From contig NZ_CP102332.1 of assembly GCF_024600715.1 (NCBI RefSeq), positions 5,766,001 to 5,830,000 on the forward strand: a DNA stretch of 64,000 bases, in the 5' to 3' direction. Positions 1-64,000 of this stretch are shown in pieces. Each line of letters starts with the position of its first letter. The stretch's first letter is position 1. This DNA comes from Streptomyces changanensis (GTDB lineage Bacteria; Actinomycetota; Actinomycetes; Streptomycetales; Streptomycetaceae). Under the pieces are notes generated by a model. It was not told where the DNA came from. It made no database searches and saw nothing but the letters and a program-made list of their open reading frames with translations. A program made the translations under genes and the position numbers.

Positions 1-321
1 GGCGAGCGTCCGCACCCGCGACTCCGCCGGGTGGATCCGCTCGGAGAGCCGGTCGAAGTCCAGCCGCCCGTCGTGGGCGACGACGAGCTCGCCGTCCACG
101 ACGCACCGTTCGGGCAGCAGCCGCCGCACCGCCTCCACCACCTCCGGGAAGTACCGGGTGAGCGGCTTGCCGGTCCGGCTGCCGATCACCACCTCGTCGC
201 CGTCCCGGTGGACGACGGCACGGAACCCGTCCCACTTCCCCTCGTAGTGCATCCCGGGCGGAATGGTCTTGACGCTCTTGGCCAGCATCGGTTTCACGGG
301 CGGCATCACCGGCAGATCCAT
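1..321 (-). CDS. ATP-dependent DNA ligase, N-terminal part (cut by window edge)
   Basis: The first 107 residues of an ATP-dependent DNA ligase, running off the left edge. It begins MDLPVMPPVKPMLAKSV and carries the nucleotidyl-transferase motif I in EGKWDGFR, where the lysine would be adenylated; VVDGELV is the later glutamate-bearing motif. Such ligases (LigC/LigD-ligase type) seal breaks in bacterial non-homologous end joining. It is divergent from the LigD-type polymerase gene starting at 387, so the ligase and polymerase activities are separate proteins here. No Shine-Dalgarno sequence precedes the ATG; CAGAAT lies six bases upstream, so the message may be leaderless. The C-terminal OB domain is outside the window. 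Confidence 0.9.
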   Translation of the reverse strand, partial: MDLPVMPPVKPMLAKSVKTIPPGMHYEGKWDGFRAVVHRDGDEVVIGSRTGKPLTRYFPEVVEAVRRLLPERCVVDGELVVAHDGRLDFDRLSERIHPAESRVRTLA

Positions 322-374
322 GGCACGATTCTGCGCCCGGACGGACCCGATATGCGCGTTCTGTTCCCTCCGCC

Positions 375-380
375 TACCGT
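375..380 (+). promoter_or_regulatory. -10 hexamer TACCGT, leaderless-type promoter of the LigD-polymerase gene
   Basis: TACCGT fits TAnnnT and ends exactly six bases before the ATG at 387, which puts the predicted transcription start on the start codon. There is no ribosome-binding site and no clear -35 element. Confidence 0.5.
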
Positions 381-386
381 GGCGGC

Positions 387-1394
387 ATGGCAGAAGCGGT
401 GGAGCTGGAGGCGGGTGGACGCACGGTGCGCCTGTCCAACCCGGACAAGGTGTACTTCCCGGAGCGCGGTTTCACGAAGCTGGACGTGGCCCGCTACTTC
501 CTCGCCGTCGGCGACGGCATCACCCGGGCGCTGCGGGACCGCCCCACCACCCTGGAGCGCTTCCCGGACGGGGTCGACGGCGAGTCGTTCTTCCAGAAGC
601 GGGCGCCCAAGAACCTCCCCGAGTGGATCTCCACGGCCCACATCGCCTTCCCCAGCGGCCGTTCCGCCGACGAGATCCGCCCCACGGAGGTCGCCGCCGT
701 CCTGTGGGCGGCGAACCTCGGCACGCTCACCTTCCATCCCTGGCCCGTCCGGGGCGACGCCACCGACCACCCCGACGAACTGCGCATCGACCTCGACCCC
801 CAGCCGGGCACCGGCTTCGCCGACGCCGTGCGCGCCGCCCACGAACTGCGCGCCCTCCTCGACGAGTACGGACTGCGGGGCTGGCCGAAGACCTCCGGCG
901 GCCGCGGACTGCACGTCTTCGTCCCCATCGAGCCCCGCTGGACCTTCACCGGGGTGCGCCGCTCCGCCATCGCCGTCGGCCGCGAGCTGGAGCGCCGCAT
1001 GCCCGGCCGCGTCACCACCGCCTGGTGGAAGGAGCAGCGCGGCGAGCGGATCTTCGTCGACTACAACCAGACGGCCCGGGATCGCACCATCGCCTCCGCC
1101 TACTCCGTCCGGCCCAGACCGCACGCCCCGGTCTCCGCCCCGCTGCGGTGGGAGGAGCTCGACGACGTCGAGCCGCGCGACTTCGACCTGATCACCATGC
1201 CCGTCCGGTACGCCGACCACGGTGACGTCCACGCCGACATGGAGGAGTACGCCTTCGGTCTGGAGGGGCTGCTGGAGCTCGCCGAGCGGGACGAGCGCGA
1301 CCACGGGCTCGGCGACCTGCCGTACCCGCCGGACTACCCCAAGATGCCCGGGGAGCCCAAACGGGTGCAGCCGAGCCGTGCCAGGAAGGAGTGA
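387..1394 (+). CDS. LigD-type polymerase/primase (PolDom) for NHEJ
   Basis: A 335-residue stand-alone homologue of the LigD polymerase domain (archaeo-eukaryotic primase superfamily). Family landmarks are VRLSNPDKVYFPE near the N-terminus, FFQKRAPKNLPEW, and the metal-binding DELRIDLDPQPG (about residues 129-140), followed by the GWPKTSGGRGLHVFVPI block. In NHEJ this domain fills gaps and adds ribonucleotides at broken ends before ligation. Its partner ligase is transcribed divergently from a 65-bp gap; no Ku gene is in the window. Length matches stand-alone actinobacterial PolDom proteins. The start is fixed by the adjacent -10 element and the family N-terminus. Confidence 0.93.
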   Translation: MAEAVELEAGGRTVRLSNPDKVYFPERGFTKLDVARYFLAVGDGITRALRDRPTTLERFPDGVDGESFFQKRAPKNLPEWISTAHIAFPSGRSADEIRPTEVAAVLWAANLGTLTFHPWPVRGDATDHPDELRIDLDPQPGTGFADAVRAAHELRALLDEYGLRGWPKTSGGRGLHVFVPIEPRWTFTGVRRSAIAVGRELERRMPGRVTTAWWKEQRGERIFVDYNQTARDRTIASAYSVRPRPHAPVSAPLRWEELDDVEPRDFDLITMPVRYADHGDVHADMEEYAFGLEGLLELAERDERDHGLGDLPYPPDYPKMPGEPKRVQPSRARKE

Positions 1395-1525
1395 CGGGCC
1401 GGTCCGCGCCCGGGCGGCCGGCGGCCGGCCGGCGCGGCCCCCGAGCGCCACGGTCGGCGTGCGCCGGCGCCACGACCGCCGCAGACTCGGACCAGCAGCC
1501 CCCACACGGACACCGGACACCGGAG

Positions 1526-1614
1526 AGCAGGCACCGGACGGCGGCCCGGACGGAGCAGACACCGGGCGGGCGCCGGGCAGGCGCCGAGCAGGCACCGGAC
1601 AGCAGGCACCGGAC
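1526..1614. repeat. 14-bp repeat AGCAGGCACCGGAC, three copies
   Basis: Copies lie at 1526-1539, 1587-1600 and 1601-1614, the last two in direct tandem, surrounded by degenerate GGACACCGG repeats. They fill the 246-bp gap between the PolDom and VOC genes. Confidence 0.75.
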
Positions 1615-1640
1615 ACCGGAAGGCATCCCGAGGAGTACCC

Positions 1641-2441
1641 ATGCCCACCCCCCGCCCCCTCCCCGGCTCCCCGGTCTGGATCGACCTCGGCACGCCCGAC
1701 CTCGACGGGGCGCGGGCGTTCTACCGGGGGCTGTTCGGCTGGGAGTTCGCGTCGGCCGGCCCCGAGGCGGGCGGCTACGGCATGTTCACCGCCGCCGGCG
1801 GGACCGTCGCGGGCGCCATGACCGTGCCGCCCCCGCACGGGGGCGGCACGGCCTGGACGCTGTACTTCCGCGCCCCGGACGCCGACGCCGCGGCGACCGC
1901 CGTCCGCGCGGGCGGCGGCAGCGTGGCGCTCGACCCGACGGACGTCCTCGACCTGGGCCGCATGGCCCTGTTCACCGACCCGACGGGCGCGGGCTTCGGG
2001 GTGTGGCAGCCCCGTGCGCTCCAGGGCCTCGACGTGGTCGGGGAACCGAACGCCCTCGCCTGGACCGAGCTGTACACGCCCGATCCGGTCGCCGACCTGT
2101 CCTTCTACGACCAGGTCTTCGGCATGGAGGCCCACACCGCGCACCCCGGCTCGGCGTACACGCTGCTCCAACCGCCGGGCGGCGGACCCGACGCGCCCGC
2201 CGACGCCTTCGGCGGGGTCGTCCCGCTCGGCGGGGACCCGGCCGAGGCGGCAGACGGCCCCTGCTGGACGCCGTACTTCGAGGTGGGCGACCTGGACGCG
2301 GCCGTGGCGCTGGCCGAACGGCTCGGCGGCACCGTCCGGCGCGGCCCCGGGGCCCTCGCCGGTCTCGGCCGCAGCGCCCTGCTCACCGACCCCTACGGCG
2401 CCCGCTTCGCCGTCCTGCACCGGGCGCCCGCCACCCCGTAG
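1641..2441 (+). CDS. VOC family protein, two glyoxalase-fold modules
   Basis: A 266-residue protein with two tandem VOC (glyoxalase/bleomycin-resistance) modules. The first begins GSPVWIDLGTPDLDGARAFYRGLFGWEF; the second begins about residue 135 at ALAWTELYTPDPVADLSFYDQVFG. Each ends in an ALFTDPTGA/ALLTDPYGA block. The layout resembles the mycobacterial CFP32/Cfp30B group, whose substrate is not settled. The start follows GAGGAGTACCC. It appears to be a single-gene unit. The substrate cannot be read from the sequence. Confidence 0.85.
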   Translation: MPTPRPLPGSPVWIDLGTPDLDGARAFYRGLFGWEFASAGPEAGGYGMFTAAGGTVAGAMTVPPPHGGGTAWTLYFRAPDADAAATAVRAGGGSVALDPTDVLDLGRMALFTDPTGAGFGVWQPRALQGLDVVGEPNALAWTELYTPDPVADLSFYDQVFGMEAHTAHPGSAYTLLQPPGGGPDAPADAFGGVVPLGGDPAEAADGPCWTPYFEVGDLDAAVALAERLGGTVRRGPGALAGLGRSALLTDPYGARFAVLHRAPATP

Positions 2442-2673
2442 GGCTCGCGCGGCGCCGGCCTCGACGAGGACCGGCGCGGCACGCGACCGGTGACCCGCGA
2501 CCGGTGAACCGGGCACGCGCCGGGAAGCGGAACGCGGCGGGGGGACACGCCCCGCCCCGGAACCCTTTGCCCCGTCACCGTGCGCGGGGCCATCCTGACG
2601 ATGAGCACCCGCCTCCGCCGGCGTTGACCGTACGTTGACGGCTCGTTTATCGCGGTGGGGGAGCGTGTGCGGC

Positions 2674-2973
2674 ATGCCGATCAACGACACCGCAGAACGC
2701 CCCGCCCTCCGCCCCGTCCCGGCCGGCACCGCCCCGGCGGACGGCGAGCTCTCCTGGCAGGAGACCGCCCTGTGCGCGCAGACCGGGCCCGAGCTGTTCT
2801 TCCCGGAGCCCGGTTCCTCCACCCGTGAGGCGAAGATGCTCTGCGGCATCTGCGAGGGCCGGGAGGCGTGCCTCGAGTACGCGCTCACGCACGACGAGCG
2901 GTTCGGCGTGTGGGGCGGCCTCTCCGAGCAGGAGCGGTACGCGCTCAGGCGCCGGCGCGCCGGCCGCCGCTGA
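2674..2973 (+). CDS. WhiB-family iron-sulfur transcriptional regulator
   Basis: A 99-residue WhiB-like protein. The four cluster-binding cysteines are in ETALCAQ, MLCGIC and EACLEYA, the usual C-Xn-CxxC-x5-C arrangement for a [4Fe-4S] cluster. They are followed by the family GVWGGLSEQER turn and a basic tail RRRRAGRR for DNA contact. The sequence is closer to WhiB itself (STREAK..C, DERFG.WGGLSE) than to WblC or WblE. The ATG at 2674 is preferred because GGGGGAG lies about 11 bases upstream; a TTG at 2635 would have no support. A possible promoter is TTGACC at 2624 with TATCGC at 2648. Likely role: redox- or development-linked transcription control through a sigma-factor partner. Confidence 0.92.
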   Translation: MPINDTAERPALRPVPAGTAPADGELSWQETALCAQTGPELFFPEPGSSTREAKMLCGICEGREACLEYALTHDERFGVWGGLSEQERYALRRRRAGRR

Positions 2974-2979
2974 GCCCGT

Positions 2980-2995
2980 CGGGCCGCCGGGCCCG
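2980..2995. terminator. hairpin between convergent whiB-like and desaturase genes
   Basis: CGGGCC and GGCCCG form a perfect six-base stem with a GCCG loop, 7 bp after the WhiB stop. There is no T-tract, as is usual in Streptomyces. Confidence 0.4.
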
Positions 2996-3079
2996 TCGAG
3001 CGACGCGGCCCGCCGGGTCCCGCGCGAGCCACCGGAGCCACCGCGGCCCCGCCGGCCCCGGGCGAGCGCGTCGCGGCCG

Positions 3080-4054
3080 TCAGCCGGCGGCGCGGGCCGC
3101 CATCCGGGCCTTGCGCGCGGCCAGCTTCTCGTCGAACTTGGACGCCTCCGCGTCCAGCCCGTTCATGTAGAGGCCCAGCTCCTCCTGGGCCTTCAGGCCC
3201 TCCGGGCCGAGCCCGTCGATCTCCAGCACCTTCAGGAACCGCAGCACCGGCTGGAGCACGTCGTCGTGGTGGATCCGCATGTTGTAGATCTCGCCGATCG
3301 CCATCTGCGCCGCCGCCCGCTCGAACCCCGGCATGCCGTGGCCCGGCATGCGGAAGTTCACGACGACGTCCCGCACCGCCTGCATCGTGAGGTCCGGGGC
3401 GAGCTCGAAGGCCGCGCCCAGCAGGTTGCGGTAGAAGACCATGTGCAGGTTCTCGTCGGTCGCGATGCGCGCCAGCATCCGGTCGCACACCGGGTCGCCC
3501 GACTGGTGGCCGGTGTTGCGGTGCGAGATGCGGGTGGCGAGCTCCTGGAAGGCGACGTACGCCACCGAGTGCAGCATCGAGTGGCGGTTGTCCGACTCGA
3601 AGCCCTCACTCATGTGGGCCATCCGGAACTGCTCCAGCTTGTCCGGGTCCACGGCCCGCGAGGCGAGCAGGTAGTCACGCATGACGATGCCGTGCCGGCC
3701 CTCCTCGGCTGTCCAGCGATGGACCCAGGTGCCCCAGGCGCCGTCCCGGCCGAAGAGCGTGGCGATCTCGTGGTGGTAGCTCGGCAGGTTGTCCTCGGTG
3801 AGCAGGTTCACCACCAGGGCGATCCTGCCCACGTCGGTCACCTTCGACTGCTGCGGATCCCACGGCTCCCCGTCCTCGAAGAGGCCCGGGAAGTTCCGGC
3901 CGTCGGACCACGGCACGTACTCGTGCGGCATCCAGTCCTTGACGACCTTGAGGTGCCGGTTCAGTTCCTTCTCGACGACCTCTTCCAGCGCGTACAGCAG
4001 TCGGGCATCGGTCCAGTCCGCCGAACTGCCGAGGTGGGGAGAGGTGAGGGTCAC
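3080..4054 (-). CDS. acyl-ACP desaturase (ferritin-like di-iron enzyme)
   Basis: A 324-residue type-2 fatty-acid desaturase of the acyl-[ACP] desaturase family (DesA-like). It is a helical soluble di-iron protein; metal-binding blocks appear as EEGRHG (TAEEGRHGIVMRDYL) and DENLHM (ATDENLHMVFYRN). It would introduce a double bond into acyl-ACP using ferredoxin and oxygen, adjusting membrane fluidity. The GTG at 4054 is chosen because AGGAG sits six bases upstream; an ATG at 4078 would overlap the operator region and has no RBS. The promoter carries two tandem TetR-type operators, so repression by a TetR regulator encoded elsewhere is likely. Confidence 0.92.
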   Translation of the reverse strand: MTLTSPHLGSSADWTDARLLYALEEVVEKELNRHLKVVKDWMPHEYVPWSDGRNFPGLFEDGEPWDPQQSKVTDVGRIALVVNLLTEDNLPSYHHEIATLFGRDGAWGTWVHRWTAEEGRHGIVMRDYLLASRAVDPDKLEQFRMAHMSEGFESDNRHSMLHSVAYVAFQELATRISHRNTGHQSGDPVCDRMLARIATDENLHMVFYRNLLGAAFELAPDLTMQAVRDVVVNFRMPGHGMPGFERAAAQMAIGEIYNMRIHHDDVLQPVLRFLKVLEIDGLGPEGLKAQEELGLYMNGLDAEASKFDEKLAARKARMAARAAG

Positions 4055-4079
4055 GTGGGCTCCTGGGAAAGCGATCATT

Positions 4080-4138
4080 ACTTACGGACTCGTAGGTTAC
4101 GAGACCGTAGGTTAAACGCGCGATAAGCCCCGCGCCAA
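4080..4138 (-). promoter_or_regulatory. desaturase promoter with two overlapping TetR-type operators
   Basis: Two tandem imperfect palindromes share the pattern TTACG-N4-CGTAGGTT at 4082-4098 and 4097-4113. On the minus strand TTGGCG (4133-4138) and TAACCT (4109-4114) form a -35/-10 pair with an 18-bp spacer, so the distal operator covers the -10. TACG-N4-CGTA cores are typical of TetR regulators of lipid genes. The regulator is not in the window. Confidence 0.6.
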
Positions 4139-4160
4139 GCCCGCCCGGGGAACCGACCGC

Positions 4161-5774
4161 TCACGTTCCCGCATCGGCCGAGGTCACACGCTCCAGCGAC
4201 ACCTCCCGTGTGATGCCGATCGCCTCCAGGAACGGCACGTCGTGGCTCGCCACGACCAGCGCCCCCTCGTACGCCTCCAGCGCGTCGACGAGGCTGCGCA
4301 CGCTCGCCGTGTCGAGGTTGTTGGTCGGCTCGTCCAGCAGCAGCAACTGCGGCGCCGGCTCGGCCAGCAGCAGCGCCGCGAGCGCCGCCCGGAACCGCTC
4401 GCCGCCCGACAGCGTCCCCGCCGCCTGGTCGGCCTTCGCCCCGCGGAACAGGAACCGGGCCAGTCGCGCCCTGATCCGGTTCACCGAGGCGTCCGGGGCG
4501 AAGCGCGCCACGTTCTCCACGACGGACAGCCCGTCGTCCAGGACGTCGAGCCGCTGGGGCAGGAAGCGCAGCGGGACCCGCGCCACCGCCTCCCCCGCGA
4601 CGGGCTCCAGCTCCCCGGCGAGGGTCCGCAGCAGCGTCGTCTTGCCGGAGCCGTTGCGTCCCACGAGGGCGACCCGCTCGGGCCCGCGCACCTCGAACTC
4701 CCCGTCCAGCCGCGCCCCGTGGCGCAGCACGAGGTCCCGCAGCAGGAACACGCCCCGGCCCGGCGGCACGGCCGTGTACGGCAGCTCCACGCGGATCGCG
4801 TCGTCGTCCCGTACCGCCTCCTCCGCCTCGCCCAGCCGGTCCCGCGCCTGCTCCAGCCGCTTGGCGTGGACGGCGCGGTGCTTGCCGGCCGACACCTCGG
4901 CGGCCCGCTTGCGCGCCCCCGCGACGATCGGCGGCAGGTTCTCGGCGCTCTTCTGCCCGTACTTCTTCCGCTTGGCGAGCTTGACCTGCGCCTCGGCGAG
5001 CTCCCGACGCTGCCGCCGCACGTCCGACTCGGCGGCGCGCACCATCCGCTCGGCCGCCTCCTGCTCGGCGGCCACCGCCTCCTCGTACGCCGAGTAGGGC
5101 CCGCCGTACCAGCCGACCCCGCCCTCGCGGAGCTCGGCGATCCGGTCGACGCGCTCCAGCAGCTCCCGGTCGTGGCTGACGACGACGAGGACGCCCGGCC
5201 AGGCGTCGACGGCCGCGTGGAGCCGCCGGCGCCCGTAGCGGTCGAGGTTGTTGGTCGGCTCGTCGAGCAGCAGGACGGCGGGCCGGGCGAGCAACAGGGC
5301 GGCGAGCCGCAGCAGCACGCACTCGCCGCCCGACACCTCGCCGGTGGTGCGGTCCAGGCCGATGCCGTCCAGGCCCAGCTGGTCGAGCGTGGCGCGGGCC
5401 CGCTCCTCCACGTCCCAGTCGTCGCCGACCGCCGTGAAGTGCTCCTCGCGCGCGTCGCCCGACTCGATGGCGTGCAGGGCGGCCCGCGCGCGGGCGATGC
5501 CGAGCGCCTCGTCGACCCGCAGGCCGGTGTCGAGGGTGGCGGCCTGCGGGAGGTACCCGACGTCGCCGGCGGCGCTGACCGTGCCGCCGGCCGGGGCGAG
5601 CTCGCCCGCCAGCAGCTTCAGCAGGGTCGACTTGCCGGATCCGTTGCGGCCGACCAGGCCCGTGCGCCCCGGGCCGACGGCCAGGTTCAACCCGTCGAAC
5701 ACGGGGGTGCCGTCCGGCCAGGCGAAGGACAGGGCGGAGCAGGCGAGCGCGGGGGAAGGGGAAGGGTGTGCCAT
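4161..5774 (-). CDS. ABC-F family ATPase (ribosome-associated, resistance-type)
   Basis: A 537-residue soluble protein with two ABC ATPase domains and no membrane segment, the ABC-F layout. Domain 1 has Walker A GRNGSGKST (about residue 40) and LLLDEPTNNLDRYG; domain 2 has Walker A GRNGSGKTT, signature LSGGERFRAAL and LLLDEPTNNLD. A charged linker rich in Arg/Lys (RKKYGQKSAENLPPIV, KHRAVHAKRLEQ) joins them. ABC-F proteins bind the ribosomal E site; some displace antibiotics. The GGGAGA before the ATG at 5774 fixes the start. A second, different ABC-F gene lies at 38507. Whether it confers resistance or is housekeeping cannot be decided here. Confidence 0.9.
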   Translation of the reverse strand: MAHPSPSPALACSALSFAWPDGTPVFDGLNLAVGPGRTGLVGRNGSGKSTLLKLLAGELAPAGGTVSAAGDVGYLPQAATLDTGLRVDEALGIARARAALHAIESGDAREEHFTAVGDDWDVEERARATLDQLGLDGIGLDRTTGEVSGGECVLLRLAALLLARPAVLLLDEPTNNLDRYGRRRLHAAVDAWPGVLVVVSHDRELLERVDRIAELREGGVGWYGGPYSAYEEAVAAEQEAAERMVRAAESDVRRQRRELAEAQVKLAKRKKYGQKSAENLPPIVAGARKRAAEVSAGKHRAVHAKRLEQARDRLGEAEEAVRDDDAIRVELPYTAVPPGRGVFLLRDLVLRHGARLDGEFEVRGPERVALVGRNGSGKTTLLRTLAGELEPVAGEAVARVPLRFLPQRLDVLDDGLSVVENVARFAPDASVNRIRARLARFLFRGAKADQAAGTLSGGERFRAALAALLLAEPAPQLLLLDEPTNNLDTASVRSLVDALEAYEGALVVASHDVPFLEAIGITREVSLERVTSADAGT

Positions 5775-6048
5775 GAGCGTCTCCCGGTTGCGTGGAGGGG
5801 GTGGGGGGCAACGGGCGGGACACCGGTGTGGCGACCGGGGGCGGCGGGGGCGGTCGGGCCGGCCGGCCCGCGCGGGGCGCGGGGCGGGGCGGGCGGGACG
5901 GGCTCGTACGCCGAGGTCGCACACGGCGGCACGCACGGCGCGGGAGCGCGCTTCGTGCGGCGGCACGGTGTCTCAGGACCTCAGACGAGCAATGTCCTAC
6001 TCCGATCGACGGCTACGGGGCCGGGAAGAACGCTAGGGCGGGGGCGGC
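5775..6048 (-). other. long leader/promoter region upstream of the ABC-F gene
   Basis: About 270 bp without a convincing gene. In the ABC-F frame it stays open back to a GTG at 5966, but the encoded sequence is low-complexity Arg/Pro and lacks an ATPase-like start. Resistance-type ABC-F genes often have attenuating leaders; no clear anti-terminator pair was found. Confidence 0.35.
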
Positions 6049-6077
6049 CCCGGCGGCAACGGGTTTTCCCCGCCGGG
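6049..6077 (-). terminator. hairpin after the SsgA-like gene
   Basis: CCCGGCGG (6049-6056) pairs perfectly with CCGCCGGG (6070-6077) across a 13-base loop. On the minus strand it begins 8 bases after the SsgA-like stop codon. Confidence 0.5.
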
Positions 6078-6085
6078 CGCGCGGC

Positions 6086-6502
6086 TCAGTACGCGTCGCG
6101 CAGGAGCTGCGCGAGGTGGCCGTCCAGGTCCAGGTGGAGGTGCTCGCGACCGGCCGGCACCAGCTCCAGGGCCCGCCGCAGGAAACCGCGCAGCTCGCCG
6201 GTGCGCACGTGGATCACCGCGACGCCCTCGCAGGCGTGGAACTCCATGACGGTCCGGTCCTGCCCGTAGGGCCGCACCCGGACGTCACCCGCCCCCGCCG
6301 GGCCCTCCAGACCCGCGGCGAGCAGCTCACGGGAGAACTCCCACACGACCTCCACGCCCTCCAGCGTCGCCGAGGCGGGGAAGGTCATGCGCACGGCGTA
6401 GGGGTCGGCGCACGCGTAGCCGAGGACGGCGGGGACGACGTCCATGCAGGGCGCGGGCGCGACGAGACGGGCTTCCACGGCCTGTTCGATCACGGCGGAC
6501 AC
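6086..6502 (-). CDS. SsgA-like sporulation/cell-division regulator
   Basis: A 138-residue SsgA-like protein (SALP), a family found only in sporulating actinobacteria that guides septum placement and peptidoglycan remodelling. Conserved features are the early EARLV...PAVLGYACADPYAVRMTF strand block, VVWEFSRELL, and the central RPYGQDRTVMEFHACEGVAVIHV, ending in the acidic/hydrophobic HLDLDGHLAQLL. The GTG at 6502 is preferred because GGAGGG lies eight bases upstream; an upstream ATG would add 24 unrelated residues. Which SALP paralogue (SsgA to SsgG) it is cannot be settled from the sequence. Confidence 0.9.
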   Translation of the reverse strand: MSAVIEQAVEARLVAPAPCMDVVPAVLGYACADPYAVRMTFPASATLEGVEVVWEFSRELLAAGLEGPAGAGDVRVRPYGQDRTVMEFHACEGVAVIHVRTGELRGFLRRALELVPAGREHLHLDLDGHLAQLLRDAY

Positions 6503-6613
6503 GTCCGGCTCCCTCCTCGGTCTCCCGCTCTGCCCTTCACCGGGAAGGACGACGGATTCCGCCGGGGCGTGCACTGCGGCCGTCTGTGAGGTGCGTCACG
6601 GGCGGAGGCGCTC

Positions 6614-6642
6614 TGGACGCGGCGGAGGGCGGGCAGTACGTT
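6614..6642 (+). promoter_or_regulatory. promoter of the BNR-repeat gene, near-leaderless
   Basis: TGGACG (6614-6619) and TACGTT (6637-6642) have a 17-bp spacer. The predicted start of transcription is about two bases before the ATG at 6651, and there is no close RBS. Confidence 0.5.
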
Positions 6643-6650
6643 CCGGCGCC

Positions 6651-7778
6651 ATGACAGCCATGGGGAAGACGAGACGGTGGGTTTCACTGGTGCTGTGCGG
6701 GGCGGCCGTGGCGGCGACGGCCCTGGCGGCCGGTCCGGCGGCCCACGCCCGGGGGACCGCCCCCGCGCGGGCGTCCGAGGCCGGCGCGGCGGGGGCGGTA
6801 CCCGGCTGGCAGCCGGTCGCGACGGGCGTCACGGCCCGCTTCCGCGGCCTGGCCGCGGTGACCCGGCACACGGCGTGGGTCGCCGGCTCGGCGGGCACCG
6901 TGCTGCGCACCTCCGACGGCGGACGCAGCTGGCGCGACGTGTCCCCACCGGGCGCGGGCGAACTGGAGTTCCGGGACGTCGAGGCGTTCGACGGACGCCG
7001 CGCGGTGGTCCTGGCGATCGGGGAGGGGGAGGCGTCCCGCATCCTGCGCACCGACGACGGCGGCGCCACCTGGACCGAGACCTTCCGCAACCCGGACCCG
7101 CGCGCCTTCTACGACTGCGTGACCTTCTTCGACCGACGCCACGGCCTCGCCATGAGCGACCCCGTCGACGGCCGGTTCCGGATCCTGTCCACCGCCGACG
7201 GCGGGCGCAGCTGGCGGGTCCTGCCGGACGAGGGCATGCCCGCCGCGCTCCCCGGGGAAGCCGGGTTCGCCGCCGGGGGCCAGTGCCTCGTCAGCGCCGG
7301 TCCGCGCGACGTCTGGCTGGCGACAGGCGGCGGGTCCGTCGGCCGTGTGCTGCACTCGGGCGACCGTGGCCTGACCTGGACGGCCACCGGGGCGGGGATA
7401 CCGGCGGGCGACGCCGCCCGCGGCGTGTTCGGCCTCGCCTTCCGGGACCGCGCCCACGGCATCGCGGTCGGCGGCGACCACCGCGCGGACCAGCCGTCCC
7501 CCGACGCCGCCGCCGTCACCCGGGACGGCGGCCGCGCATGGCGCACGGCCACCACGCCCCCGCCCGCCTACCGCTCCTCCGTGGCCTGGCTGCCGCACAG
7601 CCGCTCCGCCGCCCTCGCCGTCGGCCCCACCGGCACGGACCTCACCACGGACGGCGGGCGGACCTGGCGGACCGTCGACACCGGCTCGTACGACACCGTG
7701 GACTGCACCCCGGACGGCGGCTGCTGGGCGTCGGGCGCCCAGGGCCGCGTCGCGCGCCTGGTCCGGCACGCGGGGTGA
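6651..7778 (+). CDS. secreted BNR/Ycf48-like beta-propeller protein
   Basis: A 376-residue exported protein. The N-terminus MTAMGKTRRWVSLVLCGAAVAATALAAGPAAHA is a classic signal peptide. The rest is a beta-propeller with six BNR (Asp-box) motifs: TSDGGRSW, RTDDGGATW, TADGGRSW, HSGDRGLTW, TRDGGRAW and TTDGGRTW. It resembles the Ycf48/photosystem-assembly-like and sialidase-like propellers annotated as oxidoreductases in Streptomyces. No sialidase catalytic set is evident, so a binding or scaffolding role outside the cell is as likely as catalysis. It lies alone between divergent and downstream genes with its own leaderless-type promoter. Confidence 0.85.
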   Translation: MTAMGKTRRWVSLVLCGAAVAATALAAGPAAHARGTAPARASEAGAAGAVPGWQPVATGVTARFRGLAAVTRHTAWVAGSAGTVLRTSDGGRSWRDVSPPGAGELEFRDVEAFDGRRAVVLAIGEGEASRILRTDDGGATWTETFRNPDPRAFYDCVTFFDRRHGLAMSDPVDGRFRILSTADGGRSWRVLPDEGMPAALPGEAGFAAGGQCLVSAGPRDVWLATGGGSVGRVLHSGDRGLTWTATGAGIPAGDAARGVFGLAFRDRAHGIAVGGDHRADQPSPDAAAVTRDGGRAWRTATTPPPAYRSSVAWLPHSRSAALAVGPTGTDLTTDGGRTWRTVDTGSYDTVDCTPDGGCWASGAQGRVARLVRHAG

Positions 7779-7785
7779 GGCGTGT

Positions 7786-7808
7786 GGGGTGGGGCGCGTG
7801 GGGTGGGG
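7786..7808 (+). repeat. G-quadruplex motif after the BNR gene
   Basis: Four runs of four Gs separated by T, CGCGT and T, within a duplicated 14-bp unit GCGYGTGGGGTGGG, start 8 bp after the BNR stop codon. Direct sequence observation; folding is inferred. Confidence 0.6.
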
Positions 7809-7859
7809 CGACGGGGTGGCGTGAGGCGCGCGGTGGGCGACGGCCCGACACCCGCTGGC

Positions 7860-7865
7860 TAGGCT
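7860..7865 (+). promoter_or_regulatory. -10 hexamer TAGGCT of leaderless nfi
   Basis: TAGGCT lies nine bases before the nfi ATG, with no Shine-Dalgarno sequence between. The predicted transcription start is within about three bases of the start codon. Confidence 0.5.
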
Positions 7866-7874
7866 GACGGCACT

Positions 7875-8582
7875 ATGACGATCATCGAAACGCCCGCCGG
7901 CTGGCCGGCCGACGAGGAGGAGGCCCTGGCCGTCCAGGACGCGCTGCGCGCCCGCGTGGTCCTGGACGAGCCGGGGCCCGCCCCCGGCACCGGCCTCGTG
8001 ACCGGCGTCGACGTGGCGTACGACGACGAGCGCGACCTGGTGGCCGCGGCGGCCGTCGTGCTGGACGCCCGCACGCTGGACGTCGTCGAGGAGGCCACCG
8101 CCGTCGGCCGGGTCTCCTTCCCGTACGTCCCCGGCCTCCTCGCCTTCCGGGAGCTCCCCGCCGTCCTCGCCGCCCTGGACACCCTCACGGCCGGGCCGGG
8201 CCTCGTCGTCTGCGACGGCTACGGGCTGGCCCACCCGCGCCGCTTCGGCCTCGCCAGCCACCTCGGCGTCCTCACCGGGCTGCCGGTCGTGGGCGTCGCG
8301 AAGAACCCGTTCACCTTCACCCACGAGGACCCGGCGCCCCGCCGGGGCTCCACCGCGCCGCTCCTCGCCGGGGCACAGGAGGTGGGGCGGGCCCTGCGCA
8401 CCAGGGACGGCGTCAAGCCCGTCTTCGTCTCCGTCGGACACCGCGTCACGCTCGACGCCGCCTGCGCCCACACGCTGGCACTGACGCCCCGCTACCGGCT
8501 GCCGGAGACCACCCGGCTCGCCGACGCGCTGTGCCGCCGCGCGCTGCGGGAGGCCACCGCGGGGCAGGGGAGCGCCGCATGA
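7875..8582 (+). CDS. nfi: endonuclease V (deoxyinosine 3' endonuclease)
   Basis: A 235-residue endonuclease V, which cuts the second phosphodiester bond 3' to deoxyinosine during repair of deaminated adenine. Family motifs are the metal-binding GVDVAYDDERD (about residue 38), the VSFPYVPGLLAFRELP block with the conserved PYVPG/FRE segment, the VCDGYGLAHPRRFGLASHLG catalytic motif and GVAKNPF. Length agrees with bacterial Nfi. It overlaps the next gene by four bases (ATGA), implying translational coupling. The message appears leaderless. Confidence 0.95.
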   Translation: MTIIETPAGWPADEEEALAVQDALRARVVLDEPGPAPGTGLVTGVDVAYDDERDLVAAAAVVLDARTLDVVEEATAVGRVSFPYVPGLLAFRELPAVLAALDTLTAGPGLVVCDGYGLAHPRRFGLASHLGVLTGLPVVGVAKNPFTFTHEDPAPRRGSTAPLLAGAQEVGRALRTRDGVKPVFVSVGHRVTLDAACAHTLALTPRYRLPETTRLADALCRRALREATAGQGSAA

Positions 8583-8956
8583 TCCACCGGCTGCAGCGCG
8601 TGGTGCCGGACTGCCCCGACCCACGGGCGCCGGCCGTCCTCCACCGGGGCATGCCGGGCGGCGACACGGACCGTCCGGACCCGCGCTGGTCCCTCGACGA
8701 CGACTGGGCGACGCTCCACCTCGGCGACGGCCGGGTGCCGGCCTTCCAGCGCGCCGACCCGTACGAGCCGCCGCGGTGGCCCGATCCGCGGCGGCCCCAG
8801 CGGGTCCACCCGGACGTGGGCGTCACCGACCTGGAGGCGGCGCGCGACGCGGCGGTGGCGCTGGGCGCGGAGGTCCTCGACGCGGGCGGCCCGCGCACGG
8901 CCCGGACCGTGTGCGGGCCGCGTGCGGGCCACCCGTTCTGCCTCGTACGGGAGTGA
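8579..8956 (+). CDS. small VOC/glyoxalase-like protein
   Basis: A 125-residue single-module VOC protein (Glyoxalase_6 type). It begins MIHRLQRVVPDCPDPRAP and has the family's PRWPDPRRPQRVHPDVGVTDLEAARDAAVALGAEVLD region and a terminal GPRAGHPFCLVRE. The segment after PDPRA (VLHRGMPGGD) departs from the usual AxFYxxLLG helix, so this copy is diverged. The start overlaps the nfi stop. Function beyond the fold is unknown; linkage to nfi may only be transcriptional. Confidence 0.75.
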   Translation: MIHRLQRVVPDCPDPRAPAVLHRGMPGGDTDRPDPRWSLDDDWATLHLGDGRVPAFQRADPYEPPRWPDPRRPQRVHPDVGVTDLEAARDAAVALGAEVLDAGGPRTARTVCGPRAGHPFCLVRE

Positions 8957-9085
8957 CGCGCGCGGGCGCCGAGCCCGGGCGGCGGCCGCCCGGACGCCCG
9001 CCGTCCCCGCACCCCTCCGCGGTGCGCCTGCCCGCGCCCCCCGCCCGGCCACCGCCTTAGCGCCCCGGCTCGCGTGCCCCCGGCC

Positions 9086-9183
9086 CAGCCACCGCCCCCG
9101 CCCGCCGCTCGCGCCCCCGGTTCAGCCACCGCCCCCGCCCGCCGCGCGCGTGCCCACGCCCCGGGGCCCAGCCACCGCCCCCG
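9086..9183. repeat. degenerate C-rich repeats, CAGCCACCGCCCCCG
   Basis: CAGCCACCGCCCCCG recurs at about 9086, 9123 and 9169 in the 237-bp gap between convergent genes. No gene is seen there. Confidence 0.6.
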
Positions 9184-9193
9184 CGCCCCGGGC

Positions 9194-10387
9194 TCAGCGC
9201 GCGTCCGCGACCCTGAACCGGATGCCCGCCGCGCCCAGCCGCTCCAGCAGCGCGTCGCCCATCGCCACGGCCGTCGTCACCTGGCCCGCGACCGGCGGCA
9301 GGCCACCGTCGAAGGCGAGGCACAGCGCCGACTCGGCGAGCATCTTCGCCGTCTCGTCGTAACCCGGGTCGCCGCCCGACACCTCGGTGCACACCCGGCG
9401 CCCGCCGCCCTCGCCGACGAAGCGGACCCGGAACCAGCTGCGCCGCCGGCGCTCCGCGTCCGGGCCGCTCCCCTGCGCGTACCGGTCCAGCAACCACCGG
9501 CGCGCCGGCGGCACCTGCGCCAGCGCGAGGCCGGCGCCGACGGCGGCCACCCCGCCCAGCGCCATCGGCAGCGTCCGCACCGCCGCGTAGTGCCGGTACC
9601 GGAAGTCCGGGCCGTACTCGGGCAGCGCCGCCGCCGACCGCGCCACGACCCGCGGGTCCAGCGTCGGCAGCGGCAGCGCCCACGCGCCGGTCTCGCGGCT
9701 GAACCGCGGCCCGGCCAGCGGCGCACGGGCCCGCCGGTCCACCTGCCGGGGCTCGTGCAGCCGCCGCTCCCGCGCCGCCCGCGCCGTCTGCCGCCCGCGC
9801 CCCATCGCGGTGAGCGCCGAGGCGAACGTGCCGCCGGAGAAGAGCGCGCTGGTCCGGACGAACCCGTCGACCCGCAGCGGCACGTCCCGCGGCAGCTGCC
9901 GCACCGTGTAGTACACGCCCAGGTCGTGCGGGACCGAGTCGAAGCCGCACGCGTGCACCAGCCGCGCCCCCGTCTCCCTGGCCCGCGCGTCGTGGCGTAC
10001 GTACATCAGGTCGACGAACTCGGGTTCACCCGTCAGATCGACGTAGTCCGTCCCCGCCGCCGCGCAGGCGGCGACGAGCGGTTCGCCGTACCAGACGTAC
10101 GGGCCGACGGTCGTGGCGACGACCCGCGCCGACGCGGCGAGCTCGCGCAGCGCGGCCGGGTCGGCGGCGTCCGCCACGAGCAGCGGCAGCTCCGCGCAGC
10201 CGGGGTGGTCGGCGGCGAGGCGGTCGCGCAACCGCGCCAGCTTCTCGCGCGACCGCCCGGCCAGCGCCCACCGGCACCCGTCCGGCGCGTGCGCCGCCAG
10301 GTAGCGGGCGGTCAGCTCCCCCACGAAGCCGGTCGCCCCGTAGAGCACCACGTCGTACGCCCGTGCCGTGCCGTCCCGCGTGTCCAT
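9194..10387 (-). CDS. saccharopine dehydrogenase-like / trans-acting enoyl reductase family protein
   Basis: A 397-residue protein with an N-terminal Rossmann fold, YDVVLYGATGFVGELTARYLAAHAP, followed by AGRSREKLARLRDRL and a TVGPYVWYGEPLVAACAAAGTDYVDLTGE block. These are marks of the saccharopine-dehydrogenase-related family that includes mycobacterial trans-acting enoyl reductases (Rv2953 type). The C-terminal half has VSGGDPGYDETAKML near the end. GGAGGG precedes the ATG at 10387. It probably reduces a lipid or polyketide intermediate with NAD(P)H, but the substrate is unknown. It is divergent from the acyl-CoA catabolic operon. Confidence 0.85.
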   Translation of the reverse strand: MDTRDGTARAYDVVLYGATGFVGELTARYLAAHAPDGCRWALAGRSREKLARLRDRLAADHPGCAELPLLVADAADPAALRELAASARVVATTVGPYVWYGEPLVAACAAAGTDYVDLTGEPEFVDLMYVRHDARARETGARLVHACGFDSVPHDLGVYYTVRQLPRDVPLRVDGFVRTSALFSGGTFASALTAMGRGRQTARAARERRLHEPRQVDRRARAPLAGPRFSRETGAWALPLPTLDPRVVARSAAALPEYGPDFRYRHYAAVRTLPMALGGVAAVGAGLALAQVPPARRWLLDRYAQGSGPDAERRRRSWFRVRFVGEGGGRRVCTEVSGGDPGYDETAKMLAESALCLAFDGGLPPVAGQVTTAVAMGDALLERLGAAGIRFRVADAR

Positions 10388-10512
10388 CAGGCCCTCCGCC
10401 ACTGCTCTGGTGCGCTGCTGTAAGGAGGCAGAGGCTAACGGGTGTCGTGCCCGCCCCGGTGCGGCCGGTGCGGGGCGTGCCGGTGGGGGGTTGTGCGCGA
10501 TGGAACACGTTC

Positions 10513-10546
10513 TTAACATCGTCACTGTTACAGCAGTAGTGTCACA
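10513..10546 (+). promoter_or_regulatory. promoter and MerR-type operator of the acyl-CoA operon
   Basis: TTAACA (10513-10518) and TAGTGT (10537-10542) are spaced 18 bp. An inverted repeat TGTTACA-N7-TGTCACA (10526-10546) covers the -10. Its core ACAGCAGTAGTGT closely matches the core of the palindrome in the MerR gene's own promoter at 17312-17324. Confidence 0.6.
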
Positions 10547-10567
10547 GAGGCGTGGCGAGGGGACCGG

Positions 10568-11839
10568 ATGACGGCGACGACGGGAAACGGCCCGCTCACC
10601 GGGGTGCGCGTGGTGGAGCTGGCCGGCATCGGACCGGGGCCGTTCGCGGCGATGCTCCTGGCCGACCTGGGGGCCGACGTCGTCCGCGTCGACCGGCCGG
10701 GCGGCGCGGGGCTGGGCATCGACCCCGCGTACGACCTCACCAACCGCAACAAGCGCTCCGTCCTCCTCGATCTCAAGGCCGCCGACGGCCCCGACCGCCT
10801 CCTGGACCTCGTCGCCCGCGCCGACGTGCTCATCGAGGGCTACCGGCCGGGTGTGGCCGAGCGCCTCGGTGTCGGCCCCGAGGAGTGCCTGGCCCGCAAC
10901 CCGGGGCTCGTCTACGGCCGGATGACCGGCTGGGGCCAGGACGGGCCCCTCGCCGCGCGCGCCGGGCACGACGTCTCCTACATCGCCGTCACCGGCACCC
11001 TCTCCCTCTTCGGCAGGCCCGACGAGCCGCCCACCGTCCCCGCCAACCTGGTCGGCGACTACGCGGGCGGCTCCCTCTACCTCGTCGTCGGCGTCCTCGC
11101 CGCCCTGCACCACGCGCGCTCCGAGGGCGGCACCGGCCAGGTCGTCGACGCCGCCGTCGCCGACGGCGCCGCCCACCTCGCCACGATGATCCACGCCATG
11201 CTGGCGGCCGGCGCCTGGCAGGACCGGCGCGGTACCAACCTCCTCGACGGCGGCTGCCCCTTCTACGGCACCTACGAGACCGCCGACGGCGCCCACATGG
11301 CGGTGGGGGCGCTGGAGCAGCGCTTCTACGACGTGTTCACGCGGATCCTCGGGCTCGACGACGCCACGGCGGCGGCCCGCCACGACCCGGCCCGCTGGGA
11401 CGGGCTGCGCGCCGCCGTCGCCGCCCGGTTCCGCACCCGCACCCGGGACGAGTGGACGGCCCTCTTCGAGGGCACCGACGCCTGCGTCGCCCCCGTCCTG
11501 ACCCTGCGCGAGGCTCCCGCCCACCCGCACCTCGCCGCCCGGGGCACGTTCACCGAGCACGCCGGGCTCACCCAGCCCGCGCCCGCCCCCCGCTTCTCGG
11601 CGACCCCGGCCTCCGTACGCCGCCCGCCCGCCCGGCCGGGCGCGGACGCCGACGAGGTCGCCCGCGACTGGGACGTCCCGGCCGTCGCGCACCCCGCACC
11701 GACGGTCGACGCCACCCGTGGGGCACCGCCCGCCGGGGCCGTCCCCGCAGCACCGCCCGCCGACGCCCCCCGCGCGGCCCCGGCCGCCCCCGACTCCGCC
11801 GACAGCAGCGCCGACAGCCCCGACAGGAGGCCCCGTTGA
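10568..11839 (+). CDS. CaiB/BaiF family CoA-transferase (alpha-methylacyl-CoA racemase-like)
   Basis: A 423-residue type III CoA-transferase/racemase. Landmarks are LTGVRVVELAGIGPGPFAAMLLADLGADVVRVDRP, NRNKRSVLLDLK, DVLIEGYRPGVAERLGVGPE and YGRMTGWGQDGPLA; the late GAHMAVGALEQRFY favours the alpha-methylacyl-CoA racemase group. This group epimerises branched 2-methylacyl-CoA so it can enter beta-oxidation, consistent with the dehydrogenase, thiolase and FadB genes that follow. GAGGGGA precedes the ATG. The C-terminal 60 residues are Ala/Pro-rich and probably disordered. The stop overlaps the next gene's TTG. Confidence 0.9.
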   Translation: MTATTGNGPLTGVRVVELAGIGPGPFAAMLLADLGADVVRVDRPGGAGLGIDPAYDLTNRNKRSVLLDLKAADGPDRLLDLVARADVLIEGYRPGVAERLGVGPEECLARNPGLVYGRMTGWGQDGPLAARAGHDVSYIAVTGTLSLFGRPDEPPTVPANLVGDYAGGSLYLVVGVLAALHHARSEGGTGQVVDAAVADGAAHLATMIHAMLAAGAWQDRRGTNLLDGGCPFYGTYETADGAHMAVGALEQRFYDVFTRILGLDDATAAARHDPARWDGLRAAVAARFRTRTRDEWTALFEGTDACVAPVLTLREAPAHPHLAARGTFTEHAGLTQPAPAPRFSATPASVRRPPARPGADADEVARDWDVPAVAHPAPTVDATRGAPPAGAVPAAPPADAPRAAPAAPDSADSSADSPDRRPR

Positions 11840-12978
11840 AGCGCCGGATCTTCAGCGCCGAGCACGACGCGTTCCGCGACACCGTCCGCACCTTCCTCGC
11901 CAAGGAGGTCCTGCCGCACTACGCCCGGTGGGAGGAGGACGGCGTCGTCGCGCGCGACGCCTGGCGCGCCGCCGGCCGCCAGGGCCTCCTCGGCCTGGCC
12001 GTGCCCGAGGAGTACGGGGGCGGCGGCAACCCCGATTTCCGCTACAGCGCCGTGCTCGCCGAGGAGTTCGCCCGCGCCGGCGCCCCCGGCCTCGCCATCG
12101 GCCTGCACAACGACATCATCGGGCCGTACCTGACCGGGCTCGCCACCACCGAGCAGAAGCGCCGCTGGCTCCCCGGCTTCTGCACCGGCGAGACCATCAC
12201 CGCCATCGCCATGACCGAACCGGGCGCCGGCTCCGACCTCCAGGGCATCCGCACCACCGCCGAGGACCGCGGCGACCACTTCCTCCTGAACGGCTCCAAA
12301 ACCTTCATCTCCAACGGCATCCTCGCCGACCTCGTCGTCGTGGTGGCGAAGACCACCCCCGAGGGCCGGGCGCACGGCCTGTCCCTGCTCGTCGTCGAGC
12401 GCGGCGCCCCCGGCTTCGAACGCGGCCGCAACCTCGACAAGATCGGCCAGAAGTCCCAGGACACCGCCGAGCTTTTCTTCCGCGACGTCCGCGTACCGAA
12501 GGAGAACCTCCTCGGCGAGCGTGACGGCGCCTTCGTCCACCTCATGACCCACCTCGCCCAGGAGCGCATGACCATCGCCGTCGCCGCGGCGGCGGGCGCC
12601 GAGCACCTCCTGGAGACCACCAGCGCGTACGTCAAGGGGCGCGAGGCGTTCGGCAGGCCGCTCGCCCGGCTCCAGCACGTCCGCTTCGAGATCGCCGAGA
12701 TGGCCACGGAGTGCGCCGTCACCCGCTCCTTCGTCGACCGCTGCATCGAGGACCACACCGACGGGACGCTCGACGCCGTCCACGCCTCGATGGCCAAGTG
12801 GTGGGCCACCGAGCTGCAGAAGCGGGTCGCGGACCGGTGCCTGCAGCTCCACGGCGGGTACGGCTACATGAGCGAGTACGCGGTCGCCCGCGCCTTCACC
12901 GACGGCCGGATCCAGACCATCTACGGCGGCACGACCGAGATCATGAAGGAGATCATCGGCCGCTCGCTGCTCGGCTGA
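11836..12978 (+). CDS. acyl-CoA dehydrogenase
   Basis: A 380-residue flavin acyl-CoA dehydrogenase, the first oxidation step of beta-oxidation. It has the N-terminal helical domain, the signature [18 protein letters not shown] and GSKTFISNG, and the C-terminal [39 protein letters not shown]. The start is TTG at 11836, one base before the CoA-transferase stop, preceded by AGGAGG, which argues for strict translational coupling. The closest group by motif is the medium/long-chain or citronellyl-CoA-type dehydrogenase of actinobacteria; exact chain length is not readable. Confidence 0.93.
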
Positions 12979-13028
12979 CCCACCCCACCCGTGATGCGAC
13001 GACCCCCGCGACGCGAAAGGCCCGACCT

Positions 13029-14243
13029 GTGACCACCGAAGCGTTCGTCTACGAAGCGATCCGCACCCCCCGGGGCCGCGGCAAGGCCAACGGCTCCCTG
13101 CACGGCACCAAGCCCATCGACCTCGTCGTCGGCCTCATCCACGAGCTGCGCGACCGGCTCCCGGGCCTCGACCCCGCCGCCGTCGACGACATCGTCCTCG
13201 GCGTCGTCTCCCCGCTCGGCGACCAGGGTTCCGACATCGCCAAGATCGCGGCCATCGCCGCCGGGCTGCCCGACACCGTCGCCGGCGTCCAGGAGAACCG
13301 CTACTGCGCCTCCGGCCTCGACGCGGTCAACACCGCCGCCATGAAGGTCCGCTCCGGCTGGGAGGACCTCGTCCTCGCCGGCGGCGTCGAGTCGATGTCC
13401 CGCGTGCCGATGGGCTCCGACGGCGGCGCCTGGATGTCCGACCCCATGACCAACCACACCACCCGCTTCGTCCCCCAGGGCATCAGCGCCGACCTCATCG
13501 CCACCGTCGAGGGCTTCTCCCGGCGCGACGTCGACGAGTACGCCGCCCTCTCCCAGGAGCGCGCTGCCGCCGCGTGGAAGGACGGCCGCTTCGACCGGTC
13601 CGTCGTCCCCGTCAAGGACCGCAACGGGCTCGTCGTCCTCGACCACGACGAGCACCTGCGCCCCGGTACCACCGCCGACAGCCTCGCCGGGCTCAAGCCG
13701 TCGTTCGCCGACATCGGCGACCTGGGCGGCTTCGACGCCGTCGCCCTCCAGAAGTACCACTGGGTCGAGCGGATCGACCACGTCCACCACGCGGGCAACT
13801 CCTCCGGCATCGTCGACGGCGCGGCCCTCGTCGCCGTCGGCTCCCGCGAGGTCGGCGAGCGGTACGGGCTGACGCCGCGCGCCCGGATCGTCTCCGCCGC
13901 CGTCTCCGGCTCCGAGCCGACCATCATGCTCACCGGGCCCGCGCCCGCCAGCCGCAAGGCGCTCGCCAAGGCCGGCCTCACCATCGACGACATCGACCTC
14001 GTCGAGATCAACGAGGCGTTCGCCGCGGTCGTCCTGCGCTTCGCCCGGGACATGGGCCTGCCCCTCGACCGGATCAACGTCAACGGCGGCGCCATCGCCC
14101 TCGGCCACCCCCTCGGCGCCACCGGCGCGATGATCCTCGGCACCCTCGTCGACGAGCTGGAACGCCAGGACAAGCGGTACGGCCTCGCCACCCTCTGCGT
14201 CGGCGGTGGCATGGGCGTCGCCACCATCGTCGAGCGCCTCTGA
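13029..14243 (+). CDS. fadA: acetyl-CoA C-acyltransferase (thiolase)
   Basis: A 404-residue degradative thiolase. The nucleophilic cysteine is in [13 protein letters not shown] (about residue 92). The other catalytic residues sit in [22 protein letters not shown] (His) and the second cysteine [10 protein letters not shown]. It cleaves 3-ketoacyl-CoA to acetyl-CoA in the last step of beta-oxidation and pairs with the FadB-like protein 48 bp downstream. GTG start with GAAAGG eight bases upstream. Length is normal for the family. Confidence 0.95.
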
Positions 14244-14291
14244 GTCCGCCCCGTCCGCGTCCCGCCCGAACCCCGTTACGGAGAAGCATCC

Positions 14292-16472
14292 ATGACCGCC
14301 CTGCCGACGCGTTCCACCATCCGCTGGGAACAGGACGAGACCGGTGTCGTCACCCTCGTCCTCGACGACCCGGAGCAGTCCGCCAACACCATGAACCAGG
14401 CGTTCCGCGAGTCGATCGCCGCGGTCGCCGACCGGTGCGAGGCCGAGCGGGACTCCATCCGCGGCATCGTCTACACCTCGGCGAAGAAGACCTTCTTCGC
14501 CGGCGGCGACCTCAGGGACATGATGCGGGCGGGCCCGGCCGACGCCCAGCGGATCTTCGACGCCACCAACGAGATCAAGCGCTCGCTGCGGCGCATCGAG
14601 ACCCTCGGCAAGCCCGTCGTCGCCGCCATCAACGGCGCGGCGCTCGGCGGCGGCTACGAGATCGCCCTCGCCTCCCACCACCGGATCGCCCTGGACGCGC
14701 CCGGCTCGAAGATCGGCCTGCCCGAGGTCACGCTCGGCCTGCTGCCCGGCGGAGGCGGCGTCACCCGCACCGTCCGCCTCATGGGCATCGCCGACGCGCT
14801 GCTGAAGGTCCTCCTCCAGGGCCGGCAGTACCCACCCCGGCGCGCCCTGGAGAACGGCCTGGTCCACGAGGTCGCCGACTCGCCCGAGTCCATGCTCGCC
14901 CAGGCCCGCGCCTTCATCGACGCCCACCCCGAGTCCCGCCAGCCCTGGGACGTCCCGGGGTACCGGATCCCCGGCGGCACCCCGGCGCAGCCGAAGTTCG
15001 CTGCCAACCTGCCGGCCTTCCCGGCGAACCTGCGCAAGCAGTTGAACGGCGCCCCCTACCCGGCGCCCCGCAACATCCTCGCCGCCGCCGTCGAGGGGGC
15101 CCAGGTCGACTTCGAGAGCGCCTGCGTCATCGAGTCCCGCTACTTCACGGAACTCGTCACCGGCCGGACCGCGAAGAACATGATCCAGGCGTTCTTCTTC
15201 GACCTCCAGGCCGTGAACGCCGGGCGGAGCCGCCCACAGGGCGTGGAGCCCCGCACGGTCCGCAGGGCCGCCGTCCTCGGCGCCGGGATGATGGGCGCGG
15301 GCATCGCCTACGCCTGCGCGAAGGCGGGCATCGAGGTGGTGCTCAAGGACGTGTCCGCGGAGGCCGCCGCCCAGGGCAAGGCGTACTCCGAGAAGCTCTG
15401 CGCCAAGGCGGTCGAACGCGGCCGGACCACCCGGGAGAAGGCGGACGCGCTGCTCGCCCGCATCCACCCGACGGCCGAGGTGGCGGACCTCGCGGGGTGC
15501 GACGCCGTCATCGAGGCGGTGTTCGAGGACACCGCCCTCAAGCACAAGGTGTTCCAGGAGGTGCAGGGTGTCGTGGCGCCCGACGCCCTGCTGTGCTCCA
15601 ACACCTCCACGCTGCCGATCACCGTCCTCGCGGAGGGCGTGGAGCGGCAGGCCGACTTCGTGGGCCTGCACTTCTTCTCACCGGTCGACAAGATGCCGCT
15701 CGTGGAGATCGTCCGGGGCGGGCGGACCGGCGACGAGGCCCTGGCCCGCGCCTTCGACCTGGTCCGGCAGATCTCCAAGACGCCGGTCGTCGTCAACGAC
15801 TCGCGCGGCTTCTTCACCTCCCGGGTGATCGGCCAGTTCCTGAACGAGGGCGTCGCGATGGTGGGCGAGGGCGTCGAACCGGCCTCCGTCGAGCAGGCGG
15901 CGGCCCAGGCCGGTTACCCGGCCAAGGTGCTGTCCCTCATGGACGAGCTGACGCTGACGCTGCCCCGCCGGATCCGCGGCGAGACGCGGCGCGCGGTGGA
16001 GGAGGCGGGCGGGACCTGGACCGCGCACCCGGCGGAGGCCGTCGTGGACCGCATGGTCGACGAGTTCGGCCGCACGGGCCGCAGCGGCGGCGCCGGCTTC
16101 TACGACTACGACGCGGACGGCCGCCGCACCGGCCTGTGGCCCGGTCTGCGCGAGCACTTCACCCGCGCCGGCGCGGAGGTCTCCTTCGAGGACATGAAGG
16201 AGCGGATGCTCTTCTCCGAGGCGCTCGACGCGGTGCGCTGCCTGGAGGAGGGCGTGCTGACCTCGGTCGCCGACGCCAACATCGGCTCCGTCATGGGCAT
16301 CGGCTTCCCCGCCTGGACCGGCGGCGTCCTGCAGTACGTCAACGGCTACGAGGGCGGCCTGCCCGGCTTCGTGGCGCGGACGCGGGAGCTGGCCGCGCGG
16401 TACGGCGAGCGGTTCGAGCCACCGGCGCTGCTGGTGCGGAAGGCGCAGCGGGGGGAGACGTTCACGGACTGA
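14292..16472 (+). CDS. fadB: multifunctional 3-hydroxyacyl-CoA dehydrogenase / enoyl-CoA hydratase
   Basis: A 726-residue FadB/FadJ-type protein. Residues about 15-200 are an enoyl-CoA hydratase with oxyanion-hole segments FAGGDL and NGAALGGGYEIALA. From about residue 320 comes an NAD-binding 3-hydroxyacyl-CoA dehydrogenase, RRAAVLGAGMMGAGIAYACAKAG, with SNTSTLPIT and GLHFFSPVDKMPLVEI, then the C-terminal dehydrogenase domain (NDSRGFFTSRVIG). It hydrates enoyl-CoA and oxidises the hydroxyacyl product, feeding the thiolase upstream. ATG start with a weak GGAG. It ends the operon and faces the MerR gene convergently. Confidence 0.95.
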   Translation: MTALPTRSTIRWEQDETGVVTLVLDDPEQSANTMNQAFRESIAAVADRCEAERDSIRGIVYTSAKKTFFAGGDLRDMMRAGPADAQRIFDATNEIKRSLRRIETLGKPVVAAINGAALGGGYEIALASHHRIALDAPGSKIGLPEVTLGLLPGGGGVTRTVRLMGIADALLKVLLQGRQYPPRRALENGLVHEVADSPESMLAQARAFIDAHPESRQPWDVPGYRIPGGTPAQPKFAANLPAFPANLRKQLNGAPYPAPRNILAAAVEGAQVDFESACVIESRYFTELVTGRTAKNMIQAFFFDLQAVNAGRSRPQGVEPRTVRRAAVLGAGMMGAGIAYACAKAGIEVVLKDVSAEAAAQGKAYSEKLCAKAVERGRTTREKADALLARIHPTAEVADLAGCDAVIEAVFEDTALKHKVFQEVQGVVAPDALLCSNTSTLPITVLAEGVERQADFVGLHFFSPVDKMPLVEIVRGGRTGDEALARAFDLVRQISKTPVVVNDSRGFFTSRVIGQFLNEGVAMVGEGVEPASVEQAAAQAGYPAKVLSLMDELTLTLPRRIRGETRRAVEEAGGTWTAHPAEAVVDRMVDEFGRTGRSGGAGFYDYDADGRRTGLWPGLREHFTRAGAEVSFEDMKERMLFSEALDAVRCLEEGVLTSVADANIGSVMGIGFPAWTGGVLQYVNGYEGGLPGFVARTRELAARYGERFEPPALLVRKAQRGETFTD

Positions 16473-16533
16473 CGCGACGGCCGGGGCCGCTCGGGGAGTC
16501 CCCCGGGCGGCGGGCCGGCCCCGAGCGCCCGGG

Positions 16534-17304
16534 TCACTCCGGGGCGCGGAAGGCGGCCCGGAGCTCCTCGGTCAGCGACCGCTGGAAGGCGGTGACCAGC
16601 GCCTGCACCACCAGCGGCTGCATGTGCGCGGAGAGCGACTTCATCGCCCGCACGTGCTGCGGGTCCTCGGGGTCGGCCTCCCGCTCCCGGTACGGGCTCC
16701 ACACCTCGTCGCGGAAGAGCCGGGTCAGCTCGTGCGCCGCCTCGCGCGTGTGCTCCACCAGCACCGCGCGGGCGGCCACGATCGTCGCGTGCGGGATCGG
16801 CACGTCGAGCAGTTGTACGCCGAGGCGCAGCAGCCCCAGGTCGACGCGCAGGGTTTCGTCCTCGTCGGGGCCGGTCAGCACGTCCATCGCGGCGAGCAGG
16901 TCCATGTCGGCGTCCGTCAGCCGCCGCCCGGCCCGCCGCTCCAGCTCGGCGCGGGACAGCCGCTCCACGGAGTCCGGCGCCCAGGTCGCCACCAGCGCCC
17001 GGTGGATCGCCAGGTCGTGCGCGTTCACGTCGGGCGGCAGCTGCTCCAGGTACCGCTCGATCGCGGCGAGCGTCATGCCCTGGTGCTGGAGCTCCTCGAT
17101 CAGTGCCAGCCGCGCGAGGTGCTCGGGCCCGTACCGCCCCACCCGGCGGGGGCCGAGGACCGGCGGCGGGAGCAGTCCGCGGGTGCCGTAGAAGCGGATC
17201 GTCCGGACGGTGACGCCGGCCCGGGCGGCGAGCTCGTCCACGGTGAACGCCGGCTGCTGCGTCTCGGTCGCCAAGGGGCCCTCGCTTCCACGCTGGTGTC
17301 GCAC
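16534..17304 (-). CDS. MerR-family regulator of the acyl-CoA catabolic operon
   Basis: A MerR-type regulator of up to 256 residues. The N-terminal winged helix reads FTVDELAARAGVTVRTIRFYGTRGLLPPP...GRYGPEHLARLALIEELQHQGMTLAAIERYLEQL, and a roughly 150-residue C-terminal domain replaces the short coiled coil of metal sensors, suggesting a larger ligand such as an acyl-CoA. The GTG at 17304 sits one base after the predicted transcription start (leaderless); a TTG at 17274 with GGAAGCGAGGG upstream is a good alternative. Its own promoter and that of the facing operon carry matching palindromes, so it probably controls both. Confidence 0.88.
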   Translation of the reverse strand: MRHQRGSEGPLATETQQPAFTVDELAARAGVTVRTIRFYGTRGLLPPPVLGPRRVGRYGPEHLARLALIEELQHQGMTLAAIERYLEQLPPDVNAHDLAIHRALVATWAPDSVERLSRAELERRAGRRLTDADMDLLAAMDVLTGPDEDETLRVDLGLLRLGVQLLDVPIPHATIVAARAVLVEHTREAAHELTRLFRDEVWSPYREREADPEDPQHVRAMKSLSAHMQPLVVQALVTAFQRSLTEELRAAFRAPE

Positions 17305-17341
17305 TGGTGCAACAGTATTGCTGTCGCACCACCCCTGTGAA
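17305..17341 (-). promoter_or_regulatory. promoter and palindromic operator of the MerR gene
   Basis: A 27-bp palindrome (17305-17331; arms TGGTGC and GCACCA, core ACAGTATTGCTGT) with 11 of 13 base pairs matching. On the minus strand TTCACA (17336-17341) and TACTGT (17312-17317) form a -35/-10 pair with an 18-bp spacer, the same geometry as at 10513-10542. Confidence 0.65.
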
Positions 17342-17391
17342 ACCCCGCGGCCACCGCGCCCCCGCGGCGCCGCCGTGGGCGGGCCGGTGGG

Positions 17392-17709
17392 TCAGCGGGG
17401 GCCGACGGCGGGAGCGATCATGAGCAGCACCGCCGAGGGGAGGAAGAAGAACATCCCGCCCATGGCCCCGACGAAGCCCCACACCGCGAGGGCGAGCCCC
17501 AGCAGCGCGCACGTCCAGCCGAAGGCGCGCGGGTGACGCAGGAGCAGGAGGGGCGCCGCGACGGGCAGGGCCGTGGCGAGGAAGAGGCCGCCGAGGCCGG
17601 CGTCGAAGCCCAGGACGAGCGCGGGTAGGGTCGCCAGTGCGGCCAGGACCGCGACGAAGCGCTGGATCCCGTGTACCCGCCGCGGTCGTCCGTCCAGTGC
17701 GGTGTCCAT
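17392..17709 (-). CDS. small integral membrane protein, unknown function
   Basis: A 105-residue hydrophobic protein not recognised beyond its topology. After a short basic N-terminus (MDTALDGRPRRVHGIQR) there are about three membrane segments: FVAVLAALATLPALVLGF, GLFLATALPVAAPLLLL and an FGWTCALLGLALAVWGFVGAMGGMFFF stretch, followed by a last hydrophobic piece. GGGGGCAGG precedes the ATG at 17709. An inverted repeat TTGAAC-AC-GTTCAA lies 28 bp upstream. Confidence 0.7.
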   Translation of the reverse strand: MDTALDGRPRRVHGIQRFVAVLAALATLPALVLGFDAGLGGLFLATALPVAAPLLLLRHPRAFGWTCALLGLALAVWGFVGAMGGMFFFLPSAVLLMIAPAVGPR

Positions 17710-17736
17710 GGTGCCTGCCCCCGTTCGACGAAGTAT

Positions 17737-17750
17737 TTGAACACGTTCAA
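17737..17750. promoter_or_regulatory. inverted repeat TTGAACACGTTCAA
   Basis: Six-base arms TTGAAC and GTTCAA with a 2-bp centre, between the divergent small membrane protein and GNAT genes. It is an AT-rich island in a GC-rich gap and looks like a TetR/MarR-class operator. Confidence 0.4.
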
Positions 17751-17816
17751 CGTACCCCATGGCGGGCCGGGTGAAAATCCGTTGCCGCCCCGCGCCCGTG
17801 GTGGTCGGCTGCCCCC

Positions 17817-18593
17817 ATGGACGAGGAAGCGGTACGCGCGCTGTACGACCGGTGGATGAGGCGGGAGGCCCGGCCCGACGGATCGGGCTGCCGCGTGGAA
17901 CGGGTGGGGGAGGTCGTCCGGCAGACGGGCCCCGCCGAGGCGTGGAACGGCGTGTTGTGGAGCGCCCTGACCGCCGGGACGGCGGACCGGGCCGTCGAGG
18001 AGCAGATCCGCCACTACACCGCCCTCGGACGGGACTTCGAGTGGAAGCTGTACGCCCACGACGAGCCGGCCGACCTCGCCGACCGGCTCGTCGCCGCCGG
18101 TTTCCGGGCCGAGCCCCGGGAGGCGCTCATGGTCGCCGGGACGGCCGGCGCCGCCATCGACACCGCGCCGCCCGAGGGCGTGGAACTCCTCCCGGTCACC
18201 GACGCGGCCGGGATGGACCTCGTGGCGGAGGTCCACGAGCGGGCGTTCGGCACGGACGGCACGCTGCTGCGGCAGCGGCTGCTCGCCCGGCTCGTGGACC
18301 GGCCGGACACGGTCGCCGTCGTCCTCGCCGTGGCGGGGGACCGGCCGATCAGCTCGGCCCGCCTGGAGATGCTCCCCGGCGTGCCCTTCGCCGGCCTGTG
18401 GGGCGGCGGCACCGTACCGGAGTGGCGCGGCAGGGGCGTCTACCGCGCCCTCGTGGCCCACCGCGCCCGCACCGCCGCCGCCCGCGGCTACGACTGGCTC
18501 CAGGTCGACGCCTCCGCCGACAGCCGCCCCATCCTGCACCGCCTGGGCTTCACCACCCTCTCCACCACGACCCCGTACGTGTACGAGCCCTGA
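17817..18593 (+). CDS. GNAT family N-acetyltransferase
   Basis: A 258-residue protein whose C-terminal half is a GNAT fold with the acetyl-CoA-binding loop VPEWRGRGVYRALVAHRARTAAARGYDWLQVDAS and the closing SRPILHRLGFTTLSTTTPYVY. The N-terminal 120 residues form a separate, possibly degenerate GNAT-like module. The substrate is unknown. No RBS precedes the ATG; TCGGCT six bases upstream suggests a leaderless transcript. Confidence 0.85.
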   Translation: MDEEAVRALYDRWMRREARPDGSGCRVERVGEVVRQTGPAEAWNGVLWSALTAGTADRAVEEQIRHYTALGRDFEWKLYAHDEPADLADRLVAAGFRAEPREALMVAGTAGAAIDTAPPEGVELLPVTDAAGMDLVAEVHERAFGTDGTLLRQRLLARLVDRPDTVAVVLAVAGDRPISSARLEMLPGVPFAGLWGGGTVPEWRGRGVYRALVAHRARTAAARGYDWLQVDASADSRPILHRLGFTTLSTTTPYVYEP

Positions 18594-18631
18594 CGGAAGG
18601 CGGGCGCCGCCGGTGCCGCGGCGCCCGGCGA

Positions 18632-19624
18632 CTACCGCCCCGGCTGCCGGCGCCGGTTGCCGCCACCGACCCGGCGGCCGGCGCCGGCGGGCACGGTCAG
18701 CAGGACCAGGCCCCCGGTCAGGACGGCCAGCCCGCACCAGGAGACGGCCGGCAGGCGTTCACCGAGCACGGTGACGCCCAGGACCGCGGCGACGGCGGGC
18801 TCGGGCAGGGTCAGCGACGTGGCCACCGACGCCGACGTGTGGCGCAGCCCGCGCCCGTAGAGCCGGTAGGTGAGGTAGACGGTGAACACGGCCAGGTACA
18901 CGGCCACGGTCGCGCCGCGCGCCGTGGCGAGCCAGTGCGCGCCCAGCATCAGCACCAGCGGCGTGACCAGCAGCCCCGCCGCGCCGAACAGCACCCCCAT
19001 CACCGCGCCGGACGGCCTCCCGCGGCTGATGAGCCGGGCCGCGATCAGGGCGTAGACGGCGTACGACAGCCCGGCGCACGCGGCCAGCGCCACGCCCGCG
19101 GGGTCCACCGGTGTGGCGCGGGCGGTGAGCGAGGGGCCCAGCACCAGGAGGGCGCAACCCAGGACGGCGGCCGCGGTGGCGCCCGTCCAGCGGGTGGTGG
19201 GCCGCGTCCGTTCGGTGGCCCAGGAGAGCAGCCCGGCGAAGACCGGGGCGCTGCCCAACGCGATCACGGTGGCCACCGCCACCCCGGTCCGGGCGGTCGC
19301 CGGGTAGAAGGTGACCGGATACCCCGCCACCGCCACCGCGCCCAGGGCCAGCAGCCGCCGCTCGCGGGGTGTGCAGGCGGCCGGCAGCGAGCGGGCGCCC
19401 CGGGAGGTGAGGAACAGCAGGATGCCGCCGAGGACGAGACCGGCGCAGCCGATGGTCGCCGGCGACGCGCCGGCCGGGGCGAAGGACGCGGCGGTCCCGG
19501 TCGTGCCCCACAGCACGGCCGAGCCGAGGATGGGCGCGGGGCCGCCGAGGACACCGGCGCGGGAGGGGCGCGGGCCGGCGGTCGCCGGGCGCGCGGGAGT
19601 CAGGGGGGACGTGCGGTTCGGCAC
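18632..19624 (-). CDS. EamA/DMT family exporter
   Basis: A 330-residue membrane protein of the drug/metabolite transporter superfamily with ten predicted hydrophobic helices in two EamA repeats. The first repeat starts GGPAPILGSAVLWGTTGTAASFAP and the second starts about residue 175 (GVALAACAGLSYAVYALIAARLI), ending in LPEPAVAAVLGVTVLGERL, the usual second-repeat signature. Such proteins export amino acids or other metabolites. GTG start at 19624. The 125-nt leader contains a tiny ORF whose stop lies in a hairpin loop, suggesting attenuation. Confidence 0.88.
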   Translation of the reverse strand: MPNRTSPLTPARPATAGPRPSRAGVLGGPAPILGSAVLWGTTGTAASFAPAGASPATIGCAGLVLGGILLFLTSRGARSLPAACTPRERRLLALGAVAVAGYPVTFYPATARTGVAVATVIALGSAPVFAGLLSWATERTRPTTRWTGATAAAVLGCALLVLGPSLTARATPVDPAGVALAACAGLSYAVYALIAARLISRGRPSGAVMGVLFGAAGLLVTPLVLMLGAHWLATARGATVAVYLAVFTVYLTYRLYGRGLRHTSASVATSLTLPEPAVAAVLGVTVLGERLPAVSWCGLAVLTGGLVLLTVPAGAGRRVGGGNRRRQPGR

Positions 19625-19738
19625 TGTCGTGATCTTCCGTCGTCGAATGCGTCAGTGGACTGATCCGAAACGGGCGCACGACAAGAAACCCTGACTGCCC
19701 TGCGGGCCGGTCGGGGACGGAGGTCAAAGCCGTCGGTG

Positions 19739-19760
19739 TCTGCGCCCGATCAGGCGCAGA
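19739..19760 (-). promoter_or_regulatory. perfect hairpin in the EamA leader
   Basis: TCTGCGCC and GGCGCAGA form an eight-base stem with a six-base loop. On the minus strand the loop contains the TGA stop of the tiny ORF 19750-19794. Confidence 0.5.
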
Positions 19761-19794
19761 GCGGCGGCAGGACGACGTGCCAGTAGGTGTTCAC
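19750..19794 (-). CDS. candidate 14-residue leader peptide upstream of the EamA exporter
   Basis: GTG-initiated ORF encoding (M)NTYWHVVLPPLCA, ending within the hairpin at 19739-19760. The Shine-Dalgarno sequence is weak (GGCGGA, rather far). The position, 125 nt before the exporter gene and with its stop in a hairpin loop, resembles an attenuation leader. Too short to be sure it is translated. Confidence 0.3.
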   Translation of the reverse strand: MNTYWHVVLPPLCA

Positions 19795-19817
19795 GCGCCG
19801 ATGCTATCCGCCGCGTG

Positions 19818-19886
19818 CGGGAAGGGCGCCGGAAGGGTGCGGGAAGGGCCGGGGGGGGGTGCGCGGGAAGGGTGCGGGGTGCGTGG
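19818..19886 (+). repeat. G-tract cluster upstream of the Pac-like acetyltransferase
   Basis: Repeated GGGAAGGG-type tracts, including a run of nine Gs (19851-19859), give many G-quadruplex permutations on the plus strand 35-100 bp before the start codon. The rest of the 296-bp gap holds the EamA leader. Confidence 0.55.
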
Positions 19887-19920
19887 GAACCGTCCCCGCA
19901 CCGAGATCGTTTCCTCGGGT

Positions 19921-20523
19921 ATGTCCCGGCACCCTGACCACGCGTCCGTACGCCCCCTCGCCGACGCCGACGTCCCGACGGCGGTCGACACCCTCACGCG
20001 GGCCTTCACCGACTATCCCTACACGCGGCACGTGATCGCCGCGGACGACCACGAGGAGCGGATCCGCGCTTTCCAGGAGCTGTGCCTGACCCGCGTCGGC
20101 ATGGTGTACGGCCGTGTCTGGGTGGCCGACGCGGGCCGGGCCGTCGCCGTCTGGTCCACCCCCGACCGGGACCCCTCGCCCGCCTTCGCGGAGATCGGCC
20201 CCCTGCTCGGTGACCTGACCGGTGACCGGGCGGCCGCCTACGAGTCCGCGGAGCGGGCCGTCGCCCCGCACCGACCGAAGGAGCCGGTCTGGTTCCTCGA
20301 CACGGTGGCGGTCGCCCCCGCGGCCCAGGGGCGGGGCCTCGGCGGCGCGGTGCTGGCCCCCGGCATCGAGGCGGCCGCGCGGGCCGGGTACCCGGCGTTC
20401 CTGGAGACCTCCAGCGAGCGGAACGTACGCTTCTACGAGCGCCTCGGCTTCGGGGTCACGGCCGACGTCCGGCTCCCCGACGGAGGCCCCCGCACCTGGT
20501 GCATGCGCAGGGACCCCCGCTAG
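19921..20523 (+). CDS. puromycin N-acetyltransferase-like GNAT
   Basis: A 200-residue GNAT strikingly similar to puromycin N-acetyltransferase (Pac) of S. alboniger as I recall it. Shared stretches include TLTRAFTDYPYTRH, ELCLTRVGMVYGRVWVAD, VAVWSTP, FAEIGPLL, APHRPKEPVWFLDTVAV, QGRGLGGAV, AGYPAFLETSSERNVRFYERLGFGVTADV and GPRTWCMRR. Pac inactivates puromycin by acetylating its tyrosinyl amino group. No puromycin biosynthetic genes surround it, so this is an isolated resistance-like or related-substrate enzyme. The ATG follows CGGGT weakly; the family start agrees. Confidence 0.88.
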   Translation: MSRHPDHASVRPLADADVPTAVDTLTRAFTDYPYTRHVIAADDHEERIRAFQELCLTRVGMVYGRVWVADAGRAVAVWSTPDRDPSPAFAEIGPLLGDLTGDRAAAYESAERAVAPHRPKEPVWFLDTVAVAPAAQGRGLGGAVLAPGIEAAARAGYPAFLETSSERNVRFYERLGFGVTADVRLPDGGPRTWCMRRDPR

Positions 20524-20586
20524 GGGGTGTCCGGCCGGTCCGGCTCGGGGGAGTGGTCGGGACGACGGGAAGGCCGGCGCCGCTCC

Positions 20587-21660
20587 TCAGGGGGCCGCGT
20601 GGCCCGTCACCGGGTAGTGGTCGGAGAGGTTCGTGTACGTGTGGTCGCGGCCCCAACTCGACACCGTCCACGGCGCGCTGCGCTCCGCGAGCACGTGGTT
20701 CGTCCAGCCTGCCGGGCGGGCGTGGCCCGCGCGGTGCAGGACGTGGTCGAGGTCCTCGCGCGGGTCGCCGGGGTAGCGATCGGCCGCGATGGAGTTCTCC
20801 GTGGTGTCGAACGAGTAGGGGTGGCCGGTGCGGGCGTCCGCAGCCGCCAGGCCCGCGTCGGCGAGCATCGTCGCGTACTCCGGCGTCCGCGTGTCGACGT
20901 TCAGGTCGCCCGCCACGATCACCTGCTCGGAGGCCGGGATGGCCTTCGCGTCCAGGAAGGCGTCCAGCGCCCGGAACTGCCGGGAGCGCACCCGCGCCGC
21001 CTCGCCCGCCGCGCAGCCGGGGTCCGTCGACTGGGCGTGTGTGCCGACGACGTGGACACGGGAGCCGCCGACGTCCAGGACCGCGTAGACGAAGCCCTTG
21101 TTGGAGTACCAGTCCGCGCCGCACGCGTCCTTGTAGACGTACTGCTCCTTGCGGACGATCGGCCACTTGCTGAGCACCGTCACCCCGCCGTCCTCCGGCG
21201 TGGTCGACGAGTACGCGCCGCCCGTCGCGTCCCACCCGGACGTGCCGCGGCCCATGACGGGCGTCTGGTGCGGGTACCGGGCCGAGGCGTTGCGGCGCAG
21301 CGCGTCCGAGGAGGTGTTGTCGAACGCCTCCTGGACGACGACCACGTCGTTGCCCTCGAAGAACGGCGCCGCGGGTATCGCCTTCGCCCGGTGGTCCTGG
21401 CCCCAGTTGGGGTACAGGGCGCGATTGAAGAGGAAGGCGTTGTACGTGAGGACCGTGAGGCGGGGCGTCGCCTCCGGGGCGGCGGCCGCCTGCGGGGCCG
21501 TGGCGGTGAGGGAGAGCGCGGCGAGCGCGGCGGACACCGCGGCCGACAGGACGGCGCGCGGCGCGCGGCGCGGATCGGGACGCGCCACGCAGGGGCCGGC
21601 GGGGCGAGGCGTGGACGTGCGGGCGGGGCGCGGCACGGAGGGGTGGGCGGGGCGCGGCAC
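20587..21660 (-). CDS. secreted sphingomyelinase C-like phosphodiesterase
   Basis: A 357-residue exported member of the endonuclease/exonuclease/phosphatase superfamily, close to bacterial neutral sphingomyelinases. The first 60 residues are an arginine-rich, Tat-like leader with a hydrophobic stretch (VLSAAVSAALAALSLTATAPQAAAA). The catalytic fold shows LTYNAFLFN, VVVQEAFDN (metal-binding Glu), HAQSTD, VAGDLNVDT and the terminal DHYPVTG (Asp-His). It would hydrolyse sphingomyelin or a related phospholipid outside the cell, releasing the phospho-headgroup. GTG start with GGGAG upstream. It diverges from the MpaB-like gene. Confidence 0.9.
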   Translation of the reverse strand: MPRPAHPSVPRPARTSTPRPAGPCVARPDPRRAPRAVLSAAVSAALAALSLTATAPQAAAAPEATPRLTVLTYNAFLFNRALYPNWGQDHRAKAIPAAPFFEGNDVVVVQEAFDNTSSDALRRNASARYPHQTPVMGRGTSGWDATGGAYSSTTPEDGGVTVLSKWPIVRKEQYVYKDACGADWYSNKGFVYAVLDVGGSRVHVVGTHAQSTDPGCAAGEAARVRSRQFRALDAFLDAKAIPASEQVIVAGDLNVDTRTPEYATMLADAGLAAADARTGHPYSFDTTENSIAADRYPGDPREDLDHVLHRAGHARPAGWTNHVLAERSAPWTVSSWGRDHTYTNLSDHYPVTGHAAP

Positions 21661-21880
21661 GGGGACTCCCGGGGACGTGGGGGCGGGTCTCGGCGCGGCA
21701 CATCAAAGCAGCCGCGGTTACCCTCCGGTAGATCCCGGGTGGAGGAGATCTTGCGGAGACCGGGCGGGCCGGAGAACCCTCCCCTCCGCGCCCGCCGAGA
21801 GCCCGGAACCCCCCGTACCGCCACCGATCGCATACTGGAGGTCCACCCCGCGGACACCGGACGGACCTGGAGCGACACCG

Positions 21881-22783
21881 ATGACGACACCCCCCGCACA
21901 CCCGCAGCCGCCGCCTCCCGGCGGGGTCCTGTGGAGCCTCGCGGGGGACGTCAGGGGCCTGCTCATGCTGCCCGCCGCCCTCGCCCTCCAGGTCGCGCAC
22001 CCGGCCGTCGGTGCCGGCGTCGACGAGCACTCCGTGTTCCGCACCGACCCCTGGGGCCGCGGGGAGCGTTCCCTGCGCTCGCTCCAACTGTGGGTGTACG
22101 GCGGGGAGGCAGCCGCCGAGGAGGGGCGGCGCCTGCGCCGGCTGCACGGCACGATCTCGGGCACGGACACCCGCGGCCGCCCGTACCACGCGCTGCGGCC
22201 CGAGACCTACGCCTGGGTCCACGCCACCGGGTTCCCCGTCCAGCACCACGCCCTGCGCTACCTGGTGCGGCCCATGACCCCGGAGCAGGAACGGCAGCTG
22301 TACGCCGAGTGGCTGCGGGTGGGGCGCGTCCTCGGCATCCGTGACCGGGACATGCCGCAGACCGCCGAGGAGTTCTGGCCGTACTACCGCCGGATGCTCG
22401 CCGAGGAGGTCGAGTTCACCCCCGTCGTGCGGGACCTGGTGGTGACGGGCGACCCGCTGCCGCCGCCCGATCGCGGGCCCCTGCCGCTGCGGCTGCTGCT
22501 GCGCGCCCTGTGGCCCCTCGTGTGGCCGCGCCTCGCCCGCTTCCGGGCCTTCGTCACCGTCGGGTTCATGCCGCCCGACGCGCGCGCGGCGATCGGCCTG
22601 GAGTGGTCGCCGGCCCAGGAGCGGCGGCTGCGGCGGCTCTCCCGGGTCGTGCGGGCCGTGGTGCCCGCACTCCCCGAGCGGTTGCGCTACCTGCCGCTCG
22701 CGCGCCGCGCCCGCCGCGCCCACCGGCGCGGCCGGGACGCCGGGCCGGTCCCGCTCACTGCGGCAGACCGCCCCGTGCGATGA
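21881..22783 (+). CDS. MpaB/DUF2236 family oxygenase-like protein
   Basis: A 300-residue protein of the former DUF2236, now grouped with the fungal MpaB oxygenase and latex-clearing protein Lcp. Typical segments are [32 protein letters not shown] near the N-terminus, [18 protein letters not shown] (heme or metal-ligand histidines in relatives) and [15 protein letters not shown]. It probably binds heme and acts as an oxygenase, but substrates in Streptomyces are unknown. ATG start with GGAG eight bases upstream. Its last 29 bp overlap the end of the convergent beta-glucosidase gene. Confidence 0.87.
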
Positions 22784-24155
22784 CCTCCCCGTACCAGCGC
22801 GCGCTGTCCTTCGGCGTGCGCCGCTGTGACGCGAAGTCCACGTGGACGACGCCGAACCGCTTGCCGTAGCCGTACGCCCACTCGAAGTTGTCCAACAGCG
22901 ACCACAGGAAGTACCCGCGCACGTCGACGCCGTCCGCGAGCGCGCGGTGCACGGCCGCCAGGTGCTGGCGCAGATACGCCACCCGCTCCGGGTCGTGGAC
23001 CTCGCCCGACGGGTCGGCGTAGTCGTCGTACGCCGCGCCGTTCTCGGTGACCATCAGCGGGACGTGGGGGAGTTCGTCGCGCAGCCGCGTCAGCAGCTCG
23101 TGGAGGCCGTCCGCGTCCACCGGCCAGTCCATGGCCGTGCGCGGCCCCGGCGCCGGCTCGAAGCGCACGTGCCGCTCCGCGCCCGGCCAGGGCGACGGGC
23201 CCTCGTGGGTGCCCGCCGCGACGACCGTGGGGGAGTAGTAGTTGATGCCCAGCGAGTCGACGGGCGCCGAGGCCGCCGCCAGGTCGCCGTCCCGGACGAA
23301 CGACCAGTCCGTCAGCGCCGCGGTGTCCGCGACCAGGTCCTCGGGCAGTCGCCCGTGGAACACCGGGTCCAGGAACACCCGGTTGCCGAGCGCGTCGACG
23401 CGGCGGGCCGCGTCCCCGTCCGCCTCCGACCCGGTCAGCGGCCGCACCGCGTGCAGGTTCAGCGTCAGCGACACCTCGGTCGACGCGGGGAGCGCCGCCC
23501 GCAGCGCCCCCACGGCGAGCCCGTGCGCCAGGTTGAAGTGGTGGGCGGCGCGCAGGGACGCGGCCGGGTCCGTACGGCCCGGGGCGTGCACGCCGGAGGC
23601 GTAGCCGAGGAACGCGGCGCACCACGGCTCGTTCAGCGTCGTCCAGGTGGCGACCCGGTCGCCGAGGGCGCCGGCCACGAGCGAGGCGTACTCGGCGAAC
23701 CGCTCGGCGGTCTCCCGGTGCGGCCAGCCCCCGCCGTCCTCCAGCTCCTGCGGCAGGTCCCAGTGGTACAGCGTGGCGACGGGCCGGATGCCCGCCGCGC
23801 GCAGCTCGTCGACGAGCCGCCGGTAGAAGTCGAGGCCCTTCTGCAGGGCCGGGCCCCGCCCGGTGGGCTGCACCCGGGGCCAGGCGACGGAGAACCGGTA
23901 GTCGGTGACGCCCAGGTCCCGCATGAGGGCGACGTCCTCGGTCATCCGGTGGTAGTGGTCGGCGGCGATGTCCCCGGTGTCGCCGTTGCGGACCTTGCCG
24001 GGGACGCGGCTGAAGGTGTCCCAGATGGACGGGGCGCGGCCGTCCTCGGCGGCGGCGCCCTCGATCTGGTAGGCGGCGGTGGCCGTGCCCCAGCGGAACC
24101 CGGTGGGGAAGGCGAGCCCCGCCGGCGGGCGGGACTGGACGTCGGCAGCGGTCAT
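22755..24155 (-). CDS. GH1 beta-glucosidase
   Basis: A 466-residue family 1 glycoside hydrolase without a signal peptide, so cytoplasmic. The acid/base glutamate is in TTLNEPWC (about residue 170) and the nucleophile in [10 protein letters not shown] (about residue 370); the N-terminal [15 protein letters not shown] and C-terminal [16 protein letters not shown] are also diagnostic. It would cleave imported short beta-glucans, here most likely laminari-oligosaccharides, to glucose. It is the last gene of the transporter operon, 84 bp after the second permease, matching the BglC position in ceb-type operons. Confidence 0.95.
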
Positions 24156-24239
24156 GAGGGGGGAACTCCCGGAGGTGTGTGGGATGGCGCCGGAGAACCG
24201 GGCGGGGGCGGTGCGGCGGGGCCGGCGGCGGGGTGCGGG

Positions 24240-25076
24240 TCAGCCCTTGACCGCGCCCTGCATGATGCCGCCGACGATCTGCCGGCCCAGCAGGCCGAAG
24301 ACGAGCAGCACGGGCAGTGTGCCGAGCAGTGTGCCCGCCATGATCACGGACTGGTCGTGGACGTAGCCGCCGCCGAGCTGGCGCAGCGCGACCTGGACGG
24401 TCGGGTTCTGCGAGGAGAGCGCGACGATCGGCCAGAAGAAGTCGTTCCAGGCGGCCATGAAGGTCAGCAGGCCGAGGACGGCCATGCCGGGCCGGGCGAT
24501 GGGCACGACGATCGACCAGAAGATCCGCGCGGTGGACGCCCCGTCGACGCGAGCCGCCTCGATGAGCTCGTCGGGCAGCGCCTGCACGAGGAACTGCCGC
24601 ATGAAGAACACGCCGAACGCCGAGACCAGGCCCGGCAGGATCACCGACTGGAGCTGGTTCACCCAGCCGAGTTCGGCGATCAGCATGAACAGCGGGATCA
24701 CCCCGAGCTGCGGCGGGATCATCATCGTGCCGACCGTGATCGTCAGCAGGGCGCCCCGCCCGCGGAAGCGGAGCTTGGCGAAGGCGAAGCCGGCGAGCGT
24801 GCAGCACAGCACGGTGCCCACGGTGATGGACCCGGACACGACCAGCGAGTTGAGCAGGGCCGTGCCGATGTCCGCCTCCTCCAGCACCGCCTCGACGTTG
24901 CGCAGCAGGTTGGGGCCGGGCAGCAGCGTGGGCGGCACCTGCGCCAGGTCGGCGTTGGACCGGCTGGCGGCGACGATGGTCCAGTAGAAGGGGAAGGCCG
25001 AGACGAGGACGGCGACGATCAGGATGGCGTACGCGACCTTGCCGCCGTGCAGCGTGCGCCCCGCGCGGGTGGTCAT
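24240..25076 (-). CDS. sugar ABC transporter permease, CebG-like
   Basis: A 278-residue inner-membrane permease of the CUT1 carbohydrate family with six predicted helices. It carries the EAA loop DELIEAARVDGASTARIFWSIVVPIARPG, which contacts the shared ATPase, and the family end GGIMQGAVKG. Its start codon overlaps the preceding permease stop (ATGA), so the two are translated together as a heterodimer. No ATPase gene is nearby; Streptomyces CUT1 systems commonly use the separate MsiK ATPase. Confidence 0.93.
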   Translation of the reverse strand: MTTRAGRTLHGGKVAYAILIVAVLVSAFPFYWTIVAASRSNADLAQVPPTLLPGPNLLRNVEAVLEEADIGTALLNSLVVSGSITVGTVLCCTLAGFAFAKLRFRGRGALLTITVGTMMIPPQLGVIPLFMLIAELGWVNQLQSVILPGLVSAFGVFFMRQFLVQALPDELIEAARVDGASTARIFWSIVVPIARPGMAVLGLLTFMAAWNDFFWPIVALSSQNPTVQVALRQLGGGYVHDQSVIMAGTLLGTLPVLLVFGLLGRQIVGGIMQGAVKG

Positions 25077-26044
25077 CGGCGGGCCTCCTTGCGGGTGCGG
25101 CGGCGCGCGAGGAGGGCGTTGACCCCCACGAGCACCACGATGAGCAGGAACATCACCCAGGCGATGGCCGCGGCCCGGCCCAGGTGGAAGAAGCCCCAGC
25201 CCTGCTCGTACATGTACAGGCCGAGCGTCTGGTACTGGTGCGAGATGCCGCCGGAGATCGAGCCCTCGTAGAGCAGCGGCTCGCCGAACAGCTGGGTGGC
25301 GCCGATCGTCGACACGACGACCGTGAAGACGATGGTGGGCCGCAGCCCCGGCAGCGTGACGTGCACGAACTGCCGCCACCGGGACGCCCCGTCCATCTCC
25401 GCGGCCTCGTACAGCTCGCTGGGGATGGACTGCATGCCGGCCAGGTAGATCAGGGCGTTGTAGCCGGTCCACCGCCAGATGACGATGGTGGACACCGCGA
25501 TCTGCGAGGCGACCGTGCCGGTCTGCCAGTCGACCGGGCCGAAGCCGACCAGCCCGAGGACGTAGTTGACCAGACCGAAGTCGCGGCCGAAGAGCTGGGC
25601 GAAGACGAGCGTGGCCGCGGCGACGCTGGTCGCGTACGGGAGCAGCATCGCGGTGCGGAAGAAGGTCCGGCCGCGCAGCCGGTAGTTGAGCAGGTGCGCC
25701 AGGCCGAGCGCCATGACGAGCTGCGGCACGGTCGACAGCACGCCGATGGTGAAGGTGTTGCGCAGCGAGATCCAGAAGAACTCGTCGGTGAAGAGCGCCG
25801 TGTAGTTGCCGAGGCCCCGCCACTCCATGTCGCCCGGGGTCTGCAGCTCCACCCGGTAGAGCGAGACGAACGCGGTGTAGAGGAGCGGGAAGAGGCCGAA
25901 GGCGGCGAAGAGGGTGAAGAACGGGGCGATGAAGGCGTACGGCGAGACGGTCCGCCAGGCCCGCCGCACCGCCGAGGGGCGTGCGGCCCTGGCCGGAGGG
26001 GGTGTCGGAGGCGCGGCGGTGCCCGCCGGGGCGGTGAGGGTCAC
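25073..26044 (-). CDS. sugar ABC transporter permease, CebF-like
   Basis: A 323-residue CUT1 permease. After a Pro/Ala-rich cytoplasmic N-terminus it has six membrane helices beginning SPYAFIAPFFTLFAAFGLFPLLYTAFVSLY, and the EAA loop SELYEAAEMDGASRWRQFVHVTLPGLRP. It pairs with the downstream permease to move oligosaccharide delivered by the binding lipoprotein. GTG start at 26044, preceded by a modest AAGGG. Separated from the binding-protein gene by 288 bp containing strong hairpins. Confidence 0.93.
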   Translation of the reverse strand: MTLTAPAGTAAPPTPPPARAARPSAVRRAWRTVSPYAFIAPFFTLFAAFGLFPLLYTAFVSLYRVELQTPGDMEWRGLGNYTALFTDEFFWISLRNTFTIGVLSTVPQLVMALGLAHLLNYRLRGRTFFRTAMLLPYATSVAAATLVFAQLFGRDFGLVNYVLGLVGFGPVDWQTGTVASQIAVSTIVIWRWTGYNALIYLAGMQSIPSELYEAAEMDGASRWRQFVHVTLPGLRPTIVFTVVVSTIGATQLFGEPLLYEGSISGGISHQYQTLGLYMYEQGWGFFHLGRAAAIAWVMFLLIVVLVGVNALLARRRTRKEARR

Positions 26045-26069
26045 GGGGCGGCCCTTCGGGGAGCGGTCT

Positions 26070-26205
26070 GCGGAGGTACGGGAGGTACGGGAGGTACGGG
26101 GGGTGCGGGAGGTGCCGGACCTACCCGGAGTGCGCGCGGTGCGTGTATGCGGACAGGACGGGCGGTGCGGACGGGACGGGCGGTGCGGACGGGCCGGGAC
26201 GGGGG
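26070..26205. repeat. short direct repeats between binding-protein and permease genes
   Basis: Three tandem copies of GGAGGTACGG around 26072-26101 and repeats of GACGGGCGGTGCG around 26158-26192. No gene is visible in this gap. Confidence 0.55.
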
Positions 26206-26238
26206 CGGGGCGGTCCGGTGGGGACCGCTCCCCGCTCC

Positions 26239-26287
26239 GGGGCCGTGAGCCGGCCGGCCCCCCGCCGGACGGGCAGCGCCCGGCGGG
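26239..26287 (-). terminator. double hairpin after the binding-protein gene
   Basis: Two adjacent stems: GGGGCCG with CGGCCCC (26239-26261), and CCCGCCGG with CCGGCGGG (26261-26287). Placed about 45 bp after the lipoprotein stop on the minus strand, they could stabilise its mRNA or partly terminate before the permeases. Confidence 0.5.
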
Positions 26288-26332
26288 AGCCGGCTCGGGG
26301 CGGTACGGGCCGCCGCCGAACGGGACCGGCCG

Positions 26333-27634
26333 TCAGCCCATGACGTTCGCGACGCCCTTCCGCGCGTTGGCCCATGCCTTGTCGGGCGCCGTGCCCTTGC
26401 GCTCGACCTCGCTCAGCGCGTTGGTGATCTGGTCGGCGACGTTCTTGTCGTGCACGCCGAGGACCTGGACGGGCGCGGCCTTCGCGGCGTCGCCGAAGAT
26501 CCTGCCGATCGGGGCGCCGGAGAAGTACGGGTCCTTCGCGTCGGCGACCTTCGCGATGGCGCCGGTCGACGAGGGGAAGTTGCCCTGCTTGCGGAAGAGC
26601 TTCGCCTGCTGCTCGGGCGCCGTCAGCCACGTGATCAGCTCGTACGCCTCCTTCTTGTGCTGGGCCGCGCGCGGCACGGTCAGGTACGAGCCGCCCCAGT
26701 TGCCCGCGCCGCCGGGGAGCTTGGCGATGTCCCACTTGCCCTTGCCGGCGTCGCCGGCCTGGCCCTTGATGTAGCCGAGCATCCAGGCGGGGCAGGGGAT
26801 GGTCGCGAAGGACCCGGCGGCGAAGGCCTGGTTCCACTGCGGTGACCATTGGTCGAGCTTGGCGCTCAGCCCGGCGTCGGCGGCCTCGGTGGCGGCGTCC
26901 CACGCGGCCTTGACGGCCGGGTTCTCCTCGTAGATCAGCTTCCCGGAGGCGTCGTAATACCGCTCCTCCTCCTGGCCGATCATGATCGTGTAGAGGCTGC
27001 CCACGCTGTCCAGCCAGGCGCTCCCGCGGGGCGCCTTCGCCTTGTACTGCCTGCCGAGCTCCAGGTACCCGTCCCAGGTGGCCCACGCGCGGGCGAGTTC
27101 CTCGCGGTCGGTGGGCAGACCGGCCTCGGCGAACAGGTCGGTGCGGTAGCACATCGCCTCGGGGCCCACGTCGGTGCCGAGGCCCAGGACGCGGCCGTCC
27201 CTGGTGGTGGCCGCCGACCACTTGGCCTCGGCGAACTGGTCCTTGAGGTCCTTCGCGCCGTACTTGGCCAGGTCCTCGAACTTGTCGGCCTGCTGCTGCG
27301 TGACGGAGGCGATGCGGCCGACCTCGACGCCCTGGACGTCGGCCAGCCCGCCGCCCCCCGCGAGGCGGGTCTGGAGGGACTTCCAGTAGTCCTGCTCGTC
27401 CTCCGTGTCGGTCTGCTTGATCGTCACCCCGGGGTGCAGCTTCTCGTACTCCGCGTACAGCCCGGCCTCCTTGTAGCCGAACGAGCCGAACAGGTCGACG
27501 GTCAGCGTGACCCCGCCGCCGGCGGCGTCGGACGCGCCGTCGGCGCCGGATCCGCAGGCGGCGAGCAGGGTCCCGGTCAGCACGACCGCACCGAGTCGGA
27601 CGGCGGCCCTTCTGGCGGCTCGGGCGATGGGCAT
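26333..27634 (-). CDS. sugar ABC transporter solute-binding lipoprotein, CebE-like
   Basis: A 433-residue extracellular binding protein (SBP family 1). The signal peptide ends in the lipobox LLAACGSG, so it is lipid-anchored. The mature protein shows the expected VTLTVDLFGSFGYKEAGLYAEYEKLHPGV start and WLTAPEQQAKLFRKQGNFPSS region. It should capture oligosaccharide for the two permeases. Next to a GH81 glucanase and a GH1 glucosidase, laminari-oligosaccharides are the likeliest ligand. AGGAGGC precedes the ATG at 27634. The LacI-type operator at 27708 lies 74 bp upstream. Confidence 0.93.
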   Translation of the reverse strand: MPIARAARRAAVRLGAVVLTGTLLAACGSGADGASDAAGGGVTLTVDLFGSFGYKEAGLYAEYEKLHPGVTIKQTDTEDEQDYWKSLQTRLAGGGGLADVQGVEVGRIASVTQQQADKFEDLAKYGAKDLKDQFAEAKWSAATTRDGRVLGLGTDVGPEAMCYRTDLFAEAGLPTDREELARAWATWDGYLELGRQYKAKAPRGSAWLDSVGSLYTIMIGQEEERYYDASGKLIYEENPAVKAAWDAATEAADAGLSAKLDQWSPQWNQAFAAGSFATIPCPAWMLGYIKGQAGDAGKGKWDIAKLPGGAGNWGGSYLTVPRAAQHKKEAYELITWLTAPEQQAKLFRKQGNFPSSTGAIAKVADAKDPYFSGAPIGRIFGDAAKAAPVQVLGVHDKNVADQITNALSEVERKGTAPDKAWANARKGVANVMG

Positions 27635-27707
27635 GGGAAGCCTCCTTGGCTTCGATCGAGCGGGGAACACCCCACGGGAGCGACCACGGGACCGACCACA
27701 GGAACCG

Positions 27708-27721
27708 TGAGAGCGCTCTCA
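27708..27721. promoter_or_regulatory. LacI-type operator TGAGAGCGCTCTCA (transporter side)
   Basis: Perfect 14-bp palindrome, one of three in the locus, just downstream of a possible minus-strand promoter (TTGACG at 27759-27764 with CACGCT at 27735-27740). It resembles the CebR box (TGGGAGCGCTCCCA) with G/C changed to A/T at the third position from each end. Confidence 0.75.
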
Positions 27722-27819
27722 AGAAGGTCCAGGGAGCGTGCCTCGGCGGGCCGTTCCCCGTCAAGACTCGAACGGATAACGGCGGTGCATGGCACCAACT
27801 CGGCCCCACGTTCCGTGTA

Positions 27820-27872
27820 TTGACAGCAATGTTTCAGGAGTTTTACGTTCCAGGCACTTGAGAGCGCTCTCG
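27820..27872 (+). promoter_or_regulatory. GH81 promoter with downstream LacI-type operator
   Basis: TTGACA (27820-27825) and TACGTT (27844-27849) with an 18-bp spacer, in a notably AT-rich patch. The operator TGAGAGCGCTCTCG (27859-27872, one mismatch from the perfect palindrome) begins about three bases after the predicted transcription start, where a bound repressor would block transcription. Confidence 0.7.
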
Positions 27873-27909
27873 GAGCGTCCTCCCGCCGCCCTCACTCGAG
27901 GTGACCCCC

Positions 27910-30678
27910 ATGAGAACCCCCCGCTCAGGCGTCCTCACGCTCGCCGCGGCCCTCGCCGCCGTGGGACTGACCGGCCCGGCCGCCTCCCCCGCGGCCGCCG
28001 CCACGGTCCCGGCCGGCGCGGGCAGCTACTCCGACACCCGGCCACCCGGCACGTCGGGCCCCACCACCAACACGGGCGCCCCCGTCACCCCCAAGCTCAC
28101 CCCCGCCGCGGCCGGCAAGCCGGTCCCGACCAACGACTGGTGGTCGTCCCTCGCCTTCCAGCGCTACGGCGACAACCCGTACTCGACGCCCATGTACGGC
28201 CACCCGCTCACGTACCAGGCCACCGCCGCCGGCCTCGACGTGGGCTACCCGACCACGCCCGCCGTCGTCGGCGACGGCCGCCAGTACGAGTTCGCCCACA
28301 AGCGCGACCTCACCCTCGGCCTGACCGGCCTCAACGCCCCCGACACCCGGGCCGACGCCTGGTCGGACTGGACCGTCACCCCGTACTGGTCCGACGGCAC
28401 GCGCACCCTGCGCACCACCATCGGCCACGGCCTGCCCTTCGTGTACGCCAAGGGCAGCGGCGGCAGCGCCAGCGTCACCACCGCCGCCCCGCCCACGGTC
28501 TTCGCCGACCAGGGCCACGTCCTCGGCATCACCGTCAACGGCCACCACTACGCCCTCTTCGCCCCCACCGGCAGCGACTGGACGGTCTCCGGCTCCTCCC
28601 TCACGGCCGGTCTGGGCGGCAAGGACTACTTCTCGCTCGCCGTCCTGCCGTCCACGGACGCCCTGGCCGCCTTCCGCAAGTACGCCTACAGCTTCGTCAC
28701 CGGCTCCCAGGCCACCTGGAGCTCCGCCGGCGGCACCGTACGCGCCACCTACACCCTCACCACCCAGCCCCAGGAGGGCACGGAGACCGGCACCCTCCAG
28801 GCCCTCTACCGCCACCAGTGGCTGCACACCGCCGACCCCCTCACGGCGTACACGTATGTCTCGCCGCGCGGCACGATGAAGGTCCGCGAGTCCCGCACCT
28901 TCACCACCGCCCAGCGCGCCGCGGCCGTCCTGCCCGCCCTGCCCCGGGCCTCCGGCACCGACCCGGCCCGGCTGCGCGGTTACCTCGCCGAGGTGGTGAA
29001 CGCCCCCGACCCGTTCTCCGGCGCCACCGACACCTACTGGACCGGCAAGGCCCTCGGCCGGCTCGCCCAGCTCGTCCCCGTCGCCGAGCAGATCGGTGAG
29101 ACGGCGACCCGCGACCGGCTGGTCGGCCTGCTCAAGGGCCGGCTCCAGGAGTGGTTCACCGCGGGTGGCCCGAGCGAGTTCTCCTACGACCGGACGTGGA
29201 AGACCCTCACCGGCTACCCGGCCTCCTACGGCAGCGACACCGAGCTCAACGACCACCACTTCCACTACTCGTACTACGTCTACGCCGCGGCGATCGTCGC
29301 CCAGTACGACCCGTCCTGGGCCGCCGACCCGGCGTGGGGCACCATGGTGAAGACCCTCGTCCGGGACGCCGCCAACCCCAGCCGCACCGACGCCGCCTTC
29401 CCCTTCCTGCGCGGCTTCGACGTGTACGCCGGGCACAGCTGGGCCTCCGGCCACCAGGGCTTCGCGGCCGGCAACAACCAGGAGTCGTCGTCGGAGTCCA
29501 CCAACCTCAGCGCCGGCCTCGTCCTGTGGGGCGCGGCCACCGGTGACACGGCCCTGCGCGACCTGGGCACCTTCCTGCTGACCACCGAGTCCGAGGCCAT
29601 CGCCCAGTACTGGTTCGACGCCGACCAGCAGGTCTTCCCGGCCTCCTTCGGCCACGACACGGCCGGCATGGTGTGGGGGAGCGGCGCCGCCTACTCCACC
29701 TGGTGGACCGCCAACCCCGAGGAGATCCACGGCATCAACGTCCTCCCCGTGACCGGCGGCTCCCTCCACCTCGCCGCCCGCAAGGACGCCATCCGCCGCA
29801 ACATCGCCGAGATGGAGCGCGAGAACGGCGGCCAGGCCGTCGAGTGGCGCGACATCCTGTGGGAGTTCCAGTCGCTCGCCGACCCGGCGGCCGCCAAGGC
29901 CAAGTGGGACGCGCAGCACGCCGGGTACACCCCGGAGCAGGGCGAGTCGAAGGCGCACACGTACCACTGGCTCACGACCCTCGACACCCTGGGCGCGCCG
30001 GACGCCACGGTGGCGGGCGACCTGCCCACCTCGGCCGTCTTCACCAAGGGCGCCGTTCGTACCTACGCCGCCCACAACCACGGCTCGACGGCCCGGACGG
30101 TCACCTTCTCGGACGGCGCGAAGCTCACCGTCCCGGCCCGCTCCACCGCCACCGGCACCGGCACCGATCCCGGCGGCCCGGGCGAACCGGGGCCGTCCAC
30201 CGGCGACACCTTCCAGCTGCGCACCGGCGGCACGCTGACCACCGCGACGGGGGCGCAGGCCGGCGCCGACACCATCGCCTCGGCCGGCGGCGCCAACCAC
30301 GACGGCACCCCGCACCGGCCGCTCGTCTACGAGGCCAAGGGTGTCAACGGCACCCTGCGGCCCGGCGCCGCGACGGCCTTCCGCCTCCAGGTCGACGCCG
30401 GCACGGCCGTCGGCCTCGGACAGCAGGCCCGCGTGAGCTACGACCTCACCGGCGACGGCACCGTCGACCGCACGGAGACGTACCACTACTTCGCGACGGA
30501 CCCGGTGACCGGCTGGGAGGAGTACACCCAGGGGAGCGGACCGAAGGCGGTGACCGGAACGCTCGGCGACCTCCGCGACGGCACCGTTCGGCTGGAGGTG
30601 TGGCACGCCATCGGCACCTCCACGGCGCGCCTCCAGACGGGCACGGACCGGTCGGTGCTGGTCATCCCGTATACGTAG
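27910..30678 (+). CDS. secreted GH81 endo-1,3-beta-glucanase
   Basis: A 922-residue exported laminarinase. An Ala-rich signal peptide (VLTLAAALAAVGLTGPAASPAAAA) is followed by the GH81 catalytic region, about residues 45-700. Landmarks are PVPTNDWWSSLAFQRYGDNPYSTPMYGHPL, ELNDHHFHYSYYVYAAAIV, and SWASGHQGFAAGNNQESSSESTN with the catalytic-site glutamates. A Gly/Pro linker leads to a roughly 165-residue C-terminal beta-rich domain (from DTFQLRTGGTL) of no family I recognise, perhaps glucan-binding. ATG 27910 is preferred because CGAGGTGA lies before it; GTG 27901 is possible. It makes oligosaccharides for the adjacent transporter. Confidence 0.93.
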   Translation: MRTPRSGVLTLAAALAAVGLTGPAASPAAAATVPAGAGSYSDTRPPGTSGPTTNTGAPVTPKLTPAAAGKPVPTNDWWSSLAFQRYGDNPYSTPMYGHPLTYQATAAGLDVGYPTTPAVVGDGRQYEFAHKRDLTLGLTGLNAPDTRADAWSDWTVTPYWSDGTRTLRTTIGHGLPFVYAKGSGGSASVTTAAPPTVFADQGHVLGITVNGHHYALFAPTGSDWTVSGSSLTAGLGGKDYFSLAVLPSTDALAAFRKYAYSFVTGSQATWSSAGGTVRATYTLTTQPQEGTETGTLQALYRHQWLHTADPLTAYTYVSPRGTMKVRESRTFTTAQRAAAVLPALPRASGTDPARLRGYLAEVVNAPDPFSGATDTYWTGKALGRLAQLVPVAEQIGETATRDRLVGLLKGRLQEWFTAGGPSEFSYDRTWKTLTGYPASYGSDTELNDHHFHYSYYVYAAAIVAQYDPSWAADPAWGTMVKTLVRDAANPSRTDAAFPFLRGFDVYAGHSWASGHQGFAAGNNQESSSESTNLSAGLVLWGAATGDTALRDLGTFLLTTESEAIAQYWFDADQQVFPASFGHDTAGMVWGSGAAYSTWWTANPEEIHGINVLPVTGGSLHLAARKDAIRRNIAEMERENGGQAVEWRDILWEFQSLADPAAAKAKWDAQHAGYTPEQGESKAHTYHWLTTLDTLGAPDATVAGDLPTSAVFTKGAVRTYAAHNHGSTARTVTFSDGAKLTVPARSTATGTGTDPGGPGEPGPSTGDTFQLRTGGTLTTATGAQAGADTIASAGGANHDGTPHRPLVYEAKGVNGTLRPGAATAFRLQVDAGTAVGLGQQARVSYDLTGDGTVDRTETYHYFATDPVTGWEEYTQGSGPKAVTGTLGDLRDGTVRLEVWHAIGTSTARLQTGTDRSVLVIPYT

Positions 30679-30694
30679 GGGGCGTCCCGCACGT

Positions 30695-30748
30695 GGGGGG
30701 TGTCGTGCCGACCGTTCCGGGCTCCCGGCGTCCGGCAGAACACCCCCC
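30695..30748. terminator. bidirectional terminator between GH81 and LacI genes
   Basis: GGGGGGTGT pairs with ACACCCCCC at the base, continued by TGCCG with CGGCA and an inner CCGGG/CCCGG helix. It sits between two convergent stop codons. Confidence 0.65.
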
Positions 30749-30753
30749 GGCGT

Positions 30754-31803
30754 TCACGCGGAGGCCCGGCGGACCAGCTCCGTCGGCGTGATCACCGAGC
30801 CCGGGGCGGCGTCCGTCGCCCCGGGCCCGCCGTCCGGGTGGAGCGCCCGCATCAGCAGCCGCACCATGAGCCGGCCCATCCCCTCGATGTCCTGGCGGAC
30901 CGTCGTCAACGGCGGGTCCGTCGCCGCGGCGACGGACTCCATGTCGTCGAAGCCGACCACCGCCACGTCCTGCGGCACCCGCAGCCCGCGCTCCCGGAGC
31001 ACCCGCAGGGCTCCCGAGGCCATCAGGTCGTTGGCCGCGAACACCGCGTCCAGGTCGGGCCGCCGGTCCAGCAGCCCGGCCATCGCCACGGCGCCGCTGC
31101 CCTCCGTGAAGTCGCCCTGGGCCACCAGACCCGGGTCGGCGTCCAGCAGCACGTCCCGGTACCCGGCGAGCCGGTCCGTCGCCGACGTCTGGTCGCGCGG
31201 CCCCGCGATGTGCGCGATCCGCCGGCGCCCCTGGCCGACCAGGTAGCGCACGGCCTCCCGGGCGCCGCCGCGGTTGTCGGCGTCCACGTACGGCACGGCC
31301 GGCTCCCCGGTGGCCCCCGGCCAGCCGGGCCGGCCGCCGAAGACGGTCGGCACCTGCACCCGGCGGACGATCGCGGGCAGCTCGTCGTCGTCGTGCACGG
31401 AGAAGGCGAGCGCGCCGTCGACGTGGCCGCCGCCCAGGTAGCGGGCGATCCGCTCGTAGTCGCCCGCGCCTTCCACCCAGAGCAGCACGAGCTGCGAGTC
31501 GTGCGCCGTCAGCTCGCGGCTGATGCCGCGCACCTGCTGCTCGAAGAACGGGTCGGAGAAGATCCGGAACTCCGGCTCGGCGATGATCACCGCCACGGCG
31601 CCGTTGCGCCGGGTCACCAGCGTCCGCGCCGCGTGGTTGGGGATGTACCCGAGCTCCTCGACGGCCCGGCGCACCCGGTCCACCAGCGGCCGGCGCACCC
31701 CCGCCCCGCCGTTGACGACGCGGGACACCGTCGCCCGGGAGACACCGGCGCGGGCCGCGACGGCTTCGAGCGTGGGACGGGCCCCGGGGGTCGGATCGGG
31801 CAC
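30754..31803 (-). CDS. LacI-family repressor of the beta-1,3-glucan locus
   Basis: A 349-residue LacI/GalR regulator. The helix-turn-helix and hinge read PTLEAVAARAGVSRATVSRVVNGGAGVRRPLVDRVRRAVEELGYIPNHAARTLV, followed by a periplasmic-binding-like sugar domain (AVAVIIAEPEFRIFSDPFF... VAVVGFDDMESVAAATDPPLTTVRQD). The GTG at 31803 is chosen for the GAGGAG six bases upstream. It most resembles CebR/CelR-type regulators that respond to beta-glucan oligosaccharides. Its own promoter contains the same 14-bp operator as the transporter and GH81 promoters, so autoregulation plus control of the locus is inferred. Confidence 0.93.
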   Translation of the reverse strand: MPDPTPGARPTLEAVAARAGVSRATVSRVVNGGAGVRRPLVDRVRRAVEELGYIPNHAARTLVTRRNGAVAVIIAEPEFRIFSDPFFEQQVRGISRELTAHDSQLVLLWVEGAGDYERIARYLGGGHVDGALAFSVHDDDELPAIVRRVQVPTVFGGRPGWPGATGEPAVPYVDADNRGGAREAVRYLVGQGRRRIAHIAGPRDQTSATDRLAGYRDVLLDADPGLVAQGDFTEGSGAVAMAGLLDRRPDLDAVFAANDLMASGALRVLRERGLRVPQDVAVVGFDDMESVAAATDPPLTTVRQDIEGMGRLMVRLLMRALHPDGGPGATDAAPGSVITPTELVRRASA

Positions 31804-31844
31804 AGCGGACTCCTCGGGGCGGTGCGACGCGGCGTACACCGGTC

Positions 31845-31897
31845 AGAATATCCGGTGACCAAGGACGTGAGAGCGCTCTCACCCCCTTGGTCACCGG
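31845..31897 (-). promoter_or_regulatory. LacI gene promoter within a 46-bp palindrome
   Basis: The perfect operator TGAGAGCGCTCTCA (31868-31881) is nested between perfect 13-base arms, CCGGTGACCAAGG (31852-31864) and CCTTGGTCACCGG (31885-31897), all sharing one centre. On the minus strand TATTCT (31845-31850) is a good -10, placing the operator over the -35 region. The outer arms may bind a second protein or extend the repressor contact. Confidence 0.75.
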
Positions 31898-32213
31898 GGC
31901 CCGGCCGGCGCGGCGGGCCGAGGCCCCGGCCCGGATGTCGGATCGGCACGTCGACCCGCACCCGCCGGACGGCGACGGAGGGGCCGTGGTGGGTCGCCCC
32001 CGCAGGGGTTGGCGGCGTCAGCGGGGTGACTTCCGCGGTACCCGAGGCCGCCGACCCCGAGGAGGTGACCCACCGCGGCCCCGACCCCACCCACCGGCCG
32101 GCGCCCCGTGACGTGCCGCGGCAGGCAGCGACGCGCGAACGGCCCCACCGGACCCGGGCGCCGCGCGCGACGCCGCAGCCGCCCCACGCCGCACCGCGCG
32201 TCCGCGAGAGCTG
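31898..32213. other. GC-rich intergenic region, no gene seen
   Basis: About 316 bp between the LacI promoter and the end of the M1 peptidase gene. Open frames here are only those expected from extreme GC content; no motif or RBS-supported start was found. Confidence 0.5.
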
Positions 32214-33761
32214 TCAGTGGCGGTGACCCCCCTCGTGGACCGGGTGGCCGGTGTCGTGCACGGTGTTCGTCGCGGCGATCTTCGCCCACGACTTCGGGGG
32301 CGCCGCGGGCGCCGGGTCCGCCACGGCCGGCGCCGCCGACCGCGCGGCCGTCCGGTCCCCGGTGGCGGCCGGGGCCTGCGGCTTCGACGGCTGGTACAGC
32401 CAGGTGTCGAAGAGGGCGCCGAGCCGCTTGCCGGAGATCCGCTCCGCGTAGGCGACGAAGTCGGCGACCTCCGCGTTGCCGTAGGCCCGCTCGGTCGGCC
32501 AGCCCTTCAGGATCCGGAAGAAGTCCTCGTCACCGATCTCGTTCCGCAGCGCCTGGAGGGCCAGGGCGCCCCGGTCGTAGACGGCCACGTGGAACTGGTC
32601 GTCCGGTCCCGGGTCGCCCGGCTTGACCGTCCAGAACGGGTCGTCGGCCGGACGGGAGGCGTACACCCAGTCCGCCAGCTCCTGCGCGGTGCCCTCGCCC
32701 TCCTTCTCGGACCAGAGCCACTGGCTGTACCGGGCGAAGCCCTCGTTGATCCAGATGTCCTTCCACCCCTCGACGGACACGCTGTCGCCGTACCACTGGT
32801 GGGCCAGCTCGTGGACGACCACCGAGACGTTGGAGCCGCTCGCGAACTGGCGCGGGCTGTAGAAGGGCCGGGTCTGCGTCTCCAGCGCGTACCCGCTGCG
32901 CACGTTGGGGACGTACCCGCCGAGGGCGTTGAACGGGTACGGGCCGAAGACCTCCTCCAGCCACTCCGCGACCTCCGCCGTGCGCTCCAGGCTGGCCCGG
33001 GCGGCGCCCGCGTTCGCCCCGAGGTCCTTGCTGTAGGCGTTGAGGACGGGCAGGCCGCCGGCGGTGGTGTCGGTCGTGATGTCGAACCTGCCGACCGCGA
33101 GGGTGGCCAGGTAGGTCGCCTGCGGCTTGTCGGAGCGCCAGTTGAAGCGCGTCCAGCCGAGCCGCGAGCTCTGCGACTGGAGCACGCCGTTGCTGATCGC
33201 CTGCGTGCCGTCCGGGACGGAGACCGAGACGTCGAAGGTGGCCTTGTCGAGCGGGTGGTCGTTGGACGGGAACCACCACGCGGCGGAGTCCGGCTCCTGC
33301 GCGGCGACCCCGCCGTCCGGGGTGCGGTGCCAGGCGGTCCATCCGCCGATCTTCACCTCGGACGGCTTGCCGGAGTACCGCACGACGACCGAAACCGGTC
33401 GGTTCCTCGGCAGCGGCGAGGCGGGGGTGACCTCCAGCTCCTGGGCACCCGACGTCCGGAACTCCGCCTTGCGGCCGTTGACCCGCACCTCGTGCGTCGT
33501 CAGGCCGAGGTCGAGGTTGAAGCGCGACAGGTCCTGCGTCGGGGTGGCGATGAGCGTCGCCGTCCCCTCCAGCAGGTCCGTCGCCGGCTGGTACTTGAGC
33601 CGCAGGTCGTAGTGGCCGACGTCGTATCCGCCGTTGCCGCTGGCCGGGTAGTAGGGATCGCCGATGCCCGGTGCCCCCGGCTGGAAGTTCGCGGCCGACG
33701 CCGGGATCGCCAGCATCAGGGAGGCCGCGATCGCGCCCGGGACGATCAGTCTGCGGTGCAC
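32214..33761 (-). CDS. secreted M1 family zinc metallopeptidase
   Basis: A 515-residue exported aminopeptidase-like enzyme. The signal peptide is MHRRLIVPGAIAASLMLAIPASAA. The N-terminal beta domain leads to the gluzincin site H317-E318-L-A-H321 with the third ligand Glu340 in WINEGFARY. The usual GxMEN exopeptidase motif is replaced by GYALETQ, as in compact actinobacterial M1 enzymes. A Pro/Ala-rich C-terminal tail ends in a His-rich HDTGHPVHEGGHRH. It lacks the large C-terminal helical domain of PepN. GTG start with GGAGGG nine bases upstream. Confidence 0.92.
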   Translation of the reverse strand: MHRRLIVPGAIAASLMLAIPASAANFQPGAPGIGDPYYPASGNGGYDVGHYDLRLKYQPATDLLEGTATLIATPTQDLSRFNLDLGLTTHEVRVNGRKAEFRTSGAQELEVTPASPLPRNRPVSVVVRYSGKPSEVKIGGWTAWHRTPDGGVAAQEPDSAAWWFPSNDHPLDKATFDVSVSVPDGTQAISNGVLQSQSSRLGWTRFNWRSDKPQATYLATLAVGRFDITTDTTAGGLPVLNAYSKDLGANAGAARASLERTAEVAEWLEEVFGPYPFNALGGYVPNVRSGYALETQTRPFYSPRQFASGSNVSVVVHELAHQWYGDSVSVEGWKDIWINEGFARYSQWLWSEKEGEGTAQELADWVYASRPADDPFWTVKPGDPGPDDQFHVAVYDRGALALQALRNEIGDEDFFRILKGWPTERAYGNAEVADFVAYAERISGKRLGALFDTWLYQPSKPQAPAATGDRTAARSAAPAVADPAPAAPPKSWAKIAATNTVHDTGHPVHEGGHRH

Positions 33762-33793
33762 GTAAGACCCTCCAAGTCGTAGAACGATCTGAT

Positions 33794-33814
33794 GAGCTGA
33801 ACGCTATTCAGCTC
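33794..33814. promoter_or_regulatory. perfect inverted repeat upstream of the M1 peptidase gene
   Basis: GAGCTGAA-N5-TTCAGCTC, eight-base perfect arms, 33 bp before the M1 start codon. Either an operator or a 5'-UTR hairpin; no matching second copy was noticed in the window. Confidence 0.5.
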
Positions 33815-33950
33815 CGCGGTCGCAGTCATGTCCATGGCCCCCGCCGTCACACGATCGCCATCCGGCCGACATGAGCCCCCCGCACCCGCTGTGTCCCCTT
33901 GGTCGCCGAACGCCCCCTATCGCCCTCTTCTGTGCGGGAGTTGACGGCAG

Positions 33951-33956
33951 TACCGT
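33951..33956 (+). promoter_or_regulatory. -10 hexamer TACCGT, leaderless-type promoter of the S15 peptidase gene
   Basis: TACCGT ends six bases before the ATG at 33963, the same arrangement as at 375-387. A poor -35 (TTCTGT, 33928-33933) lies 17 bp upstream. There is no RBS. Confidence 0.45.
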
Positions 33957-33962
33957 CCGCCC

Positions 33963-36269
33963 ATGCCGATACGCACGCGGAGATCCCTCCCCCACGCCCT
34001 CGGCCCCGCCGCCCGCACGGGCGGGACCCCCACACCCCGCGGAGCGGCGGCGGTGACCGTCGCGGTCGCCCTCGCCTCCGTCCTCCTCCCGGCCGCCGGC
34101 GCCCACGGCGCCCCGCCCCCGCGCCCCACCGAGTCCCGGCCCGTCCACTCCTACGACGACGCCGTCCGCGAGTCCGTCTGGGTGGACACCGGCCTCGACG
34201 GCGACGGCGACGGCAGGACCGACCGGGTGGCCGCCGACGTCGTCCGGCCGCGCGCGACCGCGCACGGACTGCGCGTCCCCGTCATCATGGACGCCAGCCC
34301 GTACTACTCCTGCTGCGGCCGCGGCAACGAGAGCCAGAAGAAGACGTACGACACGAACGGCGCCCCCGTCCTCCTCCCGCTCCACTACGACAACTACTTC
34401 GTGCCCCGCGGCTACGCGTACGTCGCCGTCGACCTCGCCGGGACCAACCGCTCCGACGGCTGCGTCGACGTCGGCGGCCGCTCCGACGTCCTCTCCGCGA
34501 AGGCCGTCGTCGACTGGCTCGGCGGGCGCGCCCGCGCCTACACGACCCGCACCGGCACGACCCGCGCCCACGCCACGCGCTGGTCCACCGGCGACACCGG
34601 CATGATCGGCAAGAGCTGGGACGGCACGGTCGCCAACGGCGTCGCCGCGACCGGCGTCCGGGGCCTGCGGACCATCGTGCCGATCGGCGCCATCTCCTCC
34701 TGGTACGACTACTACTTCAGCCAGGGCGCCCCCCTCCACGGCTCCGGCCCCGACCGGCTCGCGCACCACGTCGACAGCGCCGAGGCGCGCGGGCGCTGCG
34801 CCTCCGTCCAGCGCCGCCTCGTCGAGGGCGCCCCCCGCTCCGGCGACCGGACCCCGCTCTGGGCGGAGCGCGACTACGTACCCGACGCCTCCCGCGTCCG
34901 GGCGAGCGTCCTCGCCGTCCACGGCCTGCAGGACCTCAACGTCCGCAGCGGGCACCTCGGCCGGTGGTGGGACGCCCTCGCCGCGCACGGCGTCGAACGG
35001 CGGATCTGGCTCTCCCGGACGGGTCACGTCGACCCCTTCGACTTCCGCCGCGCCGCGTGGGTCCGCACCCTGCACCGGTGGTTCGACCACCACCTCCTCG
35101 GATACGACAACGGCGTCGACCGGGAGCCGATGGCCGACGTCGAGCGCGCCCCGGACCGGTGGACCACCGACCGCGCCTGGCCGCCGGCCGCCACCGCCGC
35201 CACGACGCTGCGCCCCGCACCGGGCCGCACCCCCGGCGGTCCCGGCATCCTCGGGCTCCGCCCGGCACCGGCCGGCGCGACGGCGGCGTTCACCGACGAC
35301 CCGTCGCTCGGCGAGCTCGACTGGGCCGCCCGGATCGACACCCCGACCCCCGCGAAGACCGCCTTCACCACCCGCCCCCTCACCCGGGACCTGCGCCTCG
35401 CCGGATCGGCCACCGTGACGGTCACCGCCACGCCCGACACCACCAGCGCCCACCTGACGGCCGTCCTCGTCGACGTCGGACCGGCGACCATCCGCGACTA
35501 CACGGCGCCCGGCGAGGGGATCACCACCCTCGCCCACCGCACCTGCTGGGGAGCGAGCACCCCCGGCGACAGCGCCTGCTTCAAGGAGACCGCGGCGAGG
35601 ACGGCCGATGTCGACTTCACCGTCGTCAGCCGCGGCTGGGCCGACCTCGGCACGTGGGCCGACCCTGACCGGGGCCGCCCCCTCACCCCGGGCGCCGCGC
35701 ACGCCCTCACCCTCGACCTGCACCTCACCGACCACGTCGTCCCGGCCGGGCACCGGCTCGCGCTGATCGTCGCGGGGACCGACGAGGGCCTCGTGGAGGC
35801 ACCGCCGTCCAGGCCCACGCTGACCCTCGACCTGACCCGCACGAGCGTCCGCGTCCCCGTCGTCGGCGGCGCACCGGCCTTCGCCCGCGCCACCCTCCCG
35901 ACCCCGCCGGGCCCGCCGGCCCCGGCCTCCGGGCCCGCCGCGGGTGCCACCGCCGGCCCGGTCCCGGCCTCCGGCGACGGTTCCGGCCGGGTCCCGGCCG
36001 CCGGTGACAGCTCCGGCCCGACGCTCGACCCCGCCGGCGGGCCCACCACCGGCGCCGCCAGCGGGCCCGTCGCAGGCGCCGCCGCCGACGCCGCCACCGG
36101 ATCCGCCGCCGACCGCGCCGCCGACGCCGCCACCAGCCCTGTCGTGGGCCCCGACGCAGGCCCCGTCGACGGGGCGGCCATCCCGCGCGGGGTCACCGCC
36201 CCGCTCACCGGAGTGGCCGCGCCACTCCCGCCCCGCACCCGTCCCCTGCTCCCGGGAGCCGCCCGATGA
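33963..36269 (+). CDS. secreted X-Pro dipeptidyl-peptidase (S15/CocE-NonD family)
   Basis: A 768-residue exported serine peptidase. After a basic leader and hydrophobic stretch ([20 protein letters not shown]) comes an alpha/beta hydrolase with nucleophile Ser218 in GKSWDG, Asp324 in HGLQDLNV and His355 in TGHVDP, then the C-terminal galactose-binding-like domain. It would remove X-Pro dipeptides from peptides in the medium. The last 125 residues (from about [11 protein letters not shown]) are almost pure Ala/Gly/Pro/Thr/Asp and look disordered, unusual for the family. The stop overlaps the carboxypeptidase ATG, giving a coupled secreted-protease pair. Confidence 0.9.
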
Positions 36270-37564
36270 CCCTGCGCCGGCGCACCCTGGCCGCCCTCGC
36301 CGCCTGCACGACCGCCCTGACCCTGCCGCTGACCGCGCTCGGACCCGCCCAGGCCACCCCGGCCGCCCCACCGCCCCGCACCGGTTTCGAGACCAGCGGC
36401 GGTGCCCGCTGGACCACCCTCGACGAGGAGCAGCGCTTCCTCGCCGCCGTCGACCGGGGCAGCGACCGGGCCACGCTGACCACCATCGGCACCACGCGCC
36501 AGGGCCGCCCGCTCCGGCTGGTGCGGGTCACGGCGTCCCCCGCCGCGCCCACCACCGTGCTCCTCGTGTGCAGCCAGCACGGCGACGAGCCGTCGGGCCG
36601 CGAGGCGTGCCTCACCACCGTCCGCGACCTGGCCCACGCCCGGGACGCGCACACCCGCGACTTTCTCGCCCGCACCACCGTCCTCGTCGTCCCCACCGCC
36701 AACCCCGACGGCCGCGCCGCCGACACCCGCCACAACGCCGACGACATCGACGTCAACCGCGACCACATCGCCCTGCGCACCGCGGAGGCCCGCGCGCTCA
36801 CCCGCGTCCTGCGGGACCACCGCCCGCACGTCGTCGTCGACCTGCACGAGTACGGATCCACCCCGCCGTACTACGCCAAGGACCTGCTCTCCCTGTGGCC
36901 CCGCAACCCCAACACCGCCACCGCCGTCCACGACGAGGCGCACACCCTCTCCGAACGGTACGTCCGCCCCACCGCCGCCCGCGCGGGCTTCAGCACCGGT
37001 GTCTACGGCATCTGGACCGACCCGGTCACCGGTGAACCGATCCGCCAGGTCGCCGGCGACGGCCAGGAGCGCATCCTGCGCAACACCACCGGCGTCAAGC
37101 ACAGCGTGGGCCTCCTCGTCGAGACACGCGTCGAACCTCTCACGCCCCCCGGGGGAGACGATCCGGCCCCCGACAACCGGCGGCGCGTCGACAGCCAGCT
37201 CGCCGCGCTGGAGGGGGCGTTCGCCCACGTCACCCAGCGGCGCGCCCGGATCGCCGCCGCCACCGCGACGGCCCGCGTCGCCGGGTACGCCGACCGCGGC
37301 CCGGTCCTGCTGGGCGGCGCCGACAACGACCCGCCCGAGCCGTCCGAGGTCCTCGCCGACCCGCCCTGCGCCTACCGGCTCGACGCCGCTCAGTACGCCG
37401 AGTGGGGCGACGAACTGGCCCTGCACGGCATCCGGTCCGTGCCCGACGGCGACGGCCGCCTGGTACCGCTGCGGCAGTCGCTGCGCGCGCTGGTGCCGCT
37501 GCTGCTCGACGCCCGCGCTGCCTACCACGTCACGGCCGCGCGGCCGGTACCGCGCTGCCCCTGA
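36266..37564 (+). CDS. secreted M14 family zinc carboxypeptidase
   Basis: A 432-residue exported metallocarboxypeptidase. The signal peptide is [30 protein letters not shown]. Zinc ligands are in [12 protein letters not shown] (HxxE) and VVDLHEYGS (His); the catalytic glutamate is in LLVETRVEP. It starts four bases inside the S15 gene's end, so both are probably made together for peptide scavenging. The C-terminal 100 residues after [15 protein letters not shown] are less conserved. Substrate preference cannot be told. Confidence 0.9.
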
Positions 37565-37610
37565 CCCCACCGGCCACCCGTGCCGCCCATCCGCGCGGGG
37601 CGGCACCGGG

Positions 37611-37664
37611 CCCGCCGCGCACGGAGTCCGGACCGGGCCCGCCGCGCACGGAGTCCGGACCGGG
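37611..37664. repeat. 27-bp tandem duplication
   Basis: Two head-to-tail copies of a unit starting CCCGCCGCGCACGGAG and ending TCCGGACCGGG, just after the M14 gene. It opens the 942-bp gap before the ABC-F gene. Confidence 0.75.
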
Positions 37665-37935
37665 CGCAGCCCGCCCGCAGTCCGGACCCGCAACCACCCG
37701 GCGTCCGGCCGCCCCGGTGACCCGGCCCCGTACGCCGGGGCCGGTACCTTCCGCCGTCCGGCTGCCCGACGTCCGACCCGCACCCGGTCCGGCCGTACGC
37801 GGTCGTCCCGTACCGTCGGGCATCCGGCCGCCCGGCCAGACCGCACCCACGTCCCGCACCGCCCGGTCGGGCCGCACGCGGTCATGCCGCACGCGGTCTC
37901 GTGTCGCCCGGCAGACGGCCGCCCCGATCCGGCCG

Positions 37936-38335
37936 CCCCCGGTCCGGCACCGCCCGCGTTCGGCCACCGAGGTCCGTCCGCTCGCGGTCTCGTGTCGCCC
38001 GGCATCCGGCTACTCCGGTCACGCCGCGCCGGTCTCCGTCAGCCCCCGGTCCGGCACCGCCCGCGTTCGGCCACCCAGGTCCGTCCGCTCGCGGTCCCGT
38101 GCCGCCCGGCATCCGGCTACCCCGGTCACGCCGCGCCGGTCCGCCAGCCTCCGGCCTCGGCCGCACGCGGTCCCGTGCCGCCCGGCGTCCGGCCGCCGTA
38201 GTCACGCCGCGCTGGTCCGCCAGTCCCCGGCCTCGGCCGCACGCGGCCCCGTGCCGCCCGGCGTCCGGCCGCCGTAGTCACGCCGCGCTGGTCCGCCAGC
38301 CTCCGGCCTCGGCCGCACGCGGCCCCGTACCGCCC
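37936..38335. repeat. nested minisatellite: two 107-bp and nearly three 76-bp direct repeats
   Basis: Copies of a 107-bp unit start at 37936 and 38043; copies of a 76-bp unit start at 38148, 38224 and 38300. Both share a 60-bp segment containing CGCGGTCCCGTGCCGCCCGG. Degenerate single copies extend from about 37798 to 38450. Frames are open only because of GC content; I see no gene in 37565-38506. Confidence 0.75.
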
Positions 38336-38490
38336 CGGTCAGGCCGCCCCGGTCACGCCGCATCCGGGTCATGCCACGCGGTCCCGTGCCCCCCGGCATC
38401 CGGCCGCGCCGGTCCGCCGGGCCCCCGGTCCGGCACCACCCGGCATCCGGCCGTCCCCGTCCGGCCGTGCCCGGGCGGTCGGGCCTGTCC

Positions 38491-38496
38491 TAGGAT
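38491..38496 (+). promoter_or_regulatory. -10 hexamer TAGGAT of the second ABC-F gene
   Basis: TAGGAT lies ten bases before the ATG at 38507, giving a predicted leader of about four nucleotides. No RBS lies at a normal distance. Confidence 0.45.
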
Positions 38497-38506
38497 CGGC
38501 CTCCTG

Positions 38507-40144
38507 ATGACTGCCACCCTCGTCGCCAAGAACCTCGCCGCCGGACACGCGGAGCGCTCGCTCTTCACCGGCCTCGACCTCGTCGTCGCCCCCGGCGACG
38601 TCATCGGACTCGTCGGTGTCAACGGCGCCGGCAAGTCCACCCTGCTCCGGCTCCTCGCCGGGCTGGACGCGCCCGAGGACGGCGAGGTCCACCTCTCACC
38701 CCGCACCGCGGCCGTCGGCCACCTCCCGCAGGAGCCGGACCGCCGGCCCGGCGAGACCGTGCGGGCCTTCCTCGCCCGCCGCACCGGCGTGGCCGCCGCC
38801 CAGGAGGAGATGGACGCCGCGACGCAGGGCCTGGTCGACGGGGCGCCCGGCGCCGACGACGCGTATTCCACCGCTCTGGAGCGCTGGCTCGCCCTCGGCG
38901 GCGCGGACCTCGACGACCGGGCCGAGGAGACCGCCGCGGCCCTCGGCCTCACCGTCGGCCTCGACCAGCCGATGACCGCGCTCTCCGGCGGCCAGGCCGC
39001 CCGCGCCGGACTCGCCTCGCTGCTGCTCTCCCGCTACGACGTGTTCCTGCTGGACGAGCCGACCAACGACCTCGACCTCGACGGGCTGGAGCGGCTGGAG
39101 GGGTTCGTGCGCGGTCTGCGCGCCGGGACGGTGGTCGTCAGCCACGACCGGGAGTTCCTCGCCCGTACCGTCACCAAGGTCCTCGAACTGGACCTGGCGC
39201 AGGGCCGCACCGCCCTCTACGGCGGCGGCTACGAGGCGTACCTGGAGGAGCGTGACACGGCCCGCCGGCACGCCCGCGAGGAGTACGACGAGTACGCCGA
39301 CAAGCGGGCCGCCCTGGAGGGCCGCGCCCAGATGCAGCGCTCCTGGATGGACAAGGGCGTGAAGAACGCCCGCCGCAAGGCCGGGGACAACGACAAGCTC
39401 GGCCGCAAGTTCCGCAGCGAGGCGAGCGAGAAGCAGGCCGCGAAGGCCCGCCAGACCCAGCGCATGATCGAGCGCCTGGAGACGGTGGACGAGCCGCGCA
39501 AGGAGTGGGAGCTGCGCATGGAGATCGCCGCGGCCCCCCGCTCGGGGGCCGTCGTGGCGTCCCTGCGCGACGCCGAGGTGCGGCGCGGCGACTTCGCCTT
39601 CGGACCTGTGACCCTCCAGGTCGACTGGGCCGACCGGATCGCCGTCACCGGCGCCAACGGCGCGGGCAAGTCGACCCTCCTCGCCGCGCTCCTCGGCCGC
39701 CTCCCGCTGGACGCGGGCCACGCTTCCCTGGGCTCCGGGGTCCTCGTCGGCGAGGTCGACCAGGCGCGCCGGCTCTTCCACGGCGAGGAGACGCTGCTCG
39801 ACGCCTTCTGCGCGGCCGTGCCCGACACGGAACCGGCCGAGGTGCGCACGCTCCTCGCGAAGTTCGGGCTCAAGGCCGCCCACGTGATGCGCCCGGCGAC
39901 GACGCTCTCCCCGGGCGAGCGCACCCGCGCGGCCCTGGCACTGCTCCAGGGCCGGGGCGTCAACCTGCTCGTGCTGGACGAGCCGACCAACCACCTGGAC
40001 CTGCCCGCCATCGAGCAGCTGGAGTCGGCCCTCGACGCCTTCTCCGGCACCCTGCTGCTGGTGACGCACGACCGCCGGATGCTGGACGCCGTCCACGTCA
40101 CCCGCCGCGTCGAGGTCGCCGGCGGGAAGGTCACCGAGATCTGA
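38507..40144 (+). CDS. ABC-F family ATPase
   Basis: A 545-residue twin-ATPase protein. Domain 1 has GVNGAGKST (about residue 43), LSGGQAARAGLASLLLSRYDVFLLDEPTNDLDLDG; domain 2 has GANGAGKST, LSPGERTRAALALL and LVLDEPTNHLD. The linker (about residues 240-345) is long and highly charged with a KNARRKAGDNDKLGRKFRSEASEKQAAK block, as expected for the P-site tRNA interaction domain. It differs clearly from the ABC-F at 4161 and is closer to Streptomyces Ard1/Uup-like forms. Role: translation factor or antibiotic protection. Confidence 0.92.
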   Translation: MTATLVAKNLAAGHAERSLFTGLDLVVAPGDVIGLVGVNGAGKSTLLRLLAGLDAPEDGEVHLSPRTAAVGHLPQEPDRRPGETVRAFLARRTGVAAAQEEMDAATQGLVDGAPGADDAYSTALERWLALGGADLDDRAEETAAALGLTVGLDQPMTALSGGQAARAGLASLLLSRYDVFLLDEPTNDLDLDGLERLEGFVRGLRAGTVVVSHDREFLARTVTKVLELDLAQGRTALYGGGYEAYLEERDTARRHAREEYDEYADKRAALEGRAQMQRSWMDKGVKNARRKAGDNDKLGRKFRSEASEKQAAKARQTQRMIERLETVDEPRKEWELRMEIAAAPRSGAVVASLRDAEVRRGDFAFGPVTLQVDWADRIAVTGANGAGKSTLLAALLGRLPLDAGHASLGSGVLVGEVDQARRLFHGEETLLDAFCAAVPDTEPAEVRTLLAKFGLKAAHVMRPATTLSPGERTRAALALLQGRGVNLLVLDEPTNHLDLPAIEQLESALDAFSGTLLLVTHDRRMLDAVHVTRRVEVAGGKVTEI

Positions 40145-40177
40145 CACCCCCGGCCCACCGGCCGGTCGGCCCCGCGA

Positions 40178-40283
40178 CGGTACGGGCACGGCGCCGCGAC
40201 GGTACGGGGCCGGGACCCGCGGCGGTACGGAGGGGCGGGCGGACCCCGGCGCCGGTACGGACAGGGGCCCCGCGACGGTACGG
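40178..40283. repeat. five interspersed CGGTACGG repeats
   Basis: CGGTACGG occurs at 40178, 40200, 40223, 40253 and 40276, spaced 22-30 bp, four of them preceded by CGCGA or a close variant. Downstream of the ABC-F stop. Confidence 0.7.
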
Positions 40284-40290
40284 TCCCGCC

Positions 40291-40367
40291 GCGCCCCGCG
40301 CCCCGCGCCCCGCGCCCCGCGCCCCGCGCCCCGCGCCCCGCGCCCCGCGCCCCGCGCCCCGCGCCCC
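40291..40367. repeat. 7-bp microsatellite (GCGCCCC)11
   Basis: Eleven perfect head-to-tail copies of GCGCCCC (77 bp) in the gap between the ABC-F gene and a convergent small gene. Likely length-variable between strains. Confidence 0.9.
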
Positions 40368-40400
40368 GCGCGCCCCGGCGGGCGCGGGCCGTGGCCGCCG

Positions 40401-40598
40401 CTACGGGCGGTCCTCGATCTCCTCGTACGTGTCGAAGGAGTCACGCGCCGCCTCGTCGGTCGCGGCGCGGTCGGCCCGGTCGTGCTCCGGTCGGCCCTCC
40501 GCGCCCCCCGGCTCGTCGGGGTCGTCCCCGCGCGCCCGCCGCCGCTCCTCCTCGCGGTGCTTCCTGACCTCTTCCGGCTTGTCCCCGATCTGGTTCAT
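40401..40598 (-). CDS. small highly charged hypothetical protein
   Basis: A 65-residue protein, MNQIGDKPEEVRKHREEERRRARG..., about half Asp/Glu/Arg/Lys, with no hydrophobic segment and probably disordered. GGAGG seven bases before the ATG at 40598 supports translation. I do not recognise a family. It lies 168 bp downstream of tex on the same strand. Confidence 0.65.
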   Translation of the reverse strand: MNQIGDKPEEVRKHREEERRRARGDDPDEPGGAEGRPEHDRADRAATDEAARDSFDTYEEIEDRP

Positions 40599-40766
40599 GA
40601 CCGCCTCCGTCCAGCCGCCGCGCGGTGCGGCGACGCGGCCAGACTCACACGCCCCGCGCGCCCCCGCACGTCGACCGGTACGGGGGCGGGGCGGGCGGGG
40701 GAGGACCCCACCCGCCCCGTTACCCGTGCGGGGGAGGACTCCGCCCCGCCCCGGTACCCGTGCGGT

Positions 40767-43208
40767 TCAGCGGCGGTTCTTGCCCCCGCCGTCGAGCAGG
40801 CCCGCCTTGCGCAGCGCGTCGGCCATCGCGCTGTTGCCCTGTGCCGCGGCCCGCCGGTCGCCGCCGCGGTTCCCGCCGCGCTCGCCACCACTGCCGCGCT
40901 CGCCGCCTCCGCCGGTACCACCACCGCGCTCGCCGCCCCGGCCGCCGCGCCGGTCCTGGCCGGCCGCGGCGCCCTGGCGCTGCTGGGGCGGACGGGGGCC
41001 GCGCTCGCGGCGCGGGCCGCCGGACTGCCCGTCCGCCACGGGCTCGTCGTCCAGGCGCAGCGTGAGCGAGATCCGCTTGCGCGCCCCGTCGACCTCCAGG
41101 ACCTTCACCTTCACCACGTCACCGGGCTTCACCACGTCACGCGGGTCCTTGACGAAGGTGCGCGACATCGCCGACACGTGGACCAGGCCGTCCTGGTGCA
41201 CGCCGACGTCCACGAACGCGCCGAACGCCGCCACGTTGGTCACGACGCCCTCCAGCACCATCCCCGGCGCGAGGTCGCCGATCTTCTCGACGCCCTCCTT
41301 GAAGGTGGCCGTCCGGAACGCCGGCCGCGGGTCGCGCCCCGGCTTCTCCAGCTCCCGCAGGATGTCCGTCACCGTGGGCAGACCGAAGGTCCCGTCGACG
41401 AAGTCGTCGGCGCGCAGCGACCGCAGCACCCCGGCGTTGCCGATCAGGGAGGCGACCTCCCCGCCGGTCGCCTTCACCATCCGCCGCACCACCGGGTAGG
41501 CCTCCGGGTGCACGGCCGACGCGTCCAGCGGGTCGTCGCCGCCGCGGATCCGCAGGAAGCCCGCGCACTGCTCGTACGCCTTCGGGCCGAGCCGCGGCAC
41601 GTCCTTCAGGGCCCGCCGCGAGCGGAACGGGCCGTTCGCGTCCCGGTGCGCCACGATGTTCTCCGCGAGGCCCGCGCTGATGCCCGAGACCCGCGACAGC
41701 AGCGGCGCGGACGCCGTGTTGACGTCGACGCCCACGCCGTTCACACAGTCCTCCACGACCGCGTCCAGCGAGCGGGACAACTTCACCTCGGACAGGTCGT
41801 GCTGGTACTGGCCGACACCGATCGACTTGGGGTCGATCTTCACCAGCTCGGCCAGCGGGTCCTGGAGCCGCCGCGCGATCGACACCGCGCCGCGCAGCGA
41901 CACGTCGAGCTCGGGCAGCTCCTGGGAGGCGAACGCCGACGCCGAGTACACGGAGGCACCGGCCTCCGAGACCATCACCTTGGTGAGCCCCAGCTCCGGG
42001 TGGCGGGCGAGGAGGTCCGCGGCGAGCCTGTCCGTCTCGCGGGAGGCGGTGCCGTTGCCGATGGCGACGAGCTCGACGGCGTGCTGCTTCGCCAGCCGCG
42101 CCAGCCTCGCCAGCGACTCGTCCCACTGGTTGCGTGGGACGTGCGGATGAATGGTGTCGGTCGCGACCACCTTGCCCGTCGCGTCGACGACGGCGACCTT
42201 GACGCCCGTGCGGAAGCCGGGGTCCAGGCCGAGCGTCGCCCTCGTCCCGGCGGGGGCGGCCAGCAGCAGGTCGCGCAGGTTCGCGGCGAAGACCCGCACC
42301 GCCTCGTCCTCCGCCGCCGTGCGCAGCCGCAGCCGCAGGTCGATGCCGAGGTGGACGAGGATGCGGGTGCGCCACGCCCAGCGGACGGTGTCGGCGAGCC
42401 ATTTGTCGGCCGGCCGGCCCCGGTCGGCGACGCCGAACCGCCTGGCCACCGTCCCCTCGTACGTGGACGGGCCCTCCCGCGGCTCCTCCGGCTCCAGGAC
42501 CAGGTCGAGCACGTCCTCCTTCTCGCCGCGCAGCATCGCCAGCACCCGGTGCGAGGGCAGCTCGGTGAACGGCTCGGCGAAGTCGAAGTAGTCGGCGAAC
42601 TTCGCGCCCGCCTCCTCCTTGCCCTCCCGTACCCGCGCCACCAGGCGGCCGCGCGTCCACATCCGCTCGCGCAGTTCGCCGATGAGGTCGGGGTCCTCCG
42701 AGAACCGTTCGGTGAGGATGGCGCGGGCGCCCTCCAGCGCGGCGGCCGGGTCGGCGACGCCCCGGTCGGCGTCGACGAACGCGGACGCCGCGGCGAGCGG
42801 CTCCGTCGACGGGTCGCGCAGCAGCCCCTCGGCGAGCGGCTCCAGCCCCGCCTCACGGGCGATCTGCGCCTTGGTCCGCCGCTTCGGCTTGAAGGGCAGG
42901 TAGATGTCCTCCAGACGCGCCTTGGTGTCGGCCTCCCGGATGCGGGCCTCCAACTCCGGGGTCAGCTTGCCCTGTTCGCGGACGGAGTCCAGGACCGCGG
43001 CGCGGCGGTCCTCCAGCTCCCGCAGGTAGCGCAGCCGCTCCTCCAGGGTGCGCAGCTGCGCGTCGTCGAGCGTCCCGGTCGCCTCCTTGCGGTACCGCGC
43101 GATGAACGGCACGGTCGATCCGCCGTCCAGCAGCTCGACGGCCGCCCTGACCTGCCGTTCCCGTACGCCGAGTTCCTCGGCGATCCTGCCTTCGATGGAC
43201 GTCGTCAC
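40767..43208 (-). CDS. tex: Tex family RNA-binding transcription accessory protein
   Basis: An 813-residue Tex protein. In order: an N-terminal helical region ([53 protein letters not shown]), the YqgF/RNase-H-like domain ([22 protein letters not shown], about residue 330), helix-hairpin-helix motifs ([24 protein letters not shown]), and a C-terminal S1 RNA-binding domain ([31 protein letters not shown]). The final 75 residues form an RGG-rich tail ([15 protein letters not shown]...), which would strengthen RNA binding. Start GTG at 43208. Confidence 0.95.
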
Positions 43209-43300
43209 GGTTGTCCCGACCCGCCTTCTCGTGCCTCGGTTGCGCTCGCATTCTGCCTGTTCAGAGCGGCACGTGTCGCGTCTGCCCCCGCGCCCCGGCG

Positions 43301-43338
43301 CGCCCGCCCGCGGCGGGGCGCCGCGCGGCGGGCGGGCG
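43301..43338 (-). terminator. strong hairpin after the SCO6745-like gene
   Basis: CGCCCGCCCGC and GCGGGCGGGCG form a perfect 11-bp stem with a 16-nt loop, 18 bases after the stop codon on the minus strand and before tex. No T-tract. Confidence 0.6.
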
Positions 43339-43355
43339 ACGCGGGCGGGCCGGGG

Positions 43356-44222
43356 TCAGCCCTGGCCGGTGAGCCGGGAGGGGAAGGCGCCCGCCGCGGC
43401 CGCCGCCGTGAGGAATCCCCTGGCCAGCTCGGTGAGTCGGGCGACGCCCTCGGCGCCCAGGTGCTCGTAGGGGGCGGCGTCCAGCCGGTCCGTGTGGGCC
43501 TCCACCTCCTCGCGGAGGGCGGCGCCCGCCTCGGTCAGCCCGCCCGCCGCGTCCAGCAGTCCGCGTCCGCGCAGCCGCTCGACCGCGGCGTCCCAGTCGG
43601 CCTGCTCCCAGCCGCGGGTGGCGAGCACCCAGCGCGGGGAGATGCCCGTACCGGTCGCGGTGTGGCTCACCACGGCCTCCAGCGGGTCGAGGTCCGCGCT
43701 GAGCAGCGCCGCGAGGTGCGCGTCGCCCCGGTGCTCGCGCAGCAGCGTCGCGGCGTGCCAGAACGCGAGGTGCGGCGCCTCGGGCACCGGCAGGTCGGCG
43801 TGGGCGGCGTAGAGCGGGCGGCCGTGCCGGGTGCACGCCTCGGTGGCGCGCAGCGCCAGCCGGGCCGCCTCCGCCATCCCGTCCGAGGCGGCGGCGTCGC
43901 CGAGCAGCCGCCGTACGGTCGCGTCGGCCGCGCGCAGCCGCGCGGCCAGCACGTCGGCCGGGGACGCGGTGTCCCACACGGCGGGCAGGTACCGGGCGAC
44001 GAGGGCGTGGTTGAAGTTGTAGAAGGTCCCGGTGACGACACCGGGCCCGACGGCGCCCATGGCGGCGGCCCGGCCCGCGAAGTAGGCGGCGTGCGGGTCG
44101 GCGACGCCCACGCCCGCCAGCTCGGTGGCGAACTCGGGGGAGAAGTAGACGGTCGAGTGGAGCAGGTTCACCGGGTGGTGGCAGCGGCGCACGGCCCGGG
44201 GCGGGAGAGTCGTCATCGTCAT
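43356..44222 (-). CDS. SCO6745-like helix-turn-helix family protein
   Basis: A 288-residue protein of the actinobacterial family named after S. coelicolor SCO6745. It begins RRCHHPVNLLHSTVYFSPEFATEL and has GRAAAMGAVGPGVVTGTFYNFNHALVARYLP, then a winged-helix region (WEQADWDAAVERLRGRGLLDAAGGLTEAGAALREEVEAHTDRL). No enzymatic motif is evident; function is unknown. ATG 44222 or the second ATG 44216 could be used. A perfect 16-bp palindrome lies immediately upstream, so a TetR-type regulator may control it. Confidence 0.85.
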   Translation of the reverse strand: MTMTTLPPRAVRRCHHPVNLLHSTVYFSPEFATELAGVGVADPHAAYFAGRAAAMGAVGPGVVTGTFYNFNHALVARYLPAVWDTASPADVLAARLRAADATVRRLLGDAAASDGMAEAARLALRATEACTRHGRPLYAAHADLPVPEAPHLAFWHAATLLREHRGDAHLAALLSADLDPLEAVVSHTATGTGISPRWVLATRGWEQADWDAAVERLRGRGLLDAAGGLTEAGAALREEVEAHTDRLDAAPYEHLGAEGVARLTELARGFLTAAAAAGAFPSRLTGQG

Positions 44223-44232
44223 GGCCCCACGT

Positions 44233-44248
44233 TACCGACTGGTCGGTA
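44233..44248. promoter_or_regulatory. perfect 16-bp palindrome TACCGACTGGTCGGTA
   Basis: Seven-base perfect arms around a TG centre in the 43-bp gap between the enoyl-CoA hydratase and SCO6745-like genes, 11 bp before the latter's ATG. Form and length fit a TetR-family operator. Confidence 0.6.
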
Positions 44249-44265
44249 CGGGGCGTAGGGGGCGG

Positions 44266-45090
44266 TCAGCCCCGGTACGTGAAGCGCGGCTCCCGCCGCT
44301 CCAGGAACGCCGCGACGCCCTCCGCCCGGTCGCCGCTCGTACGCGCCTGCTCCGCCCAGTGCTCCTCGCGCCCGGTGCGTCCGTCCGCGTACTCCTTCGC
44401 GGCGGCCTGCGTGAGCAGGGACCGCGAGGTCAGGACGCGGAGGAACGCCGCGACCCGCTCGTCCAGGCCCCCGGCGGGCAGCAGCTCGTCGACCAGGCCC
44501 GTGCGCAGCGCCCGCTCGTCGTCGATCAGCTCGGCGGAGAAGAGCAGGTACTTGGCGGTGGCCGGCCCGACGAGGGAGGCCAGACGCCGGGTGGAGGAGG
44601 CCGGGTAGACGATGCCGAGCTTCGCGGGCGTCACCCCGAAGCGCGCCCCGGCCTCGGCGAAGCGCAGGTCGCAGGCGGCCGCCAGCTGGCAGCCGCCGCC
44701 CACGCAGTACCCCCGCACCGCGGCGAGGGTCGGCCGGGGGAAGGCGGCGAGCGCCTCCTCGGCGCGCACGGCCAGCGACTGCTGACGGTCGTCCGGCCGA
44801 CGCAGCGCGGAGATGTCGGCCCCGGCGCAGAAGGTGTCGCCGTCGCCGGTGAGCACCAGCGCCCGTACGTCGCGGTCGGCGGCCAGCTCGGCCAGCAGCT
44901 CCGGCACGGCCCGCCACATGTCGGCCGTCATGGCGTTGCGCTTCGCCGGGTTGCTGATGACGACGGTCGCGACGCCGTCGGCGACGCGGTGCTCCAGCCG
45001 GGGCTCGCGCGCTGCGCGTGCTGCCTGCGGTGGCTGCGGGGGGCGTGGCTCCTGCGGTACCTGCGACGCCTGCGGCTGCTGCGGCTCCAT
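44266..45090 (-). CDS. enoyl-CoA hydratase/isomerase family protein
   Basis: A 274-residue crotonase-fold protein. The two oxyanion-hole segments are FCAGADISAL and YCVGGGCQLAAACDLRFA; VISNPAKRNAMTADMW is the usual N-terminal block. The first 35 residues (MEPQQPQASQVPQEPRPPQPPQAARAARE) are a Gln/Pro-rich extension that is not part of the fold. It may hydrate or isomerise an enoyl-CoA; the normal Glu pair is not clearly readable, so another crotonase chemistry is possible. It precedes the SCO6745-like gene on the same strand. Confidence 0.88.
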   Translation of the reverse strand: MEPQQPQASQVPQEPRPPQPPQAARAAREPRLEHRVADGVATVVISNPAKRNAMTADMWRAVPELLAELAADRDVRALVLTGDGDTFCAGADISALRRPDDRQQSLAVRAEEALAAFPRPTLAAVRGYCVGGGCQLAAACDLRFAEAGARFGVTPAKLGIVYPASSTRRLASLVGPATAKYLLFSAELIDDERALRTGLVDELLPAGGLDERVAAFLRVLTSRSLLTQAAAKEYADGRTGREEHWAEQARTSGDRAEGVAAFLERREPRFTYRG

Positions 45091-45175
45091 GCGTCGGATG
45101 CTATCCGGGGAGCCCGACCGTACGATCAAGAAGGGGGCGCCGCGACAGTCGTACCGAGGGAAGCGAGGCGCACCG

Positions 45176-45817
45176 ATGCGCGATACCACCCACGACCCGG
45201 CCCGCGAGGGGAAGCGGCTGAGTCGCAGTTTCGGCCGGCTGGCGCTCCTGGGGGCGGCCCTGGTGCTCGGCGGACTGTTCGGCCTCGTCTACACGGGCCT
45301 GGCCACCCTGACGTCCATGCTGCTGTTCGGCTGGCTGCTGCTGATCGGCGGCGCGGTCGGCCTGCTGCACGCGCTGGAGTCGCGCCGCACCGGGTCCTTC
45401 TGGCTGGCCGTGGTGGTCGCCGCGCTGAACATCGCCGCGGGGTTCGTCGTGATCCGCCACCCAGCCGAGTCGGCCGAGGCGTTCACCATGTTCGCGGCGC
45501 TCCTCTTCCTCACCGGCGGCGTCTTCCGGCTGGTGGGCAGCGCGGTGGTGCGCGGCCCGCAGTTCGGCTGGACGCTGCTCCAGGGCGCCTTCGGCGTCCT
45601 GCTGGGCCTGCTCGTCCTGTTCGGCTGGCCGGAGAACAGCCTGTACGTGCTCGGCACGTTCTTCTCCCTCGCCCTGCTCTTCGACGGGCTCGGCCTGATC
45701 GCCATGGGGCTGGGCGGGCGCCGCGTGGTCGGCATGGTCTCCGAGGGGAGGGCGCCGCACGAGGAGCACCGGCGTCCGGAGGCGCCAGAAACGGATCCGC
45801 ACCGGCCGGAGAAGTAG
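45176..45817 (+). CDS. HdeD-like (DUF308) membrane protein
   Basis: A 213-residue integral membrane protein with six hydrophobic helices in three DUF308 hairpins (LALLGAALVLGGLFGLVY, LFGWLLLIGGAVGLLHAL, FWLAVVVAALNIAAGFVVI and so on), the layout of HdeD acid-resistance proteins. The C-terminal 30 residues are charged and cytoplasmic. GAGG seven bases before the ATG at 45176. In actinobacteria the physiological role is not established. Confidence 0.87.
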   Translation: MRDTTHDPAREGKRLSRSFGRLALLGAALVLGGLFGLVYTGLATLTSMLLFGWLLLIGGAVGLLHALESRRTGSFWLAVVVAALNIAAGFVVIRHPAESAEAFTMFAALLFLTGGVFRLVGSAVVRGPQFGWTLLQGAFGVLLGLLVLFGWPENSLYVLGTFFSLALLFDGLGLIAMGLGGRRVVGMVSEGRAPHEEHRRPEAPETDPHRPEK

Positions 45818-45910
45818 AAATACCGCTCAATTGCGAGCCGAGTACGCCGATAAGCGGTCACTTCCGGTCACAGCCTCGGCTGTCCCGTCCAGGGGCCAAC
45901 ACTCTGACGC

Positions 45911-46390
45911 GTGGCGACAATCGAGCACGAGGGTGAGAGCCGGACCGCGCCGGGCCGCGGAGGCGTCCCGGCCCGGCCGCCGTCGTACGAAGGGGTCTGG
46001 CGCTTCACCGCACCCGCGGTCGACGCCTCCGTACCGCAGGCCCGGCACGCCGTACGCGACCTGCTGGAGCATCAGGGGGTACCGAGCGGCGGAGACGTCG
46101 CCCAGGGTCTGCTCCTGATCGTCTCCGAGCTGGTCACGAACGCCGTGCGGCACGCGGCACTGCTCTCCCCGCAGGTGTCGGTGGAGGTCGCGATCGGCCC
46201 CGCCTGGGTCAGGGTGGCCGTCCAGGACGACCACCCCTACCGGCCGAAGGCGCTGGAGACCGACTACGCGCAGACGGGGGGCCGGGGCCTGCTGCTGGTC
46301 CGCGAGATCACCCGCGAGGCGGGCGGCACCTGCGACGTCGAGCACACCGCGACCGGCGGCAAGACCATCTGGGCCGCCCTGCCCCGGTGA
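45911..46390 (+). CDS. RsbW-like ATP-binding protein (anti-sigma/serine kinase type)
   Basis: A 159-residue single-domain HATPase_c protein of the GHKL family. The N-box is LLIVSELVTNAVRHA, the G1 region AVQDDHPYRP and the G2 region GGRGLLLVREITRE, ending GKTIWAALP. Such small stand-alone kinases are very numerous in Streptomyces and phosphorylate anti-anti-sigma partners. No sigma factor or anti-sigma antagonist gene is adjacent, so the target is unknown. GTG start at 45911. Confidence 0.88.
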   Translation: MATIEHEGESRTAPGRGGVPARPPSYEGVWRFTAPAVDASVPQARHAVRDLLEHQGVPSGGDVAQGLLLIVSELVTNAVRHAALLSPQVSVEVAIGPAWVRVAVQDDHPYRPKALETDYAQTGGRGLLLVREITREAGGTCDVEHTATGGKTIWAALPR

Positions 46391-46447
46391 CGGACGGGGC
46401 GCCCCCGGTCGTACCCGGCCGTCAGGCGCCCCGCGGGACCGGAGGGC

Positions 46448-47041
46448 TCACCAGCCGCCCGTGGCCCCCGTCAGCTCCTTGATCGCCGGCCGGGCCGCGT
46501 CCAGGACGGTCATGAACCAGGCGGAGAACGGCGCGCTCGCGTGCCGCTCGGCCAGCTCCTGCGCCGTGACGAACGCCGTCTCCTCGACCTCTTGGGCGTC
46601 CGGCCGCAGCGGAGCCTGCACCATCCCCACGAAGAGGTGGTTGAACTCCTGCTCCACCAGACCCGAGTCCGGGTCCGGGTGGTTGTAGCGGACGGTCCCG
46701 GCCTCGGCCATCAGCGACGGCGACACCCCGAGCTCCTCGAACACCCGTCGCGCGGCGGCCGTGAACGGCGCCTCGCCCGGGTACGGATGCCCGCAACAGG
46801 TGTTCGACCAGACACCCGGTGAGTGGTACTTGCCAAGCGCCCTGCGCTGGAGCAGCAGCCGCCCCTCCTCGTCGAAGAGGAACACCGAGAACGCCCGGTG
46901 CAGCTGTCCCGGTGCCTGGTGCGCGGAGAGCTTCTCCGCGGTGCCGATGGTGCTGCCGTCCTCGTCGACCAGTTCGAGCATGATCGTGGGCGCGGATCCG
47001 TTCGACGAGCTGTTCGCCTCGGTGGCAGGTGTGGTCGGCAT
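46448..47041 (-). CDS. idi: isopentenyl-diphosphate delta-isomerase, type I
   Basis: A 197-residue Nudix-fold isomerase interconverting IPP and DMAPP. The catalytic cysteine lies in SNTCCGHPYPGE (about residue 85), the metal-binding glutamate pair in the QEFNHLF region, and HRAFSVFLFDEEGRLLLQRRALGKYHSPGVW is the family core. The ATG at 47041 is preferred for AAGGA upstream. Proximity to the hopanoid operon (10 kb downstream) fits provision of C5 units, although it is transcribed away from it. Confidence 0.95.
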   Translation of the reverse strand: MPTTPATEANSSSNGSAPTIMLELVDEDGSTIGTAEKLSAHQAPGQLHRAFSVFLFDEEGRLLLQRRALGKYHSPGVWSNTCCGHPYPGEAPFTAAARRVFEELGVSPSLMAEAGTVRYNHPDPDSGLVEQEFNHLFVGMVQAPLRPDAQEVEETAFVTAQELAERHASAPFSAWFMTVLDAARPAIKELTGATGGW

Positions 47042-47156
47042 AACCATCCTTCGCATCGATTCTCGGCCCTGTGGGGCAATCCTCAGTCTGCCGTACGGGA
47101 GGCGCCCGTCGGCACACCGCGCCCGCGCCCACACGGCCGAACGCGCGGCCGTCGGC

Positions 47157-47720
47157 TCACACCCCGAACGCGGGCGGATAGGTGATCGTTCCCGAGGGCG
47201 GCCGGTCCGAACCGTCCGGCACGAGCGCCATCATGGCCGCGTCCGGCACGTCGAAGGGCGGCCGGATCCCGTACCGGGACGCCGGTGCGAAGCCGAAGCG
47301 CGGGTAGTACTCCGGATGACCGAGGACCAGCACCAGCCGCTCGCCGCGCAGCCGCGCCGCCTCCAGGACGGCGCGCACCACCGCCTGCCCGGCGCCGCGC
47401 CGCTGGTGCGCGGGGGCCACCGCCACGGGGGCGAGCGCCGCCGCCGGGGCGTCGCCGACCCGGCACCGGGTGATCAGCGCGTACGCGGCCACGGAGCCGT
47501 CGGGCGCCTCGGCGACGTACGACAGGCCCGGCAGCCAGGCGTCGGGGTCGGCGCGCAGCGCGTCGACGAGGTCCGCTTCGGCCGGCGTCGGGAAGGCCGC
47601 GGCGTTGACGGCGTGGACCGCCGCGCGGTCCGCGTCCGTCTCGGGGCGGGTCGGCCAGCGCGGACCCGGAGGGGAGGAGGACGAGGCAGTGGAGGGGACG
47701 TCGTGGAAAGCGTGGGACAC
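47157..47720 (-). CDS. GNAT family N-acetyltransferase
   Basis: A 187-residue acetyltransferase of the YhbS type: ALAPVAVAPAHQRRGAGQAVVRAVLEAARLRGERLVLVLGHPEYYPRFGFAPAS, with IRPPFDVPDAAMMALV near the end. The substrate is unknown. GTG start with AAGGG eight bases upstream. A small ORF with a strong RBS and a hairpin occupy the leader, suggesting translation-linked regulation. Confidence 0.87.
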   Translation of the reverse strand: MSHAFHDVPSTASSSSPPGPRWPTRPETDADRAAVHAVNAAAFPTPAEADLVDALRADPDAWLPGLSYVAEAPDGSVAAYALITRCRVGDAPAAALAPVAVAPAHQRRGAGQAVVRAVLEAARLRGERLVLVLGHPEYYPRFGFAPASRYGIRPPFDVPDAAMMALVPDGSDRPPSGTITYPPAFGV

Positions 47721-47752
47721 CGTGGAAGCCCTTGCGTGAGGAGGGTCCCCGG

Positions 47753-47778
47753 GTCCGGCGTCCTGCCGTCAGCCGGAC
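47753..47778 (-). promoter_or_regulatory. hairpin in the GNAT leader, overlapping a small ORF stop
   Basis: GTCCGGC (47753-47759) pairs with GCCGGAC (47772-47778) across a 12-nt loop that contains the TGA of the 24-residue ORF. The same design occurs at 19739-19760. Confidence 0.45.
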
Positions 47779-47843
47779 ACCGGAGAGGGGAAGGAGGGAC
47801 CGAACGCGTCGCCGTGGAGGGCGGCGCCGACCGTGGCGGCCAT
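47769..47843 (-). CDS. candidate 24-residue leader peptide upstream of the GNAT gene
   Basis: ATG-initiated ORF encoding MAATVGAALHGDAFGPSF followed by PSPVSG, preceded by AGGAGTTGAGGACG, the strongest Shine-Dalgarno region nearby. It ends 48 bp before the GNAT start, inside a hairpin. A leader peptide or a tiny protein; translation is inferred. Confidence 0.45.
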   Translation of the reverse strand: MAATVGAALHGDAFGPSFPSPVSG

Positions 47844-47956
47844 CGTCCTCAACTCCTCTCCCTGCCGGTGTGCGGGTCTTCCCGCCGCAGCCTAGCAGCC
47901 GGTCCGACGGCCCCCGGGCCCCCGGACGGGCGCCGCGGTCCCGCCCGGGCGTCCCG

Positions 47957-48895
47957 TCAGTGGCAGAAGCCGGCCTCGTGCTCCGCGTGCCCGCCGGGCT
48001 CCAGCTGGAAGGTGCAGTGCTCCACGTCGAAGTGGCCGACCAGGCACTCCTGCAGCGAGTGCAGCATCTTCTCGTGCCCCGGGCCGTCCAGCACGCTCGC
48101 GTCGACCACGACGTGCGCCGACAGCACGGGCATCCCCGACGTGATCGTCCACGCGTGGAGGTCGTGCACGTCCTCCACGCCCGGCAGCGCCAGCAGGTGC
48201 GCCCGGACCTCCGTCATGTCCACGCCCTTCGGTGCGGACTCCAGCAGCACGTCCAGCGTCTCGCGCAGCAGCCGCAGCGTGCGCGGGACGATCATCATGC
48301 CGATCACCAGCGACGCGATCGGGTCCGCCGCCTGCCAGCCGGTCGCCAGGATGACGCCCGCCGCCACGAGCACCGTCACCGAGCCGAGTGCGTCCGCCAG
48401 CACCTCCAGGTACGCGCCGCGCACGTTCAGACTGTCCTTGCGCCCCCGCGTCAGCAGCGACAGCGACACCATGTTCGCGGCCAGACCGACCAGCGCGAAG
48501 ACGACCGTCAGGCCGCCCTTCGTCTCGGCGGGGGTGACGAACCGCTGGACCGCCTCGAACAGGACGTAGCCGCCGGCCCCGAGCAGCAGCAGACAGTTGG
48601 CGAGAGCCGCGAGGATCTCGGCGCGGGCGTAGCCGTAGGTGCGGTTCGCGGTGGCCGGGCGGTTCGCCATGTGGATGGCGAGCAGCGCCATGCCCAGGCC
48701 GACGGCGTCCGTGGCCATGTGCGCCGCGTCCGCGAGCAGCGCGAGCGAGTCGGCGAGCAGCCCGCCGACGATCTCGACCACCATCACGCCCAGCGTGATG
48801 GTCAGGGCCACCCGCAGCCGCCAGCGGTGCGCGGCTCCGGCCGTACCGGTCGGTGGTCCGCCGTGCGTGTGCCCGTGGTCGTGCCCAGCCCCCAT
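47957..48895 (-). CDS. zitB: cation diffusion facilitator zinc exporter (ZitB/CzcD type)
   Basis: A 312-residue CDF antiporter. A His-rich N-terminus (MGAGHDHGHTHGG) is followed by six membrane helices with the zinc sites LADAAHMATDAVGLGMAL (HxxxD) and LEVLADALGSV (DxxxD), then a cytoplasmic domain with DVHDLHAWTITSG. It exports zinc in exchange for protons. A zinc exporter next to idi fits the S. coelicolor zitB neighbourhood, where Zur acts as a zinc-dependent activator. GGGAGG before the ATG. A Zur-like box lies 89 bp upstream. Confidence 0.9.
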   Translation of the reverse strand: MGAGHDHGHTHGGPPTGTAGAAHRWRLRVALTITLGVMVVEIVGGLLADSLALLADAAHMATDAVGLGMALLAIHMANRPATANRTYGYARAEILAALANCLLLLGAGGYVLFEAVQRFVTPAETKGGLTVVFALVGLAANMVSLSLLTRGRKDSLNVRGAYLEVLADALGSVTVLVAAGVILATGWQAADPIASLVIGMMIVPRTLRLLRETLDVLLESAPKGVDMTEVRAHLLALPGVEDVHDLHAWTITSGMPVLSAHVVVDASVLDGPGHEKMLHSLQECLVGHFDVEHCTFQLEPGGHAEHEAGFCH

Positions 48896-48976
48896 GGGGT
48901 CGCCTCCCGATCAGGTTGGTGACTGCCTTCCGAGCGGTCAGTCAACTACGGGTGGGGGGTATGGGCAAGCTGAGGT

Positions 48977-48991
48977 TGAACACCGTTGTCA
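48977..48991 (-). promoter_or_regulatory. candidate Zur box upstream of zitB
   Basis: TGACAACGGTGTTCA (minus strand), five of seven pairs symmetric, close in form to the actinobacterial Zur palindrome (TGAAAAT-type half sites). It is centred 89 bp before the zitB start codon. In S. coelicolor Zur binding upstream of zitB activates it, so the location is meaningful. Confidence 0.5.
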
Positions 48992-49163
48992 TCCCCTCTG
49001 ACCTGGGCGTCCTCACCCGGGCGGCCCGCAGTCCCGGCCGCTGTCCCGGCCCGCCCACCGCCGCTGCCGGCCACCGCCGCCGGCCACCCCGACGGCGCCT
49101 TTGCGCCCGCGCGCGGACGCCCGCGGCGGGTGCGTCCCCGACCTGGAGTTTGTCGGCCGGGGC

Positions 49164-49183
49164 GATCATCGAGGATGATGATC
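49164..49183. promoter_or_regulatory. inverted repeat GATCATC-N6-GATGATC
   Basis: Perfect seven-base arms, about 145 bp before the CDP-alcohol operon. The surrounding 48992-49327 is otherwise GC-rich and gene-free, with possible -10 CGATAG near 49247. Confidence 0.4.
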
Positions 49184-49327
49184 CCGCCGCCGGTCGGACC
49201 GCTCCCGTCCGCGCAAACCCTCGGTGAACCCGCTCTTCCGTTCATCCGATAGCCTCAGCCGACGTGCCGCCGCCCGCCCGGGCCGAGCCACCGCACACCA
49301 GCCGTCAGGTCCAAGGAGTGAGTTCGT

Positions 49328-51259
49328 CTGTCGACCGCCATCCTCACCGGTCCGCCGGTACCCGGATCGCCGCTCGAGGGCGATCTGCGGTCGCTGGGCT
49401 TCGAGGTCCGCTCCGCCGCGGGCCCGGGCGAGACCGCCGCGCTCCTCGCCGCCGTACCGGCCGGTGAGCGCGTCGCCGTCGTCGACCCGCGCTTCGTCGG
49501 GCACCTCCACGCGCTGCGCCTGGCGCTGACCGACCCCCGCTTCCCGGCGGCGGCGGCGCCCGGCGCCCTCACCGCGCAGCCCGAGGCCCGCCCGTCCCTC
49601 ACCCGCGCCCTGACCGCCCGGGTCCCCGGCTCCGGCTCCGCGCCCGACCCCGGTTCCGCCCAGGTCCCCGGCTCCGCGCCGGTCGCCGCGCCCACCACCG
49701 CCTCCGGAGCCGCGCCCACCACCGCCCCCGAGGCGGGCGGCGCGCGGGCCGGCGGCGCGTCCGCGGGCGGTACGCCCCCGCTGCCCGACACGCTCGCCAC
49801 CGCCCTGGAGGCCGACGGCGTCGCCGTGCACCGGCCCGAGCTCGGCTCGCTCGTCGCCGCGGTACCGACCGGTCCCCAGGCCCGCAAGGAGACCCGGGAC
49901 GCCGTCGCCGCCGTCGACGACGAGGCCGTACGCCTGCGCTCCGCCGTGAAGTCCCGTGACGGCTTCTTCACCACGTTCTGCGTCAGCCCGTACTCCCGCT
50001 ACCTCGCCCGCTGGTGCGCCCGCCGGGGCCTCACGCCCAACCAGGTCACCACCGCCTCGCTGCTGACCGCGCTCGTCGCGGCCGGCTGCGCCGCGACCGG
50101 CACCCGCGGCGGCTTCGTCGCGGCGGGCGTCCTGCTCCTCCTCTCCTTCGTCCTGGACTGCACCGACGGGCAGCTCGCCCGCTACTCCCTGCAGTACTCG
50201 ACGCTCGGCGCGTGGCTCGACGCCACCTTCGACCGCGCCAAGGAGTACGCCTACTACGCGGGCCTCGCCCTCGGCGCCGCCCGCGGCGGGGACGACGTCT
50301 GGGCGCTGGCCCTCGGCGCGATGGTCCTCCAGACCTGCCGGCACGTCGTGGACTTCTCCTTCAACGAGGCCAACCACGACGCCACCGCCAACACCAGCCC
50401 CACCGCCGCCCTCTCCGACCGGCTCGACAGCGTCGGCTGGACGGTCTGGGTGCGGCGCATGATCGTCCTGCCGATCGGGGAGCGCTGGGCGATGATCGCG
50501 GTGCTCACCGCCGTCACCAGCCCCCGCGTCGTCTTCTACGCCCTGCTCGTCGGCTGCGCCTTCGCCGCCTGCTACACCACCGCCGGCCGGGTCCTGCGCT
50601 CGCTGACCCGCCGGGCCGGCCGCACCGACCGCGCCGCCCGGGCCCTCGCCGATCTCGCCGACGGCGGCCCGCTCGCCGAGCTCGCCGCCCGCGCGACCCG
50701 TCGCTGGGCCCGCCCGCTGGGCGGCCGCACCCCGTACGCGGTGCTCGGCGCGGCCCTGCTCCTGTACGCGGCGTGCGCCGCGCCCGTCGGCAGCGGCCTC
50801 GTCGTCGCGGCGGCCGCCGCGTACGCGCTGGCCTCCGGCGCCGCCGTCGCCCGGCCCCTGAAGGGCGCCCTCGACTGGCTCGTCCCGCCCGTCCTGCGCG
50901 TCGCCGAGTACGGCACGATCCTCGTCCTGGCCGCCCGCGCAGACGCCCCCGGGGCGCTCCCCGCGGCGTTCGGGCTGGTCGCGGCCGTCGCCTACCATCA
51001 CTACGACACGGTGTACCGCATCCGCGGCGGCACCGGCGCGCCGCCCGTCTGGCTGGTGCGGACGCTCGGCGGCCAGGAAGGGCGCACGCTGCTCGTGGCC
51101 GTCCTCGCCGCCCTCCTCGCGGCGGGTGGTGGGGAGCGCCTCGCCCTGGCGCTGACCGCCCTCGCCGGCGCCGTCGCGCTGGTGGGGCTGGCGGAGTCCA
51201 TCCGCTTCTGGGTGTCCTCCCACGCACCCGCCGTACACGACGAAGGAGAACCCGCATGA
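49328..51259 (+). CDS. CDP-alcohol phosphotransferase with an N-terminal extra domain (CTG start)
   Basis: A 643-residue membrane protein. Residues about 1-85 (LSTAILTGPPVPGSPLEG..., VAVVDPRFVGHLHALRLAL) form a nucleotidyltransferase-like globular domain, then a low-complexity linker, then the CDP-alcohol phosphotransferase core with the complete motif D277-C-T-D280-G-x2-A-R, G294, D298 and D302, and about eight further hydrophobic helices. The frame has a TGA at 49319 and no ATG/GTG/TTG until 49826, yet the conserved part begins at CTG 49328, nine bases after AAGGAG. It would transfer an alcohol phosphate from a CDP carrier. First gene of the seven-gene operon. Confidence 0.8.
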   Translation: MSTAILTGPPVPGSPLEGDLRSLGFEVRSAAGPGETAALLAAVPAGERVAVVDPRFVGHLHALRLALTDPRFPAAAAPGALTAQPEARPSLTRALTARVPGSGSAPDPGSAQVPGSAPVAAPTTASGAAPTTAPEAGGARAGGASAGGTPPLPDTLATALEADGVAVHRPELGSLVAAVPTGPQARKETRDAVAAVDDEAVRLRSAVKSRDGFFTTFCVSPYSRYLARWCARRGLTPNQVTTASLLTALVAAGCAATGTRGGFVAAGVLLLLSFVLDCTDGQLARYSLQYSTLGAWLDATFDRAKEYAYYAGLALGAARGGDDVWALALGAMVLQTCRHVVDFSFNEANHDATANTSPTAALSDRLDSVGWTVWVRRMIVLPIGERWAMIAVLTAVTSPRVVFYALLVGCAFAACYTTAGRVLRSLTRRAGRTDRAARALADLADGGPLAELAARATRRWARPLGGRTPYAVLGAALLLYAACAAPVGSGLVVAAAAAYALASGAAVARPLKGALDWLVPPVLRVAEYGTILVLAARADAPGALPAAFGLVAAVAYHHYDTVYRIRGGTGAPPVWLVRTLGGQEGRTLLVAVLAALLAAGGGERLALALTALAGAVALVGLAESIRFWVSSHAPAVHDEGEPA

Positions 51260-51993
51260 TCGGCCTCGTACTGGCAGCCGGTGCCGGACGCCGTCTGCGC
51301 CCCTACACCGACACGCTCCCGAAGGCCCTCGTGCCGGTGGACGGGGACACCACGGTCCTCGACCTGACCCTGCGCAACTTCGCCGAGGTCGGCCTCACCG
51401 AGGCCGCGATCGTCGTCGGCTACCGCAAGGAGGCCGTGTACGCGCGCAAGGAGGAGCTGGAGGCCACGTACGGCCTGTCGCTCACCCTGATCGACAACGA
51501 CAAGGCCGAGGAGTGGAACAACGCCTACTCCCTGTGGTGCGCCCGTGAGGTCCTGAAGCGGGGCGTCATCCTCGCCAACGGCGACACCGTGCACCCGGTC
51601 TCCGTCGAGAGGACCCTCCTCGCCGCCCGGGGCGAGGGCCGGAGGATCATCCTCGCGCTCGACGCGGTGAAGGACCTCGCCGACGAGGAGATGAAGGTCA
51701 TCACCGCCGACGGCGAGGGCGTCCGACGGATCACCAAGCTCATGGACCCCGCCACCGCCACCGGCGAGTACATCGGCGTCACCCTCATCGAGCCGGAGGC
51801 CGCCGAGGACCTCGCGGACGCGCTGCGGACCACCTTCGAGCGGGACCCGGACCTCTACTACGAGGACGGCTACCAGGAGCTGGTGGACCGGGGCTTCCGG
51901 ATCGACGTGGCGCCCATCGGCGACGTCAAGTGGGTCGAGATCGACAACCACGACGACCTCGCGAAGGGCCGTGGGATCGCGTGCCTGTACTGA
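51256..51993 (+). CDS. LicC-like CTP:phosphoalcohol cytidylyltransferase
   Basis: A 245-residue nucleotidyltransferase of the sugar-nucleotide/phosphocholine cytidylyltransferase fold. The nucleotide loop is LVLAAGAGRRLRPYTDTLPKALVPV; NNAYSLWCAREVL and YYEDGYQELVDRG recall LicC, and VKWVEIDNHDDLA closes the active site. It should activate a phosphorylated alcohol as a CDP derivative, supplying the two CDP-alcohol phosphotransferases. Start overlaps the upstream stop by four bases. The substrate may be glycerol-1-phosphate made by the next gene; this is inference. Confidence 0.88.
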   Translation: MIGLVLAAGAGRRLRPYTDTLPKALVPVDGDTTVLDLTLRNFAEVGLTEAAIVVGYRKEAVYARKEELEATYGLSLTLIDNDKAEEWNNAYSLWCAREVLKRGVILANGDTVHPVSVERTLLAARGEGRRIILALDAVKDLADEEMKVITADGEGVRRITKLMDPATATGEYIGVTLIEPEAAEDLADALRTTFERDPDLYYEDGYQELVDRGFRIDVAPIGDVKWVEIDNHDDLAKGRGIACLY

Positions 51994-53042
51994 CCCGGCT
52001 CATCCCCTCGCCGGTCGTCGTCGACATCAGCTGCGGAGCGATGGACGACCTGGCCGGCCTCCTCGCCGACCAGCGGATCTCCGCCTCCGGCAAGCTCGCC
52101 GTGGCGATCAGCAACGGCTCCGGGCAGGCGCTGCGCGAGAAGCTCGCGCCGCTGCTCCCGGACGCCGACTGGTACGCCGTGGCCGACGGCAGCATCGACT
52201 CCGCCGTCCGTCTCGCCGACGCCATGAGGGGCAAGCGGTACGACGCCGTGGTCGGCCTCGGCGGCGGCAAGATCATCGACGTGGCGAAGTACGCCGCTGC
52301 GCGGGTCGGCGTGCCCATGGTGTCGGTCGCGACGAACCTGTCGCACGACGGCATCTGCTCGCCGGTCTCCACCCTCGACAACGACAACGGCCGCGGCTCC
52401 TACGGCGTCCCCTCGCCGATCGCCATGGTCATCGACCTCGACGTGATCCGGGACGCCCCGGCGCGGTTCGTCCGCTCCGGCATCGGCGACGCGATCTCCA
52501 ACATCTCGGCCATCGCCGACTGGGAGCTGTCGCACCGGCACACCGGCGAACAGGTCGACGGCCTCGCCGCCGCCATGGCCCGCACGGCGGGTGAGGCGGT
52601 GCTGCGCCACCCGGGGAGCGTCGCGGACGACGAGTTCCTCATCGTGCTGGCCGAGGCCCTCGTCCTGACCGGCATCGCCATGTCGATCAGCGGCGACACC
52701 CGTCCCGCGTCGGGCGCCTGCCACGAGATCTCCCACGCCTTCGACCTGCTCTACCCGGCGCGTTCCGCGCTCCACGGCGAGCAGGTCGGCCTCGGCGCCG
52801 CCTTCGCCATGCACCTGCGCGGCGCCCGCGAGGAGTCGTCGCTCTTCGCCGAGGTCCTGCGCCGGCACGGCCTGCCGGTGCTGCCCGAGGAGATCGGGTT
52901 CTCCCCGGACGAGTTCGTGCGCGCCGTCGAGTACGCGCCGCAGACCCGCCCGGGGCGCTTCACCGTCCTGGAGCACCTCGACCTGTCCACCGACCAGATC
53001 AGGGACGCGTACGCCGACTATGCCAAGACCATCCGTAGCTGA
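51981..53042 (+). CDS. sn-glycerol-1-phosphate dehydrogenase family protein (EgsA/AraM-like)
   Basis: A 353-residue member of the iron-containing alcohol dehydrogenase superfamily, clearly of the glycerol-1-phosphate dehydrogenase branch: GLGGGKIIDVAKYAAARVGVPMVSVATNLSHDGICSP matches the archaeal GGG.xIDVAK...SHDGIASP pattern. The metal ligands are Asp in SGIGDAISN, His in CHEISHAFD and His in LHGEQVGLG. It would reduce dihydroxyacetone phosphate to sn-glycerol-1-phosphate, the archaeal stereoisomer. GTG start; 13-bp overlap upstream and 23-bp overlap downstream indicate one operon. A different C3 or polyol substrate remains possible. Confidence 0.85.
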   Translation: MPVLTRLIPSPVVVDISCGAMDDLAGLLADQRISASGKLAVAISNGSGQALREKLAPLLPDADWYAVADGSIDSAVRLADAMRGKRYDAVVGLGGGKIIDVAKYAAARVGVPMVSVATNLSHDGICSPVSTLDNDNGRGSYGVPSPIAMVIDLDVIRDAPARFVRSGIGDAISNISAIADWELSHRHTGEQVDGLAAAMARTAGEAVLRHPGSVADDEFLIVLAEALVLTGIAMSISGDTRPASGACHEISHAFDLLYPARSALHGEQVGLGAAFAMHLRGAREESSLFAEVLRRHGLPVLPEEIGFSPDEFVRAVEYAPQTRPGRFTVLEHLDLSTDQIRDAYADYAKTIRS

Positions 53043-53799
53043 ACTCCGCCCGGTCGTCCATCCGGCCGGGGTCAAGGACCGCCGCAGCGGAGAGCACTGG
53101 GGCGGCCGCCTCTACATGCGCGAGATCTCCCTGCGCATCACCCGGCTGCTGGTCACCACGCGGGTCACCCCGAACCAGCTGACGTACGTGATGACCCTCG
53201 CGGGCGTCCTCGCCGCTCCGGCGCTGCTGGTCCCGGGCATCCCGGGCGCGCTCCTCGGCGCGCTGATGGTCCAGCTCTACCTGCTGCTCGACTGCGTCGA
53301 CGGCGAGGTCGCCCGCTGGAAGAAGCAGTTCTCGCTCTCCGGCGTGTACCTGGACCGGGTCGGCGCCTACCTGTGCGACGCGGCGGTCCTCGTCGGCTTC
53401 GGCCTGCGCGCGGCCGACCTGTGGGGGAGCGGCCGGATCGACTGGCTGTGGGCCTTCCTCGGCACCCTCGCCGCGCTCGGCGCCATCCTCATCAAGGCGG
53501 AGACCGACCTCGTCGGCGTCGCCCGTCACCAGGGCGGCCTGCCGCCCGTGAAGGAGGCCGCGGCCGAGCCGCGCTCGTCCGGCATGGCGCTCGCCCGCAG
53601 GGCCGCCGCCGCGCTGAGGTTCCACCGGCTCGTCCTCGGCATCGAGGCGTCGCTGCTCATCGTGGTGCTGGCCGTCGCGGACACGGTCCGGGGCGACCTC
53701 TTCTTCAGCCGCCTGGGCGTCGCCGTCCTCGCCGCCATCGCCCTGCTGCAGACGCTGCTGCACCTGGTGTCCGTCCTCGTGTCCAGCAGGCTGAGGTGA
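53020..53799 (+). CDS. second CDP-alcohol phosphotransferase-like membrane protein
   Basis: A 259-residue membrane protein with the family core at D91-C-V-D94-G-E-V-A-R99, G108 and D112, but the fourth catalytic aspartate position, expected at 116, is Ala (GVYLDRVGAYLCD). In characterised enzymes this Asp is the general base, so catalysis may differ or be lost. Helices MTLAGVLAAPALLVPG, LMVQLYLLLDCVD and later pairs give about six membrane passes. It overlaps the preceding gene by 23 bp. Partner of the larger phosphotransferase in the same operon. Confidence 0.8.
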   Translation: MPRPSVAELRPVVHPAGVKDRRSGEHWGGRLYMREISLRITRLLVTTRVTPNQLTYVMTLAGVLAAPALLVPGIPGALLGALMVQLYLLLDCVDGEVARWKKQFSLSGVYLDRVGAYLCDAAVLVGFGLRAADLWGSGRIDWLWAFLGTLAALGAILIKAETDLVGVARHQGGLPPVKEAAAEPRSSGMALARRAAAALRFHRLVLGIEASLLIVVLAVADTVRGDLFFSRLGVAVLAAIALLQTLLHLVSVLVSSRLR

Positions 53800-53803
53800 C
53801 GCC

Positions 53804-54676
53804 GTGAAGCTCGGTGCCGTCATCATCACCATGGGCGACCGCCCCGACGACCTGAACGCCCTCATCGAGTCCGTCGCCCGCCAGGAGGGCGAGCCGGTCG
53901 AGGTCGTCGTCGTCGGCAACGGCGCCCCCGTCCGCGGGGTCCCCGGCTGGGTCCGCACCGTCGACCTGCCCGAGAACCTCGGCATCCCCGGCGGCCGGAA
54001 CGTCGGCATCGAGGCGTTCGGCCCGAACGGCTCCGACGTCGACGCGCTGCTCTTCCTCGACGACGACGGGCTGCTCCCCGGCAAGGACACCGCGGAGCTC
54101 CTGCGGGCCGCGTTCGCCGCCGACCCGCGGCTCGGGATCGTCAGCTTCCGCATCGCCGACCCGGAGACGGGCGTCACGCAGCGGCGCCACGTGCCCCGGC
54201 TGCGCGCCTCCGACCCGATGCGCTCCTCGCGCGTCACGACCTTCCTGGGCGGGGCGAGCGCCGTGCGCACGAAGGTCATCGCCGAGGTGGGGCCCCTGCC
54301 GGGCGAGTTCTTCTACGCGCACGAGGAGACCGACCTCGCCTGGCGGGCGCTGGACGCCGGCTGGATGATCGACTACCGGTCCGACATGGTGCTCCACCAC
54401 CCCACGACCGCCCCGTCCCGGCACGCCGTCTACCACCGCATGGTGGCGCGGAACCGGGTGTGGCTGGCCCGCCGCAACCTGCCGGCGCCGCTGGTCCCGG
54501 TGTACGTCGGGGTGTGGCTGCTGCTGACCCTGCTGAGGCGCCCGTCGGGGGCCGCGCTGAAGGCGTGGTTCGGGGGCTTCAAGGAGGGCTGGACGACCCC
54601 CTGCGGGCCGCGGCGCCCCATGAGGTGGCGCACGGTGTGGCGCCTCACGCGACTGGGCCGCCCGCCCGTCATCTGA
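53804..54676 (+). CDS. GT2 family glycosyltransferase
   Basis: A 290-residue GT-A fold glycosyltransferase. It starts KLGAVIITMGDRPDDLNALIESV, has the GIPGGRNVGIEAF donor loop, LLFLDDDGLL (DxD-type metal site) and EVGPLPGEFFYAHEETDLAWRALDAGW, as in rhamnosyl- or galactosyl-transferases of surface polysaccharides. The C-terminal LVPVYVGVWLLLTLL suggests membrane attachment. GTG start five bases after the previous stop region. It would add sugar to the lipid- or polymer-linked intermediate. Confidence 0.88.
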   Translation: MKLGAVIITMGDRPDDLNALIESVARQEGEPVEVVVVGNGAPVRGVPGWVRTVDLPENLGIPGGRNVGIEAFGPNGSDVDALLFLDDDGLLPGKDTAELLRAAFAADPRLGIVSFRIADPETGVTQRRHVPRLRASDPMRSSRVTTFLGGASAVRTKVIAEVGPLPGEFFYAHEETDLAWRALDAGWMIDYRSDMVLHHPTTAPSRHAVYHRMVARNRVWLARRNLPAPLVPVYVGVWLLLTLLRRPSGAALKAWFGGFKEGWTTPCGPRRPMRWRTVWRLTRLGRPPVI

Positions 54677-54784
54677 CAAGCTCGGATCCGGCGGCCCGGC
54701 CGCCCCCGGGGACGGGCCGCCCCCGCCCCGGGGACCGGGCCGCACCCCACCGCCCCCGCATCGTGAACACGAAAGTTTCGACCT

Positions 54785-55714
54785 GTGAGTGAGACGACCC
54801 GCGACCGAGCGGTCGCCGTGAGTGTCCCGCCCTCGCCCGACGACGGCCTGTCGCCGGCCGAGCTGGCCGCCAAGTACGGCCTGTCGGTGAGCGGCGCCCG
54901 TCCGGGGCTGGCGGAGTACGTCCGGCAGCTGTGGGGTCGGCGCCACTTCATCATGACGTTCTCCCGGGCGAAGCTCACGGCCCAGTACAGCCAGGCCAAG
55001 CTCGGCCAGCTGTGGCAGGTGGCGACGCCGCTGCTGAACGCCGCGGTCTACTTCGCGATCTTCGGGTTGATCCTCGAAGCGGGCCGGGGCATGGACAAGA
55101 AGGTCTACGTCCCGTTCCTGGTGACGGGCGTCTTCGTCTTCATGTTCACGCAGACGTCCGTCATGTCCGGCGTGAAGTCGATCTCCGGCAATCTGGGCCT
55201 GGTGCGGGCGCTGCACTTCCCCCGGGCCGCGCTGCCCATCTCGCTGGCGCTCCAGCAGCTCCAGCAGCTGCTGTACTCGATGCTGGTGCTCTTCGTCATC
55301 GTGGCGCTGTGCGGCAGCTACCCCTCGCTCAGCTGGCTGCTGATCGTCCCCGCGCTGGTGCTCCAGTTCCTCTTCAACACCGGCCTGGCCATGATCATGG
55401 CGAGGCTCGGCAGCAAGACGCCGGACCTCGCCCAGCTGATGCCGTTCATCATGCGGACCTGGATGTACGCCTCGGGCGTCATGTTCTCCATCCCGATCAT
55501 GCTGCGGGACAAACCGGCCTGGATCGCCGACGTCCTGATGTACAACCCGGCGGCCGTCTACATGGACCTCATCCGCTTCGCGCTGATCGAGGGCTACACC
55601 TCCGACAACCTGCCCGACCACGTGTGGCTCGCCGCGCTCCTGTGGGCGGTCGTCGTCGGCGTCGCCGGTTTCGTGTTCTTCTGGAAGGCTGAGGAGCGGT
55701 ACGGCCGTGGCTGA
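54785..55714 (+). CDS. ABC-2 polysaccharide export permease (TagG/Wzm-like)
   Basis: A 309-residue ABC-2 permease with six hydrophobic helices. FIMTFSRAKLTAQYSQAKLGQLWQVATPLLNAAVYFAIFGLIL is the cytoplasmic gate helix and first membrane segment typical of TagG/Wzm; the C-terminal half has IMRTWMYASGVMFSIPIMLRD and YNPAAVYMDLIR. It forms the channel for an undecaprenyl- or lipid-linked glycan. GTG start after a 108-bp gap that contains CGAAA-G-TTTCG and GC-rich hairpins, perhaps an internal promoter. Confidence 0.92.
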   Translation: MSETTRDRAVAVSVPPSPDDGLSPAELAAKYGLSVSGARPGLAEYVRQLWGRRHFIMTFSRAKLTAQYSQAKLGQLWQVATPLLNAAVYFAIFGLILEAGRGMDKKVYVPFLVTGVFVFMFTQTSVMSGVKSISGNLGLVRALHFPRAALPISLALQQLQQLLYSMLVLFVIVALCGSYPSLSWLLIVPALVLQFLFNTGLAMIMARLGSKTPDLAQLMPFIMRTWMYASGVMFSIPIMLRDKPAWIADVLMYNPAAVYMDLIRFALIEGYTSDNLPDHVWLAALLWAVVVGVAGFVFFWKAEERYGRG

Positions 55715-56510
55715 CGAGACCAACGAAGCCCGCCCCGCGGGCTCGCGCATCCCCACCGTCATCGCCGACGACGTGCACATCGTGTACCGCGTCCACGGGG
55801 GCGGGTCGGCCGGCCGGGGCAGTGCCACGGCCGCCCTCAGCCGCATGCTCCGCGGCGAGAAGGGCGAGAGCCGCGGCGTCCGCACGGTCCACGCCGTGCG
55901 CGGAGTCACCTTCACCGCCTACCGCGGCGAGGCCATCGGCCTCATCGGCACCAACGGCTCCGGCAAGTCGACCCTGCTGCGGGCCATCGCCGGGTTGCTG
56001 CCCACCGAGCGGGGCAAGGTCTACACCGACGGCCAGCCCTCGCTGCTGGGCGTCAACGCGGCCCTGATGGGCGACCTCACCGGTGAGCGCAACGTGATCC
56101 TCGGCGGTCTCGCCATGGGCATGTCCCGCGAGGAGGTCAAGGAGCGCTACCAGGACATCGTCGACTTCTCCGGCATCAACGAGAAGGGCGACTTCATCAC
56201 CCTCCCCATGCGGACGTACTCCTCCGGCATGGGCGCCCGGCTCCGCTTCGCCATCGCGGCCGCCAAGAACCACGACGTCCTCATGATCGACGAGGCGCTG
56301 GCCACCGGCGACCGCAAGTTCCAGATCCGCTCCGAGGAGCGCATCAGGGAGCTGCGCAAGGAGGCAGGCACGGTCTTCCTCGTCAGCCACAGCAACAAGT
56401 CGATCCGGGACACCTGCGACCGCGTCCTGTGGCTGGAAAAGGGCGAACTCCTCATGGACGGGCCGACCGACGAGGTCCTCCGGGCGTACGAGAGGGAGAC
56501 CGGCAGGTAG
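55707..56510 (+). CDS. ABC-type polysaccharide export ATPase (TagH/Wzt-like)
   Basis: A 267-residue ATPase overlapping the permease gene by eight bases. Walker A is GTNGSGKST (about residue 88), the signature region TYSSGMGARLRFAIA, and Walker B VLMIDEALATGDRKF, all close to TagH/Wzt. It lacks the C-terminal carbohydrate-binding domain of some Wzt proteins, so substrate selection probably lies in the permease or lipid end. Together the two proteins would flip the finished glycolipid or polymer to the outer face. Confidence 0.93.
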   Translation: MADETNEARPAGSRIPTVIADDVHIVYRVHGGGSAGRGSATAALSRMLRGEKGESRGVRTVHAVRGVTFTAYRGEAIGLIGTNGSGKSTLLRAIAGLLPTERGKVYTDGQPSLLGVNAALMGDLTGERNVILGGLAMGMSREEVKERYQDIVDFSGINEKGDFITLPMRTYSSGMGARLRFAIAAAKNHDVLMIDEALATGDRKFQIRSEERIRELRKEAGTVFLVSHSNKSIRDTCDRVLWLEKGELLMDGPTDEVLRAYERETGR

Positions 56511-56752
56511 CCCGGCGAGCCCCGCCGAACCGCGCGGACGGCGCAGGTCAGGGCGGCGGAGCCGGTGCGCCCGCCGTCCCGGACGCCCTCGCGTGCCACG
56601 CGCGGAGCCCCTGGCCGGGTCGCGGGGCGTGCTCGGCGTAAGCTGTAGCGGTTCTGATTCGCGCCATGTGTGGTGATAGGTCCGAGGGGCCGGCGGCGTG
56701 TCCGAAATGGGATGTATTGGGTCCGCAGTGTAGAACGGGAGACGTGACGGCC
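56511..56752. other. intergenic region upstream of the hopanoid operon
   Basis: About 240 bp, less GC-rich around 56630-56740 (GGTTCTGATTCGCGCC, GGGATGTATTGGG), which probably holds the hopanoid promoter. No confident -35/-10 pair was found. Confidence 0.4.
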
Positions 56753-56815
56753 ATGACGGAGAACCCCCCACGCGCCGAGGGTCCCGCCGTCCCCGCGACG
56801 GGCAGCGCGCAGTGA
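56753..56815 (+). CDS. candidate 20-residue ORF coupled to hpnC
   Basis: MTENPPRAEGPAVPATGSAQ, whose TGA overlaps the hpnC GTG (GTGA at 56812-56815). A GGGAG lies about ten bases upstream. The overlap suggests it could couple ribosomes onto hpnC, which otherwise lacks a good RBS. Conservation would decide. Confidence 0.35.
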   Translation: MTENPPRAEGPAVPATGSAQ

Positions 56816-57723
56816 CGGCTGTCCGGCAGGCGCGCCCCGACGCCACCGCGCGTACCACGCTCGACAAGGCCGCGGCCGAGAACTTCCCCGTGGCCCCCTT
56901 CTTCCTGCCCCGCGCCTGGCGCGCCGACCTCATGGCCGTCTACGGCTACGCCCGGCTCGTCGACGACATCGGCGACGGCGACCTGGCTTCCGGCGGGGCC
57001 GACGCCCGCCACCTCGGCGCCGACCCCGACGCGGACCCCTCCGCCCTGCTCGACGCCTTCGAGGCCGACCTTCTGCGGGTCTTCGACGCCTCCGGCGCCC
57101 CCTCCCACTCGCTGCTGCGCGCCCTGCGGCCCACCGTGCGCCGCCACGCCCTGACCCCCGAGCCGTTCCTCGCGCTCGTCGAGGCGAACCGCCAGGACCA
57201 GCACGTGCGCCGCTACGCCGGCTACGGCGACCTGGTCGCCTACTGCGAGCTCTCCGCCAACCCCGTGGGCCGGCTCGTCCTCGCGATCACCGGCACCACC
57301 ACCCCCGAGCGCGTCCGCCGCTCCGACGCCGTCTGCACCGCCCTGCAGATCGTCGAACACCTCCAGGACGTCGCCGAGGACCTCGGCCGCGACCGGATCT
57401 ACCTGCCCGCCGAGGACATGGCCCGCTTCCACGTCACCGAGGCCGACCTGGCCGCCCCCACCGCCGGCGCCGCGGTCCGGGCGCTCGTCGCGTACGAGGC
57501 GCGGCGGGCCCGCGCCCTGCTGGAGGAGGGGGCGCCGCTCGTCGCGAGCGTGCGCGGCCGGCTCCGGCTGCTGCTCGCCGGGTTCGTCGGCGGCGGCCAC
57601 GCGGCACTCGACGCCATCGCGGCCGCCCGCCACGACGTGCTCCCCGAACCGCCCAGGGCCACCGGGCCCCGCCTGCTCCGCCGGGCGGGAGCGGTGTGGC
57701 GAACAGCGTGCAGAGAGGGGTGA
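56812..57723 (+). CDS. hpnC: hydroxysqualene synthase HpnC
   Basis: A 303-residue trans-isoprenyl-diphosphate-synthase-like protein. The two aspartate-rich motifs are YARLVDDIGDGD and EHLQDVAEDLGRDRIYLPAEDM. In the HpnCDE route HpnC converts presqualene diphosphate to hydroxysqualene. It begins the operon hpnC-hpnD-hpnE-polyprenyl synthase-shc-hpnG. GTG start overlaps a tiny upstream ORF. The soluble enzyme acts at the membrane face. Assignment as HpnC rather than HpnD rests on its first position and EHLQDV motif. Confidence 0.93.
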   Translation: MTAVRQARPDATARTTLDKAAAENFPVAPFFLPRAWRADLMAVYGYARLVDDIGDGDLASGGADARHLGADPDADPSALLDAFEADLLRVFDASGAPSHSLLRALRPTVRRHALTPEPFLALVEANRQDQHVRRYAGYGDLVAYCELSANPVGRLVLAITGTTTPERVRRSDAVCTALQIVEHLQDVAEDLGRDRIYLPAEDMARFHVTEADLAAPTAGAAVRALVAYEARRARALLEEGAPLVASVRGRLRLLLAGFVGGGHAALDAIAAARHDVLPEPPRATGPRLLRRAGAVWRTACREG

Positions 57724-57731
57724 AGGGGACC

Positions 57732-58670
57732 GTGGACACCACGACGCAGCCGCCCCCGCCGGTACAGGCGGCCTACAGCTACTGCGAGGCCGTGACCGCC
57801 CGTCAGGCCCGCAACTTCGCGTACGGCATCAGGCTCCTGCCGACCGCGAAGCGGCAGGCCATGTCGGCGCTGTACGCCTTCTCCCGGCGGGTCGACGACA
57901 TCGGCGACGGCGGCCTCGGCCCCGAGGACAAGCGCAGCCGCCTGGAGGCCACGCGCGAGGTGCTGGACCGCGTCCGGCGCGGCACCGTCACCGACGACGA
58001 CACCGACCCGGTGGCCGTCGCGCTCGCCGACGCGGCCCACCGCTTCCCGCTGCCGCTGGAAGGCTTCGACGAACTCATCGACGGCGTGCTGATGGACGTG
58101 CGCGGCGCGGCCTACGAGACGTGGGACGACCTGCGGGTCTACTGCCGCTGCGTCGCCGGCGCCATCGGCCGGCTCTCCCTCGGCGTGTTCGGCACGGCCC
58201 CGGGCGCGCGCGAGGCCGCCCGCGCCGCCGAGTACGCCGACACCCTGGGACTCGCCCTCCAGCTCACCAACATCCTCCGCGACCTGCGCGAGGACGCCGC
58301 CAACGGCCGCAGCTACCTCCCCGCGGAAGAGCTCGCCAAGTTCGGCTGCTCCGACGGCTTCCGCACCGCCGCCCCACCCGTGGACGGCGACTTCACCGGA
58401 CTCGTCCAGCACCAGGTGCGCCGCGCCCGCGCCCTGTTCGCCGAGGGCTACCGGCTGCTGCCCCTGCTCGACCGGCGCAGCGGCGCGTGCGTCGCCGCGA
58501 TGGCCGGCATCTACCGCCGCCTCCTCGACCGCATCGAACGCGACCCCGGCGCCGTGCTGCGGGGCCGCGTGTCCCTGCCCGGCCACGAGAAGGCGTACGT
58601 CGCCGTGCGCGGTCTGTCCGGCCTCGACGCGCGCACGGTCTCCCGCCGCAGCGAGAGGACGCGCCCGTGA
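57732..58670 (+). CDS. hpnD: presqualene diphosphate synthase HpnD
   Basis: A 312-residue phytoene/squalene-synthase family protein with FSRRVDDIGDGG and NILRDLREDAANGRSYLPAEEL, the two magnesium-diphosphate sites. It condenses two farnesyl diphosphates to presqualene diphosphate for HpnC. The GTG at 57732 follows GAAGGGG; a GTG at 57720 overlapping the hpnC stop is an alternative. The YxxC-type start AYSYCEAVTARQARNFAYGIRLLP is typical of HpnD. Confidence 0.94.
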   Translation: MDTTTQPPPPVQAAYSYCEAVTARQARNFAYGIRLLPTAKRQAMSALYAFSRRVDDIGDGGLGPEDKRSRLEATREVLDRVRRGTVTDDDTDPVAVALADAAHRFPLPLEGFDELIDGVLMDVRGAAYETWDDLRVYCRCVAGAIGRLSLGVFGTAPGAREAARAAEYADTLGLALQLTNILRDLREDAANGRSYLPAEELAKFGCSDGFRTAAPPVDGDFTGLVQHQVRRARALFAEGYRLLPLLDRRSGACVAAMAGIYRRLLDRIERDPGAVLRGRVSLPGHEKAYVAVRGLSGLDARTVSRRSERTRP

Positions 58671-58786
58671 CCCCTGCCGCCACCACCCCCGACGGCCCCC
58701 CGGCGCCCGCCCGCCCGGCGGCCTGCGCCGGTCCCGACCGTGCCCGTCGCCCCCGCCCGGCACGGGGGCGGGGGGCGGTCGCGTGA
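58667..58786 (+). CDS. candidate 39-residue ORF between hpnD and hpnE
   Basis: GTG-initiated, (V)TPAATTPDGPPAPARPAACAG..., Pro/Ala/Arg-rich. It has AGAGGA seven bases upstream and overlaps both neighbours (GTGA at each end), so it would bridge translation from hpnD to hpnE. No family recognised. It may be only a coupling device. Confidence 0.4.
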   Translation: MTPAATTPDGPPAPARPAACAGPDRARRPRPARGRGAVA

Positions 58787-60153
58787 GCGGGCACAGCGCC
58801 GTCGTCGTCGGCGGGGGCCTCGCCGGGGTCACCGCGGCCCTGCGCCTCGCCGACGCCGGGGTGCGGGTCACCCTGCTGGAGGGTCGGCCCCGCCTCGGCG
58901 GCCTGGCGTTCTCGTTCCGGCGCGGCGACCTCACCGTGGACAACGGCCAACACGTCTACCTGCGCTGCTGCTCGGCGTACCGGTGGTTCCTCGACCGCGT
59001 CGGCGGCGCCCACCTCGCGCCCGTCCAGGACCGCCTCGACGTGCCCGTCCTGGACGCCGCCCACCCGCGCGGCCCCCGCCTCGGCCGGCTGCGCCGCACC
59101 GCCCTGCCCGTACCCCTGCACCTCGCGGCCAGCCTCGCCGGCTATCCGCACCTCTCGCTCGCCGAGCGGCTCGGCGTGGGCCGCGCCGCCCTCGCCCTGC
59201 AGGCCCTCGACCCCGCCGACCCCGCCCTCGACGGCGTCGACTTCGCCGGCTGGCTCGCCCGGCACGGCCAGTCCCGCCGCGCCGTCGAGGCGCTGTGGGA
59301 CCTCGTCGGCGTCGCCACGCTCAACGCCACCGCCCCCCACGCCTCACTCGGCCTCGCCGCCATGGTCTTCAAGACCGGTCTGCTCTCCGAGCCCGGTGCC
59401 GCCGACATCGGCTGGGCCCACGTCCCCCTCGGCCACCTCCACGACACGCTCGCCCGCCGCGCCCTCGACGCCCGCGGCGTCCGCGTCGCCGTCCGCACCA
59501 AGGTCACCGCCGTCACCCCCGCCGACGCGGGCCGCTGGGTCGTCGACGTTCCCGGCGACACCCTGGAGGCGGACACCGTCGTCCTCGCCGTCCCGCAGCG
59601 CGAGACCCACGACCTGCTGCCGCCCGGCGCCCTCGCCGCCCCCGGCGACCTGCTGAAGATCGGCACCGCGCCCATCCTCAACGTCCACGTCCTGTACGAC
59701 CGACCCGTACTGCGCCGCCCGTTCTTCGCCGCGCTCGGCTCGCCCGTCCAGTGGGTCTTCGACCGCACCGTCGCCTCCGGCTACGACGGCGGCCAGTACC
59801 TGGCCCTCTCCCAGTCGGCCGCCGGGCACGAGATCGACGCCCCCGTCGCCGAGCTGCGCGCCCGCTACCTGCCGGAGCTGGAGCGGCTGCTGCCGGCCGC
59901 GCGCGGCGCCCGCGTGCACGACTTCTTCGTGACCCGGGAGCGGACGGCGACGTTCGCCCCCACCCCCGGCGTCGGACGGTACCGCCCCGGCACCCGCACC
60001 CACACCCCCGGCCTGTACCTCGCCGGCGCGTGGACCGCCACCGGCTGGCCCGCCACCATGGAAGGAGCGGTGCGCAGCGGCTCCGCCGCCGCGTCCGCCG
60101 CCCTCTCGGCCCTCGGCCGCCCCCACGTACACCCCATCGAGGAGGCGGCATGA
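58783..60153 (+). CDS. hpnE: hydroxysqualene dehydroxylase HpnE (FAD-dependent)
   Basis: A 456-residue flavoprotein of the amine-oxidase/phytoene-desaturase fold. The FAD-binding motif is VVVGGGLAGVTAALRLADAGVRVTLLEGRPRLGGLAFSF at the N-terminus and LYLAGAWTATGWPATMEGAVRSG at the C-terminus. It reduces hydroxysqualene to squalene, completing squalene synthesis from farnesyl diphosphate. GTG start overlaps the small upstream ORF; its stop overlaps the next ATG by four bases. Confidence 0.94.
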   Translation: MSGHSAVVVGGGLAGVTAALRLADAGVRVTLLEGRPRLGGLAFSFRRGDLTVDNGQHVYLRCCSAYRWFLDRVGGAHLAPVQDRLDVPVLDAAHPRGPRLGRLRRTALPVPLHLAASLAGYPHLSLAERLGVGRAALALQALDPADPALDGVDFAGWLARHGQSRRAVEALWDLVGVATLNATAPHASLGLAAMVFKTGLLSEPGAADIGWAHVPLGHLHDTLARRALDARGVRVAVRTKVTAVTPADAGRWVVDVPGDTLEADTVVLAVPQRETHDLLPPGALAAPGDLLKIGTAPILNVHVLYDRPVLRRPFFAALGSPVQWVFDRTVASGYDGGQYLALSQSAAGHEIDAPVAELRARYLPELERLLPAARGARVHDFFVTRERTATFAPTPGVGRYRPGTRTHTPGLYLAGAWTATGWPATMEGAVRSGSAAASAALSALGRPHVHPIEEAA

Positions 60154-61250
60154 GACCGCGTACAGGAACAAGAGGAGAGACCGTGCCGACAGTGCCCCCG
60201 GCGAACCACACCGTCGACGCCGCGGAGGTCGCCGCGCTGCTGGAGCGCGGGCGGACCCTGTCCACCCCCGTCCTGCGCGCGGCGGTGGACCGGCTCGCGC
60301 ACCCCATGGACACCGTCGCCGCCTACCACTTCGGCTGGATCGACGCCCTGGGCCGCCCCGCCGACGGCGACGGGGGCAAGGCGGTCCGCCCGGCCCTCGC
60401 GCTGCTGTCCGCCGAGGCCGCCGGCGCCCCGCCGGAGACGGGCGTCCCCGGCGCCGTCGCGGTCGAGCTCGTGCACAACTTCTCGCTCCTGCACGACGAC
60501 CTGATGGACGGTGACGAGCAGCGCCGCCACCGCGACACCGTGTGGAAGGTGCACGGCCCCGCCCAGGCCATCCTCGTCGGCGACGCCCTGTTCGCCCTCG
60601 CCAACGAACTGCTGCTGGAGCTCGGCACCGTCGAGGCCGGCCGGGCCACCCGCCGCCTCACCGTCGCCACCCGCAAGCTGATCGACGGCCAGGCGCAGGA
60701 CATCTCCTACGAGCACCGCGAGCGGGTCACGGTCGAGGAGTGCCTGGAGATGGAGGGCAACAAGACCGGCGCCCTGCTGGCCTGTTCCGCCTCCATCGGC
60801 GCGGTCCTCGGCGGCGCCGACGACCGCACCGCCGACGCCCTGGAGGCGTACGGTCACCACCTCGGCCTGGCCTTCCAGGCCGTCGACGACCTGCTGGGCA
60901 TCTGGGGCGACCCGGAGTCCACCGGCAAGCAGACCTGGAGCGACCTGCGTCAGCGCAAGAAGTCCCTGCCGGTGGTCGCCGCGCTCGCCGCGGGCGGCCC
61001 CGCCTCCGAACGCCTGGGGGAACTGCTCGCCGCCGACGCCAAGAGCCAGGACCTGGAGTCGTTCTCCGAGGAGGAGTTCGCCACCCGCGCCGCCCTCATC
61101 GAGGAGGCCGGCGGCCGCGACTGGACCGCCGACGAGGCCCGCCGCCAGCACGCCGTCGCCGTCGGCGCCCTGGACCGCGTCGAGATGCCGTCCCGGGTGC
61201 GCGACCGGCTCACCGCCCTCGCCGACTTCGTCGTCGTCAGGAAGCGATGA
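60150..61250 (+). CDS. polyprenyl (farnesyl) diphosphate synthase
   Basis: A 366-residue trans-polyprenyl synthase. The first aspartate-rich motif is SLLHDDLMDGDEQRRHRDT (DDxxD) and the second AFQAVDDLLGIWGDPESTGKQ; GNKTGALLACSASIGA lies between. In this operon it should make the C15 farnesyl diphosphate consumed by HpnD. ATG 60150 has GAGGAGG upstream and overlaps hpnE; GTG 60183 with GAGGAGAGACC is an equally good start, removing 11 residues. Chain length is inferred from context. Confidence 0.92.
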   Translation: MRPRTGTRGETVPTVPPANHTVDAAEVAALLERGRTLSTPVLRAAVDRLAHPMDTVAAYHFGWIDALGRPADGDGGKAVRPALALLSAEAAGAPPETGVPGAVAVELVHNFSLLHDDLMDGDEQRRHRDTVWKVHGPAQAILVGDALFALANELLLELGTVEAGRATRRLTVATRKLIDGQAQDISYEHRERVTVEECLEMEGNKTGALLACSASIGAVLGGADDRTADALEAYGHHLGLAFQAVDDLLGIWGDPESTGKQTWSDLRQRKKSLPVVAALAAGGPASERLGELLAADAKSQDLESFSEEEFATRAALIEEAGGRDWTADEARRQHAVAVGALDRVEMPSRVRDRLTALADFVVVRKR

Positions 61251-61422
61251 CGGCACCCATGACCCCGTCCGCGCCCGCCCCGCCCCCCGGCCCCGGACCC
61301 AGGAGCGCTTCCACCCGCATATGAGTGCGCGGTCGGCGGCCCCCGCCCGCACGCACGGCGTGCGGGCGGCGGCCGACGGCAGACCCGTAGCAGCAGCACG
61401 TCCACTGCACGAAGGGGAAGCC

Positions 61423-63420
61423 ATGACAGCGACGACCGACGGGAGCGCCGGGGCCCTGGGCCCGCGGACGATCGTGACCACCGGGACGCACCACACCACC
61501 GCACCCGCGCCGACCCCCGCACCCGACGTCAGGACCGACGCGGAGACGGCGATGCGGCGCTCCGTGGACCACCTCCTCGGCCGGCAGGACGGCGAGGGAT
61601 GGTGGAAGGGCGACCTGGAGACCAACGTCACCATGGACGCCGAGGACCTCCTCCTGCGGGAGTTCCTCGGCATCCGCGACGAGGCCGTCACCGAGGCCGC
61701 CGCCCGCTTCGTCCGCGGGGAGCAGCGCGACGACGGCACCTGGGCCACCTTCCACGGCGGGCCCGGCGAACTCTCCGCCACCGTCGAGGCGTACGTGGCG
61801 CTCCGCCTGGCCGGTGACCCGCCCGACGCCCCGCACATGGCCCGCGCCGCCGCCTGGGTCCGGCAGCGGGGCGGCATCGCCGCCGCCCGGGTCTTCACAC
61901 GCGTCTGGCTGGCCCTGTTCGGCTGGTGGAGGTGGGAGGACCTGCCGGAGCTGCCGCCGGAGCTCATCTTCCTGCCGAGCTGGTTCCCGCTCAACATCTA
62001 CGACTTCGGGCAGTGGGCCCGGCAGACGATCGTGCCCCTCACCATCGTCTCGGCGAAGCGCCCCGTCCGCCCCGCCCCGTTCACGCTCGACGAGCTGCAC
62101 ACCGACCCCCGGTGCCCGAACCCACCCCGCCCGCTCGCCCCGGCCGCCACCTGGGACGGGCTCTTCCAGCGGCTCGACCGGGCCCTGCACCGCTACCGCC
62201 GCGTCGCTCCCCGCCCGCTGCGCCGCGCCGCCATGAACGCCGCCGCCCGCTGGATCGTCGAACGGCAGGAGAACGACGGCTGCTGGGGCGGCATCCAGCC
62301 CCCGGCCGTCTACTCGCTGATCGCCCTCCACCTCCTCGGCTACGACCTCGGCCACCCCGTGATGCGCGCCGGGCTGGAGTCGCTGGACCGGTTCGCGGTC
62401 CGGCGGGAGGACGGCGCCCGCATGGTCGAGGCGTGCCAGTCACCCGTGTGGGACACCTGCCTCGCCGTCATCGCCCTCGCCGACGCGGGGCTGCCGGCCG
62501 ACCACCCGGCGCTCGTCAGGGCCGCCGACTGGATGCTCGCCGAGCAGGTGGTCCGGCGCGGCGACTGGGCCGTGCGCCGGCCGCACCTGCCGCCGGGCGG
62601 GTGGGCCTTCGAGTTCCACAACGACACCTACCCGGACATCGACGACACCGCCGAGGTCATCCTCGCGCTGCGCCGTGTACGCCACCCCGACCCGGACCGG
62701 GTCGACGCGGCGGTCGCCCGCGGGGCCCGCTGGACCCTCGGCATGCAGTGCCGGGACGGCGCCTGGGGAGCCTTCGACGCCGACAACACGAGCCCCTTCC
62801 CCAACCGGCTGCCCTTCTGCGACTTCGGCGAGGTCATCGACCCGCCGTCCGCCGACGTCACCGCCCACGTGGTGGAGATGCTCGCCCACGAGGGTCTCGC
62901 CCACGACCCGCGCACCCGCCGGGGCATCGCCTGGCTCCTCGCCGAACAGGAGCCCCGCGGTTCCTGGTTCGGCCGCTGGGGCGTCAACCACGTCTACGGC
63001 ACGGGGTCGGTCGTGCCGGCGCTCACCGCGGCCGGGCTGCCGCCGGCGCACCCCGCGATCCGGCGGGCCGTGGCCTGGCTGGAGTCCGTCCAGAACGAGG
63101 ACGGCGGCTGGGGCGAGGACCTGCGCTCCTACCGCGAGGAGGAGTGGGTCGGCCGCGGCGCCTCCACCGCCTCCCAGACGGCCTGGGCGCTGCTGGCGCT
63201 GCTCGCGGCGGGGGAGCGGAACTCCGCGGCCGTCGGCCGGGGCGTGGCGTGGCTGGCCCGCACGCAGCGGGAGGACGGGTCGTGGGACGAGCCGTACTTC
63301 ACCGGGACCGGTTTCCCGTGGGACTTCTCCATCAACTACCACCTGTACCGCCAGGTCTTCCCGCTCACCGCGCTCGGCCGGTACGTGCGCGGCGAGCCGT
63401 CCTTCGGCAAGGGCCGCTGA
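61423..63420 (+). CDS. shc: squalene-hopene cyclase
   Basis: A 665-residue class II triterpene cyclase that converts squalene to hopene at the membrane. The protonating DxDD motif is YPDIDDTAEV (Asp405-Ile-Asp-Asp408). QW repeats appear as RQDGEGWW, QRDDGTWATF, QENDGCWGG, QCRDGAWGAF, QNEDGGWGED and QREDGSWDEP. The ATG at 61423 follows GAAGGGGAAGCC; an ATG at 61321 would add 34 unlikely residues. The 172-bp gap before it holds no other gene. Confidence 0.96.
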   Translation: MTATTDGSAGALGPRTIVTTGTHHTTAPAPTPAPDVRTDAETAMRRSVDHLLGRQDGEGWWKGDLETNVTMDAEDLLLREFLGIRDEAVTEAAARFVRGEQRDDGTWATFHGGPGELSATVEAYVALRLAGDPPDAPHMARAAAWVRQRGGIAAARVFTRVWLALFGWWRWEDLPELPPELIFLPSWFPLNIYDFGQWARQTIVPLTIVSAKRPVRPAPFTLDELHTDPRCPNPPRPLAPAATWDGLFQRLDRALHRYRRVAPRPLRRAAMNAAARWIVERQENDGCWGGIQPPAVYSLIALHLLGYDLGHPVMRAGLESLDRFAVRREDGARMVEACQSPVWDTCLAVIALADAGLPADHPALVRAADWMLAEQVVRRGDWAVRRPHLPPGGWAFEFHNDTYPDIDDTAEVILALRRVRHPDPDRVDAAVARGARWTLGMQCRDGAWGAFDADNTSPFPNRLPFCDFGEVIDPPSADVTAHVVEMLAHEGLAHDPRTRRGIAWLLAEQEPRGSWFGRWGVNHVYGTGSVVPALTAAGLPPAHPAIRRAVAWLESVQNEDGGWGEDLRSYREEEWVGRGASTASQTAWALLALLAAGERNSAAVGRGVAWLARTQREDGSWDEPYFTGTGFPWDFSINYHLYRQVFPLTALGRYVRGEPSFGKGR

Positions 63421-64000
63421 GTGGCCGCCCGACGGGCGCGGGAACCGGCGGCGCCGCTGCTGGTCGCCTGCGCGCTCGGCATCGAGCGGTTCGCGCTGCG
63501 CGGTGGCGGGCGGCCGCGGGCCCGCGGCGGCGTGGACGGCGCGCCGGGTCCGGTCACCGTCCTGCGCACCGGCATGGGCCCCGCGCGGGCCCACCGCGCC
63601 GTGTCCGACGCCCTGCGGGACGGCGCCCTGCGCGGGGCCTCCGTCGTCGCCTCCGGCTTCTGCGCCGGGCTCGCCCCGGGCATGCACCCCGGCGACGTGG
63701 TCGTCGCCGACGAGACGCGCGGCCCGCACGGCGCCACCCCCTGCACGGCCCCCGAGGCGCTGGTGGCCGCACTGGCCAGGGCGCTGCCGGGACGGACGGT
63801 CCACACCGGGCCGCTGACCGGCTCCGACCACGTCGTCCGGGGCGGGGAGCGGGCGGACCTGCGTGCCACCGGCGCGCTCGCCGTCGACATGGAGTCCGCG
63901 GCCTCCCTGCGGGCGGCGCTGGCCGTCGGCCCCCGCCCCATTGCCGCCGTCCGGGTGGTCGTGGACGCCCCGGAGCACGAACTGGTCCGGATCGGGACGG
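63421..64000 (+). CDS. hpnG: HpnG-like nucleoside phosphorylase (cut by window edge)
   Basis: The first 193 residues of a purine-nucleoside-phosphorylase-like protein, open to the right edge. Recognisable pieces are PLLVACALGIERFALRGG, VLRTGMGPARAHRAVSDALR, VVASGFCAGLAPGMHPGDVVVADE, GPLTGSDHVVRGGERADLRATGALAVDMESAA and VRVVVDAP. In hopanoid pathways HpnG removes adenine from adenosylhopane. GTG immediately follows the shc stop, with AAGGG seven bases upstream. The C-terminus is outside the window. Confidence 0.9.
   Translation, partial: MAARRAREPAAPLLVACALGIERFALRGGGRPRARGGVDGAPGPVTVLRTGMGPARAHRAVSDALRDGALRGASVVASGFCAGLAPGMHPGDVVVADETRGPHGATPCTAPEALVAALARALPGRTVHTGPLTGSDHVVRGGERADLRATGALAVDMESAASLRAALAVGPRPIAAVRVVVDAPEHELVRIGT

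Follow-up and report, generated by a model that had tools for sequence, protein, structure and literature searches.

The gene block and its upstream region

The window, meaning the whole stretch of 64,000 nucleotides that was analysed, contains a block of seven genes, here named g1 to g7, all on the forward strand (Table 1). The first-pass annotation described them as an operon with overlaps of 4, 13, 23 and 8 bp. All of the open reading frames are present at the positions that it gave, and the overlaps are found at g1/g2, g2/g3, g3/g4 and g6/g7 respectively, while g4/g5 and g5/g6 are separated by gaps of 4 bp and 108 bp. GC content at the third codon position is 0.96–0.99 in every one of the seven reading frames. 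The seven genes are probably transcribed as a single unit.

Table 1 Features of the seven-gene block and its upstream region
Feature	Position	Strand	Basis
Promoter-like element GGTGAAC-N16-CCGATA, upstream of g1	49223..49251	+	
Ribosome-binding site AAGGAG for g1	49313..49318	+	Sequence; GGAGTGA invariant in 12 aligned sequences
g1, alpha/beta nucleotidyltransferase-like domain + CDP-alcohol phosphotransferase + DUF5941	49328..51259	+	Pfam, motif, model; CTG start
g2, LicC/IPCT-like CTP:phospho-alcohol cytidylyltransferase	51256..51993	+	Pfam, NCBIfam, PDB 1jyk
g3, glycerol-1-phosphate dehydrogenase (EgsA/AraM) homologue	51981..53042	+	NF002022, PDB 4rgq, 5fb3; GTG start
g4, CDP-alcohol-phosphotransferase-fold protein without fourth motif aspartate	53020..53799	+	Pfam, alignment, census, model
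g5, GT2 family glycosyltransferase	53804..54676	+	Pfam PF00535, 34 bits
g6, ABC-2 polysaccharide-exporter permease, TagG/Wzm type	54785..55714	+	Pfam PF01061
g7, ABC exporter ATPase, TagH/Wzt type	55707..56510	+	NF010066

The 5' end of g1 has no ATG, GTG or TTG in frame nearby. An alignment of 12 Streptomyces-type sequences (window included) has CTG at the proposed start in seven and TTG in five, and because the CTG aligns with a CTG or TTG in every relative, the start originally assigned is right. In the promoter-like element the GGTGAA and ATC-GATA columns are invariant in 12 aligned upstream regions, L151 and L152 having a spacer shorter by one base, and the pattern GTGAAC-N17-CGATA occurs twice in the whole genome, one occurrence being that upstream of g1. 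We take the element to be possibly an ECF-type sigma site. A sigma-70 scan of 48900-57000 returned zero sites. The only Rfam match in the whole window, ASdes (3636-3703), lies outside the block.

The encoded proteins

The g3 protein matches the Pfam family Fe-ADH_2 with 106.7 bits (cut-off 28). It scores 249 bits on the archaeal glycerol-1-phosphate dehydrogenase (G1PDH) model NF002022, compared with 94 bits for glycerol dehydrogenase, and lies below the curated cut-off of 413 bits for this NCBIfam equivalog. The matches to solved structures are strong (PDB 4rgq, E 2.9e-43; 5fb3, E 7.2e-37), and alignment with them conserves Asp, His and His, which are putative metal ligands, and the RP-SG segment. 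Of 100 homologues, 95 retain the signature [ST]RPxSG..H...H, which is missing from L093, L094, L108, L125 and L142. A search with the g3 protein found no fusion among the 120 matches listed of 3370, all from Streptomyces where named.

It had been suggested that a bacterial route starting from glycerol-1-phosphate, with activation as a CDP-alcohol and export by an ABC transporter, would be new chemistry. This does not hold for the dehydrogenase step, since PMC5059525 describes B. subtilis AraM as a bacterial dehydrogenase that makes glycerol-1-phosphate. Neither the complete route from glycerol-1-phosphate through a CDP-alcohol nor the residue change in g4 described below was found in open-licence literature; subscription papers may hold them.

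The g2 protein belongs to Pfam family NTP_transferase, its nearest solved relative being LicC (1jyk, E 6.5e-13). g2 has the nucleotide-binding signature LxAGxGxRLxPxTxxxPKxL, as do 83 of 85 relatives; of the two without it, one is a fragment ended by its contig. The substrates of LicC-type (COG1213) enzymes are described as varied in PMC12275187, which reports for one member, CpgD, that no product was formed from glycerol-1-phosphate.

Pfam identifies CDP-OH_P_transf and DUF5941 domains in g1, which carries the full eight-residue motif DxxDGxxAR(x8)GxxxDxxxD of the CDP-alcohol phosphotransferases (CDP-APs). The sequence, DCTDGQLARYSLQYSTLGAWLDATFD, is the sole full match to this motif across the six frames of the window. 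The predicted structure (pLDDT 87) has AF2299 at Foldseek ranks 1-4 and IPCT-DIPPS at rank 7. None of the Foldseek matches of the whole g1 model was traced to DUF5941, a name that was not found in open-licence literature.

The Pfam match of g4 to CDP-OH_P_transf is weak (27.7 bits, cut-off 22). The AlphaFold2 model (pLDDT 87) has AF2299 as its best PDB match in Foldseek (E 4.9e-7), with IPCT-DIPPS among the next matches, and the TM-scores of g1 and g4 against these two structures, by target length, are 0.41-0.55. However, g4 does not have the eight-residue motif: in the alignment the fourth aspartate (D4) is replaced by Ala at residue 116. Among 56 relatives of g4 this position is His in 39, Ala in 17 and never Asp. 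G095, G040 and G011 have g4 paralogues elsewhere than in the block (L155-L157, L155 ending at a contig edge), and these carry Ala here too. By sequence, g4 unexpectedly belongs to a subfamily of CDP-APs in which this aspartate is missing. The earlier description of two CDP-AP-family proteins has to be amended, since the second is without a defining aspartate. The natural occurrence of His or Ala in place of the presumed catalytic base bears on the mechanism of CDP-alcohol phosphotransferases.

The best NCBIfam matches of g7 are TagH and galactan-exporter models, every one below its cut-off (NF010066, TagH: 175 bits, cut-off 320). In the same genome there is a permease 58% identical to g6 about 9 kb from TagF-type genes, adjoined by an ATPase 71% identical to g7, and such pairs directly adjoin TagF-type genes in other Streptomyces (L158, L169 and L189). 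g6 and g7 are paralogues of the wall-teichoic-acid exporter.

Conservation of the block

The genes are conserved together across Streptomyces, as the first-pass annotation had expected of a joint pathway. DUF5941 and g4 are no more than 2.6 kb apart in 100 of 101 genomes and g4-g7 no more than 3 kb apart in 96, a g3 match is present in all 101, and g2 directly adjoins g3 in all 29 Streptomyces loci compared. Part of this synteny is already listed in a 2026 paper (PMC13118837).

Outside Streptomyces, 84 loci were compared, several of which end at contig edges: 66 are the best 80 of 572 matches minus 14 of Streptomyces type, and 18 were hand-picked. g2 is directly upstream of g3 in 64/66 and 14/18 of these respectively. 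A CDP-AP-family gene lies directly downstream of g3 in 60 of the 66, comprising 36 of g4 type, 19 others and five more recognised by motif, and the g2-g3-CDP-AP arrangement extends to distant Actinomycetota. The exporter genes g6 and g7 are present in only 8/66 and 2/18, an IspD-like cytidylyltransferase gene in 31/84, and a TagF-type gene in 15/84. All four Nocardiopsis/Streptomonospora loci found (L093, L094, L108 and L121) have g2-g5 and an exporter. A recognisable CDP-AP is missing beside g2-g3 in five hand-picked loci (L060, L062, L063, L066, L068) and in four of the best-match set (L125, L137, L142 and the short L077), and the 19.9 kb of L055 contain g4 and g5 without g2 or any intact-motif CDP-AP. 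Almost every Streptomyces sampled has the block, many related soil bacteria have parts of it, and this conservation excludes chance.

The position of the block directly before a hopanoid operon had hinted at a shared role in the envelope. The comparison does not support this: hpnC is found in none of the 84 non-Streptomyces loci, several of which end at contig edges, and in four of the 101 Streptomyces (G055, G058, G069 and G096) it is 8-23.5 kb from g4. A hopanoid partnership was rejected as a general feature, and the adjacency is a Streptomyces-type neighbourhood.

A proposed pathway, its alternatives and known systems

The starting point for interpretation is the observed presence, order and families of the genes, their conservation and motif states, the sample-wide lack of GGGPS described below, and the exporter paralogy. 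On balance we lean towards the view that the operon makes and exports a phosphoglycerol surface (glyco)lipid or teichoic-type polymer, with glycerol phosphate derived from sn-glycerol-1-phosphate. g3 would reduce DHAP with NAD(P)H to sn-glycerol-1-phosphate, which g2 would convert with CTP to CDP-glycerol, the enantiomer of the product of TagD. As the membrane enzyme, g1 would then, perhaps in a heteromer with the non-canonical g4, move sn-glycerol-1-phosphate from CDP-glycerol onto a membrane-bound acceptor; g5 would add a sugar, before or after this transfer; and the product would be flipped outward by g6/g7, the duplicate of the wall-teichoic-acid exporter. We infer here all the substrates and products, the order of the transfer and glycosylation steps, and the g1-g4 partnership. 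No polymerase is evident within the seven-gene block, and CDP-sn-glycerol-1-phosphate was not found described as a donor in open-licence literature.

Three observations strengthen the joint pathway from G1PDH through cytidylyltransferase and CDP-alcohol transfer to export, as first proposed: no other pair is as well conserved as g2-g3, GGGPS is missing, and the exporter is paralogous to the pair near the TagF genes. Against it count the score of g3 under the G1PDH cut-off, the inactivity of CpgD with glycerol-1-phosphate, the lack of a catalytic residue in g4, the rarity of the exporter genes outside Streptomyces, the loci with g2-g3 but no CDP-AP, and L055 without g2.

The glycerol-1-phosphate made by g3 might instead be prenylated to give archaeal-type ether lipids, and according to Coleman et al. 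2019 (PMC6431249) some Streptomyces species have G1PDH, GGGPS and DGGGPS genes and the genus may make archaeal-like lipids. However, PcrB/GGGPS (PF01884) was found in none of the 101 sampled Streptomyces, the genome of the window included, though unsampled species may differ, and in none of eight other genomes of the order; among 14 control genomes the same search detected it in seven. With the next enzyme absent from the sample, and g2 invariably adjoining g3 in the Streptomyces loci, this reading is extremely improbable and was rejected. Under the proposed pathway the bacterial G1PDH, discussed as a source of archaeal-like lipids, would gain a different job, the provision of activated glycerol phosphate. 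It is very unlikely that a Kennedy-type route combines CDP-sn-glycerol-1-phosphate with diacylglycerol to give phosphatidylglycerol or a head-group-modified phospholipid: the predicted CDP-AP fold of g1 and g4 would suit it, and from established lipid chemistry the product should match the natural stereochemistry of phosphatidylglycerol, but the GT2 and the TagGH-type exporter would be superfluous.

We also regard it as unlikely that g3 and g2 provide extra CDP-glycerol for the ordinary TagF wall-teichoic-acid pathway, with g1, g4 and g5 serving only for decoration or a linkage unit. The genome does have TagF genes and a TagGH paralogue elsewhere, and in L137 (where 'additional' is presumed), L162 (where only g3 was found), L163 and L165 additional g2-g3 copies at rne-rplU-obg have TagF-type genes close by. 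These copies are only suggestive, because among 12 genomes lacking a second g3 in which the TagF stretches were compared, four (G004, G005, G010, G012) likewise have TagF-type genes near obg; moreover the copy in L161/L167 has no TagF nearby, L164 ends at obg, and TagD-type CDP-glycerol is the other enantiomer. A likewise unlikely alternative is that the reductase and cytidylyltransferase act on another small phospho-alcohol to make a CDP-polyol other than CDP-glycerol. The sub-threshold g3 score, the varied COG1213 substrates (PMC12275187) and the IspD-type genes in the 31 loci are consistent with this. Against it, no other NCBIfam model comes near G1PDH in its score for g3, and 95/100 homologues retain the RP-SG-H-H residues.

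The proposed phosphoglycerol pathway touches on the origin of actinobacterial lipoteichoic acid. PMC3196553 reports a poly-glycerophosphate lipoteichoic acid in Streptomyces hygroscopicus and lipoteichoic acid in Thermobifida fusca, and describes clear LtaS orthologues as absent from sequenced actinobacterial genomes. We tentatively raise the possibility, still on the improbable side, that the block supplies the missing route, independent of LtaS, to this polymer or to its lipid-linked phosphoglycerol part, with cytosolic CDP-sn-glycerol-1-phosphate units of lipoteichoic-acid stereochemistry flipped by the TagGH duplicate, and g4 working with His or with no acidic residue. Thermobifida fusca belongs to the same family as Nocardiopsis and Streptomonospora. 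Because the block is in nearly every sampled Streptomyces, and g2-g5 with an exporter in the four Nocardiopsis/Streptomonospora loci, it offers named genes for this question, together with a stereochemical prediction.

The AraM/EgsA-type G1PDHs B. subtilis AraM and M. jannaschii 4rgq are of the same sequence family as g3 and share its Asp/His/His and RP-SG, but g3 adjoins a cytidylyltransferase and CDP-APs, in sampled Streptomyces without GGGPS/PcrB. IPCT-DIPPS, which uses a CDP-activated small alcohol, and AF2299 likewise combine a cytidylyltransferase-like domain with a CDP-AP. The block adds DUF5941, a second CDP-AP without D4, an exporter and a dehydrogenase gene, the last standing in place of the inositol-phosphate synthase of IPCT-DIPPS. 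With the TagD-TagF-TagGH system of wall teichoic acid it shares the logic of CDP-glycerol and a paralogous ABC exporter, but it has a membrane CDP-AP instead of TagF, and TagD-type CDP-glycerol is the opposite enantiomer to the predicted donor, CDP-sn-glycerol-1-phosphate. The phosphatidylglycerol-derived lipoteichoic acid polymer made by LtaS in Firmicutes consists of sn-glycerol-1-phosphate units, as predicted for the product of the block; LtaS transfers them extracellularly from phosphatidylglycerol, whereas the block would use a cytosolic CDP donor followed by export. Finally, in the ceramide diphosphoglycerate system of Caulobacter as described in PMC12275187, CpgD is, like g2, a COG1213 enzyme, and provides a CDP-three-carbon donor for a surface lipid; the group carried is phosphoglycerate in that system and, by prediction, glycerol phosphate in the block.

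Gene layout and domain content

All seven genes described in the first-pass annotation (g1 to g7) were found as claimed, in the same orientation and with overlaps of 4, 13, 23 and 8 bp. The gaps inside the block are of 4 bp (g4/g5) and 108 bp (g5/g6). GC at the third codon position is 0.96–0.99 across the block genes, in a genome of 6.9 Mb. The g1 start codon is CTG; in an alignment of 12 sequences, seven have CTG and five TTG. The element upstream of g1 (see table) is perhaps an ECF sigma promoter. Apart from this site, GTGAAC-N17-CGATA occurs once more in the genome, at locus L159, where it points away from what looks by eye like an SMC gene.

Features in the window
Feature	Position	Remark
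Seven-gene block	49328-56510	+ strand
GGTGAAC-N16-CCGATA	49223-49251	upstream of g1; core identical in 12/12 aligned sequences
g1 start codon	49328	CTG
g4 codon 116	53365-53367	Ala at the position of the fourth motif aspartate
ASdes (RF01781)	3636-3703	Rfam match, 64 bits; small RNA family described from TB

Pfam, motif and model show three parts in g1: at the N-terminus an alpha/beta domain, then a core of the CDP-alcohol phosphotransferase type in which the motif is complete, and finally DUF5941. A Foldseek search with the g1 model gave AF2299 as the top match, followed by PIP synthase constructs and IPCT-DIPPS. In loci from outside Streptomyces, DUF5941 is sometimes a gene of its own between g1 and g2, recognised by Pfam in L092 (92 bits) and by similarity in L053 and L054. 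Since the parts can be separate there and are fused in Streptomyces, this suggests that they function jointly. g2 is a LicC-like cytidylyltransferase (Pfam/NCBIfam and PDB comparison). g3 scores 249 bits with the NCBIfam model of archaeal glycerol-1-phosphate dehydrogenase (G1PDH) versus 94 bits with that of glycerol dehydrogenase, but falls short of the curated G1PDH cut-off (413 bits), and is therefore labelled a G1PDH homologue. g5 belongs to GT2 (Pfam), and g6/g7 form an exporter of the TagGH/Wzm-Wzt type (Pfam, NCBIfam).

Conservation of the block

The seven-gene block is real and conserved. Among 101 Streptomyces genomes, DUF5941 and g3 are matched in all (DUF5941 in 0/14 control genomes), and g7 and the hopanoid gene hpnC in 100 each. 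DUF5941 and g4 start at most 2.6 kb apart in 100/101, the exception (G020) having them on two contigs with DUF5941 at a contig end. In 96 genomes g7 is at most 3 kb from g4, and in 93 hpnC is at most 7.3 kb from it. A second g3 match is present in 5/101. A few Streptomyces carry an extra g2-g3 between rne and rplU (L137, L161-L165; only g3 was found in L162, and L165 ends within g2), with TagF-type genes near four of these loci.

In the phylum sample, g3 was matched at E <= 1e-20 in 41/296 genomes, nine of them Streptomyces, and in one of the 17 other genomes listed from the same class. Of 296 class genomes, 72 (28 Streptomyces) match g2 at E <= 1e-40. The best 80 of 572 g3 matches define 14 Streptomyces-type loci and 66 others, which include MAGs (Microthrixaceae, Nitriliruptoraceae, Thermoleophilia) and isolates (Micromonospora, Actinoplanes, Nocardiopsis, Nonomuraea, Actinomadura). 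In these 66, g2 is immediately upstream of g3 in 64, and immediately downstream is g4 (36) or another CDP-alcohol phosphotransferase (19, plus 5 by motif); g5 is found in 34, g1 upstream in 32, and g6 with g7 in 8. A further 18 non-Streptomyces loci, hand-picked from the phylum-sample g3 matches, contain g2 in 14, g4 in 4, another such phosphotransferase directly downstream in 2, any in 13, and g6 with g7 in 2. Both sets were selected by a g3 match, and show the surroundings of g3 rather than the frequency of the block. The conserved core is g2-g3-CDP-alcohol phosphotransferase, with the GT2 and exporter variably added or positioned. The suggested link to hopanoids does not extend this far: hpnC was seen as a neighbour only in Streptomyces-type loci (Wenjunlia included), and was found in 0/66 and 0/18 of the others. 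In the distant relative L058, g2, a G1PDH and an intact-motif phosphotransferase lie, by eye, amid shikimate-pathway, translation and recombinase-like genes.

A phosphotransferase without its fourth aspartate

The block was proposed to encode two proteins of the CDP-alcohol phosphotransferase family. This holds fully for g1, whereas g4 has Ala in place of the fourth aspartate. Of 56 g4 homologues from L053-L152, 39 have His here, 17 have Ala (10 Streptomyces-type, 7 Nonomuraea) and none has Asp; the other seven motif residues are intact in 30/30 aligned sequences. As judged from its match in 101/101 Streptomyces, the best copy in each being 70–100% identical, g4 is not a decaying gene. A second match is present in 7/101. 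Paralogues 52–53% identical to g4 in L155, L156 and L157 also have Ala here, and no further block gene was recognised in their vicinity.

In M. tuberculosis PgsA1, the equivalent aspartate (D93) is described as binding Mg-2 and is presumed to be the base (PMC6506517); a PSS study regards it as a potential candidate but favours a water molecule activated within its network (PMC8633023). Either His takes over as base or as ligand in some members of the g4 family, or the g4 acceptor requires no base, or g4 has turned into a structural partner of g1. Against a partner role, L055 has g3-g4-g5 yet no intact-motif phosphotransferase in 19.9 kb, an argument that fails if its genome carries g1 at another site.

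Predicted product and teichoic acids

GGGPS was sought in the 101 Streptomyces and found in none. A G1PDH without GGGPS, but with a cytidylyltransferase and CDP-alcohol phosphotransferases, points to CDP-glycerol based on sn-glycerol-1-phosphate rather than ether lipids, contrary to the archaeal-like lipids suggested for Streptomyces in a passage of PMC6431249. The predicted chemistry would be a variant of the CDP-glycerol/teichoic type, not a separate category.

TagF-type genes are present elsewhere in the same genome, and about 9 kb from them lies an exporter pair with 58% identity to g6 and 71% to g7; in two sampled genomes (G009 and G003) a like pair immediately adjoins TagF-type genes (L158, L169, L189). 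These paralogues suggest that g6/g7 export a teichoic-type product. Among the 84 non-Streptomyces loci, 15 have a TagF-type gene, although the query behind 13 of these (from L092) itself matches PF04464 only in part, at 41 bits. Of the 84, 31 contain an IspD-type cytidylyltransferase gene; L092 and L118 carry it as a fusion with a short-chain dehydrogenase, L093 unfused. These IspD-type genes may be for CDP-ribitol or may encode the isoprenoid enzyme.

A 2026 paper (PMC13118837) reports synteny in Streptomyces for a region containing crtB, tagH, tagG, araM, a CDP-alcohol phosphotransferase, a GT2 and a nucleotidyltransferase, and connects it with secondary metabolism and the synthesis of teichoic acids; the portion covered here proposes no glycerol-1-phosphate route, and the name DUF5941 does not occur in the paper. 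A search of open-licence literature found no paper naming DUF5941.

Though this is unlikely, the block may be an LtaS-independent route to actinobacterial lipoteichoic acid or its lipid-linked phosphoglycerol part. According to passages of PMC3196553, the lipoteichoic acid of S. hygroscopicus is poly-glycerophosphate, and clear LtaS orthologues are missing from sequenced actinobacterial genomes; a pathway common to lipoteichoic and wall teichoic acid is preferred there because the polymers are alike, which counts against such a route as much as it leaves room for it. No polymerase is evident in the block, which also counts against it, as does the fact that CDP-alcohol phosphotransferases usually transfer a single unit. 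In Firmicutes, lipoteichoic acid is built from sn-glycerol-1-phosphate, whereas TagD-derived polymers contain the other enantiomer. The block would provide a cytosolic donor of exactly the former enantiomer.
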